Shown in pieces: positions 1-64,000 of a DNA stretch of 64,000 nucleotides; position 1 is the first letter of the stretch; every line of letters starts with the position of its first letter. The stretch spans positions 2,377,501 through 2,441,500 of the forward strand of contig NZ_CP061205.1 of the NCBI RefSeq assembly GCF_015240255.1, given 5' to 3'. The position numbers were made by a program, and so were the translations under genes. The notes below the pieces were generated by a model. The model saw only the letters and a list, made by a program, of their open reading frames with translations. It was not told the origin of the DNA and did not search any database. Origin of the DNA: Kordiimonas pumila (GTDB lineage: Bacteria > Pseudomonadota > Alphaproteobacteria > Sphingomonadales > Kordiimonadaceae).

Positions 1-1473
1 GCGGGCATTATTTTGCTCATTCATCATCAAGATAAGGAAATTGAAAAGCGGAATATCCGCTCTGTGGCTCTGTTTGCTACGATTGTTACCTTTATTATGT
101 CGCTGGTATTGTGGGCTGGGTTTGATGGATCAACGGCAGACTTTCAGTTTGTTGAACAGTACAACTGGGTTGGTGAAGACATAAAATACTATGTTGGTGT
201 TGACGGAATTTCGGTTCTGTTTGTGGTGCTGACAGCCTTTTTGATGCCAATCGTTATTCTGTCTAGCTGGGAATCTATCGAGAACCGGGTCGCAGAATAT
301 ATGATCGCGTTTTTGGTGCTTGAAACACTGATGATCGGCGTGTTTACAGCCCTTGATATCTTCTTGTTTTATGTGTTCTTTGAGGGCGGCCTTATTCCCA
401 TGTACCTGCTTATTGGTATTTGGGGTGGTGTTAACCGGGTTTATGCCAGCTTTAAATTCTTTCTATACACGCTCTTGGGCTCGGTTTTAATGCTGGTTGC
501 TGTACTTTATATGTACATTGAAACGGGCACGACTGATATTCCTGCACTAATGACCCAGCATTTTGATCCCAATGTTCAAAACTGGTTATGGCTTGCTTTC
601 TTTGCTTCCTTTGCTGTGAAAATGCCGATGTGGCCTGTGCATACATGGTTGCCGGATGCGCACGTGCAAGCGCCAACAGGTGGCTCGGTTATTCTGGCAG
701 GTGTTCTGTTGAAAATGGGAGGCTATGGCTTCCTGCGCTTCAGCTTGCCTATGTTTCCAGAGGCAACAGTGCACTTTGCATGGCTTGTTTTTGCGCTTTC
801 TGTCGTTGCAATTATTTATACATCACTGGTTGCTCTTGTGCAGGAAGATATTAAAAAGCTGATTGCTTATTCATCTGTTGCTCACATGGGTTTTGTGACA
901 ATCGGTATTTTCCTTGTAAACACCAATGGTGTTGAAGGTGCGATTTTCACAATGCTTAGTCATGGTATTGTGTCTGGCGCACTGTTCCTTTGTGTTGGTG
1001 TTATTTATGACCGCTTGCACACACGGGAAATTTCCCGGTACGGTGGCTTGGCAACTAACATGAAAATATATGCTGTACTGTTTGTGCTGTTTTCTATGGC
1101 CTCTGTTGGCCTGCCCGGCACTAGCGGTTTTATCGGCGAATTTCTCGTGCTGAACGGTGCATACACCTATAATAGCTGGATTGCATTTGGTGCGGCGAGT
1201 GGTGTGATACTTGGTGCTGCTTACATGCTCTATCTGGTACGCCGCCTTATATACGGTGAGCTTGATAAAGATGATGTGAAAGCGATGCCTGACCTAAGCT
1301 TACGGGAAAAGCTGATATTTGCACCACTGGTTGCAGTTGTGCTGTGGATGGGTATTTACCCCAACAGCTTCCTTGAGCCAATTCACACTTCTGTATCCAG
1401 CCTGATTGAAACACACTTTTCTTCACCTGCTGCAGACCATGCCGAAAGCGGCATGGCTGACGCAGTTGAATAA
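1..1473 (+). CDS. nuoM: NADH-quinone oxidoreductase subunit M (5' partial)
   Basis: Antiporter-like, proton-pumping membrane subunit of respiratory complex I. The reading frame is open to the first base of the window, so the true start lies upstream and roughly 20 residues are probably missing; the TTG at 13 is only the first in-window start codon. The visible protein is hydrophobic throughout with many transmembrane helices. It carries the family signatures [14 protein letters not shown] (conserved helix glutamate near residue 124 of the frame from 13) and [16 protein letters not shown], followed by the LLKMGGYG helix. It ends 14 bases before nuoN, as expected for the tail of a nuo operon. 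Identity is clear from motifs and neighbour. Confidence 0.96.
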
Positions 1474-1487
1474 GGAGCCATAGACCA

Positions 1488-2942
1488 ATGAACGGCGAAC
1501 TTCCGAGCCTTCTTCCTATATTGCCTGAACTGATATTGGCAATTGGTGCCTTGGCGTTATTGATGCTAGGTGTTTTTCAAGGCGATAAAAGCTATAACCA
1601 GATTACAAATCTGTCTGTTGTAGTATTGATCCTCGCGGCTTTTGTGATGATCAGTTATGTAGGCGGTGACCGTCAGGAAACATTTGGTGGCATGTTTGTT
1701 ACCGATGCCTTTGCTGTTTTCACCAAAACACTGGTGTTTACAGGGGCGGCGGTTGTGCTGCTGATTTCTGGCACATACATGAAAGATAACAATATTGCCC
1801 GGTTTGAATATCCGGTGCTGGTACTGCTCGCAACCCTTGGCATGCTTGTTATGATTTCTGCCGGCAACCTGATGAGCCTATACGTGGGCCTTGAGCTGCA
1901 GAGCCTATCGCTTTATGTTCTGGCTGCCATGAACCGTGACCGTATTCGCTCAACAGAAGCTGGTCTCAAGTATTTTGTACTGGGCGCGCTTAGTTCGGGT
2001 ATGCTGCTGTATGGCATTTCCTTGATTTATGGTTTTGCGGGTACAACAGACTTTACCTACCTTGCAGATAGCCTACGGACAGGTACTGATGCCCATGTAG
2101 GTGTTATTATTGGCATGGTATTCCTAATGGCAGGTCTGGCATTCAAGGTTTCTGCTGTGCCTTTCCATATGTGGACCCCAGATGTTTACGAAGGCTCGCC
2201 GACACCAGTTACAGCATTTTTTGCAGCAGCACCAAAGGTGGCCGCACTAGCATTGTTTGTTCGGGTAATGGTAACAGCATTTCCTGGACTTGTTGTTGAA
2301 TGGCAGCAGGTTATTATCTTCATTTCCATCGCATCAATGCTGGTTGGGGCGTTTATAGCGATCGTACAAACAAATATTAAACGCCTGCTGGCTTACTCGT
2401 CCATTGGTCATATCGGTTATGCTCTTGTGGGCTTGGCGGCCGGTACTCAAGAAGGCATTGAAGCACTTTTAATTTACATTGCGATCTACCTGACAATGAC
2501 ACTTGGTACATTTGCGGCTGTTCTTACTATGCGCCGTAATGAAAGCATGGTTGAGAAGATTACAGATCTTGCAGGTTTGTCGCGTAATAATTTGCCTATG
2601 GCACTGGCTATTGCAATCTTCATGTTCTCGCTTGCCGGTATTCCGTTACTTGCTGGTTTTTGGGGTAAGTGGTTTGTTTTCCTTGCTGCCGTTCAGGCTG
2701 GTCTATGGCCACTTGCGCTTATCGGTCTGCTATCTAGTGTCGTGAGTGCTTATTATTACTTGCGGATCGTTAAGATCATGTTCTTTGACGAGCCTGCACA
2801 AGGTTTTGATGGCGGTCACGGTAAATCAATATCTGTAGTTATTGGTGTTGCGGCGCTTATCAATTCACCAGTAAGTTATTTCCTGCTGATTATGCCACTG
2901 GTTGCTGCAGCAGGCTGGGCAGCACGTTCGCTTATTTTCTAG
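1488..2942 (+). CDS. nuoN: NADH-quinone oxidoreductase subunit N
   Basis: Second antiporter-like membrane subunit of complex I visible here and normally the last gene of the nuo operon. The 484-residue protein is polytopic, with the typical LMSLYVGLELQSLSLYVL segment near residue 130 and the FHMWTPDVYEGSPTPVTAFF signature near residue 230. ATG at 1488 follows an AAGGAG-type ribosome site. Its stop codon overlaps the GTG start of birA by one base (TAGTG), so translation of the two is probably coupled. Length is normal for the family and nothing is unusual. Confidence 0.97.
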   Translation: MNGELPSLLPILPELILAIGALALLMLGVFQGDKSYNQITNLSVVVLILAAFVMISYVGGDRQETFGGMFVTDAFAVFTKTLVFTGAAVVLLISGTYMKDNNIARFEYPVLVLLATLGMLVMISAGNLMSLYVGLELQSLSLYVLAAMNRDRIRSTEAGLKYFVLGALSSGMLLYGISLIYGFAGTTDFTYLADSLRTGTDAHVGVIIGMVFLMAGLAFKVSAVPFHMWTPDVYEGSPTPVTAFFAAAPKVAALALFVRVMVTAFPGLVVEWQQVIIFISIASMLVGAFIAIVQTNIKRLLAYSSIGHIGYALVGLAAGTQEGIEALLIYIAIYLTMTLGTFAAVLTMRRNESMVEKITDLAGLSRNNLPMALAIAIFMFSLAGIPLLAGFWGKWFVFLAAVQAGLWPLALIGLLSSVVSAYYYLRIVKIMFFDEPAQGFDGGHGKSISVVIGVAALINSPVSYFLLIMPLVAAAGWAARSLIF

Positions 2943-3721
2943 TGGATAGTGTCTCTTATCAGGATTGGGGGGCCTCAATGCCGGAAGGTGTTGGGGCCCG
3001 ATTTATTCCCGTTTGTGATAGCACAAACGAAGAAGCTGCACGTTTAGCTAGCATAAAGTCTGCGCAGCCTATGTGGATTGTGGCGGGTGAACAAAGCAAG
3101 GGGCGAGGCAGAAGTGGTAGAAACTGGGTTTCAGGAAGTGGTAATTTATATACCAGCCTTTTGTTTGCTCCTGACTTAAAGCTTTCTGACCTTGCAGGGT
3201 TACCATTCATTATTTCTCTTGCTATCAGGGAAACATTTGTAACCCTAGGTGGGCTGGACGGCGATATTCAGTGTAAGTGGCCGAACGATATATTAATCAA
3301 TGGTAAAAAAGCCGCAGGTGTTTTGATCGAAACAAGCGGTGTAGTTGGTAATACTGTCGGGCATATTATCGTTGGTATTGGCATGAATTTGTTGCATAGC
3401 CCTGACACGGCGCAGTTCCCGGCAACAAACTTTTTTGCCCATATAGGCAAAAAAGTTGATCCGCGTGAAGCGTTAACAGTGCTTGCTGCGAATGTTAAAA
3501 AACGCCTTGATAAGTGGCGTGTAAGTGACTTTAAGCCAATACAGCAAGAATGGACAGACCACGCTTGGGGAATTGGCAAACCGGTGCAGGTGCGGTCTAT
3601 TGACGAGACTTTCAGTGCAACGCTTCTCCACTTAGCCGAGGATGGTGGCCTTAAAGTAAAGTTGGTGAATGGTGTGGAACGCACTATATATGCAGCGGAC
3701 ATTTTTCCGGGATTCAAATAA
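2942..3721 (+). CDS. birA: biotin--[acetyl-CoA-carboxylase] ligase
   Basis: Transfers biotin, through biotinyl-AMP, to the carboxyl carrier protein of acetyl-CoA carboxylase and related carboxylases. The ATP/biotin loop GRGRSGRNW lies at about residues 54-62 and the KWPND motif at about 112-116, both diagnostic. The 259-residue protein begins almost directly with the catalytic domain and has no N-terminal helix-turn-helix, so it is a monofunctional class I ligase, not a BirA-type repressor. GTG 2942 overlaps the nuoN stop; an ATG at 2978 is an alternative start that would still retain the catalytic core. Position between nuoN and coaX is typical of alphaproteobacteria. Confidence 0.93.
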   Translation: MDSVSYQDWGASMPEGVGARFIPVCDSTNEEAARLASIKSAQPMWIVAGEQSKGRGRSGRNWVSGSGNLYTSLLFAPDLKLSDLAGLPFIISLAIRETFVTLGGLDGDIQCKWPNDILINGKKAAGVLIETSGVVGNTVGHIIVGIGMNLLHSPDTAQFPATNFFAHIGKKVDPREALTVLAANVKKRLDKWRVSDFKPIQQEWTDHAWGIGKPVQVRSIDETFSATLLHLAEDGGLKVKLVNGVERTIYAADIFPGFK

Positions 3722-3748
3722 CCCGGTTACAGGCAGAAGGATATTCCT

Positions 3749-4522
3749 ATGTTGCTGACGATTGATGCAGGTAACACAAATACAGTTTTTGCTTTGATTG
3801 ATGGAGATAAAATTAAGGAGCACTGGCGGCTGTCGACTGTTGATCAGCGAACTGTTGAAGAATATATGGTTTGGATAAGTCATTTGATGACGCTGCATGG
3901 AAGAAAGCCTGAAAATGTAACAGGGGCTATTATTGCAAGCGTGGTGCCACAAGTTGACCGACCACTTGTTGAACTGTGCAAAAAATATTTTAAGTGTGAT
4001 CCGTTAATTGTCGGTAGTAAAACGGTTAATCTAGGTATTGATATCAGGATCAATAACCCTCTTGAAGTGGGTGCTGACCGCCTTGTGAATGCGGTAGCCG
4101 CAAACGCTAAATACGGTGGGCCTCTTGTAGTTGTTGATTTTGGTACTGCAACAAATTTTGATGTGGTTGGTACTGACGGCGCTTATCTTGGCGGACTGAT
4201 TTGCCCGGGAATTAACCTGTCACTTTCGGCTCTGCATCAGGCAGCGGCAAAATTGCCGCGCATCGCCGTTGCCGCGCCAACGGACGATCGTGTAACAGGG
4301 AAGTCTACACTGGAAGCCATGCAGTTTGGTGTTTTTTGGGGCTATATTGGGATGATTGAAGGGCTGATAACACGCTTGAAAAAAGAGCACTCTCCCAATT
4401 TAAAGGTAATTGCTACAGGGGGCCTTGCCTCTATTTTTTCTGATAGAACCGACGCTATTGATGTGGTGTCGAGTGAATTAACTCTTGAAGGTCTTCGAAT
4501 TATTTATGAAAAGAACAAGTAA
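3749..4522 (+). CDS. coaX: type III pantothenate kinase
   Basis: Phosphorylates pantothenate, the first step of coenzyme A synthesis. The 257-residue ASKHA-fold protein opens with the phosphate-binding DAGNTNTVFAL segment (residues 6-16) and contains GADRLVNAVAA and VVDFGTATNFDVV, the type III signatures. It has no similarity to the P-loop type I enzyme CoaA. An AGAAGGA ribosome site precedes ATG 3749. It lies 27 bases after birA and 9 bases before rnj, in the usual alphaproteobacterial order, and is most likely co-transcribed with both. Confidence 0.95.
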   Translation: MLLTIDAGNTNTVFALIDGDKIKEHWRLSTVDQRTVEEYMVWISHLMTLHGRKPENVTGAIIASVVPQVDRPLVELCKKYFKCDPLIVGSKTVNLGIDIRINNPLEVGADRLVNAVAANAKYGGPLVVVDFGTATNFDVVGTDGAYLGGLICPGINLSLSALHQAAAKLPRIAVAAPTDDRVTGKSTLEAMQFGVFWGYIGMIEGLITRLKKEHSPNLKVIATGGLASIFSDRTDAIDVVSSELTLEGLRIIYEKNK

Positions 4523-4531
4523 CGGCTTCTC

Positions 4532-6208
4532 ATGGCCTATATGAAAAAAAATGACAACCGTTTGCTGTTCCTGCCACTAGGCGGTTGCGGTGAAATAGGC
4601 ATGAACCTTAATCTATACGGTCACAAGGGTTACTGGCTGATGGTTGACTGCGGTATGATGTTTGCCGACAGTTATAGCCCAGGTGTTGATCTGGTATTTC
4701 CTGACCCCGGTTTTATTGAGAGCGAAGGCAATAGGCTTGCAGGCATGATGCTGACACATGGTCATGAAGACCATATTGGCGCTATTCCTCATCTTTGGAA
4801 ACGATTTAAATGCCCACTTTACGCAACAGCTTTTACCGCAGAGCTTATTATTGATAAGCTAAAAGAAGCGGGTATTGAAGATGAAGTGCCCCTGACAATT
4901 GTTGAACCTCATATTGATATAGAGGTAGGGCCATTTAGTGTGCGGTATGTGCCTTTGGCGCATTCTATTGCTGAAGGCCATGGCTTGGTAATTAAAACCG
5001 AGGTCGGGACGCTATTTCATACTGGCGACTGGAAGCTTGATAAAACCCCTCTTATAGGCCCTGTTTGCCCATCAGACTTGTTGACCGATTTAGGAACTGA
5101 TGGTGTGCTGGCCCTTATTTGCGATTCGACTAATGTTTTTAATACAAGTGAATCTGGCTCTGAAGCAACGGTCAGAGATAACCTTATTGAGCTTGTCTCT
5201 GGCCTGAAGGGCAGGGTTGTTATAACGACTTTTGCTTCTAATGTGGCGCGGATGGATACCATTGGTGCGGTTGCCAAGGCAACAGGGCGCTCGCTGGCGC
5301 TTATGGGGCGCTCAATGCAGCGTGTATTAAAAGCAGGCCGTGCTACAGGGTATCTGCAAGATATGCCTAATCTTGTGGGCGAAGAATATATCGACGACCT
5401 GCCAGCTGATAAGGTTTTAATTGCATGCACTGGGTGTCAGGGTGAACCAAGAGCTGCCTTGGCGCGAATAGCAAAAGATGATCACCGAAATGTGCGTCTT
5501 GCTGCTGGTGATAATGTGATTTTTTCATCGAAAATTATTCCGGGGAATGATTTATCGCTTGGACAGCTGTTTAACCAGCTTGCGGAAAAGAAAATAAATA
5601 TTATTACAGAAAAAGATGAATTTATTCATGTTTCTGGCCACCCAGGGCAGCCTGAACTAGCGCAGATGTATGAATGGACCAAGCCAATGGCTGTTATTCC
5701 GGTGCACGGTGAGGGTCGGCATTTAATGCGCCAAGCAAAGTTTGCAAAAGAAAAAGGTATTAAACACACAATAGTACCGAGAAATGGTGATATTATAGAC
5801 ATATCAACATCAGGCCTTTTGAAGATAGATGAAGTGCCTGTTGGTAGGCTAGTGCTTGATGGTAATAGGGTAATAGATATTGATGATATGGCCATTACGG
5901 AACGCAGGCGTGCAGCCAGTAATGGCTTTATTACTGTTAGCTTGGTGTTTGACCGGAAAGATGCGCTGGCAGCAGAGCCTGCTATTGCTATATTAGGTTT
6001 GCCGCAGGGTCATGATGATGTTTTTTATGACGGGTTGCTGGCTGAGGTGGAAACTGGCATCGATAGAATGCGGGCAAGAGACAGGCAAGATGATACAAAT
6101 GTAGAAGAAGTCGTACGTATTGCGGCTCGTCGGTTTTGCCGTAAAGAAATTGGTAAAAACCCCGGGGTTGCAACCCTTATTACACGTTATGAAGATATGG
6201 CGATTTAA
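4532..6208 (+). CDS. rnj: ribonuclease J
   Basis: Metallo-beta-lactamase/beta-CASP ribonuclease combining endonuclease and 5'-3' exonuclease activity in RNA decay and rRNA maturation. The zinc-binding motif HGHEDH is at residues 76-81. A later His in GDWKLD context (LFHTGDWKLD) and the beta-CASP segments ICDSTN, HVSGHPGQPE and IPVHGEGRHL follow in the expected order. The 558-residue length is normal. Two start codons are possible, ATG 4532 and ATG 4541 (residue 4); neither has a strong ribosome site. It sits between coaX and mce, a conserved alphaproteobacterial arrangement. Confidence 0.95.
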   Translation: MAYMKKNDNRLLFLPLGGCGEIGMNLNLYGHKGYWLMVDCGMMFADSYSPGVDLVFPDPGFIESEGNRLAGMMLTHGHEDHIGAIPHLWKRFKCPLYATAFTAELIIDKLKEAGIEDEVPLTIVEPHIDIEVGPFSVRYVPLAHSIAEGHGLVIKTEVGTLFHTGDWKLDKTPLIGPVCPSDLLTDLGTDGVLALICDSTNVFNTSESGSEATVRDNLIELVSGLKGRVVITTFASNVARMDTIGAVAKATGRSLALMGRSMQRVLKAGRATGYLQDMPNLVGEEYIDDLPADKVLIACTGCQGEPRAALARIAKDDHRNVRLAAGDNVIFSSKIIPGNDLSLGQLFNQLAEKKINIITEKDEFIHVSGHPGQPELAQMYEWTKPMAVIPVHGEGRHLMRQAKFAKEKGIKHTIVPRNGDIIDISTSGLLKIDEVPVGRLVLDGNRVIDIDDMAITERRRAASNGFITVSLVFDRKDALAAEPAIAILGLPQGHDDVFYDGLLAEVETGIDRMRARDRQDDTNVEEVVRIAARRFCRKEIGKNPGVATLITRYEDMAI

Positions 6209-6222
6209 GAGTAGGATAGAAA

Positions 6223-6627
6223 ATGATTGGTAGATTAAACCATGTTGCTATTGTTGTACCAGATTTGGATGCTGCGGTAAAACAGTATAGGGATGTACTG
6301 GGGGCTGATGTCTCTTCCCCTCTTGATTTACCAGACCACGGTGTGACGACAGTATTTGTGAATCTGCCTAATACCAAGATTGAGTTGCTTTTGCCTTTTG
6401 GGGAAAACTCGCCTATTGCCAAGTTTTTGGAGAATAACCCAAGTGGTGGAATGCACCATGTTTGTTACGAGGTGGATGATATTCTGGTTGCGCGGGATAA
6501 ATTGATAGCAGAAGGCGCACGTGTACTTGGTAATGGTGAGCCTAAAACCGGTGCGCACGGTAAACCGGTTTTATTTCTACACCCAAAAGACTTCAGTGGA
6601 ACACTCGTTGAAATAGAACAGGTTTGA
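6223..6627 (+). CDS. mce: methylmalonyl-CoA epimerase
   Basis: Interconverts the two epimers of methylmalonyl-CoA in propionyl-CoA catabolism, feeding methylmalonyl-CoA mutase. The 134-residue protein is a single glyoxalase/VOC-fold unit starting LNHVAIVVPDLDAAVKQYRD. The metal-ligand histidines and glutamates fall in NHVAIVV, GMHHVCYEVDD and LVEIEQV, as in the family. It is placed 14 bases after rnj and 4 bases before the DUF1467 gene. The mutase and carboxylase are not in this window. Confidence 0.92.
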   Translation: MIGRLNHVAIVVPDLDAAVKQYRDVLGADVSSPLDLPDHGVTTVFVNLPNTKIELLLPFGENSPIAKFLENNPSGGMHHVCYEVDDILVARDKLIAEGARVLGNGEPKTGAHGKPVLFLHPKDFSGTLVEIEQV

Positions 6628-6631
6628 TCTC

Positions 6632-6886
6632 ATGAATATTGCAACAGTTATATTAGTATATGTAGTTTCCTGGTGGCTGGTGTTTTTTGCGGCACTGCCT
6701 GTTGGTGTTCGGTCGCAGCATGAAAGTGAAGAGGGCGTTACTAATGGTACAGAGCCGGGTGCGCCGACAAATCCGAACCTGAAGAAGAAGATGCTCTATA
6801 CAACGGTGATTGCTGCCTTCATTACAGTTGGTTATTATTTCTTTCAGGATTCAGGCCTTGTAAACTTTAGACAGCATATCGACTAA
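6632..6886 (+). CDS. DUF1467 family small membrane protein
   Basis: An 84-residue protein with two predicted membrane helices (about residues 3-24 and 54-72) separated by a hydrophilic, Gly/Pro/Glu-rich loop. The opening VSWWLVFFAALPVGVRSQ segment is the hallmark of the DUF1467 family, found in alphaproteobacteria next to methylmalonyl-CoA epimerase. The function is unknown. It begins 4 bases after mce and is followed by a terminator, so it closes the transcription unit. Confidence 0.85.
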   Translation: MNIATVILVYVVSWWLVFFAALPVGVRSQHESEEGVTNGTEPGAPTNPNLKKKMLYTTVIAAFITVGYYFFQDSGLVNFRQHID

Positions 6887-6918
6887 ACTTGAATACCCTT
6901 TTTACACAATGACGAATA

Positions 6919-6950
6919 AAAAAAGCAGAGCACGGTGGCTCTGCTTTTTG
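6919..6950 (+). terminator. Rho-independent terminator after DUF1467 gene
   Basis: An 8-bp perfect stem, AGCAGAGC (6924-6931) with GCTCTGCT (6938-6945), and a 6-base loop, followed by TTTT and preceded by a run of A. It lies 38 bases after the DUF1467 stop and separates the nuo-to-DUF1467 block from the proS block. Confidence 0.85.
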
Positions 6951-7163
6951 TATTTATGTCGGCCTCTTTTTTGGGCCTGAATTTTTTTGTGTGCTGTTCC
7001 TCCCTAAGCGTGGGCCACTCTTGCAGCTTTCGCTCTGCGCTGAAAAACCGTATGCTACAATGAATGCAAATGTCATTAGCCTAATGTGCAGATATGTTAC
7101 CTACATGTGCACGAAAATGTGATTTGTTGCGTCTATGCAACATAATGGAGGTTGGGGTAGCGA
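6951..7163. other. intergenic stretch before proS
   Basis: Part of a 414-base gap between the DUF1467 gene and proS. After the terminator I see T-rich runs, a TACAAT that could be a -10 element (7056-7061) but has no convincing -35 at normal spacing, and a strong GGAGGT ribosome-site sequence at 7147-7152 that serves the short ORF at 7164. No tRNA or other RNA fold is recognisable. Confidence 0.4.
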
Positions 7164-7310
7164 ATGCTCTATGTTTTTCGGTTTTTTTTTCAAAAAAACA
7201 CACAGGAAAACCATAAAGAGATTGCTAATAAAGCGCCAGCCTTGCAAAACATGGCAAGCGAAAGCTTTGTATCATTGCTGTTACTGGAAGAGAAGTTACC
7301 ATGCGTTTAA
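7164..7310 (+). CDS. possible 48-codon ORF translationally coupled to proS
   Basis: An ATG at 7164 follows a strong GGAGGT (7147-7152) by 11 bases and opens 48 codons ending at TAA 7308-7310, which overlaps the first 10 bases of proS. An in-frame TAG lies just upstream (7158), so no longer version exists. The peptide begins [12 protein letters not shown], then has a Lys/Glu-rich part and a Leu-rich end; I recognise no family. Near its start the gene contains a run of nine T and one of seven A, prone to slippage. It could be a leader peptide or coupling ORF for proS, a true small protein, or chance. Confidence 0.33.
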
Positions 7311-8614
7311 GTCGCTATTTTTTGCCTACCTTGAAGGAAACACCTGCTGAGGCACAGATTGCATCACACCGCCTTATGCTCCGTGCAGGGATGATCCGCC
7401 AGGGTGCGGCCGGTATATATTCATGGTTGCCTCTTGGTCAGCGTGTGCTGAAAAAGATCGAGCAGATTGTGCGCGAAGAACAGGACCGTGCGGGGGCACT
7501 TGAAGTGCTGATGCCGACAATCCAGTCAGCTGAGTTGTGGATGGAAAGCGGCCGCTATGATGATTATGGCAAGGAAATGCTGCGTATTGAAGACCGGCAT
7601 GGCAGGGCAATGTTATATGGCCCGACAAATGAGGAGATGATCACAGATATTTTCCGGCGCGAAGTAAGGTCATACCGCGATCTCCCGAAAAACCTTTATC
7701 ATATCCAGTGGAAGTTCCGGGATGAAATCAGGCCACGCTTTGGTGTTATGCGCGGACGTGAATTTCTTATGAAAGATGCTTACAGTTTTGACCTGACAGC
7801 AGAAGACGGCGTAAATTCCTATAATGCCATGTTTGTAGCCTATTTGCGCACATTCGCGCGCCTTGGCCTTAAGGCAATTCCGATGCAGGCCGATACAGGA
7901 CCAATTGGCGGTGATTTGTCGCATGAGTTTTTGGTTATTGCGGATACCGGCGAAAGTGAAGTGTATTTTGAAGAAAGCTTTACAACAATGAGCGCACCAG
8001 AAGCACTGGATACAGACAGTGCTGGTTTGCAGGCTATTGTTGATAGCTGGACTACACCGTATGCGGCGACAGAAGAGAAATATGACCCTGCAACGTGCCC
8101 TGTATCAAGTGAAAAGCTTATTAAAGGACGCGGTATTGAAGTGGGGCATATCTTTTTCTTTGGTGAAAAATATTCTGCCCCGATGAATGCAACGGTGCAA
8201 GGCCCTGACGGTGATACGGTTACTGTGCAAATGGGGTCATATGGTATTGGGGTATCGCGGCTTGTGGGTGCAATTATTGAAGCGAGCCATGATGATAATG
8301 GCATTATTTGGCCAGAATCTGTGGCGCCGTTTCGTGTGGGCTTGCTTAATCTTGGTACAAAAAGTGAAGAATGCACAAGCTTTTGCGATACACTGTATAA
8401 TGACCTGCAAGCAGCTGGCATTGAGGTTCTGTATGATGATACCAGTGCTGGGGCTGGTGCAAAGTTTGCCAACATGGACCTTATTGGATTGCCGTGGCAA
8501 ATTGCGGTTGGACCACGTGGCCTTCAAAACGGTGTTGTTGAGCTGAAAAACCGGGCAACAGGCGAAAAAGTGGAACTTAACCCACTAGATGCGCTTGCAA
8601 AGCTGAAAGTGTAA
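7301..8614 (+). CDS. proS: prolyl-tRNA synthetase (short alphaproteobacterial type)
   Basis: Charges tRNA-Pro with proline in the cytoplasm. The class II synthetase signatures are present: the N-terminal [20 protein letters not shown], the motif 2 region [20 protein letters not shown], and motif 3 around [15 protein letters not shown]. At 437 residues it is the short form that lacks the roughly 180-residue editing insertion of the bacterial ~570-residue enzyme, as usual in alphaproteobacteria. ATG 7301 follows AGAGAAG. Its start is overlapped by the upstream short ORF (7164-7310). lolC follows within 12 bases. Confidence 0.96.
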
Positions 8615-8626
8615 TAGGGGGCTTAT

Positions 8627-9877
8627 TTGTCAGGTCAGGGCTTTGAATGGACTGTTGCGCGGCGTTATTTGCTACGCCCTCCCAGTGATGGCTTTATATC
8701 GCTGAACACTATCCTTTCTGTTGTTGCGATCATGTTAGGTGTTGCAGCTCTGATCTCTGTTATGTCGGTTATGAATGGCTTTAGGGCTGGCTTGATGGAA
8801 AGCATTCTTGGCCACCAAGGGCACGCTGTTATTTATGGGTACAGTGCGAAAATAGATAATTACCAGCCGCTTGCTGAAAAGGTTGCTTCTCTTCCACATG
8901 TTAAGCGGGTGCGGCCCTATATTGAAGCACAGGTTATGGTAACTCAGAATGGCAGGTCTTACGGCGCTATTGTGCGTGGTTTGCCAGATGAGCATTTAAC
9001 CGAAGCCAGTATGGGGGATGCTAAAGTTATTGATGGTTCCCTTAACATACTGCGGGGTGAAGGTGGCATTGTTTTGGGATACATGCTGGCACGGAAGCTT
9101 GGTGTAAGGGTGGGGGATACTGTCACAATCATTAGCCCAAATAGTGTTTCAACGCCGTTTGGTTCCACTCTTCGGTACCTTGCCTTTCCTGTACAGGCTG
9201 TGGTGGAACTAGGGCTTTATCAGTTTGACGAAACTTTTGTTGGAATGCCGCTTGATCAAGCCCAAACCTTCTTCCGTTATGATGAAAATACTATTTCCAA
9301 TATAGAGATTTTTCTTGATGACCCTGAAAATATTGATGCTGTATTGCCGATACTAACAGATGTTGTAGACGGAAAAGCGATTATTCAGGGCTGGCGGTCC
9401 TATAACCCTGCGTTGATAGGTGCTTTGCAAACTGAGCGTGTGGCGATGTTTATGATCCTGTCCCTTATAGTGCTTGTGGCTGTGTTTAACATTTCTTCCA
9501 GCCTAGTTATGCTTGTTAAAGATAAGTCAGGGGATATTGCTATTCTGCGCACAATGGGGGCTACACGAAGATCGATTAGAAGGGTTTTCCTGATTGTGGG
9601 TTTAAGTGTTGGTCTTACAGGTATTATCGCCGGAGGTGTTCTTTCCAGCTTGTTCATTACCTATATTGTTGAAATAAAAGTGTTTATTGAGTGGGCTTTT
9701 GGGTTGAACGTTTGGGACCCAGAAACACGCTGGATCTCTGAGATTAGAGCGGATGTCGACTGGGTGGAGGTGATGCTTACTGTTGTTGTGGCTGTGGTTA
9801 TGTCTTTTTTGGCAACGGTCATTCCTGCTATCCGTGCCAGCAGGCTAGACCCTGTTGCTGTACTGCGTCATGAATAG
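8627..9877 (+). CDS. lolC: lipoprotein-releasing ABC transporter permease (LolC/E family)
   Basis: Inner membrane permease of the Lol system, which releases outer-membrane lipoproteins to the carrier LolA using ATP hydrolysed by LolD. The 416-residue protein has an N-terminal membrane helix (about residues 22-50), a large periplasmic domain, and three C-terminal helices with the FtsX-like stretch KDKSGDIAILRTMGA. The start is TTG 8627, supported by an AGGGGG ribosome site at 8616-8621; no ATG is better placed. lolD follows 11 bases downstream. Only one permease gene is seen here, consistent with a LolC/E hybrid type used as a homodimer. Confidence 0.93.
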   Translation: MSGQGFEWTVARRYLLRPPSDGFISLNTILSVVAIMLGVAALISVMSVMNGFRAGLMESILGHQGHAVIYGYSAKIDNYQPLAEKVASLPHVKRVRPYIEAQVMVTQNGRSYGAIVRGLPDEHLTEASMGDAKVIDGSLNILRGEGGIVLGYMLARKLGVRVGDTVTIISPNSVSTPFGSTLRYLAFPVQAVVELGLYQFDETFVGMPLDQAQTFFRYDENTISNIEIFLDDPENIDAVLPILTDVVDGKAIIQGWRSYNPALIGALQTERVAMFMILSLIVLVAVFNISSSLVMLVKDKSGDIAILRTMGATRRSIRRVFLIVGLSVGLTGIIAGGVLSSLFITYIVEIKVFIEWAFGLNVWDPETRWISEIRADVDWVEVMLTVVVAVVMSFLATVIPAIRASRLDPVAVLRHE

Positions 9878-9888
9878 AAAGCGTTGAT

Positions 9889-10563
9889 ATGCCAGTATTG
9901 GAACTAATTGATATTAAACGCTCTTTTCAACAAGGCTCTAAAACCCTTGATATCTTGAAGGGCATTAGCCTTTCTGTTGAACCGGGTGAACTAGTTGCGC
10001 TCATTGGTTCATCTGGCTCAGGAAAGTCTACTCTTCTACAGGTCGCAGGACTTTTGGATAGCGGTTTTGACGGCGAGATTAAAATTTCAGGTAAACCTAT
10101 GTCAGGTCTGAAAGATGATGCGCGCAGCAAAGTGCGCCGTGAAGCATTAGGTTTTGTTTACCAGTTTCATCATTTATTGCCCGATTTCACGGCTTTAGAA
10201 AATGTATCGATCGCTTTAAAGATCGCAGGTGTTACTGATAAAGAAGCGAGAACGCGGGCCGCAGAAACACTTGATCAGTTAGGCCTTGCAGAACGAATGG
10301 ACCATGTTCCCTCAAAGCTCTCTGGTGGTGAACAGCAGCGTGTAGCTATTGCGCGCGCGGTAGTTGGCAAACCATCGGTGTTGCTTGCCGATGAGCCAAC
10401 TGGAAACCTGGATGAAGAAACGGCCGCAAAAGTGTTTGATCTTTTTCTGAATACTATGAAAGAAAACAAGCTTTCTGCCATTATTGCAACGCATGACCGT
10501 GCGCTTGCTGCCAAGCTTGAGCGCCAATATGTTCTGCGTGACGGCAAGCTTGTAACAGCTTAA
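9889..10563 (+). CDS. lolD: lipoprotein-releasing system ATP-binding protein
   Basis: ATPase subunit that powers lipoprotein release with the adjacent LolC/E permease. The 224-residue ABC protein shows Walker A GSSGSGKST (about residues 38-46), the signature LSGGEQQRVAIARA, Walker B LLADEPTGNLD and the switch histidine in IIATHDRAL. Length and motifs are standard for LolD. It lies 11 bases after lolC, and an 89-base gap separates it from dnaE. Confidence 0.95.
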   Translation: MPVLELIDIKRSFQQGSKTLDILKGISLSVEPGELVALIGSSGSGKSTLLQVAGLLDSGFDGEIKISGKPMSGLKDDARSKVRREALGFVYQFHHLLPDFTALENVSIALKIAGVTDKEARTRAAETLDQLGLAERMDHVPSKLSGGEQQRVAIARAVVGKPSVLLADEPTGNLDEETAAKVFDLFLNTMKENKLSAIIATHDRALAAKLERQYVLRDGKLVTA

Positions 10564-10652
10564 CTTTGTGATTCTGATGCTTGAGTATCAAAGCTGCTCG
10601 CGCTACTCTTAACACATAATATACCTTCCGATTTATTTCTCCAGAAAGGCTG

Positions 10653-13600
10653 GTGACACAGTTTATGGGCTACGCAAATTTTGTTCATTTACGGGTGCAC
10701 ACAGCTTATTCCCTTTCAGAAGGCGCTATACACGTTAAGGATCTGGTTAAGCAGTGTGTTGGTTTTAAAATGCCAGCCGTTGCTATGACGGATAACAATA
10801 ACATGTTTGCTGCTCTTGAGTTTTCAAGCGTGGCTGCTTCATCGGGTATTCAGCCTATTGTTGGTGTTACGCTTTTTGTGAACAACCCATACCGGGGCAA
10901 ACGCGATAAAATCAAAAAGGTTGAATGGCCTGAGGCTATTGTTCTACTTGCCCAGACAGATAAGGGTTACCGCAATCTCATGAAGATTGTGTCAAAAGCA
11001 CACCTTGAAAGTGATGTTCAAGTTGGCGTTAAGTACCCCTTTGAAGATCTTGCACAGTATTCAGAAGGCTTGATTTGCCTTACTGGCGGCGCACGTGGTC
11101 CTATTGGCCAGCTAATTCTGGATGGCAACATGGAGGGAGCGGAAAAGTGCCTTTTGGACCTGAAAGACTATTTTGGGGATAGGCTGTATGTTGAAATACA
11201 GCGCCACGACGAACCGCAAGAACAGGCAACAGAAGAAGCTTTTCTCGATCTTGCATATAAGCATTCTCTCCCTATTGTCGCGACAAACCAGCCGTATTTT
11301 GTTGGGCCTGACATGTATGAACCTCATGATGCCCTTATGTGTATGGCAGATAGCACCTATGTTGCGGTGCAAGAGCGAAGGCGGCTTAATTCTGACTATC
11401 GTTTTAAAACAGCGGAAGAAATGATAGATAGGTTTAAGGACCTTCCTGAAGCAATTGAAAATACAATTAATATTTCAAAAAGATGCTGCACGAAGGTTGA
11501 TAGTATTGGCCCACTGCTGCCTAATTTCACGAGCGGCCTTGATGTATCTGAAGCGGATATGCTTAAGGACGAATCTGCGCTGGGCCTGAGAGAGCGGCTA
11601 GATTTTATCGCGAAAGAAAATAGCCGAAAAGCCGGCAGAGAAGAAGAATGGGAAAAGGAATATTGGGACCGGCTTGATTATGAACTTGGTATTATTAACC
11701 AAATGGGCTTTCCCGGTTATTTTCTGATCGTTGCTGACTTTATCCAGTGGGCGAAAGATCATAATATCCCGGTAGGGCCGGGTCGTGGCTCGGGTGCTGG
11801 CTCTGTTGTTGCTTGGGCGCTCAAAATTACAGATCTTGATCCGCTGCGCTTTTCCCTGCTTTTTGAACGTTTTTTGAACCCTGAACGGGTTTCTATGCCT
11901 GATTTTGATATCGACTTTTGCCAAGATAAGCGTGAAAAAGTAATCCGATATGTGCAGGATAAATATGGGTATGACCATGTAGCCCAGATTATTACCTTTG
12001 GTAAATTGCAGGCGCGCGCCGTGGTAAAAGCTTGCGGGCGTGTTTTGCAGCAGCACCACGGCGCCACTGACCGTTTGTCAAAAATGATCCCGAATGACCC
12101 GGGTAATGCCATGACGCTCAGAGAGGCAATTGACAGTGAGCCAAGGTTGCAGCGCGAGATTGATACGGATGAACTAACGGCTAGTGTTATGAAGCGTGCT
12201 TTGAAGCTTGAGGGCTTTTACGCGCATTCCTCAACGCATGCGGCGGGGGTTGTAATTGGCGATAGGCCACTGGATGAACTGGTGCCGCTTTACCGTGATC
12301 CTAAATCAGAGATGCCCGTAACCCAGTTTAACATGAAATGGGTAGAGCAGGCGGGCCTTGTTAAGTTTGACTTTTTGGGACTTAAAACTCTGACTGTGCT
12401 TGACCGGGCTGTAGAATATGTAAAAGAGCGTGATATTACTATTGATCTGGCGGCGCTTCCTCTTGATGATCAGTTAAGTTATAAACTTTTACAAGCTGGT
12501 GAATCTGCTGGTGTTTTTCAGCTTGAGAGTACGGGCATGCGCTCGGTTCTAAAGGGTCTGAAACCTGATAAATTTGAAGACATTATTGCGATTGTGGCGC
12601 TCTATCGTCCCGGCCCAATGGATAATATTCCGACCTATGTAAACCGTAAGCACGCCCGCGAAGTGGTGGAATATCCCCACCCAATTCTGAAAGAGATTTT
12701 GGAAGAAACATACGGTGTTATCATCTACCAGGAACAGGTGATGCAGATTGCGCAGGTTATGTCTGGCTATAGCCTTGGTGAAGCCGATATCCTTAGGCGT
12801 GCGATGGGTAAAAAGATCAAGGAAGAAATGGACAAGCAGCGTGGCCGTTTTTGTGATGGTGCTGTTGAACGGGGTATAAATAGCGAAAAAGCCAGCTATA
12901 TATTTGACCTTGTAACCAAGTTTGCATCCTACGGCTTTAATAAGTCGCACGCGGCTGCCTATGCACTGGTTGCATACCATACTGCCTATATGAAAGCGAA
13001 TTACCCAGTTGAGTTTATGGCGGCAATCATGACGCTTGATATGGGGAATACTGATAAGCTTGCAGCATTTAAAATGGAACTGCAGCGTATGGATGTGCCT
13101 TTATTATTACCAGATATTAACAAGTCATTTGTGCCCTTTACCGTCGAGAGAACTGCAGAGGAATATTGTGAAAATCCTGATGATCCGCGCCAGAACAGGG
13201 GTGTGCGGTATGCGCTTGGGGCTATTAAAGGTGTTGGTGAAAAGGCAATGGAATCTATCATTGCGGAACGTGAAAAGAATGGCCCTTTTAAGGATTTATT
13301 TGATTTTGCCGAGCGCGTAGAGCCGCGCCATCTTAATAAGCGCCAAATAGAGCGTTTGGCTGCGGCTGGTGCCTTCGACTGCTTAGTGAAAGACCGAGCG
13401 CAGGTATATGCCGCCGCAGAAATTATTATGCGGGTTGCGCAGATGCAGGCAAAAGAACGCGAAAGTGATCAGGTAAGCTTTTTTGGTGGAGATATGGCGA
13501 CAACGGTTGACCGGCCTTCGCTCCCCCTCGTCAAGCAATGGACCGACACTGAAATGCTGGACGAAGAACGCAAAGCTGTGGGTTTTTATATTTCAGCTCA

Positions 13601-14177
13601 TCCGCTTGATAGCTATGAAACAGTACTTGAACGCGAGCGTATTGTACCAGCGCGGGAAGTTTATGCAGATAGCGGGCTTGTAAATCAGGTTATAAGAATG
13701 GCGGGGGCTATTCTTGGTACGCGGGAGGGAACCACAAAGCGCGGTAAACGGTTTGGGCGCCTGACCTTGTCTGACCGTACGGATGCCTTTGAAGTCATGG
13801 TTTTTGATGATGATCTTGAACATATGAGAACTCTGGTGGAAGAGGGCGCTCCCCTTGTGGTTTCTGTACAAATTCGCAAGCGCGATGAAGATGATACGAT
13901 TGGCTTGAGCTGTCGAGGGATGGAATCACTTGAACAGGTTGCTGCACAGTCTTCCAAGGGGTTGTTCATTGAGGTGGAATCTGAGAATGCGTTTCCGTCG
14001 ATACAGTCTGCGCTAAGCAGGCGCACTGGTGGTAAAGGCAAAGTAACTGTGCGACTTCCCGTTTCAGAGGGAGCAAGGTTTGTCGAGTTTCGTATGACAG
14101 GGCGCTATAAGGTAACGCCAGAACTGAGGCAGGCAATTGCTGCGGAGATGGGTGTACTCTCGGTCGAGGAAATTTAA
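10653..14177 (+). CDS. dnaE: DNA polymerase III subunit alpha
   Basis: Catalytic subunit of the replicative polymerase. The 1174-residue protein starts with a PHP domain (FVHLRVHTAYSLSEGA, residues about 10-25), followed by the C-family polymerase core with PDFDIDF, giving the catalytic aspartates D417 and D419 by motif. Helix-hairpin-helix and OB-fold regions follow (RFGRLTLSDRTDAFEVMVF near residue 1035). The start is GTG 10653 behind an AGAAAGG site; ATG 10665 is an alternative four codons later. The upstream region has no GTTC-N7-GTTC SOS operator, consistent with the housekeeping DnaE1 role, not DnaE2. Confidence 0.97.
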   Translation: MTQFMGYANFVHLRVHTAYSLSEGAIHVKDLVKQCVGFKMPAVAMTDNNNMFAALEFSSVAASSGIQPIVGVTLFVNNPYRGKRDKIKKVEWPEAIVLLAQTDKGYRNLMKIVSKAHLESDVQVGVKYPFEDLAQYSEGLICLTGGARGPIGQLILDGNMEGAEKCLLDLKDYFGDRLYVEIQRHDEPQEQATEEAFLDLAYKHSLPIVATNQPYFVGPDMYEPHDALMCMADSTYVAVQERRRLNSDYRFKTAEEMIDRFKDLPEAIENTINISKRCCTKVDSIGPLLPNFTSGLDVSEADMLKDESALGLRERLDFIAKENSRKAGREEEWEKEYWDRLDYELGIINQMGFPGYFLIVADFIQWAKDHNIPVGPGRGSGAGSVVAWALKITDLDPLRFSLLFERFLNPERVSMPDFDIDFCQDKREKVIRYVQDKYGYDHVAQIITFGKLQARAVVKACGRVLQQHHGATDRLSKMIPNDPGNAMTLREAIDSEPRLQREIDTDELTASVMKRALKLEGFYAHSSTHAAGVVIGDRPLDELVPLYRDPKSEMPVTQFNMKWVEQAGLVKFDFLGLKTLTVLDRAVEYVKERDITIDLAALPLDDQLSYKLLQAGESAGVFQLESTGMRSVLKGLKPDKFEDIIAIVALYRPGPMDNIPTYVNRKHAREVVEYPHPILKEILEETYGVIIYQEQVMQIAQVMSGYSLGEADILRRAMGKKIKEEMDKQRGRFCDGAVERGINSEKASYIFDLVTKFASYGFNKSHAAAYALVAYHTAYMKANYPVEFMAAIMTLDMGNTDKLAAFKMELQRMDVPLLLPDINKSFVPFTVERTAEEYCENPDDPRQNRGVRYALGAIKGVGEKAMESIIAEREKNGPFKDLFDFAERVEPRHLNKRQIERLAAAGAFDCLVKDRAQVYAAAEIIMRVAQMQAKERESDQVSFFGGDMATTVDRPSLPLVKQWTDTEMLDEERKAVGFYISAHPLDSYETVLERERIVPAREVYADSGLVNQVIRMAGAILGTREGTTKRGKRFGRLTLSDRTDAFEVMVFDDDLEHMRTLVEEGAPLVVSVQIRKRDEDDTIGLSCRGMESLEQVAAQSSKGLFIEVESENAFPSIQSALSRRTGGKGKVTVRLPVSEGARFVEFRMTGRYKVTPELRQAIAAEMGVLSVEEI

Positions 14178-14178
14178 G

Positions 14179-14916
14179 ATGGCGGGCGAGCCAAATATGC
14201 ACATTCCTGTTGCAAAGCCTGCGGCATCCATCCTTCTTGTGCGGAATGGTAGCAATGGCATTGAAGTATTGATGACCAAGCGCGCAAAAAGCATGGCTTT
14301 TGCGCCAAGTGCGCTTGTTTTTCCTGGTGGCAAGGTGGAAGAAGCCGATACAAATTATGCTCTATGGGCCGATTATGTAAATGTAACAGAAAAGACTAAA
14401 ACTGGTGATTTTAGCTATAAAATGGCAGCAATACGCGAGCTTTATGAAGAAACATCTGTTTTACTTACAGAAGGCCTGTGCCCGGCTAATACATCAGGCC
14501 TTGGCTTCCGCGAATGTGTGTTAACTTCAGAAAACCGCTTGAATGTTTCCTCACTTGTATTCTTTGCACACTGGATTACGCCTGAAAATATGAAGCTTCG
14601 GTTTGATACACACTTTTATTTGGCGGCCTATAATGGAGACACATTTCAGCATGATGGAAATGAAGCTGTTTCCCTTTGCTGGGTTTCGCCAAAGAAAGTT
14701 TTGAAAGAAGCTGAGGCTGATGATGTTTTTCTAATGTTTCCCACACGGCTTAACCTGATTAAGCTTTCAAGAGCAAATTCGGTTGAGGAGGCAATTGAAT
14801 TTGCGACAAAAGACCCGGTTGTAAGAACAATGCCTGTTTGGAAAGATGGCCGTGTTAGTATTTCGAAAGAGGCTGCGGAGTTCCACGGATATGATGATGT
14901 TACAGGTAAACCCTAA
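14179..14916 (+). CDS. NUDIX hydrolase with expanded Nudix box (NUDT19-like)
   Basis: A 245-residue NUDIX-fold pyrophosphohydrolase; the substrate is not evident, though the NUDT19-like subgroup includes CoA diphosphatases. The Nudix box is split: GGKVEEAD begins near residue 50 and RELYEE is at residues 86-91, so Gly and Arg are about 35 residues apart instead of the canonical 14. That is an insertion of about 21 residues, a trait of the NUDT19 subgroup. The ATG at 14179 lies one base after the dnaE stop. An upstream in-frame start at 14137 lies inside dnaE and is less likely. Confidence 0.8.
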   Translation: MAGEPNMHIPVAKPAASILLVRNGSNGIEVLMTKRAKSMAFAPSALVFPGGKVEEADTNYALWADYVNVTEKTKTGDFSYKMAAIRELYEETSVLLTEGLCPANTSGLGFRECVLTSENRLNVSSLVFFAHWITPENMKLRFDTHFYLAAYNGDTFQHDGNEAVSLCWVSPKKVLKEAEADDVFLMFPTRLNLIKLSRANSVEEAIEFATKDPVVRTMPVWKDGRVSISKEAAEFHGYDDVTGKP

Positions 14917-15011
14917 GCCTTGAAACTGGTGTAAAACTGTTGAATGAGCGATGATTTTTTGATCGGCTCTTCCAAATTGTCCATTTCTGTTGATTTACAG
15001 CCATATTTTAC

Positions 15012-15040
15012 TTGATATCGCTTTCGTTAACGCCTATAGC
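15012..15040 (+). promoter_or_regulatory. sigma70-type promoter for rpsB
   Basis: TTGATA (15012-15017) and TATAGC (15035-15040) are separated by exactly 17 bases, a good housekeeping promoter. It predicts a 5' leader of about 115 bases before rpsB. The leader contains two small inverted repeats, ATGGC/GCCAT (15080-15094) and TAACCA/TGGTTA (around 15104-15120), that could serve in S2 autoregulation; that role is inferred only. Confidence 0.5.
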
Positions 15041-15161
15041 ATGCGCGACTTCACACGTGGGGAAGGTTGCTTGCTGATCATGGCTTGCCGCCATCCGGTG
15101 TTTAACCAATGGTTGGTTATACGCACCCCCGCGGAGGCTTAACCGGAAAAGGAGTAGTATT

Positions 15162-15965
15162 ATGGCTATGCCAGTTGTAGATATGCGTGCGCTTTTAGAA
15201 GCAGGCGTGCACTTTGGTCACCAGACCCACCGTTGGAATCCTAAAATGGCACCTTATATCTTTGGTGCACGTAATGGGATTCACATTATTGATCTTTCAC
15301 AAACAGTTCCGTATCTGACACGGGCATTGCAAGCTATCCGCGATATTGTTGCAGGCGGCGGGCGTGTTCTTTTTGTTGGTACAAAGCGTCAGGCTTCTCC
15401 TGTAATTGCGGAAGCTGCAAAACGCTGTGGTCAGTATTATGTAAACCACCGTTGGCTTGGCGGCATGATGACAAACTGGCAGACTATTAGCCAGTCAATC
15501 AAGCGCCTGAAAGAGCTGAATGAAGTTTTGGGTAAAGAGCACACTGGCCTGACCAAAAAAGAAACTCTTCAAATGACTCGTCAACGCGACAAACTTGAAC
15601 TGTCGCTTGGTGGTATTCAGGATATGGGCGGTCTGCCAGATATTATTATTGTGGTTGATACTAACCGCGATGATTTGGCAATTGCTGAAGCACAGCGCCT
15701 TGGTATTCCTGTTGTTGGTGTTATTGATACCAACTCATCACCTGATGGCCTTGATTTCCCAGTTCCTGGTAATGACGATGCAACACGTGCTATCCGTCTT
15801 TACTGTGATCTGGTTGTAGATGCCGTTCTTGATGGCATTCAAGCAGATCTTACTGCACAGGGTGTTGATCTCGGCGCTGTAGCTGAAGCTCCGGTTGAAG
15901 AAGTTGTGGCTGAAGAAGCACCTGCGGAAGTTGCAGAAGAAGCTGCAACTGCAAAATCAGAGTAA
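15162..15965 (+). CDS. rpsB: 30S ribosomal protein S2
   Basis: Small-subunit ribosomal protein required for S1 binding and mRNA engagement. The 267-residue protein has the signatures [19 protein letters not shown] (residues 10-28), GTKRQAS and [20 protein letters not shown]. The last 30 residues are an Ala/Glu-rich acidic tail, as in other alphaproteobacterial S2 proteins. ATG 15162 follows AAAAGGAG. It precedes tsf, as in most bacteria, with a strong hairpin between the two. Confidence 0.98.
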
Positions 15966-15981
15966 CAATTAGCGAGTAATG

Positions 15982-16010
15982 CTATCGGGTGGATTTTATC
16001 TACTCGATAG
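15982..16010 (+). terminator. intercistronic hairpin between rpsB and tsf (attenuator-like)
   Basis: Twelve consecutive base pairs, 10 Watson-Crick and 2 G-U, form between 15982-15993 and 15999-16010 around a 5-base TTTTA loop. The downstream sequence TTATTTGCTTGATTTT is T-rich but not a clean U-run, so it probably acts as a partial terminator or RNA stabiliser that sets the S2 to EF-Ts ratio. Confidence 0.65.
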
Positions 16011-16049
16011 TTATTTGCTTGATTTTAAAAGTTTTTCAGGAGAAATCCT

Positions 16050-16976
16050 ATGGCACAAATTACTGCCGCTCTCGTTAAATCCCTGCGTGATCAATCTGGC
16101 GCAGGTATGATGGACTGTAAAAAAGCCCTTGCTGAAACTGATGGTGATGTTGCGGCTGCAGTTGATTGGCTCCGTACAAAAGGTCTTGCTGCTGCTGCAA
16201 AAAAATCTGGCCGTGTCGCGGTTGAAGGTTTGGTGGCCCTTAAAGGTGATGCTAAAAAAGCTGCTGTTGTTGAGGTTAACTCTGAAACAGATTTTGTGGC
16301 GCGTAACGAAAAATTCCAAAAATTTGTTTCTGATGTAGCAACTGTTGTATTTGATAACGGTACAGATATTGAAACAGTTAAGGCTGCAACATACCCAGGT
16401 GGCAGTAAGTCTGTTGCTGATGTTCTTACAGACAATATTGCGACAATCGGTGAAAACATGAGCATTCGCCGCGCAGCTGTTGTTGAAGTGGAAGAGGGTG
16501 TTGTTGCTTCTTACATTCACAGTGCTGTTTCTGACAACATGGGTAAAATTGTTGTTCTTGTTGGGCTGAAGTCTTCTGCAAGTGCTGACGTGTTATTGCC
16601 ACTTGGTAAACAACTTGCTATGCACATTGCTGCTGCAAACCCTGCATCACTGACAGAGGAAGAGCTTGATCCTGAACTTGTTGAGCGTGAAAAACAGGTT
16701 CAGATGGATAAAGCTCGTGAATCTGGTAAGCCGGAAGAAATCATTGAAAAAATGATTGTTGGCCGTATGCGCAAGTATCTGGAAGAGGTTGTTCTATTGC
16801 ACCAGATTTTTGTGATCGACGGCGAAACTAAAATATCTAAGGTTATTGAAGCAGCAGCTAAAGCCGCAGGCACTTCAATTGAGCTAGTTTCTTATGTTCG
16901 CATGGAAATCGGTGAAGGTCTTGAGAAAAAAGAAGAAGACTTCGCTGCCGAAGTTGCTGCGGTTGCAGGTTCTTAA
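16050..16976 (+). CDS. tsf: elongation factor Ts
   Basis: Guanine-nucleotide exchange factor for EF-Tu. The 308-residue protein opens with the UBA-like domain and the signature [18 protein letters not shown] (residues 12-29). The [10 protein letters not shown] exchange motif lies at about residues 82-91, followed by the dimerisation/core domains. ATG 16050 is preceded by CAGGAGAAA. It is followed by a strong terminator, so rpsB-tsf is a discrete unit separate from pyrH. Confidence 0.98.
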
Positions 16977-16998
16977 GTTCTGATAGCATTAAACAAAT

Positions 16999-17030
16999 AA
17001 ACCCAGAGGCACTTCCTCTGGGTTTTTTGT
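16999..17030 (+). terminator. Rho-independent terminator after tsf
   Basis: A 9-bp perfect stem, ACCCAGAGG (17001-17009) with CCTCTGGGT (17015-17023), and a 5-base loop, followed by TTTTT. It ends the rpsB-tsf transcript 22 bases after the tsf stop. Confidence 0.92.
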
Positions 17031-17102
17031 TGTCTGTTATCTGGTTAAAACTATGATGTAGAATATTTAGCTAAAACTAGCTGGTAATATGAATTTGAAG
17101 AC

Positions 17103-17123
17103 TATAAGCTGCAGCAGCTTATA
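17103..17123. promoter_or_regulatory. 21-bp palindrome upstream of pyrH
   Basis: TATAAGCTG (17103-17111), a CAG spacer and CAGCTTATA (17115-17123) form a perfect 9-bp inverted repeat ending 25 bases before the pyrH start. TTGAAG (17095-17100) and TATACT (17120-17125) might be promoter elements at 19-base spacing, in which case the palindrome overlaps the core promoter like an operator. No regulator is identified; it could also act as an RNA hairpin. Confidence 0.45.
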
Positions 17124-17148
17124 CTGTCTCAGGGGGAGAAATTAGAGC

Positions 17149-17871
17149 ATGTCATCTGGGCCTAAATATAAAAGAGTGCTCTTAAAGTTATCTGGTGAAG
17201 CCCTTATGGGTAGTGGGTCATATGGAATTGATCCTGAAACGGCTAACCGTGTTTCTCTGGAAATAAAAGATGCCCGTGAAATTGGCACTGAAGTATGTGT
17301 TGTTGTGGGCGGCGGTAACATCTTTCGTGGTCTTAAAGGGGCTGCTGAGGGGTTAGACCGCTCTACGGCTGACTACATGGGCATGCTAGCAACAGTTATG
17401 AATGCGCTTGCTCTTCAAAATGCACTGGAAAAGGTTGGCGTTGACACGCGTGTTTTGTCCGCTATTCCGATGGCAAGTGTTAGCGAGCCTTATATACGGC
17501 GCAGGGCTATTCGCCATCTTGAGAAAGGCCGTGTTGTTATTTTTGCAGCAGGTACTGGTAATCCGTTTTTTACAACAGATACGGCTGCGGCTTTAAGAGC
17601 TGCTGAAATGAACTGTGATGCGCTTCTTAAGGGGACGCAAGTTGATGGCGTGTACGATTCTGACCCTAAAACAAACCTTTCAGCAAAACGTTATACTTCA
17701 TTAAGTTACATGGATGTGTTGAGGCAAGACCTTAAGGTTATGGATGCCTCGGCTATATCCTTGAGCCGGGAAAATAACATTCCAATTGTTGTTTTCTCAA
17801 TACATACCCAAAACGAATTAGTGCAAGTTCTGCAAGGTAATGGAACTTGTACCGTAGTGGGAGAGGAGTAA
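17149..17871 (+). CDS. pyrH: UMP kinase
   Basis: Converts UMP to UDP in pyrimidine nucleotide synthesis. The 240-residue amino-acid-kinase-fold protein starts with the [14 protein letters not shown] nucleotide site and contains [31 protein letters not shown] and [18 protein letters not shown], all UMP kinase signatures. A GGGGGAG ribosome site precedes ATG 17149. Its stop is 5 bases before frr, so the two are co-translated. The upstream gap carries a terminator and a 21-bp palindrome, indicating its own promoter. Confidence 0.97.
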
Positions 17872-17876
17872 ATATA

Positions 17877-18443
17877 ATGAGTAGTGATGAAGATATTGAT
17901 CTGGGTGATATTGAGAGGCGCATGAAAGGCGCTGTTGATGCCCTTAAGCATGAGTTCTCTGGCCTACGTTCAGGCCGTGCCTCAACAAGCCTTTTAGATA
18001 CTGTTACCGTAGAGGTGTATGGCTCGAACATGCCGCTTAATCAAGTTGGTACTGTTTCTGTTCCTGAACCAAGGATGCTTTCTGTTCAAGTGTGGGATAA
18101 GGCAAATGCCTCTGCCGTTGAAAAAGCGATCAGAACGGCGGGTCTTGGTCTTAATCCTATGATGGACGGTCAGCTTGTACGCATTCCAATACCTGAGCTT
18201 AATGAAGAGCGTCGTGCGGAACTGGCCCGTATTGCAGCAAAATACGCTGAGACAGCACGTATTGCTATCCGCAATGTTCGCAAGGGTGGTATGGATCAGC
18301 TTAAGCGTATGGAAAAAGATAAATCCATCAGCGAAGATGATCATAAAATGTATGCTGATGAAGTGCAGGAACTAACAGATAAATTTGTGGGCCTTATCGA
18401 CCAAACTTTGGACGGTAAAGAAAAAGAAATCATGCAGGTATAG
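17877..18443 (+). CDS. frr: ribosome recycling factor
   Basis: Together with EF-G, splits post-termination ribosomes. The 188-residue protein has the helical-bundle/hinge pattern of [15 protein letters not shown] near residue 30, the conserved [23 protein letters not shown] region, and [20 protein letters not shown] near residue 130. ATG 17877 follows GAGAGGAG at the end of pyrH; a longer in-frame reading from 17847 would overlap pyrH and lacks a ribosome site. uppS starts two bases after its stop codon. Confidence 0.97.
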
Positions 18444-18444
18444 G

Positions 18445-19185
18445 ATGGTTTTGTCAGCCCCAACCACTGAAACAGCCGAAGGTGTTTCCGGCCCACGCCA
18501 TGTCGCCATTATTATGGATGGTAACGGCCGGTGGGCTGAGAGACGCCTAATAAGCCGTTCAATGGGACATAAGCGTGGTGCTGAGGCTGTAAAAGCGGCC
18601 ATTGAAGGGGCCGTTGAAACTGGGGTTGATTTTTTGACACTCTATGCCTTTTCCAGTGAAAACTGGAATAGGCCTGTGGAAGAAGTGAAGGACCTGATGG
18701 GCCTTCTTAAAAATTACCTGAATAAAGAAGTTGAGACCTTGCACAAACAAGGTATTAGACTTCGGGTAATTGGTGATAGAACTAAGTTGGCCTCTGATAT
18801 CCGTTCACGTATTGAGTGGGCGGAAAAAATGACAGAAAATAATAGCCGGCTAACACTGATCATTGCGTTAAGTTATGGGTCTCGTGATGAAATGGTCGAA
18901 GCGGTGCGGACTATCGCAGAAAGTGTTGCCGCTGGTCGAGAAAGGTTAGCTGATATTACGGAAAGCCGCATAAATAATGCGCTATATACCCACGATATCC
19001 CTGATCCAGACCTTATTATACGAACCAGTGGTGAACAGCGCCTGTCAAACTTTTTACTATGGCAGGCTGCTTATTCAGAATTTCTGTTCCTTGATGTATT
19101 GTGGCCCGACTTTTCGCGTCAGCACTTTATTGACGCCGTCGATATATATCTTGATAGAGATAGGCGCTTCGGTGCGCGGCCCTAA
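18445..19185 (+). CDS. uppS: isoprenyl transferase / undecaprenyl diphosphate synthase
   Basis: Extends farnesyl diphosphate to the C55 carrier lipid used in cell-wall synthesis. The 246-residue cis-prenyltransferase carries IIMDGNGRWA (catalytic Asp-Gly-Asn-Gly-Arg-Trp), FSSENWNRP and the C-terminal DPDLIIRTSGEQRLSNFLLW. ATG 18445 lies one base after the frr stop. A longer frame from 18385 runs inside frr and is not supported. The neighbours (cdsA, dxr) keep the common order frr-uppS-cdsA-dxr-rseP. Confidence 0.96.
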   Translation: MVLSAPTTETAEGVSGPRHVAIIMDGNGRWAERRLISRSMGHKRGAEAVKAAIEGAVETGVDFLTLYAFSSENWNRPVEEVKDLMGLLKNYLNKEVETLHKQGIRLRVIGDRTKLASDIRSRIEWAEKMTENNSRLTLIIALSYGSRDEMVEAVRTIAESVAAGRERLADITESRINNALYTHDIPDPDLIIRTSGEQRLSNFLLWQAAYSEFLFLDVLWPDFSRQHFIDAVDIYLDRDRRFGARP

Positions 19186-19230
19186 GCGCAAGATATTGGC
19201 GCAAGTAGCCAGAAGGTAAAGCATTTATCC

Positions 19231-20043
19231 ATGCTGTTGAATATGTCAAATAACCTGTTGCAGCGTATTGTGTCTGCTGTCCTGTTGCTACCACCTGTAT
19301 TGGCAACAGTTTACTTTGGCGGCTGGTGGTTTATTGGCCTGTTGGCGCTAGGTGCTTTTCTGATGGCGGCTGAATGGTCGAAACTCGTAATTTCACCCTC
19401 AATAATGGTTGGAAGTCTTTTAGGATTCGTTGTTATTGGTGCCTTGGTTGTGATAAAGGAGTATGCCATTGAAGCGCATGATTTTATCATTGCTGGGCTT
19501 CTTGTGGCGCTGGTGTCGTATGCTGTCATTCGTACAGGCATTGCAAAAACGCTGGGATGGTGGTTACTTGGTGTTGCCTACGTTAGTTTGCCTGTGATGG
19601 CTATGTGGTGGCTCCATACAGTTAACCCTTTGCTGGTTCTTTGGGTGTTTTTGATTGTTTGGGGCACTGATATTGGCGGTTATTTTGCTGGAAAATCTAT
19701 AGGTGGACCAAAGCTTGCTCCCAGAATTAGCCCAAAAAAAACATGGGCAGGTCTGTTGGGGGGGATGTCGCTTGCGGCGTTGGCTTCTTTTGTTTTGTGG
19801 CTTCTTTACCCTTTTTTACCTTACGCTATACCGGTGGTAGTTGCTGCTGCAGGGCTGGCGGTTTGGGCTCAAATTGGGGACCTTGTAGAAAGCGGTATTA
19901 AAAGGTCATTTGGTGTCAAAGACTCTGGCGGTCTTATTCCTGGTCATGGCGGCCTTCTTGATAGGGTCGACGGGCTTGTATTTGTGGCCCCTGCTGTTGC
20001 ACTCCTTGTAAATAATTTTCCCTTACTTCTTGGGGCAGGATAG
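19231..20043 (+). CDS. cdsA: phosphatidate cytidylyltransferase
   Basis: Makes CDP-diacylglycerol, the precursor of phosphatidylglycerol and phosphatidylethanolamine. The 270-residue protein has about eight membrane helices. It shows GGPKLAPRISPKKTWAGLLGG and the family signature SGIKRSFGVKDSGG plus GHGGLLDRVDGL near the C-terminus. Start is ATG 19231, with an in-frame ATG at 19243 as an alternative; the AGAAGG site at 19211-19216 is distant from both. The stop codon TAG 20041 is 7 bases before the chosen dxr start. Confidence 0.95.
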   Translation: MLLNMSNNLLQRIVSAVLLLPPVLATVYFGGWWFIGLLALGAFLMAAEWSKLVISPSIMVGSLLGFVVIGALVVIKEYAIEAHDFIIAGLLVALVSYAVIRTGIAKTLGWWLLGVAYVSLPVMAMWWLHTVNPLLVLWVFLIVWGTDIGGYFAGKSIGGPKLAPRISPKKTWAGLLGGMSLAALASFVLWLLYPFLPYAIPVVVAAAGLAVWAQIGDLVESGIKRSFGVKDSGGLIPGHGGLLDRVDGLVFVAPAVALLVNNFPLLLGAG

Positions 20044-20050
20044 AGACCTT

Positions 20051-21220
20051 ATGAACTATAAGACAATATCCATTCTTGGGGCTACAGGGTCGATAGGGCA
20101 TAGCACGCTAGATTTGATCAGGCGAAACCCTGACATGTTCAAGGTAACTGCACTCACAGCTCATAGCAGTGTTAAAAAACTGGTGGCTTTGGCAAAAGAA
20201 TTTATGCCTGACTTTGTTGCTATCTCTGATCCTTCATGTTTTACAGCCTTAAAAGATGGCCTTAATGGTACGGGCATAAAGTGTGGCGCAGGGGAAAGTG
20301 CTCTGGTTGATGCTGCTGAAATACCTTCTGATATGGTTATGGCGGCTATTGTTGGGGCTGCAGGTTTGATGCCGACACTAGCTGCGGCGCGGCGCGGCGC
20401 AACTATTGCTCTTGCGAACAAGGAATGCCTTGTTTGTGCAGGTGACTTGATGATGGAAGAGGTGCATAAGCACCATGCACGTATTTTACCTGTTGATTCC
20501 GAACATAATGCTATTTTTCAGGTGTTAGAAACCCATGCAGAAAAAGCAATTCGCCGCATTGTTCTTACAGCATCAGGAGGGCCGTTTTTAGGGCTGTGCC
20601 AAAGCCGGTTTAATGCAATTACGCCCGCTGAGGCTGTGGCCCATCCCAACTGGGATATGGGAGCAAAAATATCGGTAGATTCTGCAACTATGATGAACAA
20701 AGGGTTAGAGGTTATTGAAGCTTTTCATCTTTTTCCTATAGAAGCTACTCAAATTGATGTTTTGGTGCATCCTCAATCTGTAATTCACTCAATGGTTGAT
20801 TATGTGGATGGTAGTACATTGGCCCAGCTTGGTAGCCCCGATATGCGTATTCCAATTGCCTCCTGCCTTGCATGGCCTGAACGGATGCCAACACCGGCGA
20901 CACCACTTGATCTTGCGCAAATTGGCACTCTAACATTCGAGCAGCCTGACTATGAAAAATTCCGGTGTTTGAAACTTGCGAGAGATGCCTTGCTAACAGG
21001 CGGTGCAGCACCTGCCGTGTTAAATGCTGCAAATGAGGTTGCCGTAGAGGCCTTTTTGAAGGAAAATATAAACTTTGATGCGATTCCGGCGGTTGTTGAG
21101 CAAACACTTGCAAAATCCGACATGAAAGCGCCACAATCGCTGGCAAATGTGTTTGAAATTGATCAGGAGGCGCGCCGCACAGCGCAAGCCTTGATCGTAT
21201 CTATGAACGACATGGAGTGA
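20051..21220 (+). CDS. dxr: 1-deoxy-D-xylulose 5-phosphate reductoisomerase
   Basis: Second enzyme of the MEP isoprenoid pathway: NADPH-dependent rearrangement of DXP to MEP. The 389-residue protein begins with the nucleotide-binding ILGATGSIGHSTLDLI. The metal and substrate residues lie in LPVDSEHNAIFQ and ISVDSATMMNKGLEVIEA, followed by VLVHPQSVIHSMVDYVDGS. I prefer ATG 20051 over the TTG at 20030, which overlaps cdsA by 14 bases. ispDF of the same pathway is at 55097-56260. Confidence 0.96.
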   Translation: MNYKTISILGATGSIGHSTLDLIRRNPDMFKVTALTAHSSVKKLVALAKEFMPDFVAISDPSCFTALKDGLNGTGIKCGAGESALVDAAEIPSDMVMAAIVGAAGLMPTLAAARRGATIALANKECLVCAGDLMMEEVHKHHARILPVDSEHNAIFQVLETHAEKAIRRIVLTASGGPFLGLCQSRFNAITPAEAVAHPNWDMGAKISVDSATMMNKGLEVIEAFHLFPIEATQIDVLVHPQSVIHSMVDYVDGSTLAQLGSPDMRIPIASCLAWPERMPTPATPLDLAQIGTLTFEQPDYEKFRCLKLARDALLTGGAAPAVLNAANEVAVEAFLKENINFDAIPAVVEQTLAKSDMKAPQSLANVFEIDQEARRTAQALIVSMNDME

Positions 21221-21223
21221 TTT

Positions 21224-22333
21224 ATGGAAGCAGCGGGCCCCGGACTACTGTTTACTTTGGCTGCTTTTATTGGCGGGTTTAGCATTCTGGTCTTCATTCA
21301 TGAACTTGGACATTATTCTGTTGCAAGGTTTTTTAAGATACGTGTCGATACCTTTTCAATCGGTATGGGCAAGGAAATTTTTGGCTGGACAGCAAAATCC
21401 GGTACGCGCTGGCGTGTGAGCGCTATTCCACTTGGTGGGTATGTGAAGTTTTTTGGCGATGCTTCTGCAGCGAGCAATCCGGGTGAAATTCCGGAAGGGC
21501 TTTCGGAGCAGGAAAAGGCAGAATGTTTTCATTTCAAGCCACTTTGGCAACGCTCGCTTGTTGTGTTTGCTGGGCCTGCTGTGAACCTTATTGCGGCGTC
21601 ATTGGTTTTTGCTGGATTTTATTTTTCATATGGCCTTTCTGTATCAGAGCCGATTGTAGAATCTATCAGCGAGCAGTCTGCTGCTGACATGGCCGGGCTC
21701 AACATCGGCGACAGGATCATTTCAGTTAATGGTACATCTATCGATAGGTTTACTGATATCGGTGCTGTTGTTCGTCTCTATCCCGGTAAAGAAGTGGATG
21801 TTGAGCTTGTACGTGCAGGGGAAGCTTTAATGATACCTGTTCGGCTTGGCACAAAGTATATGGAAGACAGATTTGGTAACCAGTACCCTTATGGTTTTTT
21901 AGGGATTGGCTCCCCTCCGACTAAAAAAGAAAGCCTTGGTGTTTTTGGTGCGCTGTCTGAAGGCACCCGCCAAACGGTGCAAATGGGTAAAACCATGTTT
22001 ACAACACTTGGGCAGATGATATTAGGGATTCGCTCCGTTAAAGAGTTGGGTGGACCGGTTCGTATCGCCAATATGGTTGGTGAAGCGGCTCATGTCAGCT
22101 TTCAAAGCTTTCTTTGGATGCTGGCACTTTTGTCCTTGAATTTAGGAATTGTAAATCTTTTGCCAATTCCTGTTTTAGATGGTGGACACCTTGTGTTTTA
22201 TGCGCTTGAAGGTATTAAAGGATCACCATTAAGTGTGAAGGCAAAAGAGGCCGGATTTGTCGCTGGAGCGGCGTTAATGATAATTTTTATGGTGTTTGTA
22301 ACACTGAATGACTTGCAATCTATGGCACTCTAG
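21224..22333 (+). CDS. rseP: site-2 intramembrane metalloprotease RseP
   Basis: Zinc intramembrane protease that cleaves membrane-embedded regulators or signal-peptide remnants in envelope stress signalling. HELGH (H26, E27, H30) sits in the first membrane helix. One PDZ domain follows (about residues 130-215, with AGLNIGDRIISVNG), and the second metal site is NLLPIPVLDGGHLVFY near residue 310. Its 369 residues are slightly fewer than the two-PDZ E. coli protein (about 450), as is normal for alphaproteobacteria. It starts 3 bases after the dxr stop and precedes bamA. Confidence 0.95.
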   Translation: MEAAGPGLLFTLAAFIGGFSILVFIHELGHYSVARFFKIRVDTFSIGMGKEIFGWTAKSGTRWRVSAIPLGGYVKFFGDASAASNPGEIPEGLSEQEKAECFHFKPLWQRSLVVFAGPAVNLIAASLVFAGFYFSYGLSVSEPIVESISEQSAADMAGLNIGDRIISVNGTSIDRFTDIGAVVRLYPGKEVDVELVRAGEALMIPVRLGTKYMEDRFGNQYPYGFLGIGSPPTKKESLGVFGALSEGTRQTVQMGKTMFTTLGQMILGIRSVKELGGPVRIANMVGEAAHVSFQSFLWMLALLSLNLGIVNLLPIPVLDGGHLVFYALEGIKGSPLSVKAKEAGFVAGAALMIIFMVFVTLNDLQSMAL

Positions 22334-22386
22334 GTCAATTTCACCGCCAAAGTGCCTTTTATTGTTTATAAGATTGGGCTGAAAAG

Positions 22387-25002
22387 TTGCGTTTATTTAT
22401 ATTGCGTTTGATAGTGCGTTCATTTGTAACGCTTGTTGTTGGGGGAACCGTTCTTTCTGGTGTTGTGGCCGCACAACAAGTTCCAGATGGGCGTCAAATG
22501 CCGGTAATTCGGCAAATCAGCATCAGCGGTAATGAGCGGGTAGAACCTGAAACCATTGCATCTTACCTGACGGTAACGGCAGGAGATCCCTTTGATCCGA
22601 CGCAACTTGACCAAAGTTTGAAGAATCTTTTTGCAACCGGTTTGTTTTCGGATGTTGAGTTTATTGAAAACAACGGCGGGCTTGTTGTTAAAGTTGTTGA
22701 AAACCCCATTATCAACCGGATTGTTTTTGAAGGTAACAAGAAACTTGACCGGGATGATATGTTTGAGGAAGTGCGTATTCGTCCTCGTATGGTCTTTACG
22801 CGCGCAAAAATCAGGTCAGACGTTAAGCGTATAATGGAGCTTTATCGTCGGTCGGGCCGTTTTGCTGCGATTATTGAACCAAAAGTTGTACAGCTTGAGC
22901 AAAACCGCGTTGATGTGATTTTTGAAATTCAAGAAGGTCCAAAAACCAAGGTTAGCAGCATTAACTTTATGGGGAACAAGGTATATAGTGACGGTGATTT
23001 GCGGGATGTTCTCGCTACTAAAGAAGCGCGTTGGTGGAAAATCTTTACATCAAACGACACTTTTGATCCCGATCGCCTTGCTTATGATCAGCAGGTTCTG
23101 CGCAATCATTACCTAAACGAAGGCTATGCAGACTTCCGAATTGTCTCTGCGGTATCTGAGCTTACCCCAGACAGGGAAGATTTTTTTATCACATTCTCTG
23201 TTGAGGAGGGTGAGATATATGAGTTTGGCAAAATTGATGTTGAAAGCGAAATTCGTGATGTTGAGCCGTCTCTGTTAAAGGCATTTTTGTTAATGCGTGA
23301 AGGCATGACATACAACGCCGAAGCAATTGAGAAGACGATCGAATCCCTGACAAATGCAGCTGGCCTATTGGGATATGCGTTTGTGGATGTACGTCCTCAG
23401 ATCAAACGCGACCGTGAAACGCGTAAAATTGATATCACGTTTAAAGTGCTTGATGCCCCGCGCGTATATGTAGAGCGCATCAACATTAAAGGAAACGTGC
23501 GCACCCTTGATCGGGTTATTCGCCGTGAATTCCGCTTGCAGGAAGGTGATGCTTTTAACTCGGCGCTGGTAACACGCTCTGAAGATCGTGTTAAACGCCT
23601 TAGTTTCTTCCGTGAAGCGGAGATTGAGCGTGTTCAAGGTTCAGAACCTGACCGCATGGTACTGGATGTAACGGTTGAAGAACAAGCAACGGGTGAACTT
23701 AACCTTGGTGCTGGTTTCTCGAGCTTAGAGAACTTTATTTTCGATTTCTCGATCAGAGAACGCAATTTCATGGGGAAAGGACAGGACTTGCGCCTTGGCC
23801 TTCGGATGTCTGGCACGCGTCAGGAAATTGACCTTGGCTTTACAGAGCCTTACTTCATGGGCCGCCGCATTGCTGCAGGCTTTGATCTGTTTGCCCGTCG
23901 GGTTGATAGCTCAAGCTATGGTTCACTCTTTGATACCAAGTCTATCGGCTTCTCGTTGAGGGCAGGGATGGCACTGAATGAGTTCTGGACACTGTCCACA
24001 CGCTACACGCTGCGTCAGGACGACGTAACAATTCCTGATAGTGTTATTACAAACTCTTTGGGTTCAGGTGTTTTCGATCGCTATTTAACAAATGCACAAT
24101 CCTTGTTGACGGATGATAATCCCAATAATGATCAGGCAGCCTTTGACAAATATGATCTTGACGGCGACGGTGATATCGACCTTGATGACTTTGATATCAA
24201 TAATGACGGCGATACAAGCATCAGTGAAATGGAGCGCGTTAGCCTTAGTCGTTCGTTCGTGGAATCTCTTGGTAAGCGCTATCAGTCAATTCTTGGATAT
24301 TCTGTTGGTTTTGATACACGTAATAGCTATATTAGGCCAACGCGGGGCAGCAGCTTTTACTTCCACCAAGACTTTGCTGGCCTTGGCGGCGATGTACGCT
24401 ACCTTAGAAACCGGATTAACTTTGATAACTACTGGACACCTTGGTCTGGTTGGACTTTCCGTTTGGGCGGTGAAGCTGGCATGATTATGGGTCTGGGTCA
24501 GGATGTTCGTTTGAACGATAAATTCTATATTGGTGGACCGCGTATGCGTGGTTTTGATACTTCAGGTATTGGCCCTCGTGACTTTAACGGTGGTTCAACC
24601 AGTAATAGTGGCTCACTTGGGGGTACAGCCTTCTATATTGGCCGTGCGGAACTATTCTTCCCACTTGGGGATATGGCACTCGAAAGCGGGATCAGCGCTT
24701 CAACCTTTGTTGATGTTGGCTCCTTGTTCCGTGCAAAAGATGATTCTCTTGCCGAGTGTCAATTTAGTCAGTCTGACTATGATTCGTATCAATTGGCACT
24801 GGAAGATGATTCTACAACCACATTTGGTTATGATACTGATTGTCTATCTGGGAACTCTCCATCACCAAGGATTGCAGTTGGTATTGGTTTCTCTTGGCAG
24901 TCACCATTTGGTCCATTCAGGATTGATTTGGCTAAAACAGTTAAAAAGCAGTTGGGCGACAGGTCTCAGACGTTGCAGTTCAATGTTGGAACCACATTCT
25001 AG
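22387..25002 (+). CDS. bamA: outer membrane protein assembly factor BamA, with EF-hand-like insertion
   Basis: Central barrel of the BAM complex that folds outer-membrane proteins. The 871-residue precursor has a signal peptide (about residues 1-30, cut after VAAQ), five POTRA domains (about 35-430; starting IRQISISGNERVEPETI) and a C-terminal 16-strand barrel. It contains the conserved RMRGFD segment of barrel loop 6 and ends in aromatic Phe. The TTG start at 22387 follows GAAAAG. Unusual: residues 590-616 inside the barrel contain two adjacent EF-hand/dockerin-like calcium loops in an Asp/Asn-rich insertion. skp and fabZ follow; lpx genes are absent. Confidence 0.96.
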   Translation: MRLFILRLIVRSFVTLVVGGTVLSGVVAAQQVPDGRQMPVIRQISISGNERVEPETIASYLTVTAGDPFDPTQLDQSLKNLFATGLFSDVEFIENNGGLVVKVVENPIINRIVFEGNKKLDRDDMFEEVRIRPRMVFTRAKIRSDVKRIMELYRRSGRFAAIIEPKVVQLEQNRVDVIFEIQEGPKTKVSSINFMGNKVYSDGDLRDVLATKEARWWKIFTSNDTFDPDRLAYDQQVLRNHYLNEGYADFRIVSAVSELTPDREDFFITFSVEEGEIYEFGKIDVESEIRDVEPSLLKAFLLMREGMTYNAEAIEKTIESLTNAAGLLGYAFVDVRPQIKRDRETRKIDITFKVLDAPRVYVERINIKGNVRTLDRVIRREFRLQEGDAFNSALVTRSEDRVKRLSFFREAEIERVQGSEPDRMVLDVTVEEQATGELNLGAGFSSLENFIFDFSIRERNFMGKGQDLRLGLRMSGTRQEIDLGFTEPYFMGRRIAAGFDLFARRVDSSSYGSLFDTKSIGFSLRAGMALNEFWTLSTRYTLRQDDVTIPDSVITNSLGSGVFDRYLTNAQSLLTDDNPNNDQAAFDKYDLDGDGDIDLDDFDINNDGDTSISEMERVSLSRSFVESLGKRYQSILGYSVGFDTRNSYIRPTRGSSFYFHQDFAGLGGDVRYLRNRINFDNYWTPWSGWTFRLGGEAGMIMGLGQDVRLNDKFYIGGPRMRGFDTSGIGPRDFNGGSTSNSGSLGGTAFYIGRAELFFPLGDMALESGISASTFVDVGSLFRAKDDSLAECQFSQSDYDSYQLALEDDSTTTFGYDTDCLSGNSPSPRIAVGIGFSWQSPFGPFRIDLAKTVKKQLGDRSQTLQFNVGTTF
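24154..24228 (+). other. paired EF-hand-like calcium loops inside bamA
   Basis: Codons 590-602 encode DLDGDGDIDLDDF, matching the EF-hand/dockerin loop pattern D-x-D-x-D-G-x-I-x-x-x-[DE]-F. Codons 603-614 encode a second 12-residue loop, DINNDGDTSISE, that fits except for Thr at the usual hydrophobic position 8. They lie in an Asp/Asn-rich stretch (about residues 575-620) between barrel strands, so they probably form an extracellular or periplasmic loop. Calcium binding is inferred. Confidence 0.75.
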
Positions 25003-25030
25003 ATTTATACATAGGGAACGGGATAATATA

Positions 25031-25621
25031 ATGACGTTACGTAAAAAACTTCGCCTGATGGCTACAGGCATCGTTGCAGCAATGGGGCTGACACTCACTG
25101 TCGCGGCACAGCAAATTTTAACTATTGATAACGACCGTGTAGAAAACGAGGCAGCAGCTCACAAGGATTTCAACCTTCAAACGGCTGACATTCGTGACCA
25201 AATTTTGCAGTATCGTAATTATATTGGTCGTGGCGGCCTGCTTGAGCAAAAACTGGCAGAACTTGAAAAGCAAAAGTCTATTATCGGGAATGATAAATAC
25301 GAAGCTGAAGCGAAAAAGCTTCAGGAAAATTATATGCAGATCAATCAGTCTTTGCAGGCTTTGGAATATGCTTTCGATAAAATTCGTAAAGAGGCGCTTG
25401 TTCAGGTAGAACGTGCCCGTCAGCCGGTATTGAAAAAAATCCTGACGGAACGTAAAGCACAGGTTATTTTGCCAAAACGCCTTGTAATGGATAGTGCTCC
25501 AGGCCTTGACGTTACAACTGAGTTTATCGAACTTCTGGATGCTGAACTACCATCAGTTAAGCTTACGTTGCCACAGCGCGTGCAACAGCAAGCTCCAGAA
25601 GGCAGTGAAGGCGGCCAGTAA
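25031..25621 (+). CDS. skp: OmpH/Skp family periplasmic chaperone
   Basis: Chaperone that holds unfolded outer-membrane proteins in the periplasm before BAM insertion. The 196-residue protein has a signal peptide (about residues 1-30, ending TVAAQQ), followed by a long charged helical, coiled-coil-prone region (residues about 60-130; LEQKLAELEKQKSIIGNDKYEAE is representative of its composition). ATG 25031 is 28 bases after the bamA stop, with AGGGAACGGGA upstream. A longer frame from 24530 is an out-of-frame overlap with bamA. Its place between bamA and fabZ supports the call. Confidence 0.87.
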   Translation: MTLRKKLRLMATGIVAAMGLTLTVAAQQILTIDNDRVENEAAAHKDFNLQTADIRDQILQYRNYIGRGGLLEQKLAELEKQKSIIGNDKYEAEAKKLQENYMQINQSLQALEYAFDKIRKEALVQVERARQPVLKKILTERKAQVILPKRLVMDSAPGLDVTTEFIELLDAELPSVKLTLPQRVQQQAPEGSEGGQ

Positions 25622-25639
25622 TCTGGTTGTTTAGCCGTT

Positions 25640-26077
25640 ATGGAATATAATATTGCAGATATAATGAAGGCGATACCGCACCGGTATCCCTTTCTGCTTA
25701 TTGATAAAGTTGTTGATTTAGTACCAGGCGAAAGTGCTATTGGTATTAAGAATGTAACTATTAATGAGCCATTTTTCCCGGGGCATTTTCCGCAAAAACC
25801 GGTTATGCCCGGTGTGCTTATACTTGAAGCTATGGCGCAAGCTGCGGGTATCCTTGCTATAAGCAAGCTAGGTGCTGATGCTGAAGGTAAGGTCGTCTAT
25901 TTTATGGCGATCGATGAGGCTAAGTTTAGAAAGCCGGTTGTGCCTGGTGATCAATTACGTATGCATATCACCACTATTCGTGGGCGGGGTGCTGTGTGGA
26001 AGTTTCAAGCAGTGGCGAAAGTGGACGAACAGGTTGTTGCTGAAGCAAAACTTACAGCAATGATGGCGGCAGAATAA
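25640..26077 (+). CDS. fabZ: 3-hydroxyacyl-[acyl-carrier-protein] dehydratase FabZ
   Basis: Dehydrates beta-hydroxyacyl-ACP in fatty acid elongation. The 145-residue hotdog-fold protein shows [12 protein letters not shown], the catalytic His49 in [11 protein letters not shown] and the catalytic Glu63 in [11 protein letters not shown]. It starts 18 bases after skp. In most alphaproteobacteria lpxD separates skp from fabZ and lpxA follows; here neither is present, and two terminators come directly after fabZ. Confidence 0.96.
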
Positions 26078-26097
26078 ACTTCTAAGTACAGAATAAA

Positions 26098-26134
26098 CAA
26101 TAAAGCCCGCAGGAATAACTTGCGGGCTTTATTG
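26098..26134. terminator. bidirectional terminator between fabZ and gltA (first hairpin)
   Basis: A perfect 14-bp stem, CAATAAAGCCCGCA (26098-26111) with TGCGGGCTTTATTG (26121-26134), and a 9-base loop. The A/T-rich outer stem gives a U-rich tail in both directions, so it can end fabZ and also late gltA read-through. Confidence 0.92.
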
Positions 26135-26146
26135 TTACTTATAGAA

Positions 26147-26180
26147 AAAGCTGGCGAAATATCTCGCCAGCTTTGTTTTT
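26147..26180. terminator. bidirectional terminator between fabZ and gltA (second hairpin)
   Basis: A perfect 11-bp stem, AAAGCTGGCGA (26147-26157) with TCGCCAGCTTT (26164-26174), and a 6-base loop. It is followed by TTTGTTTTT on the plus strand and by TTTTTC on the minus strand, 19 bases beyond the gltA stop. It forms a tandem pair with the hairpin at 26098. Confidence 0.92.
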
Positions 26181-26198
26181 AATCTGTCATTTATGGTT

Positions 26199-27485
26199 TT
26201 ATCTGTCTTCAACAGGGACATAATCTCGTGCTGGTGAGCCTGTGTAAAGCTGACGAGGGCGGCCAATACGCTGGGTTGGGTCCTCGATCATTTCTTTCCA
26301 CTGAGATATCCAGCCAGATGTTCGTGCCAGTGCAAATAGTACTGTAAACATGGATGTTGGGAAGCCCATGGCTTTCAGGATAATACCTGAATAGAAATCC
26401 ACGTTTGGATACAGCTTTTTGGACACGAAATATTCGTCCTCAAGGGCGATTTTTTCAAGTTCCATGGCAACATCAAAAAGTGGATCATCCACACCAAGTT
26501 CCGCAAGAACTTTATGGGCAGTTTTGCGCATAACTGTGGCTCTTGGGTCAAAGTTTTTGTAAACTCTGTGACCAAAGCCCATTAAGCGGAACGGGTCATT
26601 TTTATCTTTTGCACGCGCAACAAACTCAGGAATACGGTCAACTGTTCCAATTTCCTCAAGCATATTGAGGCATGCTTCGTTAGCGCCGCCGTGTGCGGGG
26701 CCCCAAAGGCATGCAATACCAGCTGCGATACAAGCAAACGGGTTAGCCCCAGATGAGCCTGCAAGGCGAACGGTTGACGTTGATGCATTTTGCTCATGAT
26801 CTGCATGCAGAATGAAAATAAGGTCCATCGCTTTTTCAAGTGTTGGGCTTACTTCATAATGTGCTGCCGGAACAGAGAACATCATACTGAGAAAATTGCC
26901 CGCATATGAAAGATCATTCCGAGGATAAACAAAAGGCTGGCCAACAGAGTATTTGTAAGCCATTGCTGCGATTGTAGGAATTTTTGCAATCAGGCGATAA
27001 CTCGCAACCATACGCTGGTGCGGGTCATTAATATCTGTACTATCATGATAGAAGGCCGCTAGTGCCCCAACAACACCCACCATAATGGCCATTGGGTGAG
27101 CATCCCGGCGGAAACCTGTGAAAAAGCGATGCAGTTGCTCATGTACCATCGTGTGATGGGTAATATCATGAGAAAATTTCGCTCGTTCAGCTTTATTAGG
27201 CAGTTCTCCATAAAGAAGTAGGTAACATACTTCCATATAGTCGCTTTTTTCAGCAAGTTGTTCGATAGGGTACCCGCGGTACTGAAGTTCGCCCTTGCCA
27301 CCATCAATATAGGTGATTTTGGATTCACAGCTGGCTGTAGAAGTGAAGCCTGGATCAAACGTAAACATGTCTGATTCAGCATACAGCCTGCGTATATCAA
27401 CTACCTGCGGACCAACTGAGCCGTTCATTATCGGCAGATCTAAATCTAGCCCGTTACCGGTCAGTTTGAGAGTGTCATTTGACAT
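26199..27485 (-). CDS. gltA: citrate synthase
   Basis: Condenses acetyl-CoA with oxaloacetate, the entry step of the TCA cycle. The 428-residue protein is the hexameric (type II) bacterial form. The catalytic residues are recognisable in [29 protein letters not shown] and [16 protein letters not shown] 27483-27485 is preceded, on the minus strand, by AAGGAGTAAGG. It lies downstream of gltX with a 49-base gap that holds a tetraloop hairpin, and ends at tandem terminators. Confidence 0.97.
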
Positions 27486-27509
27486 GGTCCTTACTCCTTA
27501 TATTAAAAT

Positions 27510-27529
27510 CAATTCACTTTCGTGAATTG
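27510..27529 (-). promoter_or_regulatory. GAAA-tetraloop hairpin between gltX and gltA
   Basis: On the minus strand CAATTCAC, GAAA and GTGAATTG form a perfect 8-bp stem capped by a stable GNRA tetraloop, followed by ATTTTAATAT and then the gltA ribosome site. It begins 6 bases beyond the gltX stop. It may be a weak terminator for gltX, an RNA processing/stability element, or part of the gltA leader. Confidence 0.6.
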
Positions 27530-27534
27530 TCGCG

Positions 27535-28947
27535 TCAAGCAGTGGCCTGGTCTTGCAGTCTTTCAACGGCTTCACTCTGGCCTAGAATTTCCAGAGTTTC
27601 AACAAGGTCACCGGATTGCTTGCCCCCGGTTACTGCAGCTCTTATTGGCTGCATTATTTTACCAATTTTCATGTCATTTGCCTCGGCAAATTTCATGATA
27701 GCTGATTTTATATCGGCTCCATTCCATACAGGAAGGGCGGCCAAGTTTTTTGCAACAGTTCCAAGTGACACGCGGATATCACTGGTTAACTGTTCTGATG
27801 CTTTATCGGTCATGGTTAACGGCCGAGTGTTACAGAAAAGCGAAGCTCCTTCTAAAAGGTCGTCCAGACGCTTGGCGCGCTCTGATAAAGCAGGTAAAGC
27901 TTTAACTATGCGTGCAGCCTCCTCAGTATTAATAGGGCGCTGCAAGCTATTTTCCAGATTATCTTTTATAAGTGCCAAAAGATCCTCGCCTCTTAACTGG
28001 CGCATATAATGATTATTTAGGTGGTCAATCTTGTCAAAATCAAATCGTGATGGACTTTGACCAATATTTTCAAGATTAAACCAGCTAATAGCTTGTTCTG
28101 TAGTGATAATTTCATCGTCGCCATGACTCCAGCCAAGGCGTAGTAAATAGTTACGCATAGCTTCAGGCAAAAAACCCATATTTGCGTATGCATCCACACC
28201 GAGTGCACCGTGGCGCTTTGATAGCTTTTTACCATCAGGGCCGTGAATGAGTGGTATATGAGCGTATATTGGTTCAGGCCAGCCCATCGCCTTGTATATT
28301 TGGATTTGCCGGAAAGCATTGTTCAGGTGATCGTCGCCGCGAATAACATGAGTAACACCCATATCATAGTCATCAACAACAACTGCTAACATATAGGTTG
28401 GGTTACCGTCAGAGCGTAGGAGGATCATATCATCAAGTTCATTATTTTGAACTGTGACAGATCCTTGCACTTGGTCTTCAATAGTAACGGAACCATCACG
28501 CGGCATTTTTATCCGAATTGAGAAGGGTGTGTCCACAGGTGCTTCATCTTGGCGGTCGCGCCATATATCACCGCGGAACTGTGTTCCATTCGCACGTGCA
28601 TCTTCGCGCAGGGCCGCCAGTTCATCAGGAGTAGCGAAACATTTATAAGCCTTCCCTTTGGCCAGCATTTCTTCTGCAACAGTCCGGTGACGGTTTGATC
28701 GCTCAAATTGGCTAACAGCAGCGCCGTCCCAGTTTAAGCCTAACCACTCCATACCTGACAATATGGCGCTAATGGCTTCGTCTGTAGAGCGTTTTCTATC
28801 TGTATCCTCTATGCGAAGTAGAAACTTACCGCCGTGATGACGGGCAAATAACCAGTTATAAAGTGCAGTTCTTGCACCGCCAATATGCAGAAATCCTGTT
28901 GGCGAAGGCGCAAAACGCGTTACAATGTTGGGCATGTGACTTGTCAT
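27535..28947 (-). CDS. gltX: glutamyl-tRNA synthetase
   Basis: Charges tRNA-Glu (and in many alphaproteobacteria also tRNA-Gln, later amidated by GatCAB). The 470-residue class I enzyme has the HIGH-type motif in RFAPSPTGFLHIGGARTALYNW (residues about 11-32) and the KMSKS-type motif KKLSKRHGA near residue 240. A C-terminal anticodon-binding helical domain follows. Length is standard. The start at 28947 faces comEC across a 152-base divergent region with an inverted repeat. Many relatives carry a second gltX, not visible here. Confidence 0.96.
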   Translation of the reverse strand: MTSHMPNIVTRFAPSPTGFLHIGGARTALYNWLFARHHGGKFLLRIEDTDRKRSTDEAISAILSGMEWLGLNWDGAAVSQFERSNRHRTVAEEMLAKGKAYKCFATPDELAALREDARANGTQFRGDIWRDRQDEAPVDTPFSIRIKMPRDGSVTIEDQVQGSVTVQNNELDDMILLRSDGNPTYMLAVVVDDYDMGVTHVIRGDDHLNNAFRQIQIYKAMGWPEPIYAHIPLIHGPDGKKLSKRHGALGVDAYANMGFLPEAMRNYLLRLGWSHGDDEIITTEQAISWFNLENIGQSPSRFDFDKIDHLNNHYMRQLRGEDLLALIKDNLENSLQRPINTEEAARIVKALPALSERAKRLDDLLEGASLFCNTRPLTMTDKASEQLTSDIRVSLGTVAKNLAALPVWNGADIKSAIMKFAEANDMKIGKIMQPIRAAVTGGKQSGDLVETLEILGQSEAVERLQDQATA

Positions 28948-28985
28948 GCTCAGGCTTTAATCCCCGTTTTTAAGTACAAAAATAT

Positions 28986-29011
28986 TGGTTAGTGGTATGA
29001 AAAACTAACCA
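28986..29011. promoter_or_regulatory. operator-like inverted repeat in gltX/comEC divergent region
   Basis: TGGTTAGT (28986-28993) and ACTAACCA (29004-29011) form a perfect 8-bp inverted repeat around a 10-base spacer, a 26-bp site midway between divergent genes. It resembles a dimeric repressor site, but no regulator can be named. No clear -35/-10 pair was found nearby. Confidence 0.35.
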
Positions 29012-29099
29012 CCATGAAAGGTTCCGGAAGGCTTTTATCATATGTTTTGCCAGAACACAAATATGCAATGCATCAAAATGTCCCGAAGGCAGTGTCAGC

Positions 29100-31136
29100 A
29101 TGCGCTGGAGCCATGGTTGCATGGCTGAAAATTACGTAAGAAACAACCATTATCAGACGCTTTGGCTGCACAGTGAATGGCGTTTACTGGTCTGGTCTGT
29201 TTCGTTTGCTGTTGGAATATTGCTGTTTTTACATTGGTTGCCTTTAAATCCAATTTTGCATGTTTTAATAGGCGCTTTTTTTATTTTGATTGGCCTAACA
29301 GTCTGCATCCTAAACAAAAAATATCGCTACAATATGCTCTTCTTGGTGTTTTTGGCTTTTTGCTTAGGTTCAACGCTTGCTAGTAAGCGAATAATTGAGC
29401 TTCAAGAGCCTTATGTAAAGACGGAACGCTATGTGCATATTGATGGTTTTATAGAAACTTCGGAGCTAAACCCTGATGGTTCCACAACGTTGTTTGTAAA
29501 CCCGCAACGCATAGGCGATGAAACCGTCAATATACCAGACCGTATAAGGCTTATTTCAAGAGTGCACAATGCTTCGGAGCTTATTTCAGGGGCACATATT
29601 ACTCTTTATGCTGTGATTGATAAACCAAAGGGCCCGCTTGTGCCTGACGGCTATAATTTTGCGAAAAGCGCATATTTCGAAGGCGTCGGAGCAAGTGGCT
29701 ATGTTGTTTCTTACGAATCAATTAAATACAATAAAAATAATACATTAATAAGTAAAGTTAATGTACTTCGAAAAGATATAGAAACTAATATTTTACAAAC
29801 GGTAACCGGGCAGGAGGGTGCGGTTGCTACCGCCCTTGTAGTTGGTAATAGAAGCCATATAAGCGCAGATACAACTGAAGCTATGCGCCTGTCTGGGCTT
29901 TCACATTTACTTGCTATATCGGGCTTACATATGGGGCTCGTCACAGGTATCGTATTTTTTGTCTTTGAATTTATATTCGCATTAATACCAGCAATTGGGC
30001 TTAGAGTTTTACCGAAGAAGCTTGCTGTGATGCCAGCTTGGGTTGCTGGTCTTTTATATTTGTTTGTCTCGGGTAACAGTGTTTCCGCTACCCGTGCTTT
30101 TATAATGGTTTCAGTTGCGTTACTTGCGGTCTTGACAGACCGAAAAGTTTTGTCACTTAGAAGTGTGGCTCTTGCCGCCATCATTATGCTGTTTTTTTGG
30201 CCCGAAAGCATTTTGACTATAGGGTTTCAAATGTCATTTGCTGCAACATCGGGTTTGATTGCTTTTTATGAAGTGTGGGCAAAGCGCATCTCTGTGACAT
30301 CCAGTAATAATATAATACATAAAATAGCGAAATATAGTGTAGCCACTGCCTGTACCTGTATTGTCGCACAGCTTTCAGTCGCGCCATTTGCGCTCTATCA
30401 TTTTCAATCCCTCTCAATGATCGGCGTTGTTTCGAACATATTGGTTTTCCCATTAATCTCTTTTTTGGTTATGCCGCTTTTGGTGATTGGTTTGGTGATT
30501 TCACCGTTTGGTGGATATGTTTTTGTTGGTATGTTGATTGAGAAATCTCTTGGGTTTGTTCTCTGGATCGCACACAGTCTCGCATCATGTGAGTTTTCTG
30601 CTCTTTATACTAACCCTCTTGAAACGTGGGCATTCTTTGTTGCCGTTGCCGCATTCATTGCAGTTTTACTTATTCGAAAAGTGCATGTGGTACTGTGTTT
30701 GATATGTATATTCTGTTTTGCGTTATGGTTTGGGCAAAAGCCTGTTGCTCATATTCTGATTTCTGAGACAGGAAAAAGTATTGCTGAAATAAGAGATGAT
30801 CAAATTTATGCTTACGGCACAAGGACGGGATCTTTTAGGCATCGAATATGGAATGGGTATTGGGCTAAGCCTTCAACGACAAATTGGAACAGGCTTGAAC
30901 GCCTATGCGATGTGGATGCTTGTCGTTATGCAACCCACGTACCTGTGACGTATGCGAAAACAATCGACGGCGTTAGGTCTGCCTGTAGTGTTGGGGATAT
31001 AGTTATTATCGCGCAAAAATATAGGCGCTACTGTAGAGATGCACGTCTTGTTATCACACAGGAAGATTTAGATGACCACGGGCCTGCGGCGCTATATCTA
31101 TCAGGACCGGTAAAAATAGAATGGTCCAATAAATAA
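29100..31136 (+). CDS. comEC: ComEC/Rec2 family membrane protein
   Basis: Polytopic inner-membrane protein related to the DNA-uptake channel ComEC. The 678-residue protein has N-terminal helices and a DUF4131-like region (about 25-210). The Competence core follows (about 230-520), with the signature SHLLAISGLHMGLVTG and FVSGNSVSATRAF. The C-terminal 120 residues occupy the place of the metallo-beta-lactamase-like domain but contain no HxHxDH metal motif, a degeneracy typical of alphaproteobacterial members. ATG 29100 lacks a strong ribosome site; an in-frame ATG at 29121 is an alternative. It is convergent with lexA, 55 bases apart. Confidence 0.88.
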   Translation: MRWSHGCMAENYVRNNHYQTLWLHSEWRLLVWSVSFAVGILLFLHWLPLNPILHVLIGAFFILIGLTVCILNKKYRYNMLFLVFLAFCLGSTLASKRIIELQEPYVKTERYVHIDGFIETSELNPDGSTTLFVNPQRIGDETVNIPDRIRLISRVHNASELISGAHITLYAVIDKPKGPLVPDGYNFAKSAYFEGVGASGYVVSYESIKYNKNNTLISKVNVLRKDIETNILQTVTGQEGAVATALVVGNRSHISADTTEAMRLSGLSHLLAISGLHMGLVTGIVFFVFEFIFALIPAIGLRVLPKKLAVMPAWVAGLLYLFVSGNSVSATRAFIMVSVALLAVLTDRKVLSLRSVALAAIIMLFFWPESILTIGFQMSFAATSGLIAFYEVWAKRISVTSSNNIIHKIAKYSVATACTCIVAQLSVAPFALYHFQSLSMIGVVSNILVFPLISFLVMPLLVIGLVISPFGGYVFVGMLIEKSLGFVLWIAHSLASCEFSALYTNPLETWAFFVAVAAFIAVLLIRKVHVVLCLICIFCFALWFGQKPVAHILISETGKSIAEIRDDQIYAYGTRTGSFRHRIWNGYWAKPSTTNWNRLERLCDVDACRYATHVPVTYAKTIDGVRSACSVGDIVIIAQKYRRYCRDARLVITQEDLDDHGPAALYLSGPVKIEWSNK

Positions 31137-31191
31137 AGCACAAAGGGCACTTAAAGCAGCTATGAAAGGCCACTTTTAATAGTATTAATGC

Positions 31192-31887
31192 TTAGTGATA
31201 TTGGCGCATCAAGCCAATCAATTTACCCTGCACCTGAACCCTGTTTGCTTCATAAATCTGTGTCTCGTAGGTGCGATTTGCTGGAACCAGAGCCACATGC
31301 TGACCTTTACGTTGCAATGTTTTGAGTGTTGCTTCTTCGTGGTCTATAAGGGCAACCACCACTTCACCGTCACGGGCTGTGTCGCAGCTTTCAATCAGTA
31401 CGGTGTCACCATCTAAAATGCCGAGTTCAACCATTGAGTCGCCAGAAATTTCAAGGGCATAGCATTTACCGCGCCCCATCATCCCTATGGGCACAGAAAC
31501 AAAACTATCATGGTTTTCAAGGGCGGCAATTGGCGTGCCTGCCGCTATACGGCCATGAAGTGGCACTTCGGCAAATTCGGGAGAAAACCTGGGTGTTTGT
31601 GTTTCCACAAGCTTAGGTTTGGTGCCAAAGTCACCGGAGACAACATTGTTTAACGGCGCGGGGGCTGTATCTGTCTCTGGCACCTTCAACACTTCAAGGG
31701 CACGGGCGCGGTTTGGCAGTTTTCTGATAAAACCACGTTCTTCAAGCGCGCTGATCAGGCGGTGAACCCCAGATTTGGATTTTAATCCAAGCGCATCTTT
31801 CATTTCATCAAACGAAGGCGACACGCCACTCGTTTGCAGGCGGTCTCTAATGAATAAAAGGAGCTGATGCTGTTTTGCCGTAAGCAT
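31192..31887 (-). CDS. lexA: LexA repressor
   Basis: Represses the SOS regulon and self-cleaves when RecA is activated. The 231-residue protein has an N-terminal winged helix-turn-helix ([17 protein letters not shown]). The Ala-Gly cleavage site lies in [10 protein letters not shown], and the peptidase residues are Ser in [14 protein letters not shown] and Lys in EEATLKTLQ. Start: ATG 31885-31887, with GGAGAATACC just upstream on the minus strand; a longer frame to 31980 would run over the operator. A GTTC-N7-GTTC box lies 28 bases upstream, showing autoregulation. moeA is immediately upstream. Confidence 0.97.
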
Positions 31888-31914
31888 GGTATTCTCCGCA
31901 CTTGTTTTCCATAT

Positions 31915-31929
31915 GTTCTCTTTTAGTTC
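31915..31929 (-). promoter_or_regulatory. LexA operator (alphaproteobacterial SOS box)
   Basis: GTTC-TCTTTTA-GTTC on the plus strand (GAAC-N7-GAAC on the minus) is an exact match to the alphaproteobacterial SOS box GTTCN7GTTC. It starts 28 bases upstream of the lexA start codon, where autorepression is expected. Confidence 0.85.
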
Positions 31930-31988
31930 ACCTTTTGGGCAATTGTCAAGTGTGGATGCGATGCTAGAGTGTTGAGACACAACATTAT

Positions 31989-33182
31989 CTAAAACGGAAG
32001 GAAGGGTACCATTGTGCCTGCTTGCACTGCTGGGGCATGAGGTGGGCGAATGATAAGGCCGTCGCTCATGGCAAGCACACTTAAGTGGCCACTGTCTTGC
32101 GATACGGCAGGGTCTACCTGCCGTGCACCGGGGGTACCAATAAGCCGGGCCCGCATATAATGCTGGCGCGGGCCGTTTTCTGGCAGGTTTGTTGCTACAG
32201 GTAAGGCAACACCGGTTGGTAAAGGAGCAGGGCGGCCCATCATTTTATCAATAAGCGGGCGCAGGAATACAAGAGCACAAACAAAAGCAGAGGCAGGATT
32301 ACCGGGAAGACCCATGATATATTGTTTACTATGTGTGCCAAAAATAAGTGGCTTGCCGGGGCGCATGGCAACTTTCCAAAAGTTTAAGGTCATGCCCTTA
32401 TTGTTTAAGGCTTCTTGAATTAGATCTTTATCACCTACTGAAGCGCCGCCAATAGTAAGTAGAATATCTGCATCTTGTGCGAGTAAGAGCGCCTTTTTTA
32501 AGGCGGGCAATGTGTCACCAGCCTGACCAAGATCAATGGGAGTTGCCCCGCAGTCACTTATCAGTGCCATAAGCTGGCTTGTTGTGCTGCTTACTGTTTG
32601 GTGTGGCAGAAATGTTGGCTGGTCAGCACGAACTAGTTCATCCCCCGTTGCGAGAATAGCCACCTTGGGGGCGCGGTGCACCATAACCTGCCCGTGGCCG
32701 CCGCTTGCTATCATGCCAAATGAACGGGGTGATAAAAAGCTGCCAGCTTCAAGAAGGGTTTGCTTTTCCGTAAAGTCATACCCTGCAGATCGGATATTGG
32801 CAAAAGGCTGTGCTGGTTCGTCGGTAAAAATGCCCACGTCACTTGGGCCTGTGTTTTCCTGAATAACGACTTGGTCTGCACCGCTCGGAATAGCTGCCCC
32901 TGTATATATGCGGACAGCTTCGCCTGATTTTACTGTTCCTTGAAAAGGGTTGCCGGCAGCGCTTTCACCTATAACGGTAAAGGATATTTCCCCACCTGTT
33001 AAATCATTGCTTCGAACGGCATAGCCATCCATGGCAGACATGTCGCAGCCGGGCTGTGATCTACGCGCCTTGATGGGTGCGGCCAGAACACGGCCAGAGG
33101 CAACATGAAGTGGTAAGCTTTCAGTATCCAACGGATTTGCTGTGCCTACTATTTTTTTGAAAGCTTCTTCAACGGTGATCAT
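31989..33182 (-). CDS. moeA: molybdopterin molybdenumtransferase MoeA
   Basis: Inserts molybdenum into adenylylated molybdopterin. The 397-residue protein shows the MoeA N-terminal pattern with [12 protein letters not shown] near residue 45. The MoCF-binding core has [27 protein letters not shown] and [16 protein letters not shown], all family signatures, and a C-terminal barrel-like domain. Its ATG overlaps the moaC stop (ATGA), so the two are translationally coupled. lexA follows about 100 bases on and keeps its own operator. Confidence 0.96.
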
Positions 33183-33655
33183 TTTTCTGCCTCGTACCTG
33201 CCTGATTTACCACCTTCTTTTAAAATCAGGCGTGTATTTTGAATAATCATGCCCTTATCAACAGCCTTTGCCATATCATAAAGGGTGAGGGCGGCCACAG
33301 AAGCCGCAGTTAAAGCTTCCATTTCAACACCTGTTTGGCCACGTGTTTTAACGCGGGCAATGATTTTTATTTCACAGTCGCTGATAGGGTTGATTTCAAT
33401 TTTTACGCTTGTAAGTGCAAGAGGGTGACAAAGAGGAATAAGGTCACTGGTTTTTTTTGCAGCCATAACACCTGCAATGCGGCAGGCCGCCAGCACATCA
33501 CCTTTTGGTAGGTCGCCTGCTATGATGAGTGTTAGGGTTTCCTGTTGCATGAGGACGGTGGTTTCTGCAACAGCAAGGCGTTCCGTGTCGGCTTTACTGC
33601 CTACATCCACCATGTGGGCGGCGCCTGCTTCGTCTATATGGCTAAGCTTAGACAT
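33179..33655 (-). CDS. moaC: cyclic pyranopterin monophosphate synthase MoaC
   Basis: Second enzyme of molybdenum cofactor synthesis, making cPMP. The 158-residue protein contains [17 protein letters not shown] and [20 protein letters not shown], the active-site signatures, and ends KSGRY. Start: ATG 33653-33655, one base after the trpC stop, with AAAGGGA upstream on the minus strand; a longer frame to 33697 would lie within trpC. Overlaps moeA by four bases. It joins tryptophan and molybdenum cofactor genes in one transcript. Confidence 0.96.
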
Positions 33656-33656
33656 A

Positions 33657-34451
33657 TTATCCCTTTTGAAAGTTTTTAACAGCTTGTTCCACATCACTCT
33701 GGCGCATAAAAGTTTCGCCTATTAAAAAGCAATTTGCACCAGCCGCTTCGCACTGTTCCAGGTCAGATACGGAGGCAAGGCCTGATTCTGCAACTGCGAT
33801 TTTACCTTCGGGCATTTGTGGTACAAGCGACAATGTGTTTTCAAGCGAAACATGCATTGTTTTCAGGTTGCGATTATTAACGCCGACAAGGGGCGATTTA
33901 AGCTTCAGTGCGCGGTTTAGCTCTTCCTGATTGTGTACTTCAATAAGCACATCCATGCCGTAGTGGTGGGCGCTATCCTCGAGCTCGGCTGCAAGACTAT
34001 CGTCTAGTGCAGCCATTATTAGTAAGATACAGTCAGCTCCAAGTGCTCTGGCTTCAACAACCTGATATGGATCAACCATAAAATCTTTTCTCAGAACAGG
34101 AATAGATACTGCACTACGCGCTTCCACGAGGTAGCCATCATTACCTTGAAAATATGGTATGTCTGTTAGCACAGATAAACAAGCTGCCCCGCCGCGTTCA
34201 TAAGCAGCGGCAAGCGCGGCAGGCTCAAAATCCTGTGGTCTGATAAGGCCCTTTGAAGGGCTTGCTTTCTTTATCTCACAGATAAAACCATAGTGCCCGG
34301 CCGAGATCTTTGTTTTGAGCGCAGAAATGAAGCTACGAGCAGGTGAGGCGGCTTTTGCTTTTGCTTCTAGATCGGGAAGGCTAAAAACCTTTTTCATGTC
34401 TGCTACGTGTTCTCTTTTTTTATCGCAGATTTCAGCGAGAATATCTCTCAT
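33657..34451 (-). CDS. trpC: indole-3-glycerol phosphate synthase
   Basis: Ring-closing step of tryptophan synthesis. The 264-residue TIM-barrel protein shows [13 protein letters not shown] (catalytic Lys), [30 protein letters not shown] and a C-terminal GETFMR. Start: ATG 34449-34451 overlaps the trpD stop as ATGA; a 12-residue longer frame is less likely. It is monofunctional, not fused to TrpF. Confidence 0.96.
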
Positions 34452-35476
34452 GCCTTTTTCTCGCATTCTTTTGTAAACATAATCCAATTATTCATTGTTT
34501 CTCTGGCTTTCCCTGTATCCAGAATTTCCGCAGCGTAAGAAACAGCCTGTTTGAGAGTGGTTGCCTTACCTGCAATCTTTAAGGCCGCACCTGCATTCAT
34601 TAGAACAATATCCCGAAGAGGTGATTTTTCACCGTTCATAACAGAATGTATTGCTTGTGCGTTGAAGGTTGCATCGCCGCCGAGAAGCTGCTCCAGTGCT
34701 ACTGTTTCCAGCCCAGCATCTGCGGGGCTAATTGTATATTGGTTAATAATACCGTCTTTTAACTCGGCAACATGGGTTAGGCCTGATGTTGTTATTTCAT
34801 CCATGCCATCTGAGCCGTGGACAATCATAACATGCTTGCTTCCCAGTTCCTTTAAAACTTCGGCGAGGGGGAGTAGCCATTTTTTGTCAAAAACACCAAG
34901 AAGCTGATATTCTGCACGCGCAGGGCTTGAAAGAGGCCCCAGTAGGTTGAATATGGTTTTAAACTTTAACGAGGCTCGAACAGGTGCCACATGGCGCATT
35001 GCTTTATGGTGTGCCCGTGCAAACAAAAAAGTGAAACCCGTTGTATCAAGAGCTTGCTGAACCTTTTGCATGCCAATATCAAGTGAGCCGCCAAGAGCCT
35101 CAAGAACATCAGCAGATCCAGACTTTGATGAGGCCGCACGGTTGCCGTGTTTGGCGACAGGGATGCCTGCTGCAGCAACAATAAAACAGGCAGCTGTTGA
35201 AACATTATAGGTGCTTAGGCCGGAGCCTCCGGTGCCAACAATATCAATAGCATTTGGTGGCGCTTTTATGGTGTCGGCATGGCGCCGCATAATTTGAGTA
35301 CCACCGATAATTTCATCAACTGTTTCACCGCGCACGCGAAGCGCTGTTAAAAAAGCGGCCATTTGGCTTGTGTCAGCTTCTCCCCGCATGATGATATCAA
35401 ATGCGGCCTCAGCTTCTTTGACTGGAAGGGTTTTACCTTCAGCCATTTTTGCTAAAATGGAGATAAAATCTGTCAT
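34448..35476 (-). CDS. trpD: anthranilate phosphoribosyltransferase, GTGGS variant
   Basis: Joins phosphoribosyl pyrophosphate to anthranilate. The 342-residue protein has the expected order: an N-terminal helical domain, the PRPP loop [39 protein letters not shown] and the [10 protein letters not shown] segment. The normally conserved Asp of GTGGD is Ser85 here (codon TCC, plus-strand 35222-35224). The ATGA overlap with trpG fixes the start at 35476. Otherwise length and motifs are normal. Confidence 0.95.
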
Positions 35477-36066
35477 GCTGCTTCTTTGGTGCGGTTTTTT
35501 GTGCAAATTTCAAGAAAGTTTTTTAACAGGTCGTGACCATGCTCAGATGCGATGCTTTCAGGGTGAAACTGTACGCCGTATAGGGCATAGTTTTTATGTT
35601 CAAGCCCCATTATAAGACCGTCATCGGTTTCCGCGGTAATGGTCAGGCATTCTGGTAGACTACTGCGTTCCACAATAAGGGAATGGTAGCGTGTTGCTTC
35701 ATAAGGGCTGGGTATGGAATTAAAAATGCCTGTGCCTATATGTTGCACCATACTGGTTTTACCGTGCATAACATAGGGGGCACGAATGACCTTGCCGCCA
35801 AAAACCTGACCGAGGGATTGGTGCCCGAGGCATACGCCGAGAAGAGGGACTCTGCCTTTTGCTGCTTCAATAAGAGAAAGGCAAATACCGGCATCATCAG
35901 GTGTGCAAGGGCCGGGGCTTATGATGATTCCCTCAGGGGTCATATCAAGTACTTCTTGCACAGAAACCTGGTCATTTCTGTAAACTTTGACCTCTGCCCC
36001 AAGTTCGACAAGATAATGGTACAAATTGTAGGTAAAGCTATCGTAATTATCGATGAGGATATACAT
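35473..36066 (-). CDS. trpG: anthranilate/para-aminobenzoate synthase glutamine amidotransferase subunit
   Basis: Supplies ammonia from glutamine to TrpE (and often PabB). The 197-residue class I amidotransferase starts [16 protein letters not shown], has the catalytic Cys in [11 protein letters not shown] and the His-Glu pair in [15 protein letters not shown]. It is separate from trpE, unlike the fused TrpEG of Rhizobiales. It is first in trpG-trpD-trpC-moaC-moeA and is divergent from the yibQ-like gene over a 27-bp inverted repeat. Confidence 0.95.
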
Positions 36067-36098
36067 TGGCCGCGCCTGTTAGTTTAAGGATATGGTTG

Positions 36099-36125
36099 GA
36101 CAATGCGTTTTTCCCACGCATTGTC
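36099..36125. promoter_or_regulatory. 27-bp inverted repeat between trpG and the yibQ-like gene
   Basis: GACAATGCGT (36099-36108), TTTTCCC and ACGCATTGTC (36116-36125) form a perfect 10-bp stem. It sits 33 bases upstream of trpG and overlaps TTGACA on the minus strand (36127-36122), which could be a -35 element. No U-run follows in either direction, so an operator or leader structure is more likely than a terminator. Confidence 0.5.
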
Positions 36126-36204
36126 AATAATAGAAGCGTAAAATGCTCTGAAATATGATGCCTCACAGGTATTATTATAAGAGTATGTGTTATTTGGAAA
36201 GTAT

Positions 36205-37215
36205 ATGCGGAAATCCAGCCTGATCAAGGCAGCCATTATAATATATAGTAGTTTGATCATCATTATTGGGGGGGCTCTGTTCTACATTCTAGAGACAGAT
36301 GAGTATGCGTCAGTTGAGTTGCCAATAGCACCGACTGATCCCGTTGTGAGTGATCTGGAACTACAGGAACAGGTACAGCGCATTCAAGGAACCCCCTCTG
36401 TTGCAATTAAACGCCCTGAACATCTTGACGAATCTGAGCAGCAAACTAATCATGTGCAGCCAGTTATGAGCACATGGCAAAAAAACGCTGCTCACTGGGA
36501 CAAAGCCGCAGGGCCTAAAATTGCCATTGTGATTGATGATTTAGGGCTTGCTGAGGATGCTAGCTTTGCTCTTGCTGAGATGGAGGGGCCCTATACACTT
36601 TCGTTCCTACCGTATGCAGAGCACCTTGAGAAGCAGACACATCTGGTGAAAAAGGCCGGACATGAACTATTCGTTCATATGCCGATGGAGCCTAAAACAG
36701 ACGCTGACCCCGGGCCCCATGCACTGCTTGTTACGTTGACACCTTCTGAGTTTGAACAACGTGTGGACTGGAATTTATCTCGATTTGAGGGGTTTGTTGG
36801 GGTCAATAATCATATGGGAAGCCTCATGACCGAGCAGGCTGCGCCTATGGTTCGACTTATGGTACATCTGAGTAAAGGAGGCTTTGTATTTCTCGATAGC
36901 CTTACGTCGCCAGATAGTGTTGCAGAACGCGCGGCTTTGGCAACAGGCGTACCAGTATTATCACGTGATATATTCCTTGATAATGAACGAACTATGCAAG
37001 CAATTCTGGAGCAATTAGTAAAAACTGAACGCATTGCACAAGAGCGCGGTTATGCGATTGCTATTGGCCATCCTTATGATGAAACATTAAAAGCACTGGA
37101 GTTTTGGCGGGCAGGGCTGAAAGCTAAAAATATTAACCTTGTACCTATCAGCGAGATATATGCAGAGGAATTGGCCAAAGTAGAAAAGCATGCAGCTCAT
37201 CAGGGACATAACTAG
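36205..37215 (+). CDS. divergent polysaccharide deacetylase (YibQ/DUF610 family)
   Basis: Envelope protein of the divergent polysaccharide deacetylase family; substrate unknown. The 336-residue protein has an N-terminal membrane anchor (about residues 5-27), a variable linker (30-105), and a NodB-like barrel starting GPKIAIVIDDLGLAEDASF. It continues with LSFLPYAEH, HELFVHMPMEPK, GVNNHMGSLMT and AIGHPYDETLKALEF. ATG 36205 has GGAAAG just upstream; a GTG at 36187 is possible. It lies on the opposite strand between trpG and trpE and ends 8 bases from the convergent trpE stop. Confidence 0.85.
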   Translation: MRKSSLIKAAIIIYSSLIIIIGGALFYILETDEYASVELPIAPTDPVVSDLELQEQVQRIQGTPSVAIKRPEHLDESEQQTNHVQPVMSTWQKNAAHWDKAAGPKIAIVIDDLGLAEDASFALAEMEGPYTLSFLPYAEHLEKQTHLVKKAGHELFVHMPMEPKTDADPGPHALLVTLTPSEFEQRVDWNLSRFEGFVGVNNHMGSLMTEQAAPMVRLMVHLSKGGFVFLDSLTSPDSVAERAALATGVPVLSRDIFLDNERTMQAILEQLVKTERIAQERGYAIAIGHPYDETLKALEFWRAGLKAKNINLVPISEIYAEELAKVEKHAAHQGHN

Positions 37216-37223
37216 CTTGAAAG

Positions 37224-38714
37224 TTAACCACGATTTGAATGTGCAAATCTAAGGGCTTCTTTAGCTGCAACAATAACCGCACGGGCTTTGTTTTCACATT
37301 CTTGCTGTTCTGATTCCGGGTTGCTGTCGGCCACGATACCTGCCCCAGCTTGTACATGCATCATTCCATTTTTTACTACGGCTGTTCTAAGTACAATAGC
37401 TGTATCCATACTGCCGCCAGCGCTAAAATAGCCTACGCTGCCAGCATAAGGCCCCCGCGCATCAACTTCCAGCTCATCAATGATTTCCATAGCCCGCACT
37501 TTGGGGGCTCCAGAGACCGTGCCTGCGGGAAAACCTGCAGAAAGAGCATCTATCGCATCATATTTTGGATCAATTTCCCCGACAACGTTCGATACAATAT
37601 GCATAACATGGGAATAAAGTTCTATTGTATTTCTAGCTGTTACGGTCACCGTACCAGGTTTTGCAACTCTACCCACATCATTGCGGCCTAAATCAAGTAA
37701 CATAAGATGCTCTGATAGTTCTTTCTGGTCTGAAAGTAGGTCGTTCGCGAGTATTTTATCTTCATCGGGTGTTGCGCCGCGCTTTCGGGTGCCTGCAATT
37801 GGTCGAATGGTTACTTCATTGTCTCTCAGGCGTACTAGAATCTCTGGGCTAGAACCAATGATTGCAAAATCATCAAACGCCAAGTGATACATGAAAGGCG
37901 ATGGATTTGTGCGCCTTAATGCTCTGTATAGCGAAAAAGGTGGCAGTTCAAAGGGCATTGAGAAGCGCTGGCTAAGAACGACCTGAAAAATATCTCCAGC
38001 CAGGATATATTCCTGCGCTTTTTTGACCATGCTGTGATACTGGCTTTTGCCCGTGTTTGAAACCGCTTCTTGCATAGTTGGCATTGCGGTGGACGGGCTG
38101 AGAGGCAGTGGTGCATCTAGCCGTTCCAGCATAGCATCCAGTCGCTTTTCTGCGTTAGCATAGGCGTCTTTTGCTTCAATGCCCACTTCAGGTCGTACAG
38201 GGGTAACAAGCGTAATCAGGTTTTTGACACCGTCAAAAATCGCCATAATGGTAGGGCGGATGAAAATAGAAGTCGCAAGGTCTAGCGGGTCATGTTTTGC
38301 GGGTGCCAAGCTCTCCATTTGCCGAACCATGTCATACCCCATATAGCCAACCATACCTGCAGCCATTGGGGGGAGGTGTTCGGGCAGGTCAATTCTACTT
38401 TCTGCAAGCAATGCACGAAGACTTTCTAAGGGAGGCCTTGCATCGCTTTGATAGATTAAAGGCTCTGTGCTTTGGGCGTTTGTGCAGATTTCAGTTTGGG
38501 TACCATTGTTGCGCCAGATAATATCAGGTCTAAGGCCAATGATGGAATAACGCCCCCGAATTTCACCACCCTCAACAGATTCGAGCAGGAAACTATAAGT
38601 CTCTCCATTCGATAGTTTCAGATAGCTGGAAACCGGTGTGTCAAGATCAGCCACAAGGGTGGTAAACACCACTTGTGGCCTGCCTTCATCATAGGTCTTT
38701 AGAAATGTATCCAT
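37224..38714 (-). CDS. trpE: anthranilate synthase component I
   Basis: Makes anthranilate from chorismate with ammonia from TrpG. The 496-residue protein carries the tryptophan feedback-site motif LLESVEGGEIRGRYS near residue 50. Chorismate-binding signatures follow: VVLSQRFSMPF, IAGTRKRGATPDED, FPAGTVSGAPKVRAMEIIDE and QAGAGIVADSNPESE. It starts 15 bases after the ppiD stop on the minus strand, suggesting co-transcription with ppiD. It is cut off from trpG by the opposite-strand yibQ-like gene. Confidence 0.96.
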   Translation of the reverse strand: MDTFLKTYDEGRPQVVFTTLVADLDTPVSSYLKLSNGETYSFLLESVEGGEIRGRYSIIGLRPDIIWRNNGTQTEICTNAQSTEPLIYQSDARPPLESLRALLAESRIDLPEHLPPMAAGMVGYMGYDMVRQMESLAPAKHDPLDLATSIFIRPTIMAIFDGVKNLITLVTPVRPEVGIEAKDAYANAEKRLDAMLERLDAPLPLSPSTAMPTMQEAVSNTGKSQYHSMVKKAQEYILAGDIFQVVLSQRFSMPFELPPFSLYRALRRTNPSPFMYHLAFDDFAIIGSSPEILVRLRDNEVTIRPIAGTRKRGATPDEDKILANDLLSDQKELSEHLMLLDLGRNDVGRVAKPGTVTVTARNTIELYSHVMHIVSNVVGEIDPKYDAIDALSAGFPAGTVSGAPKVRAMEIIDELEVDARGPYAGSVGYFSAGGSMDTAIVLRTAVVKNGMMHVQAGAGIVADSNPESEQQECENKARAVIVAAKEALRFAHSNRG

Positions 38715-38729
38715 CTGGTTTGCAGCTTT

Positions 38730-40655
38730 TTACTGTGCTGTTTCAGAACTGAAAAGCTGCTGTTGCTGCTGACGGTTTACAACGGGTTTATATTTTTCAA
38801 GCAGATAGCTTTGATACTGTGCCAGTAGTTCATCCTTAAAACCGCCATTGAGGCTTGCGAGCAATGCATCAACATCCGCTTTATTGGAAGCAGGATTGCC
38901 GGGGGTAATGTCATTCACTCTGACAACAATATATCCATTACCATCTGCCGCTTTTTCAGAGCCTGTTTCACCGAGAGGCAAATCAAATATCAGGCTGCGA
39001 ATTGTTGGAGATAGGTTACTGTTCTCATCACCTGTTCGCGCAATATTTTTAGCGTCAAAAGAGGTGCCACCCAGTGTTTCTGAAATTTCTTCAGGGTTAC
39101 CGCCAGCCGCAAGCTGTGTTCTTGCATCTTCTGCAATTTCTCCAGCCTTTGCTTGTTTTTGCTGTGCTTTCCATGCTGATACAACAGAGACACGAACATC
39201 GTCGAGGCTTTGTTCATAGCTTGGTGCAATATCAGTAACTTCCAGCAAATAAACGCCTTTTTCAGAATCGGAAGGGTCAAGGTCTGTCAGTTCAGGCTCT
39301 ACACCTTTCTCTTTTTGGAAGGCATCAGCCAGCACACGGGCTTCCTCTTGTGATGTAACCGCAACTGTGCCGGCCGTGGTTTTGCCGCGCGCATCTACCG
39401 CGCTTACTGTCGCTAAGTTAAGAGAGAGTTCTTTAGCTACAGCTGACAAAGACGGATCATTTGCAAGCGCATCTTCCATGCGTGGCAGAAAGTCATACAT
39501 CTGGTTGATAGCTTCTTCTGCTTTTAGTTCAGCAGTAATATCACTGCGCACACTTTCTAGGCTAGTATGTGTGGCAGCTGTAACAGAATCAACTTTATAA
39601 ACATTCCAGCCTGAAAAAGCTTTTAGGGGCTCTGTCATATCGCCTGCAGGTGTTGAGAATATTGCAGTTGCTATATCTTCGTCGGTCTCTTGCTGAATCG
39701 CTTTTTTGGAGAAATTACCAAGCTTGATTTCGTCTTCTGTGAATTCGGTTACACTTGCCGCAGCTTCACTAAAATCTGACCCTGCGTTAACGGCCGCAAT
39801 GAAGGCCTCAGCTGCATCTTTGTCTTTGAAGCTGGCTTGAAGAAGATCACGTGTTTCAGGTACATTATAGGTGTCTGCTCGGCTCTCATATACTGCGACG
39901 ATGTCTTCTTCAGGTACTGTAACTTCAGCTTCAAACATTGCGGGGGTTACCATGAGGTAACTATAGGAGCGACGCTCAGGTGCTTTATAAGCATTTTTGT
40001 TGTCTTCAAAGAATGTAGTGAGCGTTTCTTCGCTTGGATTTTCTATGGCAATATTAGAAGCTTGGATGTTGATCATGGAAGCCCTGCGGCGTTCATTCTG
40101 CCATGTATAGAGTGCCTCGGCATAATCACGTGATAGGGCACTATCCGTTGTGAAACTGCCCAACAAGTGCTCAAGACCTATGCTACGGCGAATGTCATCC
40201 ATAAATTCTTTACGTGAAATATTGTTAGATTGTAGTGCCTGCTCAATCATCTCTTTACTGATCGTACCATCTGGCAACATAAAGCCTTCGTATGAGGCAA
40301 GCTCTTTTTTTATCAGGTCATTACCTGCACGCAAGCCAAGGCTCGACATATGCTCGGTAACAGCTGCAACAACAATCATCTGCTGCAAAACCTGCTCATC
40401 GAGCCGAAGCATTTTGATGATTTCTGGTGTGCTAAGCTGGCCGCCTGTCTGCAGCTGAATTTGCTGCGCACGACTTTGTACTTGTGCATAGTAGCGATTG
40501 GTAGATACTTCCGTATCCCCAACGGTGGCTATGTTCTGGCCTGAACTGGACAGCATATTTGGCCCAATGCCCCAAATGGCAAAAGCGCCAATAAGCAAGC
40601 CAAGCAAAACGGTAACAAAAAAGGAATCCAGTCCTCCGCGAAGTTTGAGCAGCAT
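38730..40655 (-). CDS. ppiD: peptidylprolyl isomerase PpiD-like periplasmic chaperone
   Basis: Membrane-anchored periplasmic foldase that assists proteins leaving the Sec translocon. The 641-residue protein starts with the PpiD pattern LRGGLDSFFVTVLLGLLIGA (one membrane helix, residues about 12-32). A SurA-like N-terminal chaperone region (about 40-240), a parvulin-type PPIase region (about 260-370) and a second weaker repeat follow, ending in a Gln-rich tail. The parvulin domain is divergent, so isomerase activity is uncertain. It lies divergent to tpiA and upstream of trpE. Confidence 0.9.
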   Translation of the reverse strand: MLLKLRGGLDSFFVTVLLGLLIGAFAIWGIGPNMLSSSGQNIATVGDTEVSTNRYYAQVQSRAQQIQLQTGGQLSTPEIIKMLRLDEQVLQQMIVVAAVTEHMSSLGLRAGNDLIKKELASYEGFMLPDGTISKEMIEQALQSNNISRKEFMDDIRRSIGLEHLLGSFTTDSALSRDYAEALYTWQNERRRASMINIQASNIAIENPSEETLTTFFEDNKNAYKAPERRSYSYLMVTPAMFEAEVTVPEEDIVAVYESRADTYNVPETRDLLQASFKDKDAAEAFIAAVNAGSDFSEAAASVTEFTEDEIKLGNFSKKAIQQETDEDIATAIFSTPAGDMTEPLKAFSGWNVYKVDSVTAATHTSLESVRSDITAELKAEEAINQMYDFLPRMEDALANDPSLSAVAKELSLNLATVSAVDARGKTTAGTVAVTSQEEARVLADAFQKEKGVEPELTDLDPSDSEKGVYLLEVTDIAPSYEQSLDDVRVSVVSAWKAQQKQAKAGEIAEDARTQLAAGGNPEEISETLGGTSFDAKNIARTGDENSNLSPTIRSLIFDLPLGETGSEKAADGNGYIVVRVNDITPGNPASNKADVDALLASLNGGFKDELLAQYQSYLLEKYKPVVNRQQQQQLFSSETAQ

Positions 40656-40829
40656 GCGCTCCAGCTCCTGTCGTAATTATACTATTGGTTTCTATATGGC
40701 TCCAAGCCTAGTAGGCCTTTTACCCCTGTAGGGCGCGCATCATAAGCATGCTTCCCTGTAGTCGCAACATAAGAAATTGCCTTATAGCTTATAAATATTG
40801 TTTCCGAGGCTGGCAGGAGGGGCGCGAAT

Positions 40830-40857
40830 TTGGTATTCAACTGGCTGTAATTATAAA
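40830..40857 (+). promoter_or_regulatory. candidate tpiA promoter
   Basis: TTGGTA (40830-40835) and TATAAA (40852-40857) are 16 bases apart, 28 bases before the tpiA ATG. The fit is fair by eye only. The rest of the 230-base ppiD/tpiA divergent gap shows only a short GCCT/AGGC repeat near 40709. Confidence 0.3.
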
Positions 40858-40885
40858 ATATAAGACTAAAAAGGTATATTCCCCA

Positions 40886-41641
40886 ATGAAATCAGCAAAA
40901 AATATTGTAGCCGGAAACTGGAAAATGAACGGGCTGGTCGCCAGCCTTGAAGAAATAGAAGCGCTTGCCACACTTATTGATACGTCTGCCGCTGCTGATT
41001 GTGATGTTATAGTCTGTCCGCCCTATACACTTGTATGCTCTTTAGCTGCGATGAAAAAACAAAAGATACTAGTTGGCGCGCAGGACTGTCACGTTGCGGT
41101 ATCAGGTGCGCATACTGGTGATATATCTGCGCTTATGCTCAAGGATGCTGGCGCCAGTCATATTATTGTTGGTCATTCAGAGCGCCGCGCTGATCACGGC
41201 GAAACCAGTGCTTTAGTCCACGCCAAGGCAACTGCTATCTATATTGAAGGGTTGAAAGCCATTATCTGTATAGGTGAAACAGAGGCTGAGCGTGATAACA
41301 ACCAAACGGAAGAGGTTGTGCTAGGGCAACTTAAAGAGAGTGTGCCGGATGATGCAACGCCAGAGAATACTGTCATCGCTTATGAGCCAGTGTGGGCCAT
41401 AGGTACAGGAAAGACGCCAACGGTGGAAGATGTTGCAGAAATTCATACAGCAATAAGGAAAGCTTTGATTAACCGATTCGGAGATGTCGGTGCTGGTTTT
41501 TCACTGCTTTATGGTGGCTCGGTTAAGCCCTCAAATGCAAAAGAACTGATGACAGCAAAAAATGTTAATGGTGCGCTCGTTGGCGGTGCAAGCCTAAAAG
41601 CAAGCGACTTTAATGGAATTATTGAGGCATATAGAAAGTAA
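40886..41641 (+). CDS. tpiA: triosephosphate isomerase
   Basis: Interconverts dihydroxyacetone phosphate and glyceraldehyde 3-phosphate. The 251-residue TIM barrel shows Lys13 in GNWKMNG, His97 in IIVGHSERR, Glu167 in [11 protein letters not shown] and the phosphate loop [15 protein letters not shown] 40886 is chosen because the family starts here; a 46-residue upstream extension from 40748 has no ribosome site or homologous pattern. AAAAGG lies about 12 bases upstream. secG follows after 106 bases. Confidence 0.97.
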
Positions 41642-41747
41642 ATAATGTTTTGCATCTGAGCAACATCTGGGCTAGATAGCGCCCAGAGACTTGCAATCAT
41701 ATCAGTTATTGCAGATTATATACCCTATATAGGTACAGGATAGGCTC

Positions 41748-42074
41748 ATGGAAGCAGTTTTGCTGACAATTCATATAATGGTGGCTCTTGCCATGGTTAT
41801 CACGATTCTTTTGCAGCGGTCTGAGGGCGGCGCACTCGGAATCGGTGGCGGCGGTGGCGGCGGCTTTATGTCTGCGCGTGGGGCAGGCAATTTGCTGTCT
41901 AAGACAACAAAATGGCTGGCGATTATTTTCCTTGCCAACTCTTTGGCGCTGGGCTGGCTGGCTGCGAACAGGAAAGATGCTTTTGATGAAGTATTGTCCG
42001 AGCCGATAAAGGCCCCTGTTGAAAAGCAGGATAACCAGTTACCAGAAATACCAAGCCTTCCTGAAGGTAGGTAG
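41748..42074 (+). CDS. secG: protein translocase subunit SecG
   Basis: Small accessory subunit of the SecYEG translocon. The 108-residue protein has two membrane helices (about 3-22 and 50-70) flanking the conserved LLQRSEGGALG and Gly-rich stretch (residues about 35-45: GGGGGGGFMS). An Asn-Arg and acidic/Pro-rich C-terminal tail follows. tpiA-secG-pyrG is the standard order in alphaproteobacteria. A terminator follows 15 bases on. Confidence 0.93.
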   Translation: MEAVLLTIHIMVALAMVITILLQRSEGGALGIGGGGGGGFMSARGAGNLLSKTTKWLAIIFLANSLALGWLAANRKDAFDEVLSEPIKAPVEKQDNQLPEIPSLPEGR

Positions 42075-42087
42075 AAAAGAGACACTG

Positions 42088-42118
42088 AAAACGGGGGCAC
42101 AGGCCCCCGTTTCTCTTT
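42088..42118 (+). terminator. Rho-independent terminator after secG
   Basis: A 10-bp stem, AAACGGGGGC-type (42089-42098) pairing with 42103-42112, with an ACAG loop, followed by TTCTCTTT. It separates tpiA-secG from pyrG. Confidence 0.85.
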
Positions 42119-42184
42119 ATATAGAGACTGTATTTTCTCGAAGGCGTTACGAGACGCTGGGCTAGGTTTATATTGAGAGGCTTT

Positions 42185-43816
42185 ATGACACGCTATATTT
42201 TCATTACGGGTGGGGTAGTTAGTTCACTGGGTAAGGGGCTACTTTCTGCTTCACTCGGCGCGTTGCTGCAAGCCCGTGGATATTCTGTTCGGCTGCGTAA
42301 GCTAGACCCGTATCTGAATGTTGATCCGGGTACTATGAGCCCTTACCAGCATGGAGAGGTTTTTGTAACAGACGACGGTGCAGAAACAGACCTTGACCTT
42401 GGTCATTATGAGCGCTTCACAGCTGTATCGTCACGCCAAAGCGATAATATTACATCTGGTCGTATATATCAGCAAATTATTCAGCGCGAACGTCGGGGTG
42501 ATTATCTCGGCGGTACAGTGCAGGTAATACCCCATGTAACGGATGCGATTAAAGAGTTTGCGCTAGCTGATCAAGACGGCATTGATTTTATGCTCTGCGA
42601 GATTGGGGGCACGGCGGGTGATATTGAGGCAATGCCTTTTATGGAGGCTATTCGCCAGCTCTCCATTGAACTCGAACGGGATAGGGCCATTTTTGTGCAC
42701 CTTACGCTTGTGCCTTATTTGGCTGCCGCGGGTGAATTGAAAACCAAACCTACGCAGCATAGTGTGCGTGATTTACGGTCAATTGGTATTCAGCCTGATG
42801 TTCTTGTATGCCGTTCAGAACATCCGATTCCTGATTCTGATAGAAAGAAAATGGCTCTTTATTGCAACGTACGTGAAAGTGCGGTTATTCCTGCTCTTGA
42901 TGCGAAAAGCATATATGAAGTGCCAATAGCCTATCATAACGAAGGCCTTGACGACGAAGTTCTAAAAGCGTTTAGAATACAGGGTGCACCGAGACCTAAT
43001 CTTACGCGCTGGGAAGATATAGCAGACCGCATCAATAACCCTGAAGGTGAGGTTACTATTGCGGTGGTAGGTAAATATACTGGCCTTAAAGATGCCTATA
43101 AATCGTTGACGGAAGCGCTCGTACACGGTGGCATTGCTAATAGAGTTAAGGTCAATATCGAATGGTTTGAATCTGAAATATTTGAAAGCGAAGACGCTAT
43201 CAGCAGGCTTGAGGGTGTTCATGCTATTTTGGTGCCCGGCGGGTTTGGTAAACGCGGTACAGAGGGCAAAATAGCAGCAGTTCGGTTTGCACGTGAACGC
43301 GGCGTACCTTATTTTGGTATTTGCTTGGGTATGCAGATGGCGACAATTGAAGCGGCAAGAAATCTGGCAGGTATTCGTGATGCTGGCTCGACTGAATTTG
43401 CGCCAAATGAAAACCCCGTTGTTGGCCTGATCACAGAGTGGGTGCGAGAAGATGGTAGCATCGAACAACGCACAGAAGATACCGATCTTGGCGGCACCAT
43501 GCGTCTTGGTGCCTATCCTGCGGTTCTGAAAGAAGGATCAAAGGTTGCGGGCATATATGGTTGTTCTGAGATATCAGAGCGTCACCGTCATCGGTATGAA
43601 GTTAATATCGGCTATGTAAAGAAGCTTGAATCTGCGGGAGTTGTATTCTCAGGTATGTCGCCAACGGGTGATTTACCTGAAATTATTGAGCTGCCTGACC
43701 ACCCATGGTTCGTTGGCGTACAATTTCACCCTGAATTAAAGTCAAAACCATTTGATCCACATCCATTATTTGCAAGCTTTGTTGAAGCTGCTGTGCGCCA
43801 AAGCAGGCTAGTTTAA
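42185..43816 (+). CDS. pyrG: CTP synthase
   Basis: Amidates UTP to CTP. The 543-residue protein has an N-terminal synthetase domain ([20 protein letters not shown], residues about 5-24; [20 protein letters not shown]) and a C-terminal class I glutaminase domain. The latter has its catalytic Cys in [11 protein letters not shown] and His-Glu in [16 protein letters not shown] 42185 follows GAGAGG at 42175-42180; a TTG at 42173 is less likely. Its own start region lies behind a terminator. Confidence 0.97.
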
Positions 43817-43908
43817 ACAAAAAATAGTAATCGGCACTGTCTTTGCATGGCCTGCTGTGCAACTTTTGTGGTAAGGTAAAATTTACCGCACTGAACAGGG
43901 AATCGTCG

Positions 43909-44718
43909 ATGCTGAAAATATCTGTATCAGTAGCTTTATTGCTTGCCATCATGGCTGGAAAAGCTGTTTTTGCCGAATCTGACGAGGAAAGATTTGCACG
44001 CAACTCTATAGCATCTTTGCAATTAGCCAGTCAGGTTCTAAGTTATTATGGTCCTGTTAAAGATGATAAAAGCGAGCTGGTAAAGGGTGAGCCCGTTATT
44101 GAGGGTGCCTGGCAAAGTTTTTTGGCCTATCAGGGTAGGGAGCATCCTATGGCTCATGACCTAGCTCTTGTTCGGGCACGAAGTGTTACTGCGTCTAATA
44201 TAAAAAGCAAAATTGTACCGGCATGGAACGATGCTGTGCAGGGTCTGCCACCGTCTATTGTGCCTGCTCAGCGGATTAGTTTGTATCTTGAAGCAGCAAA
44301 TGCTTCAACACAGGCACAGGATTATAAAAGCGCAGGAAAATATTATTCGCTGGCGCGTACGTTGGCGATATTAGACAGCAGCAATGCAGATAAAGCGCAA
44401 CTCTACATGCGGCTACATGAGCTAAAGTCAATCGGGGTAGCCATGGACTGGCGACCCTTAAGAGATGCGCTTTCGGATCTTAGAAAATATTCTGAGCAAT
44501 TTGCGCTCTGGACAATTCCGCGGCTTGACGCATTGCTTGGTGAAGCAGAAATCAGAGTGGAATTGCAGCCCGATGTACCCGAAAAACGCACAGACCTTGC
44601 TGAATTGAAAGCAAATATTGAGCTTTCGGAAAAGGGCATGGGCGGTGCTATCCCTCCGGCACAGCTAGCCCGTCTCAGGTCGCTCTTTTATGTACTAGAG
44701 GATCGGTGGGAGCTCTAG
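43909..44718 (+). CDS. hypothetical secreted protein
   Basis: I do not recognise a family. The 269-residue protein has a clear signal peptide (LKISVSVALLLAIMAGKAVFA, cut about residue 22) with no lipobox. The mature part is mainly helical. One segment (about residues 125-165, with YLEAANASTQAQDYKSAGKY) looks like TPR-type helix pairs, and a Leu/Arg-rich C-terminus ends in LEDRWEL. The ATG at 43909 follows AGGGAA, and a longer frame from 43843 would place the signal peptide internally. A 13-bp palindrome, GGTAAA-A-TTTACC (43875-43887), precedes it. It lies between pyrG and eno, so possibly a periplasmic factor. Confidence 0.75.
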   Translation: MLKISVSVALLLAIMAGKAVFAESDEERFARNSIASLQLASQVLSYYGPVKDDKSELVKGEPVIEGAWQSFLAYQGREHPMAHDLALVRARSVTASNIKSKIVPAWNDAVQGLPPSIVPAQRISLYLEAANASTQAQDYKSAGKYYSLARTLAILDSSNADKAQLYMRLHELKSIGVAMDWRPLRDALSDLRKYSEQFALWTIPRLDALLGEAEIRVELQPDVPEKRTDLAELKANIELSEKGMGGAIPPAQLARLRSLFYVLEDRWEL

Positions 44719-44853
44719 CTTTCACTTTAAAATAAACTAACAATTGGTTTAATTAATGATCAACTGAGTTTCCTTAACACGAAGTCTTGCACCAGCGCCC
44801 ATATGCCGGTATGTAACGCATCAAATATTTCCCTTCAGCCTTTGGATTTATAA

Positions 44854-46137
<1,284 letters not shown>

Positions 46138-46157
46138 GATTTATTCAGACTCAGAAT

Positions 46158-46195
46158 ACAGCTTTTAGGGAATCGGCCTTGAAAGCTGTTTTTTT
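46158..46195 (+). terminator. Rho-independent terminator after eno
   Basis: ACAGCTTT (46158-46165) pairs with AAAGCTGT (46182-46189); AGG/CCT adds three inner pairs. It is followed by TTTTTT. It begins 20 bases after the eno stop. Confidence 0.85.
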
Positions 46196-46240
46196 ATAAC
46201 ATTACAACAATTTAACTTGAAAATTCGATTCGATTGGTAG

Positions 46241-46564
46241 ATGATTCGAATCATGGAACGAGTCGGACGCATATCAAGAGGTTTAGGGCAAGCATGGCTT
46301 ACGGGGCTGTGGTTCTTCCTTATCGCCTATTTTGCAGTTCATGCCTTTCAGGGCGATAATAGTTTATCAGCTTTGAAAGAGCTTGAAAAACAGGCTGTTC
46401 TCTTAAAAGCGGAAGCTGATGATGTTGCTTTGCAGCGTGAACGGCTTACACACCGGACCGAGTTACTGGGCGGTAAAGTGGTTGACCCTGATATCTTGGA
46501 AGAACAGGTTCGTGTTCGGCTTGGATTTACCCATCCTGACGAAGTTATCCTTTTGTTAAAATAA
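46241..46564 (+). CDS. ftsB: FtsB-like septum formation initiator protein
   Basis: Small divisome protein of the FtsB/DivIC family, thought to link FtsL and FtsQ at the division site. The 107-residue protein has one membrane helix (about 17-36), a coiled coil (about 40-75; LEKQAVLLKAEADDVALQRE) and a C-terminal domain with DPDILEEQVRVRLGFTHPDEVIL, the FtsB/DivIC signature. ATG 46241 or ATG 46253 could be the start. Position between eno and pdhA is conserved in alphaproteobacteria. Confidence 0.85.
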   Translation: MIRIMERVGRISRGLGQAWLTGLWFFLIAYFAVHAFQGDNSLSALKELEKQAVLLKAEADDVALQRERLTHRTELLGGKVVDPDILEEQVRVRLGFTHPDEVILLLK

Positions 46565-46885
46565 TCCCTGTCTAATGGTCCTGCTGTATGGATTCGGCTG
46601 TGTACTCAGCTTTTGCATGCTTGCACGTGTGCCTGCTCAGTGTGCCTTGGGGGGCTGTGGTTATTGCTAACTGACATTGCTTCATCATAAGAATGTTATC
46701 GTTATGTGCATTATAAATGGGCAATTATTTTATGCAAAAATTTATTAACTAAATATAAGTTAATTTAAAAATACACAATAAATACAGTGTGTTAACATGT
46801 ATTGCAATTTATCAAAATAGGCTGTATCCATAGTGTAAGGTAAGTAATTGGGTATTTGGATCCCGTCCTTTGGGGAAAGGTCGTT
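46565..46885. other. 321-base intergenic region before the PDH operon
   Basis: The first 110 bases are G/C-richer and contain only a 31-codon chance ORF (46575-46670). The second half is markedly A/T-rich. It holds an operator-like inverted repeat, ATTAACT (46744-46750) and AGTTAAT (46758-46764), with a 7-base spacer (21 bp in all). A TATAAA at 46712-46717 may be a -10 element. The regulator, if any, is unknown. Confidence 0.45.
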
Positions 46886-47917
46886 ATGACTACGAAAAAA
46901 ACACCAGCTAAGTCAGCTGCTGCTTCAAAGCGCAGGGTGACGAAGCCAGCTATTTATGATGCCTCTAATGAGGAACTTATCAGCTTCTATCGCACTATGC
47001 TTTTGATTCGCCGGTTTGAAGAAAAAGCGGGCCAAATGTATGGCATGGGCCTTATTGGTGGTTTTTGCCACCTCTATATTGGTCAGGAGGCTGTTGTTGT
47101 TGGTATTCAGTCTGCCCTGAAAGAGGGCGACAGCATGATTACCGGTTACCGTGAACACGGCCATATGCTGGCGGCAGGCTGTGATGCGAAGTCTATCATG
47201 GCAGAGCTTACTGGCCGTAGTGGTGGCTGTTCGCGCGGTAAAGGCGGGTCTATGCACATGTTTGACCCTGAAAAAGGTTTTTACGGTGGGCACGGTATTG
47301 TAGGGGCGCAGGTTTCACTTGGTACCGGCCTCGCATTTGCTGCCAAATACAGAAAAACAGACAATATCTCTGTTGCATATTTTGGTGACGGCGCAGCTAA
47401 TCAGGGCCAAGTTTACGAAAGCTTTAATATGGCGCGGCTCTGGAATTTGCCGGTGGTTTATATTATCGAAAATAACCAATATGCCATGGGGACCAGTGTT
47501 AATCGTTCTTCCTCAGAAATTGAGCTGTTCCGCCGGGGTGAAAGCTTCCGTATTCCAGGTAAACAGGTAGACGGTATGAACGTGCTTGCTGTACGGGCTG
47601 CGATGGATGATGCCGTAAAGCATTGCCGCGATGGGAACGGCCCTTTCATTTTGGAAATGAAAACATACCGTTACCGGGGCCATTCTATGTCTGACCCCGC
47701 AAAATACCGCTCAAAAGAAGAAGTGCAAAAAATGCGCGCGGAACATGATGCGCTTGAGCAGGTGAAAAAAATACTTCTGGATAGTGCTATTATGGATGAG
47801 GCTGCCTTGAAAGATATGGACAAGGAAGTAAAAGCACTTGTTGCAGATGCTGCATCTTTTGCTCAGGAGTGTCCGGAACCTGACCTATCTGAACTTTATA
47901 CTGACGTTCTAGCCTAA
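46886..47917 (+). CDS. pdhA: pyruvate dehydrogenase E1 component subunit alpha
   Basis: Thiamine-diphosphate-dependent decarboxylase of the PDH complex, paired with PdhB. The 343-residue protein contains the ThDP motif beginning GDGAANQGQ and ending ENNQYAMGT, the GGHGIVGAQV segment and the YRYRGHSMSDP phosphorylation-loop region. The N-terminal 30 residues are a Lys/Ala-rich tail. ATG 46886 follows GGGGAAAGG, which decides the start over an upstream GTG/TTG-type frame at 46856. pdhB starts 12 bases after its stop. Confidence 0.97.
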   Translation: MTTKKTPAKSAAASKRRVTKPAIYDASNEELISFYRTMLLIRRFEEKAGQMYGMGLIGGFCHLYIGQEAVVVGIQSALKEGDSMITGYREHGHMLAAGCDAKSIMAELTGRSGGCSRGKGGSMHMFDPEKGFYGGHGIVGAQVSLGTGLAFAAKYRKTDNISVAYFGDGAANQGQVYESFNMARLWNLPVVYIIENNQYAMGTSVNRSSSEIELFRRGESFRIPGKQVDGMNVLAVRAAMDDAVKHCRDGNGPFILEMKTYRYRGHSMSDPAKYRSKEEVQKMRAEHDALEQVKKILLDSAIMDEAALKDMDKEVKALVADAASFAQECPEPDLSELYTDVLA

Positions 47918-47929
47918 GGGGATTTGAAG

Positions 47930-49327
47930 ATGGCTATTGAAATTACGATGCCTGCACTTTCCCCAACCATGGAAAAGGGCACACTGGCCAAGTGGCTTGT
48001 AAAAGAAGGCGATACAGTTGAGAGCGGCGATGTGCTGGCAGAAATTGAAACCGACAAGGCAACAATGGAAGTTGAAAGTATTGATGACGGTGTGGTTGCC
48101 AAAATTCTGGTTGCTGAAGGCAGTGAAGACGTGCCTGTCGGCGAACTGATTGCCATTCTGGCTGAGGAAGGCGAAGACGCATCTGCTGTTGATGCACCTA
48201 AAAAACAGACTAAAGCGGTTGAGCCTGCAAAAGAGCAACCAACTGAGGGTGATGATGAAGGTGAAGATGACGCAGCAGAAGGGCTAGCTGCCCCAAATGT
48301 AGCAGAAATTGCGCCAGACCCAACAATTCCAGAAGGTACTGAAATGGTATCACAAACGGTGCGGGAAGCACTGCGTGATGCGATGGCCGAGGAAATGCGC
48401 AAAGACACAAATGTTTTTGTTATGGGCGAGGAAGTTGCTGAATACCAAGGCGCCTATAAGGTAACGCAGGGCCTGCTAGATGAATTTGGACCAGAGCGTG
48501 TGATCGACACACCTATTACAGAACATGGGTTTGCAGGTCTTGGTGTTGGCGCGGCTTTCACAGGGCTAAAGCCGGTTATTGAATTCATGACCTTTAACTT
48601 TGCGATGCAGGCAATAGACCATATTATTAACTCTGCCGCAAAAACCCGCTACATGTCTGGTGGTTTGGTGGAGTGTCCTGTTGTATTTAGGGGGCCAAAC
48701 GGTGCTGCATCCCGTGTGGGGGCGCAGCATAGCCAAAACTACGCCGCATGGTATGCCCATGTACCGGGCCTTAAGGTGATAGCACCGTATGATGCCGCAG
48801 ACTGTAAAGGCTTGCTGAAGGCCGCAATTCAAGACCCGAACCCGGTTGTGTTCCTTGAGAACGAACTGATGTACGGCGAAAGCTTTGAGGTACCAAAACT
48901 GGATGATTACACCCTGCCAATTGGCAAGGCACGGGTTTACAAGGAAGGGAGTGATGTAACGCTTATTTCCTATTCCATTACAGTTGGTCAGGCGCTGAAA
49001 GCGGCAGAAGAGCTGGCAGAACAGGGTATTAGTGTTGAGGTTATTGACCTTCGGACAATTCGCCCGCTTGATATGGAAACCATTATTGAGAGTGTGAAGA
49101 AAACCAACCGCTGCGTTATTGCAGAAGAAGGTTGGCCGCAGTGTTCTATAGCAAGCGAAGTGTCTGCTCAGCTCATGGAAAAAGCATTTGATTGGCTCGA
49201 TGCACCGGTAACGCGCGTTAATAGTGTAGATGTACCGCTGCCATATGCCAACAACCTAGAGAAAGCCGCAGTGGTGAAAGCCAGCAATATTATAGAGGCC
49301 GTAAAAGCGGTTTGCTATCTGGATTAA
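47930..49327 (+). CDS. pdhB: pyruvate dehydrogenase E1 component subunit beta, with N-terminal lipoyl domain
   Basis: Beta subunit of the E1 heterotetramer. The 465-residue protein is longer than the usual 330 because of an N-terminal lipoyl domain (residues 1-80, lipoyl Lys43 in [10 protein letters not shown]) and an acidic Ala/Glu/Pro linker (about 85-130). The transketolase-like core follows ([14 protein letters not shown] onward). This fused form is typical of alphaproteobacteria. ATG 47930 follows AAGGGGA. Its lipoyl domain matches that of pdhC at 77 of 83 residues. Confidence 0.97.
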
Positions 49328-49393
49328 TGAGGAGAGATTTGCATCAGAAGCAGAAAGTGGCGCAGGATAATTAATCGCAAAGGCTTGAAAGCG

Positions 49394-49552
49394 ATGTACC
49401 AAAGCGCAAAAATTAAACTGGATTATCGTGACCCAAGTATGGGCACAAAAGGCTCGTCTGACAGTTTGGAAAATAGGGTCTGGCTAGGGGTAATCATTTT
49501 GTTTGGCTTTCTTGTTCTCTCTGCAATTCTTTCCGGGTGTGACCCAACTTGA
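49394..49552 (+). CDS. small membrane protein ORF between pdhB and pdhC
   Basis: An ATG at 49394, 10 bases after AAAGG, opens 52 codons ending TGA 49550-49552, 18 bases before pdhC. The peptide has a charged N-terminal half (MYQSAKIKLDYRDPSMGTKG), one membrane helix (about residues 32-47) and ends LSAILSGCDPT. LSGC resembles a lipobox but sits at the C-terminus, so lipidation is doubtful. I recognise no family. In-frame codons continue upstream to TGA 49328 without an ATG, giving a basic stretch. It could be a real PDH-operon small protein or chance. Confidence 0.5.
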   Translation: MYQSAKIKLDYRDPSMGTKGSSDSLENRVWLGVIILFGFLVLSAILSGCDPT

Positions 49553-49570
49553 AAATGATAGGGACAAATT

Positions 49571-50857
49571 ATGTCTATCGAAATTTTTATGCCAGCTCTC
49601 TCGCCCACTATGGAAAAGGGTACTCTTGCCAAATGGCTGGTGAAAGAGGGCGACACAGTTGAAAGCGGTGATGTGATCGCAGAAATTGAAACCGATAAGG
49701 CGACGATGGAAGTGGAAAGCATTGATGATGGTACTGTGGCCAAAATTCTGGTGGCGGAAGGCAGTGAAGATGTACCCGTTGGTGAAATAATAGCCATTCT
49801 TGCCGAAGAAGATGAAGACGTGGCTGAGATTCAAATGCCATCCGATAAAAAAGCAGACGAAACCAAGGAAAAGCCACAGGCTGCAGCACCAGAACCAGCA
49901 AAAGCTGAAAAAGCTAAGCCTGCTGAGAAAAAAGAGGCAGATCCTGAACCAGTACAAAAAACAGAAACTGGGGGCAGGGTAAAAGTTTCGCCTCTGGCAA
50001 AGCGTTTGGCGAAAGAGGCGGGGGTAGACCTTTCTACTGTTTCTGGCACGGGGCCACATGGTCGCATTGTGAAGAAAGATGTTGAAAGCGCGAAAGCAGC
50101 TCCGACAGTTACAAAAGCAGGAACTGCTACGGCTATTGCTGCAACAGAGTACGGCCCTGCGGCGGATACACCGTTCCGGGAAGAACGCCTCTCTGGTATG
50201 CGCAAGGTTATTGCAAAGCGCCTTACAGAATCAAAGCAAACTGTACCGCATTTTTACCTTACAATTGATGTCGAGCTTGATGATCTTCTTGCCGCACGCA
50301 AACAGCTTAATGAGCATTTGGAAGCAGACGGTGTGAAGCTGTCTGTGAATGATTTTGTTATCAAGGCGGTTGCTATGGCTCTGAAAAAGGTGCCCGCAGC
50401 CAACGTGCAGTACGCTGGTGATAAAATGTACTGGTATGAACGCGCTGATATTTCTGTCGCTGTCGCGATTGAGGGTGGCTTGGTTACGCCGGTTGTGCGC
50501 GGTGCGTGCACGAAAAGCCTTTCTGCCATTGCCACTGAAGTGAAAGAACTGGCGACAAAAGCTCGTGACGGTAAATTGATGCCAGAAGAATATGCTGGTG
50601 GTACATTCTCAATATCGAACTTGGGCATGTTTGGTATTAAGGAATTCTCTGCCGTTATTAACCCGCCGCAAGGTGCGATTTTAGCTGTAGGGGCTGGTGA
50701 ACAGCGCGCCGTTGTTAAGAACGGTGCGCTGGGTGTGGCAACGGTGATGAGCTGTACGCTTTCGTGTGATCACAGGGCTATTGACGGTGCAGTGGGTGCA
50801 GAATTTCTTGCAGCTTTCAAAGGTTTCCTTACCAACCCTATTACAATGATGGCTTAA
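49571..50857 (+). CDS. pdhC: pyruvate dehydrogenase E2, dihydrolipoamide acetyltransferase
   Basis: Core acetyltransferase of PDH. The 428-residue protein has one lipoyl domain (residues 1-80, Lys43), an Ala/Pro/Lys/Glu linker (85-130), a peripheral-subunit-binding domain (about 137-173; [19 protein letters not shown]), and the catalytic domain ending with [18 protein letters not shown], which holds the active-site His-x-x-x-Asp-Gly motif. ATG 49571 has GATAGGGA upstream. The cupin gene follows in 6 bases. Confidence 0.97.
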
Positions 50858-50863
50858 ATTAGT

Positions 50864-51223
50864 ATGGATTCTGTGAACCTAAAACAAAAATTGAGCCTTT
50901 TCAGCGAGCAATGGACACCGAAGATTATTGCTGATCTGGACGATAATATGGTGTGCCTTGCCAAGCTTGAAGGTGATTTTGTTTTTCATGCCCATGACAA
51001 TCAGGATGAAATGTTCCTGGTCGTTGAGGGCAGGCTCCGTATGGATTTTCGCGACAGGCAGGTTTGGCTTGAAAAAGGCGAAATGATTGTGGTGTCTAAA
51101 GGTGTGGAACATAAACCTTTTGCGCCGGAGGAGTGCTGTGTACTTCTGATAGAAAATAAAGGCACGGCCCACACAGGCGGTGTGGATGACCCGCGCAGAA
51201 AAGATAAACACGATCGGATTTGA
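50864..51223 (+). CDS. cupin domain protein within the PDH operon
   Basis: A 119-residue single-domain cupin. Motif 1 is FHAHDNQDEMFLVVEGRLRM (metal-type His-x-His and Glu) and motif 2 is GVEHKPFAPEECCVLLIE, so metal binding is plausible. Function is not known; the family includes small isomerases, dioxygenases and regulatory sensors. It lies 6 bases after pdhC and 4 bases before lpdA, so it is co-expressed with PDH. An unrelated ORF or gene occupies this slot in many relatives. Confidence 0.85.
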   Translation: MDSVNLKQKLSLFSEQWTPKIIADLDDNMVCLAKLEGDFVFHAHDNQDEMFLVVEGRLRMDFRDRQVWLEKGEMIVVSKGVEHKPFAPEECCVLLIENKGTAHTGGVDDPRRKDKHDRI

Positions 51224-51227
51224 TAAC

Positions 51228-52625
51228 ATGACACAAGCATATGATCTTGTTGTAATTGGTGGGGGCCCCGGTGGCTATGTGGCAGCAATTCGTGCAGCCC
51301 AGCTTGGGATGAATGTTGCGTGCGTTGAACGTGAAAACCTTGGTGGTATTTGCCTTAATTGGGGCTGTATTCCAACCAAGGCATTGCTCCGTTCTGCTGA
51401 GGTGTTTCACCTTGCTAAAAATGCCAAAGATTACGGCCTGAAAATAGATAAGGTTGAGTTTGATCTCGATGCCATCGTGAAACGAAGTCGCGGTGTGGCG
51501 GGCCAAATGAATAAAGGCATTGGTATGCTCTTTAAGAAAAATAAGGTCACTCATATTGAAGGCGAAGCTTCGCTTAAACCAAAAGGTAAGGTTGCTGTAA
51601 AAGATAAAGACGGCAAAGTGACGGAGCTTACCGCAAAAAATACTATTATTGCGACAGGGGCAAGGGCACGCGAGCTGCCACACCTGAAAGCTGACGGTAA
51701 GCTAGTGTGGACATACCGGCATGCCTTGCAGCCTGATGTAATGCCGAAACGCCTTTTGGTGATAGGGTCTGGTGCGATAGGGATTGAGTTTGCGAGCTTT
51801 TTTAACGAGCTTGGCTCTGAGGTAACGGTTGTCGAAATGATGGACCGTGTTCTGCCTGTGGAAGATGCTGATATTTCAAAGTTTGCGGAAAAGGCCTTTA
51901 AAAAGCAAGGTATGAACATCAAAACAAAAGCCTCGGTTACAGAGCTTAAAAAAGCAAAAGATACAGTAACCTGTGTTGTTGAAACTGGTGGTAAAAAAGA
52001 AGAAATTACCGTTGACCGGGTTATTATTGCGATTGGTATTGCGGGTAATATTGAGAACCTTGGGCTTGATGATATCGGCGTTAAAACAGACCGGGGCCAT
52101 ATTGTTGCAGATGAATGGGGCTTTACGGGTGTGGATGGTGTTTGGGCGATTGGCGATGTAACCGGTGCGCCGTGGCTTGCCCATAAGGCCTCACACGAAG
52201 GTGTTATTGTCGCTGAAAAAATTGCCGGTGAAAAAGGCCTTCATCCTATTAATAAGGGCAATATACCGGGCTGTACATACTGCCGGCCCCAAGTGGCCTC
52301 TGTTGGTATGACGGAAGCTAAGGCAAAAGAAGCTGGTTACGCTGTTAAAGTTGGTAACTTTCCGTTTGTAGGCAACGGTAAAGCTGTTGCGCTCGGGGAA
52401 GCTGAGGGCATGGTAAAAACCATATTTGATAGTAAAACGGGCGAACTTCTCGGTGCTCATATGATTGGCGCTGAGGTAACCGAACTTATACAGGGCTATG
52501 CTATTGGGCGCACGCTTGAAACAACAGAAGCAGAATTGATGCATACTGTGTTCCCGCACCCAACGCTTTCTGAAATGATGCATGAGAGCGTTCTTGCGGC
52601 TTATGGCAGGGCGTTGCATATCTAG
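51228..52625 (+). CDS. lpdA: dihydrolipoyl dehydrogenase (E3)
   Basis: FAD flavoenzyme that reoxidises dihydrolipoamide in PDH and related complexes. The 465-residue protein shows the FAD site VIGGGPGGYVAAIRAAQLG, redox-active cysteines C42 and C47 in GGICLNWGCIPTK, the NAD site LVIGSGAIGIEFASF and the C-terminal HPTLSEMMHE (active-site His-Glu). Start: ATG 51228, 4 bases after the cupin stop; a longer frame from 51180 overlaps the cupin gene. It completes the E1-E2-E3 set on one strand. Confidence 0.97.
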   Translation: MTQAYDLVVIGGGPGGYVAAIRAAQLGMNVACVERENLGGICLNWGCIPTKALLRSAEVFHLAKNAKDYGLKIDKVEFDLDAIVKRSRGVAGQMNKGIGMLFKKNKVTHIEGEASLKPKGKVAVKDKDGKVTELTAKNTIIATGARARELPHLKADGKLVWTYRHALQPDVMPKRLLVIGSGAIGIEFASFFNELGSEVTVVEMMDRVLPVEDADISKFAEKAFKKQGMNIKTKASVTELKKAKDTVTCVVETGGKKEEITVDRVIIAIGIAGNIENLGLDDIGVKTDRGHIVADEWGFTGVDGVWAIGDVTGAPWLAHKASHEGVIVAEKIAGEKGLHPINKGNIPGCTYCRPQVASVGMTEAKAKEAGYAVKVGNFPFVGNGKAVALGEAEGMVKTIFDSKTGELLGAHMIGAEVTELIQGYAIGRTLETTEAELMHTVFPHPTLSEMMHESVLAAYGRALHI

Positions 52626-52692
52626 GTGTAGCCACAGCAGTGTATTTGGGGTATCTAGGCGCCAATAATGTATGCCTAACTGGATAGCGAGA

Positions 52693-53610
52693 ATGACAAA
52701 ACCAGAAGAACCAAAACAGTTTCAACGCAAACCTTCATGGATACGGGTAAAAGCCCCTACCAGTAAGGAGTATGCGGAAACCCGCAAGCTAATGCGTGAT
52801 AAAAAACTGCATACGGTGTGCGAGGAGGCCGCTTGTCCAAATATCGGCGAATGTTGGTCCAAAAAGCATGCGACTGTTATGATTCTTGGTGATACTTGCA
52901 CCCGTGCATGTGCGTTTTGTAATATTAAAACGGGCCGCCCAATGGCAGTTGACCCAATGGAGCCACTGCACACAGCAGAAGCATGTGCCAGCATGGGGCT
53001 ATCTCATATTGTTATTACATCTGTTGACCGCGATGATTTGCCAGACGGCGGAGCGGACCAGTTTATCAAGGTTATTAAAGCCATTCGGGACATGAGCCCC
53101 AGTACAACCATTGAGATATTGACGCCTGATTTTAGAAATAAGCCGGGTTCTATTGAGAGAGTAGCTGAAGCTGCACCTGACGTGTTCAACCATAATTTAG
53201 AGACAGTACCGCGCCTTTACCCCAAAATTCGCCCGGGTGCTCGGTTTTACCACTCTTTAAGGCTGCTGGATACGGTGAAGCAGGTTAACCCTGCTATCTT
53301 CACAAAATCAGGCATTATGGTAGGGCTAGGTGAAGAGCGCCTTGAGGTTAGTCAGGTTATGGATGACATGCGCATGGCTGACATCGATTTTATGACAATT
53401 GGGCAGTATCTACAGCCTACACCGCGACACGCGCGGGTAGACCGTTTTGTGACACCTGATGAGTTTAAAGCGTATGAGCGTATGGCAAAAGGTAAAGGCT
53501 TCCTTCAGGTTTCAGCAACACCGCTTACACGCTCAAGTTATCATGCTGGTGATGATTTTATAAAACTTCGTGCGGCTCGGGAAGCAAAACTGGCTTCAGC
53601 GGCAGAGTAA
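52693..53610 (+). CDS. lipA: lipoyl synthase
   Basis: Radical SAM enzyme that inserts two sulfurs into octanoyl chains to make the lipoyl cofactor used by the adjacent PdhB/PdhC domains. The auxiliary cluster cysteines are in [13 protein letters not shown] (near residue 42) and the radical-SAM cluster is in [19 protein letters not shown] and the C-terminal arginine-serine RSSYHAGD also match. I chose ATG 52693 (305 residues); ATG 52672 gives seven more residues and is equally possible, as neither has a strong ribosome site. Confidence 0.97.
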
Positions 53611-53629
53611 ATAGTCAGGCTGGTAACGA

Positions 53630-54064
53630 ATGCCAAAATTTTCAGAACAGAAAGTTTTGCCTTATTCACGCGAACAGGTTTTTGCGCTTGTATCCGATGT
53701 GCAAAAGTACCCTGAGTTTTTGCCGTGGTGTATAGGTGCGCGTGTCTATAATCGACAACCCGCATGTTTTGATGCTGATGTAATTATTGGCTTTAAAATG
53801 TTTCGGGAAAAATTCACGTCGCGTGTCAGCCTCATTCAAGATGAACGCGTGGATGTGGATTATATTAAGGGCCCCATGAAGCAGCTCTATAATCACTGGC
53901 ATTTCCAAAGTGTTGAGGGGGGATGTTTGGTTGAGTTTGAGGTTGATTTTGAATTCAATAGCAAGCTCTTGAATGACATGATAGGTGGGCTTTTTGGCAA
54001 GGCATGCGAAAAAATGGTAGCTGCTTTTGAAGGTCGCGCTCAAGTTTTATACGGAACAGATTAA
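53630..54064 (+). CDS. Coq10/RatA-type START domain protein
   Basis: A 144-residue SRPBCC-fold protein of the Coq10/RatA family. Coq10 binds ubiquinone and supports respiration, while the E. coli homologue RatA was described as a ribosome-association toxin. The pattern VLPYSREQVFALVSDVQKYPEFLPW (residues 10-34) and the C-terminal GLFGKACEKMVAAFEGRA are typical. Being next to lipA suits the alphaproteobacterial Coq10-like role. Its stop codon shares a TTAA with the convergent pncC stop. Confidence 0.88.
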   Translation: MPKFSEQKVLPYSREQVFALVSDVQKYPEFLPWCIGARVYNRQPACFDADVIIGFKMFREKFTSRVSLIQDERVDVDYIKGPMKQLYNHWHFQSVEGGCLVEFEVDFEFNSKLLNDMIGGLFGKACEKMVAAFEGRAQVLYGTD

Positions 54065-54558
54065 GACGCGATCATTTCCAGCATGATTGATAAAGCATAT
54101 ATAATGCTTAGGCGCCGTACTTCATTTCTATCAGCATTCTCAAAGCTCTTTTTAAAGCACTGGGGCGCATCACCCATAAAACAAAGCCCAAAGTAAACGG
54201 TGCCAACGGGTTTTTCTTCGCTGCCACCAGTGGGGCCGGCAATGCCTGTAATAGAGACGGCAATATCCGCCATAGAATTGACAAGGGCGCCGTACGCCAT
54301 TTCTTTGGCAACGGCCTCAGAAACCGCACCGTATTTTTCAAGAGAATTGGTGCTTACATCCAGCATCTGGTGTTTTGCTTCATTTGTATAGGTAACAAAA
54401 CCTCTGTCAAATACATCGGATGAGCCAGATATGCTTGTTAGGGCGCTTGAAACCAAGCCGCCTGTGCATGATTCTGCCGTCACGATCTGCAAGGATCGTT
54501 GCCGCGCCGCCTCAAGAAGGCTTGTTGCTAGCGTGATTATGTCTTTATCAAAATCCAT
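54061..54558 (-). CDS. pncC: nicotinamide-nucleotide amidohydrolase (CinA C-terminal family)
   Basis: Deamidates nicotinamide mononucleotide to nicotinate mononucleotide in NAD recycling. The 165-residue protein is a stand-alone CinA C-terminal domain with IVTAESCTGGLVSSALTSISGSS (catalytic Ser-region), FDRGFVTYTNEAK and the phosphate site GIAGPTGGSEEKPVGTVYFG. It has no N-terminal MoaB-like domain. Convergent with the Coq10/RatA gene over 4 bases. Confidence 0.92.
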   Translation of the reverse strand: MDFDKDIITLATSLLEAARQRSLQIVTAESCTGGLVSSALTSISGSSDVFDRGFVTYTNEAKHQMLDVSTNSLEKYGAVSEAVAKEMAYGALVNSMADIAVSITGIAGPTGGSEEKPVGTVYFGLCFMGDAPQCFKKSFENADRNEVRRLSIIYALSIMLEMIAS

Positions 54559-54600
54559 GCACTAAGTGTATGGGGCAGCTATCATCTTATGCAAGGTAAA

Positions 54601-55104
54601 TTAGAATAATAAAACGTGCCCAGCTAAGATAACGACTGCTGCAAACAGGCCTGCGACAAGATCATCGACCATCACCCCACAACCACCAGTGACCTTGCGG
54701 TCGATCAGCCCAATAGGCCAAGGTTTCCAAATATCAAATAGTCGGAACAGTAAGAAAGCCACCATATAATCATACAGCATAGGGGTGAAAAAATAAAACG
54801 GTAGCAAGGCTATCCACTGACCTGCGACCTCATCGATCACAATTTCTGGGGCATCATGGATGCCAGACACCTTTTCAATATGGTCAATGGCAAAAGCTGA
54901 AAGAACTGTAATGGCAACAATCAAGCTGGATAACAGGGTAAATGAAATACCAGTGTTGATAAGATAGTATCCTGCTATCACCGCAACTAGCGAGCCCCAT
55001 GTTCCAGGCGCGGGCTTTAATAACCCTGCACCAAAAACGGTTGCCCACCAAAAGCTTATATGCCGGTATCGTTCGTTCCAGTCAGAAATAGGCCTTTTAC
55101 TCAT
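54601..55104 (-). CDS. pgpA: phosphatidylglycerophosphatase A
   Basis: Dephosphorylates phosphatidylglycerophosphate to phosphatidylglycerol. The 167-residue membrane protein has the conserved GAGLLKPAPGTWGSLVAV (about residues 20-37), DAPEIVIDEVAGQWIALL, FRLFDIWKPWPI and GVMVDDLVAGLFAA (metal-binding aspartates). Start: ATG 55102-55104, overlapping the ispDF stop by 8 bases on the minus strand. Longer frame to 55152 lies in ispDF and is unlikely. Confidence 0.95.
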   Translation of the reverse strand: MSKRPISDWNERYRHISFWWATVFGAGLLKPAPGTWGSLVAVIAGYYLINTGISFTLLSSLIVAITVLSAFAIDHIEKVSGIHDAPEIVIDEVAGQWIALLPFYFFTPMLYDYMVAFLLFRLFDIWKPWPIGLIDRKVTGGCGVMVDDLVAGLFAAVVILAGHVLLF

Positions 55105-56260
55105 AGGGCACCCCAAAAGGCAGGCGAATTGTGGCGGTTGCTTCTGCAGCAATACCTTCTTTGCGGCCTGTAAAGCCCAGTTTTTCTGTTGTGGTAGCCT
55201 GCACGCTTACACGGTCTATAGATATGCTTAAAATGCCAGCTATTGCTTGTCGCATCGCTTGAACATGAGGGCCAATTTTAGGCTGCTCACAGATTAATAA
55301 AACCGTTATATGGCTTACAATACCTTGCTTTTTTGCAACCAGCTGTGCGGCATGAGCTAAAAACACATGGCTTTCAACCCCGCGCCATTTTTCATCTGAG
55401 GGTGGGAAGTGTGTGCCAATATCACCTGCTGCAATGGCAGAAAGAATGGCATCTGTTAAAGCGTGTAACCCAACATCTGCATCAGAGTGTCCTTTTAGCT
55501 TTTTAGTGAAAGGAACATCAACACCGCAGAGGGTAACGTGATCCCCGGTTTCAAACGCATGAACATCAAAACCGTGCCCAACACGAATATCACTACAGGC
55601 TAGCATCATCTGTGCTTCAGCTTTGGCAAAGTCTGCCGGATGGGTCACTTTGAAATTTCCTTCATCGCCTGCACAGATATGAATTGTGCCACCAGCATAC
55701 TCAAAAACGGCAGCATCGTCTGTAAAATCATTATGTGGTGCTGTTTCATGGGCTGAAAGTAGCTTGCTATAGTTAAATGCTTGGGGTGTTTGCACAGCAT
55801 AAAGACCTGCTCGGTCAATTGTGTCTGTGATCATACCGTTAGTGGCTCGTTTTAGTGTGTCTGTTATAGCCAGAGCAGGGATAACCGCATCAGCGCCCTT
55901 TTGAAGATCGCTTTCGATATTTACGATAAGTACGCTTGAAACAAAGGGCCTAGCTGCATCGTGAACAAATACAAATTCGGGGGCCTCAGCTTTTAGGGCA
56001 GTTAAACCCGCATAGACACTTTCTTGTCTGGTTGCACCGCCAGTAACAGTTATAATGTTCTTAGCTCCTGCGAGTGCCTTTGTTGCAAGGTCGTGATCAT
56101 CTTCATTAATCACAACTACGAATAAAGCATCTGGGTTCGCTTGGCGTAAGGCTTTGACTGTATGGGTTAAAAGCATTTTTCCTGCAATTAGGCAGTATTG
56201 TTTTGGCACAACTGTGCCAGCACGCTGTCCTTTGCCTGCAGCAACAATAATATAGGCCAT
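55097..56260 (-). CDS. ispDF: bifunctional IspD/IspF (MEP pathway)
   Basis: Fused 2-C-methyl-D-erythritol 4-phosphate cytidylyltransferase (IspD, about residues 1-220) and 2-C-methyl-D-erythritol 2,4-cyclodiphosphate synthase (IspF, about 225-387). IspD signatures: IIVAAGKGQRAGTVVPKQY and VFVHDAARPFV. IspF signatures: RVGHGFDVHAFETGD and LKGHSDADVGLHALTDAIL. I use the second start (ATG 56258-56260, 387 residues) because the family begins there; a start at 56317 adds 19 residues and no ribosome site favours either. Such fusions are common in alphaproteobacteria. Confidence 0.95.
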   Translation of the reverse strand: MAYIIVAAGKGQRAGTVVPKQYCLIAGKMLLTHTVKALRQANPDALFVVVINEDDHDLATKALAGAKNIITVTGGATRQESVYAGLTALKAEAPEFVFVHDAARPFVSSVLIVNIESDLQKGADAVIPALAITDTLKRATNGMITDTIDRAGLYAVQTPQAFNYSKLLSAHETAPHNDFTDDAAVFEYAGGTIHICAGDEGNFKVTHPADFAKAEAQMMLACSDIRVGHGFDVHAFETGDHVTLCGVDVPFTKKLKGHSDADVGLHALTDAILSAIAAGDIGTHFPPSDEKWRGVESHVFLAHAAQLVAKKQGIVSHITVLLICEQPKIGPHVQAMRQAIAGILSISIDRVSVQATTTEKLGFTGRKEGIAAEATATIRLPFGVPYE

Positions 56261-56365
56261 ATTTGTTCGTTTCTCATGTGAAAACAGGGTCTGGCTTTTT
56301 TGTTTCTTATCTGGCATAAGCAGTGCCTAATTATTAAGCAGTTTAATGTTTGTTGGATATTCAGT

Positions 56366-57352
56366 ATGGCTCTTAGCATTGGTCCAGTAGAAATCAAAGA
56401 CCCAGTATTGCTCGCGCCCATGTGTGGTGTAACAGATATGCCGTTTCGGCGTCTTGTAAAAAGTTATGGGGCAGGGCTTGTTGTATCAGAAATGATAGCA
56501 TCAGAAGCTATGATACGAGCGTCGCGTAAATGTCGAAAAATGTCGACAAATTGCGCAGAAGAGTTTCCGATGTCCGTGCAACTGGCTGGGTGCGAAGGCG
56601 CTAAAATGGCTGAGGCGGCCAAACTGAATGAAGATAGGGGGGCGGCCATCATTGATATCAATATGGGCTGTCCGGTTAAAAAGGTGGTGAATGGCCATGC
56701 GGGCTCTAGTCTAATGCGGGATCTTGATACGGCAGGCGAACTTATCCATGCGACAGTTAATGCTGTTGCGCTGCCTGTTACGCTTAAAATGCGGCTGGGG
56801 TGGGATGATGACAGCATTAACGCGCCTGAGCTTGCTAAAATTGCTGAGCAGGCTGGCGTGAAAATGATTGTTGTACACGGCCGTACGCGCTGCCAAATGT
56901 ACAGGGGCCATGCAGACTGGAAAAAAGTTGGCTGGGTTAAGGACGCTGTAAAGGTGCCGGTTATTGTAAACGGTGATATTAACACTTTAGATGATGTGGA
57001 GCAGGCACTCGCTGATTCTGGTGCTGACGGTGTTATGATTGGTCGCGGTACATATGGCAAACCTTGGTTTCTAGCACAGGTTATTGAATATTTGCGTTCT
57101 GGCAATCACTTACCTGAACCAGAACTAGCTGACCAATTGGGCGTTGTTTTGGGCCACTACGACGAGATGTTGCACCATCACGGTGTTGAGACGGGTATAA
57201 AAATGGCACGGAAGCATATGGGCTGGTATACAAAAGGCCTGCATGGTTCTGCCGAGTTTAGAAATTATGTTAACCGTTTAGAAAATCCTGCTGAGGTTAA
57301 AGAGGCTTTGAAAGAGTTTTATCTGCCACTTTGTGACCAAATGGCAGCTTAG
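56366..57352 (+). CDS. dusB: tRNA-dihydrouridine synthase B
   Basis: FMN-dependent enzyme reducing uridines in tRNA D-loops. The 328-residue protein contains [17 protein letters not shown], the catalytic Cys context [38 protein letters not shown] and [17 protein letters not shown] 56366 follows TTGGAT; an upstream frame from 56300 overlaps the divergent ispDF start region. It heads the common dusB-ntrB-ntrC-ntrY-ntrX-trkA block. Confidence 0.95.
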
Positions 57353-57357
57353 CGCCA

Positions 57358-58473
57358 GTGGCTATTTTCCCCAAAAAGTCTACTATAAAAAAAGCCGACA
57401 CACCTGAATTGGCAATTGAAGTGCTGCATAGCCTCTATCAGGCAATTGTTCTAATCGGACCAGATGATAAAGTTATAAATGTTTTTGCGCATAGTGAAGC
57501 GGTTTTTGAACAAAGCCGCGAGTCTATGATTGGGCTAGATATCGATAACCTGCGTGGTATTGGCTATGCTGTAAAAGACCTTGTTCAGCGCTCTCGCCGT
57601 GATTTTAGCCCCCTTAATAGCTATGATGTGTCGTGTTTGCCTCCAATCGGTGATATTGAACTGGTAGACTTACATGCGCACCCTTTTGGTGAAGGGGAGG
57701 ATATTTTGCTCACTGTGCAGCCGCGTCGTATTTCTGCATTTCTGGAGAAGCGTAATGAGATGGAAGCGGCGGCTCGGTCTGTAAGTGGCCTTGCTTCAAT
57801 GCTAGCGCATGAGATTAAAAATCCTTTATCGGGTATTCGCGGTGCAGCGCAGCTTATGGGGCGCGCTATTGATGATAAACACGCCAGGTTAACAGAATTA
57901 ATTTGTAAGGAAGTGGACCGTATCAAGGCTCTGGTGGATGAACTTGAGACTTTTACAAACCCAACGGAAAAATTGCATGAGTCTGTTAATATTCACGAAG
58001 TATTAGATCATGTACTGAATGTGGCAGTTGCAGGATTTGGTGCGCAAGCTTCATTTATGCCGCGGTTTGACCCTTCCTTACCGGGTGTTTACGGCCATTA
58101 CGACCGGCTTATTCAGGTTTTTTTAAACCTTATCAAAAATGCAATCGAGGCATCAGGGCCGGGTGCCCAGATTACCGTCACAACAGCGTATCGCCATGGT
58201 ATTTGGTTGCGTGGTGCGCAGGGTAGAAAGCGTCGGTTGCCTATTGAAGTTACTGTAAGGGATAATGGCCCCGGGATTCCGGAACATTTAAAAGGGCACT
58301 TGTTTGATCCCTTTGTGAGTGGAAAAGACGGTGGAACGGGTTTGGGGCTGGCACTTGTTGCCAGATTTGTTAGCGAAATGGGGGGCACGGTTGTGTGCGA
58401 TAACCATCCGCAAGGGGGGGCCGTATTTAAGGTCCAATTAGCGCTCTATGAGGACTTTAAACATGAGCAGTAA
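57358..58473 (+). CDS. ntrB: nitrogen regulation sensor histidine kinase NtrB
   Basis: Soluble sensor kinase that phosphorylates or dephosphorylates NtrC under PII control. The 371-residue protein has a PAS domain (about 20-130), a HisKA domain with His151 in LAHEIKNPLSGIRGAAQL, and an ATPase domain with LIKNAIEASG, VRDNGPGIPE and KDGGTGLGLALV. Its start is GTG 57358, five bases after the dusB stop. It overlaps ntrC by 11 bases. Confidence 0.95.
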   Translation: MAIFPKKSTIKKADTPELAIEVLHSLYQAIVLIGPDDKVINVFAHSEAVFEQSRESMIGLDIDNLRGIGYAVKDLVQRSRRDFSPLNSYDVSCLPPIGDIELVDLHAHPFGEGEDILLTVQPRRISAFLEKRNEMEAAARSVSGLASMLAHEIKNPLSGIRGAAQLMGRAIDDKHARLTELICKEVDRIKALVDELETFTNPTEKLHESVNIHEVLDHVLNVAVAGFGAQASFMPRFDPSLPGVYGHYDRLIQVFLNLIKNAIEASGPGAQITVTTAYRHGIWLRGAQGRKRRLPIEVTVRDNGPGIPEHLKGHLFDPFVSGKDGGTGLGLALVARFVSEMGGTVVCDNHPQGGAVFKVQLALYEDFKHEQ

Positions 58474-59917
58474 AAAACCAAGCATCATTGTGGCTGATGA
58501 TGACCTTGCTATTAGGGTTGTTGTAGGGGAAGCCCTTCGGCAAGAAGGTTGGCTAATCATTGAAGCGGAAGATTTGCCTGAGCTTGAACGACTGGTCGCA
58601 GGAGGCCAAGGCGACGTGGTTGTATCTGATGTGCTGATGCCGGGAGGTAACGGGCTTGAGGCTTTACCGCGTATGCTTGAGAAACGACCAGACTTACCTG
58701 TTATTATTATGAGCGCCCAAAATACACTGTCTACAGCTATGTCTGCCGCTAATCTTGGAGCATTTGATTATCTACCAAAACCTTTTGATATCGATGAGTT
58801 AGTATCTGTTGTTAAGAAAGCACTTAAGAAAGTAGCTGCCCCTGCTGTTGTGCGCAAAGAGCCAGACCAAAATATCCTGATTGGCCGGTCTTCAGCGATG
58901 CAGGATATATACAGAGCTATGGCACGTGTTGTGCAAACTGACCTTACCGTTCTTATCATCGGAGAAAGTGGTACTGGTAAAGAGCTTGTTGCTCGGGCAG
59001 TTCATACGCACAGTAACCGTAAAGATAACCCTTTTGTACCGGTTAACATGGCGGCTATCCCCAAAGACCTTATTGAAAGTGAGCTGTTTGGCCATGAAAG
59101 AGGGGCTTTTACCGGCGCCGAAACCCGCACGCTTGGTCGCTTTGGTCAAGCTAAGGGGGGGACTTTATTTCTGGATGAAATTGGCGATATGCCCCTTGAG
59201 GCACAAACACGGTTATTACGGGTTTTGCAGGAAGGCGAGTACCGGACAGTTGGTGGGCAAGTTAATATTAAATCAAATGTGCGGATTATTGCGGCTACCA
59301 ATAAAAATTTACGAAACATGGTTAAAAGTGGTGATTTTAGGGAAGATCTATTCTTTCGGTTAAATGTTGTTCCCTTGAATATTCCGCCGCTGCGTGACCG
59401 GACAGAGGACGTGCCAGCGCTTGCTGAGCATTTCCTTGAAAAAGCTGCGGAAGCTGGCTTGCCTTATAAGATACTGACTGAAAGTGCCAAAAAGGTTCTT
59501 TGCTCTTTTGACTGGCCCGGTAACGTGCGCGAACTTGAGAACCTTTTGAATCGTATTTGCGCGCTTCACCCGGGCAATCAGATATCTGGCGATGCTGTTA
59601 AGGAGGAGTTTGACAGGTCTACCTCAGAGCTTGCTGGTGGGCCTATGAGTATTATGGCCAATGTTACAGGTGGTAATCTATCGCAAACTGTACGGCAGCA
59701 TCTTGACCAATATTTTGATTATCACGAAGATGGACTGCCGCCGCCCGGTCTTCATCAGCGTATTTTGCGTGAAATAGAACGCCCCCTTATTCAAAAAGTG
59801 CTGACGGTTACGAACGGTAATCAAGTGAAAGCATCAGAAATGCTGGGCTTAAACCGCAATACGCTGAGAAAAAAAATACGCGAATTAGAGATATCGGTGC
59901 CTATAAAAGCAAATTAG
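58463..59917 (+). CDS. ntrC: nitrogen regulation response regulator NtrC
   Basis: Sigma54-dependent activator of nitrogen assimilation genes. The 484-residue protein has a receiver domain (phospho-acceptor D56 in VVSDVLMPGG), an AAA+ domain with Walker A GESGTGKELVARAVH and the sigma54-contacting GAFTGA loop in HERGAFTGAETRT, and a Fis-type helix-turn-helix (QVKASEMLGLNRNTLRKKI). I chose ATG 58463 with GAGGAC upstream; ATG 58448 is an alternative. No sigma54 promoter was recognised within this block. Confidence 0.96.
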   Translation: MSSKKPSIIVADDDLAIRVVVGEALRQEGWLIIEAEDLPELERLVAGGQGDVVVSDVLMPGGNGLEALPRMLEKRPDLPVIIMSAQNTLSTAMSAANLGAFDYLPKPFDIDELVSVVKKALKKVAAPAVVRKEPDQNILIGRSSAMQDIYRAMARVVQTDLTVLIIGESGTGKELVARAVHTHSNRKDNPFVPVNMAAIPKDLIESELFGHERGAFTGAETRTLGRFGQAKGGTLFLDEIGDMPLEAQTRLLRVLQEGEYRTVGGQVNIKSNVRIIAATNKNLRNMVKSGDFREDLFFRLNVVPLNIPPLRDRTEDVPALAEHFLEKAAEAGLPYKILTESAKKVLCSFDWPGNVRELENLLNRICALHPGNQISGDAVKEEFDRSTSELAGGPMSIMANVTGGNLSQTVRQHLDQYFDYHEDGLPPPGLHQRILREIERPLIQKVLTVTNGNQVKASEMLGLNRNTLRKKIRELEISVPIKAN

Positions 59918-59928
59918 CAACATTTTCT

Positions 59929-59963
59929 CCAGATTCATGTGTGATATATCTGGAACAATTGTT
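59929..59963. promoter_or_regulatory. two adjacent inverted repeats between ntrC and ntrY
   Basis: CCAGAT (59929-59934) and ATCTGG (59948-59953) form a 6-bp inverted repeat, followed directly by the 10-bp palindrome AACAATTGTT (59954-59963). They lie in the 50-base gap just before the ntrY start and may be an operator or RNA structure. Confidence 0.35.
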
Positions 59964-59967
59964 GTAA

Positions 59968-62322
59968 ATGTGCATCATATGCGCAATGACAAAGGCACAG
60001 AAACCATCTAAGCGCAGTATGATGAGCGGGGTACCTAAGCTACCAAACCGCAAATGGGTTCGCTTTATTCTATGGGCTAGGCGTTTAAAGCTTGCTGGGC
60101 GTATTGAGCTGGTACTTGCTATTTTAGCCGTTGTCTCGGCTATTGCTACTTATATTGCCATGTCGCAGAAATCAGCGCCGTTTGATGTTACATCTGGGCG
60201 TACGATGCGTGCATTTCTTGGGATAAACTTGGCGCTTCTATTAGCCCTTGGTGTGGCTATTGGGCGCTGGTTTGTAAGGATATGGCTCTCCCGAAAAGGT
60301 ATGGCTGCTGGCTCACGGTTACACACGAAAGTAACTGGTTTTTTCATTGCGATCGCGATTGTTCCTCCCATTATCATGACTGTATTTTCAGCTCTCTTTC
60401 TGGAATTTGGTATTCAGTCATGGTTTAGCGAAAAAATCAGATTCACTCTCAATAATTCGCTTGAAGTCGCTGAAACATACATGCTTGAGCATAGAGCAAA
60501 TATTGAAAAGGATATGCTGGCCATTGCACAGGCTTATAGCCGACTAAATAGCTTTCAACAGCGCGACCAACTTGCATTGCAGCGTGTTGCAGATACAGCC
60601 TTAACAACCCGTTTGCTTAACGAAATTATGGTGATTGAAGATAAAGACGGGGCAGGTGAGGTACTGGCAAGAGCAAGCGATAGGCTGGAACTCAGAACGC
60701 CACAGCTTGATAATGCTATTATTGACCGCGTAAGGTCAGGTCAAAGTGTTGTGATGTCTGATGCGCAGAACAATTCGGTAATTGGCATTATTCGATTGTC
60801 GGCATACTTTCAGCCTACATATCTTTATATTTCACGAGATTTGAGCCCCAACGTGTTGGGATACTTAAGTGCAACACAGTCCGCGGTTGCAGATTACGAA
60901 AACCTTGAAGGTCAGCGCAGTGATATTCAGCTACAGTTCAATGTTGTATTTATTATTATTGCATTGCTCATTCTTCTAGCGGCTATCTGGTTAGGACTAT
61001 GGTTTTCCAGCAGGCTCGTAACACCGCTATCAAACCTTGTGGATGCTGCTGAGCGCGTTGGCCAAGGTGATTTGGATGTGCGCGTGCCAAGTGTGCCTAC
61101 AAGCGATGAGGTGGGCACTCTTAGCCGTGCGTTTAACCGAATGACAGACCAGTTAGCCCGGCACCAGCGTGATTTGATTGCCGCTAATGCGGAACTGGAT
61201 CAACGAAGGCGTTTTCTTGAGGAAGTTCTGGAGGGTGTATCCGCTGGTGTGATTGGTCTTCAACAAGACGGCACAATCTTTCTACCAAACCGGTCAGCTA
61301 TAAACTTGCTGGGGATTGAGTATGACGATCTGGTCACAAACCGACTTGAAGAGGTTGTTCCTGCTTTCTCAGAGATATTAAGACAGTCGGAAGAATCAGG
61401 CATCGGTGAAGCTAAAGGGCAAATTCAACTTGAGGTTAAAGGCGAAATTCGCATTCTTATGGTGCGTGCATTTGTGGAACGTGAAGATGATAATGCTATC
61501 AAAGGTTATGTTGTAACCTTTGATGACCTTACAGAACAATTGGCTGATCAACGAACGGCAGCATGGGCTGATGTTGCAAGACGAATAGCTCATGAAATTA
61601 AAAACCCCCTGACACCAATTCAATTATCTGCAGAGCGACTAAAGCGAAAATATCTAAAACAGATCGAGAGCGATTCAGGCATTTTTAGCCAATGCACAGA
61701 TACTATTATTCGTCAGGTTGGTGATTTACGTAGAATGGTGGATGAATTTTCATCCTTTGCACGCATGCCAGCGCCACTTTTTAAAGATACAGATATTAAA
61801 GATGTTATAAAACAGTCTGTTTTTCTTCAGGACGTTGCTACACCTAAGGTTCAGTTTACAGCTACCTTTGAAACATCTGTCGGTACGATTTTATGTGATG
61901 GTCGTCTTGTAGGGCAGGCCCTAACAAATATTTTAAAGAATGCGGTTGAGTCTGTAACTGCACGGATTGAACGTGACGAGCAATCTGGTGCAGATACTAT
62001 TGAACCAGGTTTTGTGCGCTTGACAGCTAAGCAGGATGCGGACCGGACGGTCATAAATGTTGAGGATAACGGGCTTGGCCTCCCTCAAGACCAAAAAGAT
62101 AGATTGATGGAGCCTTATGTAACAACACGCTCTAAAGGTACGGGTCTTGGACTTGCTATCGTTCGACGAATTATGGAAGAACACGGTGGCACAGTGCGGA
62201 TTGTGGATAGAAGCCCAATCGGTGCACGCGCCGTTCTCATGTTTTCACACAGCGCCCTTCAAAAACGGGCAATACGCGCAACTACAAAAAATGCAGATGA
62301 GGCAGCAACTGCTGTCCAATAA
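59968..62322 (+). CDS. ntrY: NtrY sensor histidine kinase
   Basis: Membrane sensor kinase partner of NtrX, involved in nitrogen and redox responses. The 784-residue protein has an N-terminal pair of membrane helices (about 47-70 and 85-108), further helices near 128-150 and 320-345, a HAMP domain (about 345-400; SRLVTPLSNLVDAAERVGQG), a PAS-like region (410-520), HisKA with His542 in RRIAHEIKNPLTP, and an ATPase domain with VEDNGLGLPQ and RSKGTGLGLAIV. ATG 59968 is chosen with GGAAC 11 bases upstream; ATG 59986 is possible. Confidence 0.93.
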   Translation: MCIICAMTKAQKPSKRSMMSGVPKLPNRKWVRFILWARRLKLAGRIELVLAILAVVSAIATYIAMSQKSAPFDVTSGRTMRAFLGINLALLLALGVAIGRWFVRIWLSRKGMAAGSRLHTKVTGFFIAIAIVPPIIMTVFSALFLEFGIQSWFSEKIRFTLNNSLEVAETYMLEHRANIEKDMLAIAQAYSRLNSFQQRDQLALQRVADTALTTRLLNEIMVIEDKDGAGEVLARASDRLELRTPQLDNAIIDRVRSGQSVVMSDAQNNSVIGIIRLSAYFQPTYLYISRDLSPNVLGYLSATQSAVADYENLEGQRSDIQLQFNVVFIIIALLILLAAIWLGLWFSSRLVTPLSNLVDAAERVGQGDLDVRVPSVPTSDEVGTLSRAFNRMTDQLARHQRDLIAANAELDQRRRFLEEVLEGVSAGVIGLQQDGTIFLPNRSAINLLGIEYDDLVTNRLEEVVPAFSEILRQSEESGIGEAKGQIQLEVKGEIRILMVRAFVEREDDNAIKGYVVTFDDLTEQLADQRTAAWADVARRIAHEIKNPLTPIQLSAERLKRKYLKQIESDSGIFSQCTDTIIRQVGDLRRMVDEFSSFARMPAPLFKDTDIKDVIKQSVFLQDVATPKVQFTATFETSVGTILCDGRLVGQALTNILKNAVESVTARIERDEQSGADTIEPGFVRLTAKQDADRTVINVEDNGLGLPQDQKDRLMEPYVTTRSKGTGLGLAIVRRIMEEHGGTVRIVDRSPIGARAVLMFSHSALQKRAIRATTKNADEAATAVQ

Positions 62323-62340
62323 AGTGGGAGAGTGCCAAAT

Positions 62341-63732
62341 ATGGCTCTGGATATACTCATTGTTGATGATGAAGCCGATATTAGGGAACTAGTTTCAGGA
62401 ATCCTTGAAGATGAAGGTTATGCAACACGCTGTGCCCATGACAGTGATAGCGGGCTTGCTGAAATTGAGGCGAGGCTGCCATCCTTAATGATTTTGGATA
62501 TTTGGCTACAAGGTAGCAAGCTTGACGGGCTTGAAATTCTTGAACTTGTTAAATCAAGACATAAAGATCTGCCTGTTGTTGTGATTTCAGGTCATGGCAA
62601 TATTGAGACAGCTGTGGCTGCTATTAAAAAGGGCGCGTACGATTTTCTAGAGAAACCTTTTGAGGCTGAGCACCTTTTATTGACGGTTCAGCGTGCAACA
62701 GAGGCTGAGCGCTTGCGCCGCGAAAACGAAGACTTGAGGCGTCGGGCGGCAATCACGATTGATATTACAGGCAAGTCTGCTGCTATAAATACGCTGAGGC
62801 AAAGCATCGAAAAGGTCGCTGGAACGAATAGCCGCATCTTAATTAGTGGCCCTTCCGGATCAGGTAAAGAGGTTGCTGCCCGTCAAATCCATGCTCGTTC
62901 ACACAGAAACACCAGTTCGTTTGTTGTGGTAAATGCAGCGGCTATGGAGCCACACAGAATGGAACAGGAACTGTTTGGTGTTGAGCAAAATGGCGGTGTT
63001 GTAAAAACCGGCCTTTTTGAGCGCGCCCACGGCGGCACGTTGTTTATTGACGAAGTCGGGGATATGCCTTTGCCTACACAGGCAAAGATTTTGCGGGTTT
63101 TAACTGACCAAGCTTTTGAACGTGTTGGTGGTAATACCGGTGTTAAGGTTGATGTACGCGTTATATCAGCCACGAGCAAAAACCTTCTTTTAGAAATTTC
63201 AGAAGGGCGCTTTAGGGAGGACTTGTATCACCGTTTGAATGTTGTACCCCTGAAGATGGCGGCGCTTTCTGATCGGCGGGAAGACATACCCGTGTTAGCG
63301 CAGAACTTTCTGGATAGTTTATCAAGTGCAGCAGGCCGGCATACATTAAAGCTGGCAGATGATGCTGTTGCTGCTCTGCAAGCATATGATTGGCCCGGCA
63401 ATGTTCGGCAGTTGAAAAACATAATGGAACGCGTGGTCATTATGGGGTCAGATGATATTGACGGCGAGATATCGGCCAGCCTTTTGCCAGCTGAAATTCG
63501 CATGGACTCAAACGAGTTGTTGCACTCAGACGGTGATAACGCCATTATGAGCACACCCTTAAGAGAGGCAAGGGAGGCGTTCGAAAGGGAATATCTGAAA
63601 ATTCAGATTAACAGGTTTAGTGGAAATATTTCACGGACTGCTGCTTTTATTGGCATGGAACGTTCTGCGTTACACCGAAAGCTTAAGTCGCTCGGTATTT
63701 CCAGTGGAAAACTGTCAGATTCTATAGAGTAA
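62341..63732 (+). CDS. ntrX: NtrX response regulator (lacking GAFTGA)
   Basis: Response regulator of NtrY. The 463-residue protein has a receiver domain (phospho-acceptor about D53 in ILDIWLQGSKLDG), an AAA+ domain with Walker A GPSGSGKEVAARQIH and Walker B FIDEVGDMP, and a Fis-type helix-turn-helix (NISRTAAFIGMERSALHRKL). The sigma54-contact GAFTGA loop is absent; the corresponding stretch reads EQNGGVVKTGLF, so it probably does not activate sigma54. ATG 62341 follows GGGAGAG, favouring it over GTG 62332. Confidence 0.95.
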   Translation: MALDILIVDDEADIRELVSGILEDEGYATRCAHDSDSGLAEIEARLPSLMILDIWLQGSKLDGLEILELVKSRHKDLPVVVISGHGNIETAVAAIKKGAYDFLEKPFEAEHLLLTVQRATEAERLRRENEDLRRRAAITIDITGKSAAINTLRQSIEKVAGTNSRILISGPSGSGKEVAARQIHARSHRNTSSFVVVNAAAMEPHRMEQELFGVEQNGGVVKTGLFERAHGGTLFIDEVGDMPLPTQAKILRVLTDQAFERVGGNTGVKVDVRVISATSKNLLLEISEGRFREDLYHRLNVVPLKMAALSDRREDIPVLAQNFLDSLSSAAGRHTLKLADDAVAALQAYDWPGNVRQLKNIMERVVIMGSDDIDGEISASLLPAEIRMDSNELLHSDGDNAIMSTPLREAREAFEREYLKIQINRFSGNISRTAAFIGMERSALHRKLKSLGISSGKLSDSIE

Positions 63733-63762
63733 GTAATTCTGATATAATAATGCGGTAAATTT

Positions 63763-64000
63763 ATGAAAGTAATTGTCTGTGGTGCGGGTCAGGTTGGCTT
63801 TAATATAGCTAAACACTTGGCTGGCCAGAATAATGATGTGACTGTCATTGATACGTCAAGGGAACTGATTAGAAAAATCAGCGATTCTTTGGATGTTAAA
63901 GCTATCGTTGGCTATGCCTCCGACCCTGACATGCTGAATAAAGCGGCGGCGGCTGATGCAGACCTTTTGATTGCTGTTACACAGTCCGATGAAGTGAATA
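63763..64000 (+). CDS. trkA: Trk potassium uptake protein TrkA (3' partial)
   Basis: NAD-binding regulatory protein of the Trk potassium channel. Only the first 79 codons are in the window. They show the Rossmann nucleotide motif VIVCGAGQVGFNIAKHLA and the acidic end of beta2 (VTVIDTSRELIRKI), followed by VGYASDPDMLNKA. ATG 63763 follows a weak ribosome site. Its place after ntrX is the conserved alphaproteobacterial order; the rest runs off the window. Confidence 0.92.
   Translation, partial: MKVIVCGAGQVGFNIAKHLAGQNNDVTVIDTSRELIRKISDSLDVKAIVGYASDPDMLNKAAAADADLLIAVTQSDEVN

Follow-up and report, generated by a model that had tools for sequence, protein, structure and literature searches.

Why should a BamA protein, that of Kordiimonas pumila, carry two consecutive loops of EF-hand type in its outer-membrane barrel, and what might such loops do at the surface of the cell? 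We approached this question by asking where the loops lie in the protein, what they resemble, how they are distributed among relatives, and which explanations of their role the evidence favours.

The bamA gene and its enlarged loop L4

Within the window (the whole stretch of 64,000 nucleotides that was analysed), the open reading frame at 22387-25002 had been read as bamA, and this identification holds. Its product matches TIGR03303 at 738.8 bits (curated cut-off 297.15; E = 7.2e-222) and contains, according to Pfam, five POTRA stretches followed by Omp85, for which 16 barrel strands were counted in the predicted model. These features, together with the RGF of the L6 motif found in the translation, are shared with the BamAs of E. 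coli and others covered by TIGR03303. By comparison with the other alphaproteobacterial BamAs read here, the protein differs in an L4 enlarged with two calcium-type loops and in an L7 with a Cys pair, neither of which is usual there. The gene is clustered with dxr, rseP, fabZ and an OmpH-like gene whose 25.1 bits stay under the Pfam cut-off (32.4); citrate synthase and gltX are encoded on the opposite strand, and the genome is a single 4.04-Mb contig. Among named relatives, the nearest are Kordiimonadaceae MAGs and Kordiimonas species, for example K. laminariae (74%), and on this basis family f1 of the genome search was equated with Kordiimonadaceae. The features discussed below are as follows.

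22387..25002, + strand: bamA coding sequence, 871 aa, TTG start as listed (open reading frame, TIGR03303, POTRA/Omp85 matches)
23986..24030, + strand: barrel strand 7, residues 534-548 (model strand 495-509)
24031..24270, + strand: L4 with the family-specific insertion, residues 549-628 (between model strands 7 and 8, segment lengths)
24070..24102, + strand: predicted L4 helix, residues 562-572 (model H523-533, helix also in the insertion-alone model)
24121..24153, + strand: predicted entering helix, residues 579-589 (model H540-550, insertion-alone H36-46)
24154..24189, + strand: calcium-type loop 1, residues 590-601 (sequence, Pfam, pattern counts, conservation)
24190..24192, + strand: spacer F602, a single residue, F in 22/27 family rows
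24193..24228, + strand: calcium-type loop 2, residues 603-614 (sequence, pattern counts, conservation)
24220..24243, + strand: predicted exiting helix, residues 612-619 (model H573-580, insertion-alone H69-75)
24271..24315, + strand: barrel strand 8, residues 629-643 (model strand 590-604)
24730..24867, + strand: L7 with the family-wide Cys pair, present in 27/27 family rows (between model strands 13 and 14)

The structure model covers residues 40-871 and was built with 15 sequences (mean pLDDT 75.2; model numbering plus 39 gives query residues). Its 16-strand barrel superposes on that of E. coli BamA with Z about 36 and an rmsd of 2.3-2.5 (for 6fsu, Z 36.2 and rmsd 2.5 over 342 residues). The stretch 549-628 connects strand 7 to strand 8 and thus corresponds to extracellular loop L4, which agrees with the initial proposal of an insertion within an extracellular barrel loop; confidence across the insertion is 71-84 in 10-residue means. 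In this model L4 is predicted to lie at the surface and to begin with helices, which are followed by loop 1, a helical turn of four residues, loop 2 and a further helix. Modelled alone, the insertion gave a weak structure (mean pLDDT 66.8) that is too low in confidence to judge ion geometry. A Foldseek search of PDB with it returned no significant match and only two matches in all, both EF-hand chains, at E 7.6 and 9.7; one of the two (VIA) aligned to this low-confidence insertion-alone model with Z 2.1 and rmsd 3.9 over 57 residues.

The segment at 24154-24228, to which the initial annotation had drawn attention, encodes BamA residues 590-614 and reads DLDGDGDIDLDD-F-DINNDGDTSISE; the region is real, and its codons run from 590 to 614 rather than to 616. 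It consists of two EF-hand-type loops, each with its full 12 residues, and a single Phe between them (12+1+12). Loop 1 has the consensus residues D1, D3, D5, G6, I8 and D12, in line with the exact pattern match claimed for it. Loop 2, which had been described as merely close, carries D1, N3, D5, G6 and E12, its position 8 being Thr, and hence has the full ligand set too, so that both loops have the length and the canonical ligand positions of an EF-hand loop.

The profile search that had been proposed as a check was carried out with Pfam. The isolated segment matches Pfam EF-hand_5 at E = 1.5e-4, though with 21.5 bits it stays under the curated cut-off of 25.9 (the best EF-hand scores of the query are 21.5-21.7 bits), and Dockerin_1 is absent among the Pfam matches of the query. 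Scanning at a lenient E<=10 covered 22 of the 27 family rows, the set also used for alignment A2, from which the near-duplicates L015, L058 and L061 and the divergent L026 and L027 were omitted; EF-hand_1 and EF-hand_6 match all 22 (best E 1.6e-7), and Dockerin_1 matches 12 of them (best E 2.2e-5). A profile of the segment reaches EF-hand proteins of the PDB via the first loop.

With EF-hands (PF00036, PF13405, PF13202, PF13499) the segment shares D1, [DN]3, D5, G6, [IV]8 (in loop 1), [DE]12 and flanking predicted helices, and it differs from them in its sub-cut-off Pfam score and in the single residue between the loops. Each loop of a canonical pair has its own entering and exiting helix, and the two pair across a linker. 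Here only the short helical turn lies between the loops, and the predicted helices precede loop 1 and follow loop 2. Since one residue separates the loops, neither a four-helix EF pair nor a dockerin repeat can form. A canonical EF-hand pair is ruled out by this spacing, which excludes the exiting helix of the first hand and the entering helix of the second. Dockerin type I (PF00404) consists of two loop-helix repeats of about 22 residues each and is ruled out by the loop-to-loop period of 13. The description of the segment as a paired EF-hand or dockerin is therefore not supported, and the insertion modelled alone has no significant PDB match.

The same layout was met in a different protein. 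A 7165-aa ORF of genome G862 (L195) contains back-to-back calcium-type loops with identical 12+1+12 spacing, and two of its segments match TSP_3 weakly and under the cut-off (E = 0.0023 and 0.041). A thrombospondin type 3-like bacterial repeat such as this shares its layout with the query, which differs in lacking a TSP family match, in a variable position 9 and in its flanking predicted helices. None of the 22 BamA members scanned at E<=10 had PF02412 or PF18884 (thrombospondin type 3, TSP3_bac) among its matches, and position 9 of loop 1 is T in 12, D in 7, E in 5, N in 2 and L in 1 of the 27 family rows instead of a fixed Asp; membership in this repeat family is ruled out on these grounds, although the spacing agrees with that of L195. 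Judged by their sequence, then, the loops are EF-hand-like and their layout is repeat-like. According to the available part of an earlier survey, Dx[DN]xDG motifs arose repeatedly in unrelated proteins, and many of the proteins concerned have a relative in which a short, motif-free loop takes its place (PMC3123361); this picture of motif gain, as far as that text goes, fits the family pattern in BamA L4 described below.

Distribution, conservation and history in the family

We compared the segment q540-q637 between 27 family rows, one per Kordiimonadaceae genome with a readable BamA, and 124 non-family rows, among which L065-L068 and L070 mean that one species could count twice. The segment measures 98 residues in the query and 85-109 in the family rows, against exactly 32 residues in 89 of the 124 others, where the longest has 64, and none of the 27 family BamAs read lacks the enlargement of L4. 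With a loop pattern that requires Gly at position 6, so that near misses (L014 and L015 in loop 1) are counted as single-loop, 24 of the 27 have one full loop or more in L4 and 18 have the full tandem, whereas both counts are 0/124 in the other rows. A strict loop with a hydrophobic position 8, in either loop, occurs in 22/27 family rows and nowhere in the protein in any of the 124 non-family BamAs; a looser pattern applied to whole proteins found one match among these 124, in L151 and outside L4. The initial view that EF-hand loops are unusual for BamA is supported in the BamAs sampled. By the same pattern that requires Gly at position 6, three family rows have no full loop (L004, L027 and L058, the last being Kordiimonas laminariae, with degenerate loops) and six more have no full tandem, which means that the feature is not indispensable.

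The sequences came from two sources. In the relatives sample, BamA was read from 56 of the 57 genomes with a match (the partial G048 was left out), and two family genomes without a BamA match in that search, G022 and G024, are outside the 27; merging identical sequences left 61 rows including the query. The class control provided BamA from 90 of 109 matching genomes, the organism's own genome, G032 (already included) and 17 lower-scoring or partial matches being omitted. A profile of the insertion was searched against order, class and phylum samples, which overlap and are not exhaustive. Its BamA-length matches were confined to the family in the order sample (25/396 genomes; the family genomes G022, G024, G025 and G026 gave no match at that threshold), to the organism's own genome in the class sample (1/385) and again to the family in the phylum sample (3/398). 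The remaining matches were two in the order sample, to ORFs of 238 and 248 aa, and five in the phylum sample, to ORFs of 75, 257, 364, 1271 and 7165 aa; five of these seven were examined, all but G858 and G1117. No other copy of the insertion turned up in the query genome, the next best match after BamA having an E of 0.147.

Some BamAs outside this pattern deserve mention. One sequence from a MAG titled Kordiimonadaceae (L067, JABIPV010000398.1) has a plain 32-residue L4 and is nearest to the rows of family f8 (73% identity, against 47% to the query), so that title and family label may disagree and the title may be misassigned. In BamAs of family f5 (L050, L052-L056) the L4 insertion is of a different kind and shorter; a Cys pair occurs in 6/6 and a DxDGDG or DxNGDG motif in 4/6, and these BamAs are long in L7 too. 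Differing kinds of L4 enlargement therefore occur within the order. In another family, L179 (genome G398, in which LpxC is present) shows DTDGDG between two cysteines in the corresponding BamA L4 region, possibly an independent calcium-type loop.

Could the tandem simply reflect an acidic loop? An Asp/Asn/Gly-rich stretch might resemble EF-hands by composition and bind no metal; the sub-threshold Pfam scores and the occurrence of a D-x-[DNS]-x-[DNS]-G hexamer by itself in 12 of the 90 class-sample BamAs are what such a coincidence would lead one to expect, and acidic regions are prone to Dx[DN]xDG motifs (PMC3123361, available part). The strict 12-residue loop, however, is found in 0 of those 12 hexamer-bearing proteins, and 200,000 composition-preserving shuffles of the query L4 segment produced a strict single loop in 0.72% of cases and the tandem in none. 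At the 12 positions fixed beforehand by the EF-hand consensus (1, 3, 5, 6, 8 and 12 of both loops), the mean entropy over the 27 family rows is 1.07 bits, compared with 2.46 bits at the other 13, which contradicts random Asp/Asn substitution without conserved positions in relatives, the outcome named at the outset as grounds for rejection. Random choices of positions were as low in 6 of 200,000 draws, or in 5 of 200,000 without three near-duplicates, frequencies that are not exact probabilities given that related rows are not independent. An 11-position set chosen after seeing the entropies gave 0.95 against 2.47 bits. The ligand codons point the same way: D590 is Asp in 25/27 family rows (GAC 13, GAT 12), D601 in 25/27 (GAC 14, GAT 11), and E614 is Glu in 24/27 (GAA 15, GAG 9). 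Ligand positions that are conserved amid variable sequence while their Asp codons switch freely between synonyms look selected, and this points to selection at the level of residues rather than composition. A chance origin of the tandem is ruled out by the shuffles and the conservation together, and we regard a metal-free coincidence as very improbable.

The insertion had also been suspected of being recent, a suspicion that its presence in 27/27 family BamAs does not bear out. In a tree of 43 BamAs built without L4, of which 24 come from the 27 family rows and 19 from outside the family, a fully supported branch (100/100) sets the 24 family rows apart, making the family one supported clade. 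Tandem rows are mixed with single-loop and degenerate ones, even in the query's own supported five-row clade, inside which L004, with no full loop, is placed. A single gain when the family arose or soon afterwards, followed by erosion of loops, fits these data as the simplest account. The deepest family pair, L026 and L027, has one loop and none, respectively; the tandem may thus have arisen later than the insertion that carries it.

Overall, the initial observation is confirmed and is stronger than had been stated, and the interpretation attached to it is partly supported. Among the titles listed for open-licence papers on BamA or Omp85 with EF-hand or calcium loops and on the Kordiimonas outer membrane, none concerns calcium loops in BamA. 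BamA and EF-hand-type loops are themselves known; what is new is their combination, a double loop of calcium type that sits in L4 of BamA and is both conserved and family-specific.

The cysteines of L7 and the lipid A context

The only two cysteines of the query BamA, C791 (24757-24759) and C819 (24841-24843), both lie in L7, which belongs to the same predicted dome as L4. The pair is present in all 27 family rows and in 3 of the 34 others in that alignment, and from its position we presume a C791-C819 disulfide.

The membrane around this BamA is probably unusual as well. Neither LpxC nor LpxB was found in the genomes of the relatives sample, all of the same order (0/59 each), whereas LpxC was found in 93 of 115 class-sample genomes, with 22/115 giving no match; the LpxC and LpxB models both detect their targets in 4 of the 14 genomes used as controls, including E. 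coli and Caulobacter. In the usual gene order, lpxD, lpxA and lpxB come after bamA, an OmpH-like gene and fabZ; at 25031-26077 of the window, none of lpxD, lpxA and lpxB follows bamA, the OmpH-like gene and fabZ. With LpxC and LpxB not found, the outer membrane of the organism is probably without ordinary lipid A, and the searches suggest the same across the order. Sphingomonads are known for having glycosphingolipids in place of lipid A; among open-licence papers, none was found that treats lpxC and sphingolipids of Sphingomonadales together. As a cause of the tandem, LPS loss was rejected: other LpxC-less families of the order have no tandem and mostly a short L4, so LPS loss is a context and not a sufficient cause.

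A proposed calcium-rigidified lid and the alternatives to it

Taking these results together, we infer that L4 is a constitutive surface lid on BamA made rigid by Ca2+, a reading that draws on sequence and model and to which we assign a probability of roughly 0.62. L4 would pass from a short helix into two back-to-back calcium-binding loops (12+1+12) and leave through a second helix, with one Ca2+ per loop, bound by the side chains of loop residues 1, 3, 5 and 12. This acidic stretch would be unfolded as long as the protein is in the cytoplasm, where calcium is scarce; on export to the calcium-rich exterior, two ions would rigidify L4 into a compact cap over the barrel mouth, beside a Cys-clamped L7. 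The lid would be constitutive and self-stabilised, displaying variable residues around a fixed ion core, and in Kordiimonadaceae the ions of L4 and the disulfide of L7 would together stiffen the dome over the barrel. Calcium in seawater is nearly constant at about 10 mM, far above the usual affinities of EF-hands, so the sites would always be filled, which favours structure over sensing and makes stabilisation of L4 by marine calcium plausible. With regard to marine adaptation, we note the degenerate loops of K. laminariae. A structural model of a different BamA shows the barrel opening covered by a dome that consists of loops 4, 6 and 7 (PMC10478084). In E. coli, the binding of MAB1, an inhibitory antibody, is disrupted by the H555Y change in L4 of BamA, and BamA surface epitopes become more accessible when LPS is truncated (PMC6287456).

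An ion-stabilised L4 might instead serve as a docking platform for a surface partner, in analogy to Flavobacterium johnsoniae, where, in the available text of PMC12611786, 76 extra residues of BamA L5 form the platform for BamM, a protein with seven modelled calcium ions. This is, as far as that text extends, the closest precedent for enlargement of a BamA surface loop: both cases combine a clade-specific enlargement with calcium at the outer face, and they differ in that the F. johnsoniae insertion is in L5 with the ions in the separate BamM, whereas in Kordiimonadaceae the calcium-type loops are inside L4 of BamA itself (PMC12611786). The L4 insertion is similar in size to that of L5 and clade-specific in our samples. 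No candidate partner is known, however, and the non-core positions of L4 vary between species (mean entropy 2.24 bits), unlike a conserved interface, for which reasons we consider docking unlikely. Regulation is more doubtful still. Calcium coming on and off at L4 could shift a lid or gate of BamA and thereby tune outer-membrane protein insertion to the environment, as the EF-hand type of the loops might lead one to think; against such a switch stand the near constancy and excess of marine calcium and the degenerate or missing loops of several members. E. coli BamA can be inhibited from outside via L4 (PMC6287456, available part); a calcium-responsive switch is possible but unsupported. We think it improbable that the idea extends to a calcium-gated insertase, in which two Ca2+ in L4 and a disulfide-clamped L7 would open or lock the lid and let assembly sense calcium in an LPS-free membrane.

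Much the same improbability attaches to the proposal that L4 is a variable decoy or shield, changing under phages, grazers or contact toxins, with the Asp-rich core as its minimum scaffold. The insertion is indeed variable, since outside the 11 core positions its 69 positions average 2.24 bits compared with 1.15 for residues 452-871, and the loop changes in length. Yet loop variability is usual for outer-membrane proteins, no attacker is known, and a decoy by itself leaves the conserved ligand positions unexplained. The constitutive, calcium-rigidified lid is thus the reading that we prefer.

BamA is the central, conserved factor of outer-membrane assembly, and its surface loops are targets of antibodies and antibiotics; a clade with calcium-type loops in L4 offers a natural test of extracellular lid function. 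The back-to-back layout without the inner helices of EF-hands is a structural question in itself, and the Kordiimonadaceae inform both how calcium loops become grafted into barrels and how BAM works in an outer membrane that is probably without lipid A.
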